A DNA stretch of 8,840 nt from Syntrophaceae bacterium UBA4778 (GTDB lineage Bacteria > Desulfobacterota > Syntrophia > Syntrophales > UBA4778). Positions 1 through 8,840 of the stretch are shown here, piece by piece. The notes under the pieces were generated by a model that worked only from the letters and a program-made list of their open reading frames with translations, made no database searches and had not been told where the DNA came from. Position 1 is the stretch's first letter; each line of letters opens with the position of its first letter. The DNA lies in NCBI GenBank assembly GCA_002403175.1, contig DHHG01000130.1, positions 1-8,840 on the forward strand, read 5' to 3'. Made by a program: the position numbers and the translations under genes.

Positions 1-375
1 GCGATGGTGGGAGATGGGATCAATGATGCCCCCGCGCTGACCGCAGCGGATATCGGAATCGCCATCGGGACCGGAACGGATGTCGCCATTGAAGCCGGCG
101 ACATCACCCTGATTCGGGACGATTTAAGAGCCGTTCCGGATGCGATCCGGCTTTCTGCCCGGACAATGAAAGCCATACGGCAGAACCTTTTCTGGGCTTT
201 TATTTATAATACAATCGGTATACCCATTGCAGCCGGGATTCTCTATCCATTCTGGGGAGTTCTCCTGAATCCTGTTTACGCTGCTGCCGCAATGGCCCTG
301 AGTTCCGTATCTGTTGTCACCAATTCATTGCGATTACGCATAAGCTGGAGAAAATTGAAGACCTCCTGGAGTTAG
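1..375 (+). CDS. copA: Copper-translocating P-type ATPase (CopA-like), C-terminal fragment
   Basis: This is the C-terminal end of a P1B-type heavy-metal ATPase, an inner-membrane pump that exports Cu+ using ATP. The reading frame is open from base 1, so the gene starts outside the window. The fragment opens with the hinge motif [10 protein letters not shown] (bases 4-33), which coordinates Mg2+ in the P domain of all P-type ATPases. The last two membrane helices follow. The first contains Y-N (about bases 205-210) and the second contains M-A-L-S-S (about bases 292-306). These match the Y/N and M-x-x-S-S signatures of the last two helices in Cu+ (P1B-1) pumps, which line the transport site together with a CPC motif upstream of the window. 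A short basic tail ends at TAG 373-375. The metal assignment rests on these membrane motifs. No terminator hairpin is evident directly after the gene. Confidence 0.9.
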
Positions 376-447
376 CTGCACTTTGGAAAAAGAGTGAGTG
401 ATAAAATTCGACTTCCAGGCCTCAATTATTTTCAATTCGCAATTAGT

Positions 448-476
448 TTGAAAGTGCCGATGAAATACATTAAAAT
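448..476 (+). promoter_or_regulatory. Putative sigma70 promoter for the 61-aa gene
   Basis: TTGAAA (448-453) and TAAAAT (471-476) are separated by exactly 17 bases, each matching the sigma70 consensus at five of six positions. Transcription would start near base 483, about 65 bases before the ATG at 548. Just upstream (about 421-446) the pentamer CAATT occurs three times in an AT-rich stretch, which could be an UP element or operator. This is a prediction by consensus matching only. Confidence 0.5.
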
Positions 477-547
477 TAGGTTAAAATTGCGTGAGAAGTG
501 GTTTCCCTGTTCATTAACCTTTTAGTTCCAAAGAAAGGAGACGCCTT

Positions 548-733
548 ATGAATCTGGAATTAACTAAAGATGAACTGGAATATCTGCTAATGTTGCTGAA
601 AAAAGAAGATGTGGGGACAAGAGTGGAAATTCATCACGCAGATCGGTCTTTTGAATACCGTGCATATCTGAAAAACCGTGATAAGATGATTTCCGATCTT
701 TTGACAAAAATAAAAGAACATTCTCTTGAGTAG
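548..733 (+). CDS. Small acidic helical protein, 61 aa, function unknown
   Basis: I do not recognise a characterised family. The gene has a strong AAAGGAG Shine-Dalgarno (about 533-539) eight bases before the ATG and its own promoter candidate, so it looks real. The protein begins with a helix-forming L-T-K-D-E-L-E-Y-L-L-M-L-L-K-K segment. A short R-V-E-I-H-H-A-D segment follows, and it ends with a charged helix rich in Lys, Asp and Leu. It has no Cys, no signal peptide and no membrane segment, so it should be cytosolic. The pattern of an opening L-T-x-x-E-L helix, a central R-V-E-I strand and a closing helix resembles small conserved hypothetical proteins found in many deltaproteobacteria; this resemblance is from memory and not verified. 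The gene is monocistronic, with a weak hairpin at 749-773 and a strong bidirectional terminator at 833-867 behind it. Confidence 0.75.
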   Translation: MNLELTKDELEYLLMLLKKEDVGTRVEIHHADRSFEYRAYLKNRDKMISDLLTKIKEHSLE

Positions 734-748
734 AAAAAGCTTTTATTT

Positions 749-773
749 TCGATTTCCCTCTTAAATCGATTTT
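749..773 (+). terminator. Weak terminator-like hairpin after the 61-aa gene
   Basis: TCGATTT (749-755) pairs with AAATCGA (763-769) around a seven-base loop and is followed by TTTT. The stem is AT-rich and short, so it is at best a weak intrinsic terminator. The stronger hairpin at 833-867 probably does most of the work. Confidence 0.35.
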
Positions 774-832
774 CATGTTTGTCATGTGGCAGCATTATAG
801 TCAACTGGAAAAAGCGGGGGAGAAAAAAATGA

Positions 833-867
833 AAAAAGACCGGGCCTATGACCCGGTCTTTTTATTT
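833..867. terminator. Bidirectional intrinsic terminator
   Basis: A perfect 12-bp stem is formed by AAAAAGACCGGG (833-844) and CCCGGTCTTTTT (852-863) with a seven-base loop. It is flanked by a T-rich run on the + side (to 867) and by A-rich sequence that becomes T-rich on the - strand. It sits between the convergent 61-aa gene (+) and HhH operon (-). The stop codon of the - strand gene (866-868) overlaps its edge. It should stop transcription from both sides. Confidence 0.9.
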
Positions 868-1066
868 AAATTTCAACACCTGCACGTTGCATCTCCTGAA
901 TGACACTCTTGGAAAATCCCGGGACGTTGTCCAGATCGCTCCAATCCTCAAATTCTCCATGTTCGTTTCTATAATCGATAAGCATTTCCGCCCTTCGTTG
1001 GCCCAGTCCCGGCACCTGTGCGAGTTCGTCCATGTCGGCTTCATTCAGATTGATTCTCCTTGCCAT
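866..1066 (-). CDS. Stand-alone helix-hairpin-helix (ComEA-type) protein, 66 aa
   Basis: This tiny protein is essentially one ComEA-type double helix-hairpin-helix domain, a fold that binds double-stranded DNA non-specifically through backbone contacts. It starts M-A-R-R-I-N-L-N-E-A, the usual R-x-N-L-N-x-A entry of this family. The first hairpin is V-P-G-L-G-Q-R-R-A (residues 18-26) and the second is V-P-G-F-S-K-S (48-54). Both carry the P-G-h-G/S turn typical of DNA-binding HhH motifs. Unlike ComEA it has no signal peptide, membrane anchor or SLBB domain, so it is expected in the cytoplasm. The start is set by an AGGAGG site (1074-1079 on the opposite strand) seven bases away. It is the second gene of a two-gene unit, 17 bases after its paralogue, and ends in the bidirectional terminator. 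The DNA-binding role is inferred from the fold only. Confidence 0.85.
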   Translation of the reverse strand: MARRINLNEADMDELAQVPGLGQRRAEMLIDYRNEHGEFEDWSDLDNVPGFSKSVIQEMQRAGVEI

Positions 1067-1083
1067 ATGGATACCTCCTGGAT

Positions 1084-1308
1084 TTAAATCGTTGCCCCAC
1101 TTTGCCTAAGATCTTCGATCAGGCCGCGGGAAAATCCGGCAATTTCTTTCAAGTCGTCCCAGCTCCTGATCCCGCCATAATTTTTTCTGAATTTAATTAT
1201 GTTTTCTGCACGCTCCCTTCCCAACATAGGCAGATTCTCAAGGTCTTCCAGATTGGCGCTATTTAGATTGACCCTTTTTTCCGTTCTTGTTTCGCCTTCA
1301 TATTCCAT
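1084..1308 (-). CDS. Stand-alone helix-hairpin-helix (ComEA-type) protein, 74 aa
   Basis: This is the first gene of a tandem pair and a paralogue of the 66-aa protein downstream. Residues 11-74 align with residues 3-66 of that protein without a gap, with 24 identities in 64 positions. A charged 10-residue N-terminus precedes the R-V-N-L-N-S-A entry. The first hairpin is L-P-M-L-G-R-E-R-A (26-34); its Met replaces the usual Gly of P-G-x-G, which may weaken DNA contact. The second is I-A-G-F-S-R-G (56-62), where Ala replaces Pro. The frame is open further upstream to 1476, but the ATG at 1306-1308 is preferred. It follows CAGGAGG with eight bases of spacing, and the upstream residues look non-coding. 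There is no signal peptide or membrane anchor, so it is probably a cytosolic nucleic-acid-binding protein of unknown role. Confidence 0.83.
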   Translation of the reverse strand: MEYEGETRTEKRVNLNSANLEDLENLPMLGRERAENIIKFRKNYGGIRSWDDLKEIAGFSRGLIEDLRQSGATI

Positions 1309-1316
1309 CTTCCCGG

Positions 1317-1323
1317 CCTCCTG
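1317..1323 (-). promoter_or_regulatory. Ribosome binding site deciding the start of the 74-aa HhH protein
   Basis: On the - strand this reads CAGGAGG, eight bases before the ATG at 1306-1308. It supports the short 74-aa form over the 130-aa open frame that continues to 1476. Confidence 0.8.
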
Positions 1324-1612
1324 TTTTTTTACTTTGGAGTCTATCAAAACAGTTTTGACTTGAAATCGGGTAACAACTGAAATCCAATTTAGCTTTGGAT
1401 AAAATACCTGGTAGAATTGGATGATAGGGCATTTCCGGATTCTGAATGAGACTCCAAAGAACAATTCCCTGCTCATGAAGCCGGATAAGAAATCAGAAAT
1501 TTAAAAATCAGGTTTTTCGATATGGACGGAGAGAGTTTTCTATATGAAAAATTACGTAGGAGAAGCGAAAAAGAGCGGATTCATTCTTCTTTTATTCCGA
1601 AGGAGTTAGTTT

Positions 1613-2632
1613 ATGAAAAGACGCGATATGCTCAAAGGTATGCTTATCCTGGCAGGTTTTTCCTTTTTTCCGATTCGTCATTTTCTTTTATCAGATGCAA
1701 TAGCAGCCAAGGGTGGAATAGGAGAAAATAAAATGATTTACAGAAAACTTGGACGTACAGGTGAAACGGTGTCGGCCATCGGAATGGGAGGTTTTCATAT
1801 CGGGATTCAGGATACGGAACAAGAGAGTGTTAAATTGATTCGTAAGGCGATTGATAGAGGGATCACCTTTATGGACAACAGTTGGGATTACAACGGTGGC
1901 GAAAGCGAGAGGAGGATGGGGAAGGCGCTTCAAAACGGATACAGGGAAAAAGTATTCCTGATGACCAAGGTAGACGGAAGGACGAAAAAATCTGCTGCCC
2001 GGCAGATCGATGAATCTTTGAAGAGATTGCGAACGGATCATTTGGATCTCCTTCAGTTCCACGAAATTATCCGTATGGAAGATCCGGAACGTATCTTCGC
2101 GGATAACGGCGCAATCCATGCAGCTCTGGAAGCGCGCGCAGCCGGAAAAACTCGCTTCATCGGTTTTACCGGACATAAGAGTCCTGAAATTCATCTGAAA
2201 ATGCTGGATGTCGCTGCCATGAACAAATTTCGTTTCGATACGGTTCAGATGCCGCTCAATGTAATGGATGCGCACTATAAGAGCTTTTCCCATTTGGTAC
2301 TCCCCAGATTGGTTAAGGAAGAGATCGGGGTATTGGGAATGAAATCGATGGGAGATGGAATCATCCTGAAGAGTAAAAAAGTCAAACCGATTGAATGTCT
2401 CCAGTATGCGCTACATTTGCCAACCAATGTTGTTATTACGGGGATCGATAATATGTCAATTTTGGATCAGGCTCTGGAGGCAGCCCGGACTTTTGAGTCT
2501 ATGTCCGATGAACAGGTTGCCTTATTGCTTTCCAGGACGAAAAGAGCAGCCCTCGAAGGGAAATACGAACTCTTTAAAACATCGGACACTTTCGACAGCA
2601 CGGCACGCAATCCGCAATGGCTGGGAACGTAA
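1613..2632 (+). CDS. Aldo/keto reductase with Tat-type signal peptide, 339 aa
   Basis: This NAD(P)H-dependent aldo/keto reductase family TIM barrel would reduce carbonyl groups; the substrate is unknown. All four catalytic residues of the family are visible: Asp88 in F-M-D-N, Tyr93 in W-D-Y-N-G, Lys119 in M-T-K-V and His150 in Q-F-H-E. The barrel begins at M41 (M-I-Y-R-K-L-G-R-T-G) and reaches the C-terminus. Ahead of it is a 40-residue leader with M-K-R-R-D-M-L-K, a good twin-arginine motif, then a hydrophobic stretch (about 10-26) interrupted by Arg22-His23, then D-A-I-A-A as a likely cleavage region. Export of the folded, cofactor-loaded enzyme to the periplasm is therefore likely. The start follows AAGGAG (1600-1605) by seven bases. 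A second Shine-Dalgarno and ATG exist precisely at M41, so a cytosolic form is possible. No Fe-S cysteine cluster is present at the C-terminus. It appears monocistronic. Confidence 0.9.
   Translation: MKRRDMLKGMLILAGFSFFPIRHFLLSDAIAAKGGIGENKMIYRKLGRTGETVSAIGMGGFHIGIQDTEQESVKLIRKAIDRGITFMDNSWDYNGGESERRMGKALQNGYREKVFLMTKVDGRTKKSAARQIDESLKRLRTDHLDLLQFHEIIRMEDPERIFADNGAIHAALEARAAGKTRFIGFTGHKSPEIHLKMLDVAAMNKFRFDTVQMPLNVMDAHYKSFSHLVLPRLVKEEIGVLGMKSMGDGIILKSKKVKPIECLQYALHLPTNVVITGIDNMSILDQALEAARTFESMSDEQVALLLSRTKRAALEGKYELFKTSDTFDSTARNPQWLGT
1720..1735 (+). promoter_or_regulatory. Possible internal translation start of the aldo/keto reductase
   Basis: AGGAG (1720-1724) lies eight bases before an in-frame ATG (1733-1735) that coincides with the first residue of the catalytic barrel (M41). 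It could give a leaderless cytosolic enzyme, or be a relic of the ancestral start before the signal sequence was added. This is inference from position and spacing only. Confidence 0.4.
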
Positions 2633-2816
2633 TAGAAATGCTGAAACCAAATCGTATGAAGTATTTTGGATACTGGAATCGCCTGAATAAAAGAGTAGGT
2701 TAAATTAAAGGATAGTTCCGGGAGAATTTAAAAATTGTGGGGTCGCTGTAACTTCAAAACCCGCCCCGAAAAACTGTGCCCTTAATAGGACATGAACGAG
2801 AAAGATATTGAATGTA

Positions 2817-2853
2817 AGCAGGATGAGAGATTCGCTTAGATTCTCATCCTGCT
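2817..2853. terminator. Perfect 12-bp hairpin between convergent genes, no U-tract
   Basis: AGCAGGATGAGA (2817-2828) pairs perfectly with TCTCATCCTGCT (2842-2853) around a 13-base loop. It lies between the convergent aldo/keto reductase and exported-protein genes, where a shared terminator is expected. Neither side has a T-run, so it may instead end transcription with Rho, protect RNA 3' ends, or be an unrelated inverted repeat. The rest of the gap (2633-2816) shows no convincing gene. Confidence 0.5.
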
Positions 2854-2883
2854 ATAAATATCTGAGGTGAAAACCAGGGCGAT

Positions 2884-3321
2884 TCAGTCTCTGTTTCCCC
2901 TGCCGTGACCTCGATTTCCCCTGTCGTGTTTATTGCCCGGATCCCTATCTATTCTCTGGATTCCATCCCGATCGCCATGTCTTTCAATCTGTGCTTTATG
3001 ATGGGGCGCATAAACATCATTGTACCATTGATCTTTTACGAAATAGACGGGGCGGCCGCAGGCGTTATATTTCGAACAGTTTTTTCGCCAATGTTTGGCG
3101 TGGCCGGGAGGTACCCGCAGATAAATGGGTTCTTCAACAACTGCCGCACGCTGTCGGATCACAACCGGCTTGGAATAAACCACTTCCGGCCTGGGTGCAT
3201 TGCCGATATCGATTCGGCCATAAAAACCGGGCTCACCAACACTGACCGATACACCGACATCGGCAGCTTGTGCCGAAACAGCAAAAGCGCATACCAAAAT
3301 TGCAAATAGTAAATGCTTCAT
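2884..3321 (-). CDS. Exported small basic protein, 145 aa, function unknown
   Basis: The N-terminus is a clear Sec signal peptide: M-K-H, a hydrophobic core to about residue 16, then A-Q-A with cleavage expected after residue 19. The mature part starts A-D-V-G-V-S-V-S-V-G-E-P-G-F-Y-G-R-I-D-I-G. A central block follows with Y-L-R-V-P-P-G-H-A-K-H-W (67-78), two cysteines (C82 and C88) that could form a disulfide in the periplasm, and P-V-Y-F-V-K-D-Q-W-Y (91-100). I recall a conserved family of exported hypothetical proteins, common in proteobacteria, with this G-F-Y-G-R-I-D-I-G and P-P-G-H-A-K-H-W pattern; none has a function I can name. The last 30 residues are low-complexity, made of Arg, Gly, Asp, His and Asn, and look like an extension to that core. 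The Shine-Dalgarno AAGGAGG lies four bases before the ATG. A promoter candidate with a perfect TTGACA lies upstream at 3360-3388. Confidence 0.8.
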   Translation of the reverse strand: MKHLLFAILVCAFAVSAQAADVGVSVSVGEPGFYGRIDIGNAPRPEVVYSKPVVIRQRAAVVEEPIYLRVPPGHAKHWRKNCSKYNACGRPVYFVKDQWYNDVYAPHHKAQIERHGDRDGIQRIDRDPGNKHDRGNRGHGRGNRD

Positions 3322-3358
3322 ATCTCCTCCTTGAAAATGAACGCCTCAGCGTTTCGTG

Positions 3359-3377
3359 GAAAGTACATTGAAAGTAC
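3359..3377. repeat. Tandem direct repeat GAAAGTAC, 11-bp period
   Basis: GAAAGTAC occurs at 3359-3366 and again at 3370-3377, one helical turn apart. The pair overlaps the spacer and -10 region of the predicted promoter of the exported-protein gene. That placement would suit a repressor or activator site. No regulator can be named. Confidence 0.4.
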
Positions 3378-3388
3378 TCCGTTGTCAA
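3360..3388 (-). promoter_or_regulatory. Putative promoter of the exported-protein gene
   Basis: On the - strand a perfect -35 box TTGACA (3383-3388) is followed after 17 bases by TACTTT (3360-3365), a poor -10 with only three of six matches. A perfect -35 with a weak -10 and the overlapping GAAAGTAC repeat suggests a regulated promoter. It lies about 40 bases before the start codon. Confidence 0.4.
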
Positions 3389-3583
3389 TAACAAGGAAAT
3401 CGAATATCCAGGTTGTGGCGGACGGAAAAGTGCCGCACATTTGAGTGGTTCCGTTTTTAGAGAAAGGGAAATAATGTTCGACAAATCGCTTCAAGTGAAT
3501 TAAATTTCTTTGCAATGCTTTTCTGTGAGAAACAAATCTTGATACTATTTTGATGTCGGCGACTGCGACTCTTTCTGGAGAAG

Positions 3584-5242
3584 ATGATGAGCGTTCATGA
3601 ACTGGCCGGGAAACCGGCGCCCCGATCGATTCTGACCAATATTCCCCGATTGATTTCTTCCTATTATTCCCACCGTCCCGATCCGAGCGATCCGGCTCAG
3701 CGAATTGTTTTCGGCACATCCGGGCACAGGGGTTCCTCTATCAAAAACAGTTTTAATGAGCATCATATTATCGCCATCTGCAAGTCTATCTGCGAGTACC
3801 GCCGTAGTGCGGATATAACGGGCCCGCTCTACATAGGGATGGACAGCCACGCGCTTTCCGAAGCAGCCTTTGCAACTGCAATCGAGGTCTTCGTCGCATA
3901 CGGTGTTACCGTCATCATTCAGAAAGACCGTCGGTATACTCCAACACCGGTCATATCCCATGCAATCCTAACTCATAACCGGAACCGGGAAGAAGGATTG
4001 GCGGATGGAATCGTAATTACGCCGTCCCATAACCCTCCTGAGGACGGCGGATTCAAATATAATCCGCCGGAAGGAGGTCCTGCGGATACGCGCGTTACCC
4101 GGATCATTGAGGAGCGTGCCAATTCAATCATGGCCGATGAATTAAATTCGATACGGCGGACGCCGTACGAGAGGGCAATGATATCGGATTACGTAATCGA
4201 GTCCGATTATATTGAACCGTATGTCGCAGGTCTGGCGGATATAATCGATATGGAATCTATTGCCGGGGCAGGACTCAAGATCGGGGTAGATCCTCTCGGA
4301 GGTGCTGCACTCGATTTCTGGGATCCCATCCGGGATCTCTACAATCTTAATCTGGAGGTGGTCAATCGCGTTATCGATCCGACATTCTCGTTCATGACGG
4401 TCGATAAAGACGGCAAGATCCGCATGGATTGCTCGTCTCCTTATGCTATGGAAAGCTTGATTCGGCTGAAAGACCGCTTTGACATTTCCTTTGGTAACGA
4501 TACCGATGCCGACCGGCATGGCATTGTTACCCGCAGTGCGGGCCTGATGAATCCGAACCATTTTCTCTCGGCGGCAATCTGGTATTTATTCCAGAATCGT
4601 CCTGGCTGGCGTCCCGATGCTGCCGTCGGGAAAACGCTTGTATCGACATCGATGATCGACCGCGTAGCTGCCGGGATCGGCCGTCCTCTCCTGGAAGTTC
4701 CTGTAGGATTCAAATGGTTTGTCAATGGACTTTTGGATGGCTCCTGCGGATTTGGCGGTGAGGAAAGCGCCGGAGCGGCATTCCTTCGCCGCGATGGTTC
4801 GGTTTGGACGACGGACAAGGACGGCATCATCATGGATCTGATCGCCTGTGAAATAACGGCCAGAACCGGACAAGATCCAGCGGCCCTGTATCGGGAACTG
4901 GAAGCGCGCTTCGGATCATCTTCCTATATCCGCATCGACACGTTTGCCTCACCCGCGCAAAAGAAGGCTTTTCAGCGGCTTACGCCCGGCATGATTTCAG
5001 CTAAAGAAATGGCCGGAGATCCGATAACAGCAACGCTGACCAAAGCGCCCGGCAATCAGGCGGTCATAGGCGGCCTTAAGGTAGTAACTGCGAACGGCTG
5101 GTTTGCGGCCCGACCTTCAGGGACGGAGGATATCTATAAGATCTATGCAGAGAGCTTTCTGGGCGAAGCGCACCTGAACCGGATGCTGGAGGAGGCCGTT
5201 ACGATTGTAAATGGTGCATTTGTAGCCGCTGGAGTCGATTGA
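3584..5242 (+). CDS. pgm: Phosphoglucomutase (alpha-D-glucose phosphate-specific)
   Basis: This cytosolic enzyme interconverts glucose-1-phosphate and glucose-6-phosphate, linking glycolysis to glycogen and cell-envelope sugar synthesis. At 552 aa it is close to the roughly 546 aa of E. coli Pgm and covers all four alpha-D-phosphohexomutase domains. Visible motifs are T-S-G-H-R-G (45-50), the catalytic phosphoserine loop T-P-S-H-N-P-P (146-152, Ser148), the Mg2+ loop D-T-D-A-D-R-H-G (306-313), the sugar-binding G-G-E-E-S-A-G-A (391-398) and the phosphate-binding R-P-S-G-T-E-D (510-516). G-G-E-E-S-A-G-A and D-x-D-R-H-G fit the Pgm subgroup better than the bifunctional PMM/PGM enzymes. Two ATGs are adjacent. 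GGAG (3577-3580) is three bases from the first and six from the second, so the true start may be 3587. hslO begins 31 bases after the stop and the two are probably co-transcribed. Confidence 0.95.
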
Positions 5243-5273
5243 ATCCGCCAAAAGTAAGATTTTGAGGTTATGA

Positions 5274-6164
5274 ATGAATGATTATCTAATTCGAACAATA
5301 AGCGAAAAAGCCAATGTGATCGGGCTTGCTTGCATTACATCGGGACTGGTTGAGGAGGCCGCCAGACTTCATGAAACTTCGCCGACGGTTTCGGCCGCAC
5401 TTGGTCGCGCACTCACGGGGGGATTACTGCTGGGATGCATGATCAAAGAGGGGCAGCGTGTCGGCCTGAAATTCGAAGGCAATGGTCCATTGAAGAAGAT
5501 TGTTGTGGAGGCGGACAGCAAAGGATGCGTTCGGGGCCTTGTCGAAAGTCCTTCTGCTGATGCGCCTCCCAGAAAAGGCAAACTCGATGTTTCCGGCGTC
5601 GTAGGACGGGAAGGCTTTCTTACCGTGCTGAAAGATATCGGTCTGAAGGAACCTTATCAGGGGATCGTGAAACTCAGGACAGGTGAAATAGCGGAGGATA
5701 TCGCGTTTTATCTGTCGGAATCCGAACAGATCCCGTCGGCTGTCGGTCTGGGCGTTTTTGTGGAACCGGACGGGAAGGTCTCGGCGGCAGGAGGTTTCAT
5801 GATACAGTCTCTTCCTCCCTCGGAGGGTCCAGTTCTGGATCAACTGGAGAAAAATATCGGGAAGATGCCTTCAGTTACGGAAATGATCAGGAGGGGAAAA
5901 TTACCCGAGGATATGCTTGCTGGAATTTTCGCAGGTATTGATTACCGCGTGATCGAAAAGAGGGGTCTATCTTATTGCTGTACCTGCAATCGGGACAGGA
6001 TTGAAAGAATTCTTATTTCCCTCGGATGCGACGAGTTGAACAAGCTGAAATCAGAACGGGAAGAGATACAGGTCACCTGTGAATTCTGCCGTACAAGATA
6101 TTCCTTTAATCGCGGAGAAATTCAGAATCTCCTGGATGAAATGGGGTGCTCGCAAGAGATGTAG
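5274..6164 (+). CDS. hslO: Hsp33, redox-regulated molecular chaperone
   Basis: Hsp33 is a cytosolic holdase that becomes active when oxidants such as peroxide with heat, or hypochlorite, oxidise its zinc-bound cysteines, unfold the linker and release aggregation-protecting surfaces. The protein has the usual length (296 aa), with the N-terminal core up to about residue 185. This includes I-T-S-G-L-V-E-E-A-A and the A-L-G-R-A-L-T-G-G-L-L-L helix. The C-terminal redox switch has all four zinc ligands: C236-x-C238 and C269-x-x-C272; an extra C235 precedes the pair. The ATG at 5274 is chosen because it follows GAGG (5264-5267) by six bases; the overlapping ATGs at 5270 and 5278 run into stops within four codons. 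It lies 31 bases after pgm, and its stop codon overlaps the Shine-Dalgarno of the selenoprotein gene, implying translational coupling. Confidence 0.96.
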   Translation: MNDYLIRTISEKANVIGLACITSGLVEEAARLHETSPTVSAALGRALTGGLLLGCMIKEGQRVGLKFEGNGPLKKIVVEADSKGCVRGLVESPSADAPPRKGKLDVSGVVGREGFLTVLKDIGLKEPYQGIVKLRTGEIAEDIAFYLSESEQIPSAVGLGVFVEPDGKVSAAGGFMIQSLPPSEGPVLDQLEKNIGKMPSVTEMIRRGKLPEDMLAGIFAGIDYRVIEKRGLSYCCTCNRDRIERILISLGCDELNKLKSEREEIQVTCEFCRTRYSFNRGEIQNLLDEMGCSQEM

Positions 6165-6168
6165 GAGG
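6162..6168 (+). promoter_or_regulatory. Ribosome binding site of the selenoprotein, overlapping the hslO stop
   Basis: TAGGAGG includes the TAG stop of hslO and lies seven bases before the GTG at 6176. It fixes a start upstream of the in-frame TGA, so the ribosome is directed to translate through that codon. Confidence 0.85.
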
Positions 6169-6175
6169 CATTTGC

Positions 6176-6652
6176 GTGGGCGATATCGATATTGTGGTTG
6201 GTAAACCAGCGCCGGATTTTGAATGTCAGGATAGCGAAGGGAAAAAGGTAAGGCTCTCCTACTATCAGGGTAAAAGCCATGTTGTCCTCGTCTTTAATCG
6301 CGGTTTTTCCTGACCGTACTGCCGCAAGCACATGGCGCAGTTGCGCCAGGATTACCCTGAATTTATCAGTCGCGGCGCCGAAGTGATTGCAATCGGCCCT
6401 GAGGACCAGCCAACTTTTAATGATTGGTGGCGCCGGCACGAAATGCCGTTTATCGGTCTGCCCGATCCTGATCACTTCATCTCCAATATCTACAGGCAGC
6501 AGGTAAAATTGTTGAAGCTAGGACGAATGCCCGCTCAATTTATCGTGGACAAAAAAGGTTTGATCCGTTATGTGCATTACGGCAATTCGATGGCCGATAT
6601 TCCGAATAGTCAGGAGATCCTGAACAAACTGGATGAACTCAACCGGGAGTGA
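6176..6652 (+). CDS. Peroxiredoxin-like selenoprotein (AhpC/TSA, UxxC), UGA recoded as Sec
   Basis: This thioredoxin-fold protein of the AhpC/TSA-redoxin group probably reduces peroxides or disulfides in the cytosol. Read from GTG 6176 it is 158 aa, with one in-frame TGA at codon 46 (6311-6313). Before the TGA are G-K-P-A-P-D-F (9-15), the classic peroxiredoxin entry, and V-V-L-V-F-N-R-G-F-S. After it come P-Y-C-R-K-H-M. Homologues have C-P-Y-C here, so the TGA replaces the first, nucleophilic Cys and leaves the partner C49: a U-P-Y-C motif. The remaining fold is complete, with M-P-A-Q-F-I-V-D giving the cis-Pro at 119 and G-L-I-R-Y-V-H-Y-G after it. A SECIS-like hairpin follows at 6333-6348. 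Codon use and frame are intact on both sides, which argues against a decayed gene. Calling from the internal ATG at 6332 would give a 106-aa protein without an active site. It is probably co-expressed with hslO. Confidence 0.88.
6311..6313 (+). other. Selenocysteine codon (UGA) at the redox-active position
   Basis: TGA is in frame with the GTG at 6176 (codon 46) and sits between F-S and P-Y-C. Decoding needs SelC tRNA, SelB and the hairpin downstream; those genes are not in this window. Confidence 0.85.
6333..6348 (+). promoter_or_regulatory. Bacterial SECIS-like hairpin
   Basis: TGGCGC (6333-6338) pairs perfectly with GCGCCA (6343-6348) around the tetraloop AGTT, whose second base is G followed by U. 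Bacterial SECIS elements are small hairpins inside the coding region, with a G among the first two loop bases and a loop roughly 16-37 nt after the UGA. Here the distance is 25 nt. An A-T pair could close the loop further. SelB binding is inferred. Confidence 0.75.
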
Positions 6653-6945
6653 ATCCGGCAGTGAGCGCATGCCCCGCTGCTTGCGTCGGGGTAAGCTAGC
6701 GGATCATGTTTAAACATTTTCCTTGAAGATCGGAGATTCGCCGGAGACTTGCTCCGGTGAGTCTTCAATCCCTCCGCTTTACAGCCAATCCGCGGTCCGG
6801 GGAGATCCTATTTAAGTATTGCCTCCATTGCCGTACTCGGGTTTGTGTCACTGCTGCAATGATGGAAAGGATATTTTCAAATTTTTGTAGGAACGGAATG
6901 GACCATTCATTCTGGCAGAAACTTTATGAAACTATGGGAGGAAAA
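6653..6945. other. Intergenic region with several inverted repeats
   Basis: No gene is supported between the selenoprotein and the tube-like gene. The region holds CCCCG/CGGGG (6672-6676 with 6687-6691), a perfect palindrome ATGTTTAAACAT (6706-6717), and a nested structure. The nested structure has an outer TTGAAGA/TCTTCAA (6723-6729 with 6762-6768) around an inner CCGGAG/CTCCGG (6741-6746 with 6752-6757). None has a T-run, so classic intrinsic termination is unlikely. The frame of the downstream gene stays open back to 6757, but that part has no Shine-Dalgarno and an unusual Cys- and Arg-rich composition. Confidence 0.5.
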
Positions 6946-7497
6946 ATGATGGAGAGAAAAAAAATTATATCTTTAGGAATGATTTTTGGCGCTTTCATTA
7001 TGTGTTTTATCTTAACAAACCAGTTCTTACTAAAGGATGCGCTGTCTGCTACAGCATCTGTGCAATCAGTATATAAGTACCAGTTGAATATTAACGGCAA
7101 ACCGGTTGCCCTTTTTGCTGAAATGTACAATGCAGGTACTGAACACGAAATAATCGAACAGAAGGTGGCAGATAGCCAGGGAAAGACATACATAAAGAAA
7201 ATTCCAGGAAGGCTTAAATATACGAACATCGTACTTAAGGGGGGAATTTCAAAAAATTTAGAAATAGCTTCTTGGAGACAAAAGGTATTGGATGGAAAAA
7301 TAAATGAGGCCCGCTCGGCAGTTACTATCGTTATGCGTGATCAAATGGGTAACGAGTTGGCTAGCTGGAACCTTGCTAATTGCTGGCCTTCAAAACTTAT
7401 TTATAATCCGGTAGAGCCCCTGAATGAGAGTGCCGGAGCACCACAGGGGGTGGAAATGATTGAACTGGTTTTCGAAAACATATTACGTACGAAGTGA
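6946..7497 (+). CDS. Tail-tube-like protein (gp19/TIGR02241-type) with N-terminal export or anchor segment
   Basis: From about residue 42 to the end the protein is a full-length phage tail-tube-like domain of the kind annotated as T4 gp19-like or TIGR02241. It shows Y-K-Y-Q-L-N-I-N-G, then a V-A-L-F-A-E strand, then K-I-P-G-R-L-K-Y-T-N-I-V-L-K-G-G-I, then W-x(4)-V-L-D-G-K, then A-S-W-N-L-A-N-C-W-P-S-K, and finally M-I-E-L-V-F-E-N-I. In phages, type VI systems and contractile injection systems this fold stacks into the inner tube. Here it is preceded by a basic start (M-E-R-K-K) and a hydrophobic stretch (residues 7-29), then A-L-S-A-T-A. That is a signal peptide or a membrane anchor, which tube proteins normally lack. 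GGGAGG (6936-6941) is four bases from ATG 6946 and seven from ATG 6949, so either may be used. No sheath, baseplate or ATPase gene is nearby. The gene looks more AT-rich than pgm and hslO, which may point to transfer. Its function is unknown. Confidence 0.8.
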   Translation: MMERKKIISLGMIFGAFIMCFILTNQFLLKDALSATASVQSVYKYQLNINGKPVALFAEMYNAGTEHEIIEQKVADSQGKTYIKKIPGRLKYTNIVLKGGISKNLEIASWRQKVLDGKINEARSAVTIVMRDQMGNELASWNLANCWPSKLIYNPVEPLNESAGAPQGVEMIELVFENILRTK

Positions 7498-7524
7498 TTT
7501 GCCAATCCAACTGGAAAATCTTAT

Positions 7525-7569
7525 AAAAGGAGGCCATCAGCTAACAGAATGCTATGGCCTCTTTTTTTT
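7525..7569 (+). terminator. Strong intrinsic terminator after the tube-like gene
   Basis: GAGGCCAT (7530-7537) pairs with ATGGCCTC (7554-7561). The stem can extend inward through AGC/GCT with one bulge and outward through a G-T wobble and A-T pairs. It is followed by a run of eight T (7562-7569). It isolates the tube-like gene from cheY. The remaining gap to 7778 shows no convincing gene or promoter. Confidence 0.92.
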
Positions 7570-7778
7570 CACTTTCCTGATTGATTTCCAAAGGAATTTA
7601 TCGGGTCTGGAATTTTTCCAATTTCATTGTAATTCTTGTTTCTCCATCCTGCAGTTTTATGCTAGGTTGCAATCGTTACTGGTTGTTTCTCCTTTGAAAT
7701 AAATCAGGATCGGAGGAGATTTTGTATATGGCATCGGGGGAGCTGGTTTACTCGACATGGATGAAAGGGGGCACAGCC

Positions 7779-8162
7779 ATGAATGAAGAAACTACTATAA
7801 TGATAGTCGATGATAATGAACCCATCAGAATTCTTGTCAGGCATATCCTGGAAAGAGAGGGCTACCGGCATTTTGTTGAGGTGGGAGACGGTCTTTTAGC
7901 ATACAAGGTTTTGAAAACCCATGAGATCGACCTTGTTATCTCGGACTGGAACATGTGTGGAATGACAGGAATCGAGCTTCTGAGCAAGATTCGGGCTGAT
8001 CAGGATATCGCAGAAACGCCTTTCATCATGTTATCCGTGGAGAGTCTTGATATCAGCATAGATCAAGCTATCCAAAACGGAGCCAATGATTTTATTTCTA
8101 AGCCATTCACAATCGGTGAACTGACGTCCAGTGTTGCCCGCGTCATGAGGCAATCCAGTTAA
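7779..8162 (+). CDS. CheY-like single-domain response regulator
   Basis: This is a stand-alone phosphoacceptor (receiver) domain, 127 aa, with no output domain. It is likely a CheY-type protein that carries phosphate from a histidine kinase to a flagellar motor or another target. It has the acidic pair D11-D12 in I-V-D-D-N-E, the phosphorylated Asp56 in I-S-D-W-N-M, Ser86 in the switch position of I-M-L-S, and K108 in S-K-P-F. All the residues needed for phosphotransfer are therefore present. The chosen ATG follows AAAGGGGG (7764-7771) by seven bases and gives the usual CheY length. The frame also continues to an ATG at 7728 and a TTG at 7722, which have a good GGAGGAG site (7712-7718), so an N-terminal extension of up to 19 residues cannot be excluded. 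It forms an operon with the CheX-like gene 26 bases downstream. Confidence 0.88.
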   Translation: MNEETTIMIVDDNEPIRILVRHILEREGYRHFVEVGDGLLAYKVLKTHEIDLVISDWNMCGMTGIELLSKIRADQDIAETPFIMLSVESLDISIDQAIQNGANDFISKPFTIGELTSSVARVMRQSS

Positions 8163-8188
8163 CCTTCTTTCAGGAAGATGTGATTTTT

Positions 8189-8653
8189 ATGAATGTTGAT
8201 GTTATCAATGCCTTTTTGAATAGTTCAATTCATGTATTGAAAGTTATGGCTTCTTTAGATGCAACTGCGGGAAAACCCTTTTTAAAAAAAGACAGGTTGG
8301 CAACGGGAGATGTTTCCGGAATCATAACATTCTCAGGTCCTTTGGTGGGATCGTTTGCTCTGAGTTTTTCGTCAGACTGCATTTTAAAAGTTGCCTCCAC
8401 CATGCTGCGTGAAGAGATCAGTAGCATTAATCATTTGGCGCGGGACACAGCAGGCGAACTCACGAACATGATTTCAGGTGACGCCAGAAAGAGGCTGGAA
8501 AGCAAAGGACTCATAATAAGAGCCGGCATTCCTTCAATCGTGTCGGGCAAAGATCATGAAATCGGCCATGTCTTGGCGGGACCGAGCATTGCTATCCCAT
8601 TTACGACAGCTTTTGGTCCGTTTGTAGCGGATGTCAATATCCAGCAGAAATAG
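8189..8653 (+). CDS. CheX-like chemotaxis protein phosphatase
   Basis: CheX and CheC family enzymes dephosphorylate CheY~P. The protein is 154 aa, close to the typical CheX length, and begins M-N-V-D-V-I-N-A-F-L like other family members. The family active-site signature D/S-x3-E-x2-N is present once as D86-T-A-G-E90-L-T-N93, as in CheX, whereas CheC has two. The M-I-S-G-D-A-R helix follows, and later a G-P-S-I-A-I-P-F strand. The ATG at 8189 is preferred over GTG 8180 because the family start aligns there, although the spacing from AGGAAG (8172-8177) is long for it and short for the GTG. It directly follows the CheY-like gene, so the pair can be read as a regulator with its own phosphatase. 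No methyl-accepting protein or CheA lies in the window, so a non-motility pathway is also possible. Confidence 0.87.
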   Translation: MNVDVINAFLNSSIHVLKVMASLDATAGKPFLKKDRLATGDVSGIITFSGPLVGSFALSFSSDCILKVASTMLREEISSINHLARDTAGELTNMISGDARKRLESKGLIIRAGIPSIVSGKDHEIGHVLAGPSIAIPFTTAFGPFVADVNIQQK

Positions 8654-8743
8654 CACCGTACGCAAATACGCTCTGTATCCCTTTAATTGTCTATGGGGCG
8701 AATTTGTAGGGGGGGTGCTTGCGAACGGAAAGACTGAATCTGA

Positions 8744-8840
<97 letters not shown>

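Follow-up and report, generated by a model that had tools for sequence, protein, structure and literature searches.

A predicted selenoprotein of the peroxiredoxin-like UxxC class from Syntrophaceae bacterium UBA4778

The gene and its surroundings

The window, that is, the whole stretch of 8,840 nucleotides from Syntrophaceae bacterium UBA4778 that was analysed, carries a peroxiredoxin-like gene with an in-frame TGA directly behind hslO (Table 1). Reading through this TGA gives the 158-residue frame of the original prediction, with U at residue 46 in the context GFS-U-PYC, and the ribosome binding site claimed for it was located as well. The fold had also been described as intact on both sides of the TGA, which agrees with the Pfam search, where the AhpC-TSA domain covered residues 8-133 across the TGA with 96.2 bits against a cut-off of 26 (E 1.7e-27). 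The protein used as query (P0001) has one extra residue, which comes from the terminal TGA.

Table 1. Features of the peroxiredoxin-like gene and its upstream neighbor (positions are those of the window).
Feature	Position	Strand	Remarks
hslO (Hsp33)	5274..6164	+	ends 11 nt 5' of the GTG; neighbor only
Shine-Dalgarno AGGAGG	6163..6168	+	7 nt 5' of the GTG; overlaps the hslO stop (TAG 6162-6164)
Peroxiredoxin-like selenoprotein gene (predicted)	6176..6652	+	158 codons/aa; start GTG 6176, stop TGA 6650-6652
In-frame TGA, predicted Sec46 (U of U-P-Y-C)	6311..6313	+	TGA conserved in relatives; Cys homologues
Cys49, second residue of UxxC, probable resolving Cys	6320..6322	+	C in 81/81 (window plus 80 loci)
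106-aa fragment, frame from ATG	6332..6652	+	only product of an ordinary frame finder; false start codon overlaps the hairpin
Putative SECIS apical hairpin UGGCGC-AGUU-GCGCCA	6333..6348	+	loop 6339-6342
Loop codons G116-R117-M118-P119	6521..6532	+	G, R and P each 81/81; Pro corresponds to the proline of RLP in 3hdc

Elsewhere in the window, positions 6757-7497 encode a protein with a T4 gp19-like tail-tube domain (PF06841, E 2.6e-22) and, by eye, an N-terminal hydrophobic stretch, and a response regulator and then a CheX-like gene lie 3' of it. At the other end, positions 1-375 appear to hold the C-terminal end of a P-type ATPase-like protein, which was read by eye from a run of 12 residues; this fragment gave no Pfam match. 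The phosphoglucomutase of the window has one database record at 100% identity and is 71-76% identical to the other 119 homologues listed, of which those with a name come from Deltaproteobacteria, Syntrophales, Syntrophaceae, Syntrophorhabdus or Thermodesulfobacteriota.

Conservation of the in-frame TGA and distribution of relatives

Relatives were collected by a scan of genome contigs, in which 169 were confirmed and the best 80 kept; the window and these 80 loci form the main set of 81 sequences. The TGA stands at the Sec46 column in 80 of the 80 kept relatives (best 80 of 169) at identities of 49-67%, which is more than chance would be expected to leave. By record title, 67 of these 80 loci belong to Chloroflexota, mostly Anaerolineae, and the other 13 to Syntrophomonadaceae (3), Deltaproteobacteria (2), GN15 (2, from one genome), KSB1, Marinimicrobia, Desulfuromonas, Desulfobulbaceae, Desulfobacterales and Clostridium rhizosphaerae. 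The gene of the locus titled Marinimicrobia bacterium (L048) was placed among Anaerolineaceae genes, near L014 and L016, and is likely the result of a binning error or of recent transfer.

Two larger genome samples were also searched. In the 301-genome sample of the phylum of G003 (titled Dehalococcoidia), 61 genomes gave a match at E <= 1e-15, and in 31 of the 32 genomes whose best match reached E <= 1e-28 a TGA lies within the match, although only some of these were checked base by base; G303 has a TAA besides the TGA, and the sole exception, G274, has TGC at the column. In the 297 genomes sampled from the phylum of G001 (titled Deltaproteobacteria), 18 matched at E <= 1e-20, and of the 23 matched places 18 hold one TGA, four (all in G432) hold TGC and one does not extend over the column. 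By locus, Cys codons at the column were seen in L102, L107, L108 and L128-L131. A quick tree of 139 rows needed 16 changes between Sec and Cys, only four of them forced by well-supported branches, and the direction of change is therefore left unclaimed.

The protein records give a further view of this column. Among the 120 homologues listed (of 4209), 50 are only 100-111 aa long, and 49 of these fragments begin with MAQLR just 3' of the TGA, in keeping with the earlier statement that gene callers would report the C-terminal 106 aa and lose the catalytic site. The residue at the column in the other 70 is W in 52, Cys in 16, Leu in one and Arg in one, so that Cys homologues, which the original prediction proposed to look for, do exist at a column with an in-frame UGA. 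Judging from these records, the W is most simply a TGA that a gene caller translated with table 4; the Trp records include the public proteins P0003 and P0006-P0009 and are probably a systematic database error.

If the TGA were a true stop, left by a pseudogene or a sequencing error or ending a frame ahead of a separate 106-aa C-terminal protein, the ATG at 6332 and the 50 fragments of this kind among the 120 listed would be accounted for, but a stop common to 80 of 80 kept relatives, with one conserved domain spanning both its sides and fragments that are devoid of the N-terminal part of the fold, makes this explanation very improbable. Still more improbable, to a degree that we regard it as negligible, is a reassigned TGA read as Trp or Gly with no Sec involved. 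It would fit the W in 52 of the 120 listed homologues, as a table-4 gene caller would give, but TGA terminates the peroxiredoxin-like gene itself, pgm and two more frames of the window, the 71 Trp codons at the Trp column +39 are all TGG with TGA in none of the 81 rows, and the Cys in 16 homologues, the hairpin and SelB described below also speak against it.

The pairing with hslO, to which attention had been drawn, did not recur in relatives. HslO was found near the gene in none of the 80 loci at E <= 1e-10, with more than 1200 nt of upstream sequence available in 68, and in the sample of the G001 phylum none of the 18 genomes with the peroxiredoxin-like gene was among the 48 with HslO at the strict threshold of E <= 1e-50. 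The best HslO match in the 297 genomes, at 60%, was in G478, in whose class a relative of the peroxiredoxin-like protein was present in only three of 42 genomes (E <= 1e-15, best 51%). The adjacency thus looks private to the window, as a local arrangement. A conserved operon partner was sought and none was found, the commonest neighbor cluster being present in only 11 of the 80 loci; this is an alpha/beta-hydrolase-like protein upstream. Next in frequency are a second hydrolase-like protein (10), a membrane protein of small size (8) and one resembling DegV (7), all named by eye from sequence.

The hairpin behind the TGA

When the U of UGA is numbered 1, positions 23-28 pair with positions 33-38 around the loop AGUU, which gives a 6-bp hairpin 25 nt behind the UGA with a free energy of -10.8 kcal/mol. 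Criteria for bacterial SECIS elements set out in a 2026 review (PMC13188914) include a stem of 4-16 bp, a loop of 3-9 nt with G in the first two places, a spacing of 16-37 nt and an MFE <= -7.5, and the hairpin of the window falls within all four.

The GCG, CAG, TTG and CGY codons behind the UGA are nearly fixed, with CAG and TTG each in 81 of 81, far off the codon usage elsewhere in these genes. The Cys49 codon is TGC in 79 of 81 and the codons just ahead are also skewed, while upstream of column -1 and past +12 the variation is roughly what codon usage would lead one to expect. The 80 loci were found partly by the peptide MAQLRQDY, hence the amino acids there are fixed by the search itself, and codon choice within it should be free provided that the degenerate search patterns leave it so. 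GTTG was also found in 10 of 10 main-type loci from a separate genome search (L110-L118, L124), and was absent at the hairpin place from all seven Cys loci seen, some of which are distant paralogues.

Compensated stem changes were observed in L062 (GACGC-AGUU-GCGUC) and L073 (GAUGC-AGUU-GCAUC), and one stem pair is broken in L072 and L076. In an alignment of the window with 34 hand-picked loci of the 80 (A1), covariation was thin, with two pairs and three cells changed on both sides. A wider alignment with distant Sec paralogues (A3) combined the window, seven loci from the 80, chosen so that deviants were represented, and 26 out of 34 additional loci with a TGA (eight omitted); it showed both-side changes in five of the six pairs, in 20 cells compared with 5.0 in shuffled and at most 12 in slid controls. 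The conservation of the loop in A3 is by construction, since the 26 loci were chosen for [A/G]GTTG in register, which does not apply to the stem covariation.

Folding of single sequences was tried as proof of a SECIS and is weak in this role. The window hairpin is borderline against synonymous recodings (p 0.054), p <= 0.05 was reached by 18 of 81 main, six of 34 other Sec and one of seven Cys sequences, and the fold of window 6305-6370 has a z of -2.11. A search of the whole window against Rfam gave nothing at the gathering score, and positions 6250-6450 gave only two chance matches at E <= 10. The SECIS argument is carried by the codon test and the wider alignment.

A distant paralogue family with U-[MLI]-Q-C was noted in the G003 phylum (L090-L093, L095, L096, L098 and L099). 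Its TGA stands at the same column, and the AGUU loop recurs there on a stem that differs from the main one and covaries. In L108, which belongs to this family but carries Cys, the loop is changed to AGCU.

Selenocysteine machinery in the genomes of relatives

Fifty genomes, hand-picked from those of the 80 loci, were searched for SelB, SelA or tRNA-Sec, and at least one of the three was present in 48. SelB was over the cut-off in 43, five of the remaining seven have both SelA and tRNA-Sec over the cut-off, and in the other two, the TGA carriers G011 (0.9 Mb) and G038 (2.0 Mb), no SelB over the cut-off, SelA or tRNA-Sec was found. The tRNA-Sec was over the cut-off in six of eight relatives' genomes. 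In 14 known control genomes, SelB was over the cut-off in two, SelA in one and tRNA-Sec in five, and SelB and SelA are thus the more specific tests.

For the G001 phylum, SelB was searched for in G478 and in 17 of the 18 genomes with a match, and was present in 15 of the 17. Of the two without it, G598 carries SelA and tRNA-Sec, and in the TGA carrier G396 SelB over the cut-off, SelA and tRNA-Sec were all not found. In the 301-genome sample, SelB occurs in 237 genomes and in all 31 close TGA carriers (P 4e-4, uncorrected for kinship). It was further found in 41 of 43 listed genomes with any match holding a TGA, a count that includes several distant matches unchecked for TGA position and omits G323 (column codon TGC), compared with 14 of 18 genomes having stop-free matches only. 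SelB was not found in G090 and G299, and G663 gave a partial tRNA-Sec match with SelA not found. An association of SelB with the TGA is present, but the SelB background is high.

The conserved TGA in 80 of 80 kept relatives, the Cys homologues, the constrained and covarying SECIS hairpin and the Sec machinery in relatives' genomes support the prediction of a selenoprotein, and selenocysteine at residue 46 can be regarded as a well supported reading of the sequence.

Active site and proposed mechanism

The original prediction held that the TGA replaces the nucleophilic Cys. This applies in the thioredoxin sense and fails in the peroxiredoxin sense, because, when the protein is aligned to peroxiredoxins, Sec46 takes the position of the Thr (or Ser) in PxxxTxxC and it is Cys49 that matches the peroxidatic Cys. 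The test for this classical motif failed, the sequence being RGFSUPYC with Arg for Pro and Sec for Thr, and Arg42 at the place of the motif Pro is invariant (81/81).

A selenoprotein that works as a classical Bcp/PrxQ-type peroxidase, in which Cys49 would be peroxidatic and Sec46 would only assist, for instance by resolving, should be weighed. Among solved folds, Bcp, AhpE and other peroxiredoxins are indeed the closest, the peroxidatic Cys is matched by Cys49 (e.g., in FTQVC of 2ywn) and an Arg of 3drn by R117 (81/81); however, the replacement of the motif Pro and Thr by invariant Arg42 and Sec, and six UPxA relatives which keep Sec with Ala at the place of Cys49, render it unlikely, though less so than the two readings without Sec. 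The six relatives have UPYA or UPFA (L119 (L119:1618), L120 (L120:1624), L121-L123 and L125), and five of their proteins contain no Cys at all. L127 has UKQS, L124 has UPYT, and S or T occurs in the Cys forms L128-L131. The UPxA hairpins differ in sequence (CAUCUG-GGC-CAGAUG in L119) at about the same place, and L127 has a weak hairpin only. Loss of the second Cys in Sec-bearing relatives points to Sec46 as the catalytic residue, and the UPxA and UKQS forms may represent a Sec-only branch. One could go further and regard the clade as a separate subfamily of selenoproteins absent from the catalogues, whose sole catalytic residue would be the Sec in the Thr place of peroxiredoxins and whose UPxA/UKQS branch in the G001 phylum would be a "1-Sec" enzyme resolved by an outside thiol; we consider this less likely than not.

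The explanation we strongly prefer for the data as a whole is a selenoprotein on a peroxiredoxin scaffold with a thioredoxin-type UxxC site, in which Sec46 would be the nucleophile. SelB and Sec-tRNA, bound to the hairpin, would decode the UGA as Sec in this organism. The Sec46 selenolate may then attack a disulfide or peroxide, Cys49 would resolve the adduct as an Se-S bond, and a thioredoxin-type reductant would reduce this bond. Given the thioredoxin-type UxxC and the RxP loop, the protein is most likely a thioredoxin-like selenol oxidoreductase on a peroxiredoxin scaffold, and the motif suggests that it would act like a Trx/TlpA-type selenol oxidoreductase or a thiol peroxidase, not with a classical PxxxTxxC site. 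Thiol disulfides or organic peroxides in anaerobes are the favored candidate substrates.

Relation to known families

Selenoproteins with PF00578 and UxxC were counted among the previously known families in 2005 (PMC1088965); those with UxxC or UxxU appear as Prx-like thiol:disulfide oxidoreductases in the 2026 review (PMC13188914) and as "Prx-like 1" in the GOS survey. Published tables (PMC13188914 Table 1, PMC2398784 Table 2, PMC1794560 Table 3) place the class in Deltaproteobacteria, as the original prediction had it, and, marked as "distant", in Syntrophomonas, and the 2006 survey counts three selenoproteins for Chloroflexota (PMC1794560). The window protein shares with this class the Pfam domain, the UxxC (as UPYC) and the predicted Sec, and differs in company, in that 67 of its 80 loci (best 80 of 169) are Chloroflexota by title. 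By the definition of PF00578 plus UxxC it is a predicted member of the published class, whose representative is WP_010940744.1. No paper joining selenoproteins, Anaerolineae and peroxiredoxins was found in the open-licence literature.

In NCBIfam release 20.0, no cut-off was reached by the window protein or the scanned relatives among the matches listed. The best match was the SelL-related redox protein NF040769 with 79.6 bits over residues 10-100, and its cut-off of 120 was also reached by none of three homologues and none of ten loci scanned. The motif of SelL is UxxU, as opposed to UxxC in the window protein. From Bcp/PrxQ peroxiredoxins (3drn, 3hjp) and Sec peroxiredoxins with TxxU the protein differs in the absent PxxxTxxC and in Sec where Thr sits. 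Of the ResA/TlpA-type thioredoxin-family proteins (3hdc, 4nmu), 3hdc aligns with it at the CPYC site and at the RxP loop, whereas the window protein lacks, by eye, the N-terminal hydrophobic stretch, and the ResA model NF002854 gave 57.1 bits against a curated cut-off of 170. The protein is a new and widely misannotated member of a kind that was in print by 2005.

Implications

In general, the analysis suggests that this predicted Sec enzyme is common among uncultured lineages of anaerobes. Their record titles point mainly to Anaerolineae and other Chloroflexota, and also to Syntrophomonadaceae and deltaproteobacterial groups. Of the 120 listed homologues, 102 are stored either as post-TGA fragments or with a Trp at the active site, so that the enzyme can escape surveys of selenium use and thiol redox. 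The frozen hairpin offers a clean motif for finding the remaining members, and the existence of Cys-bearing and Sec-bearing relatives, some of the latter lacking the second Cys, provides a natural series in which the contribution of Sec could be tested.
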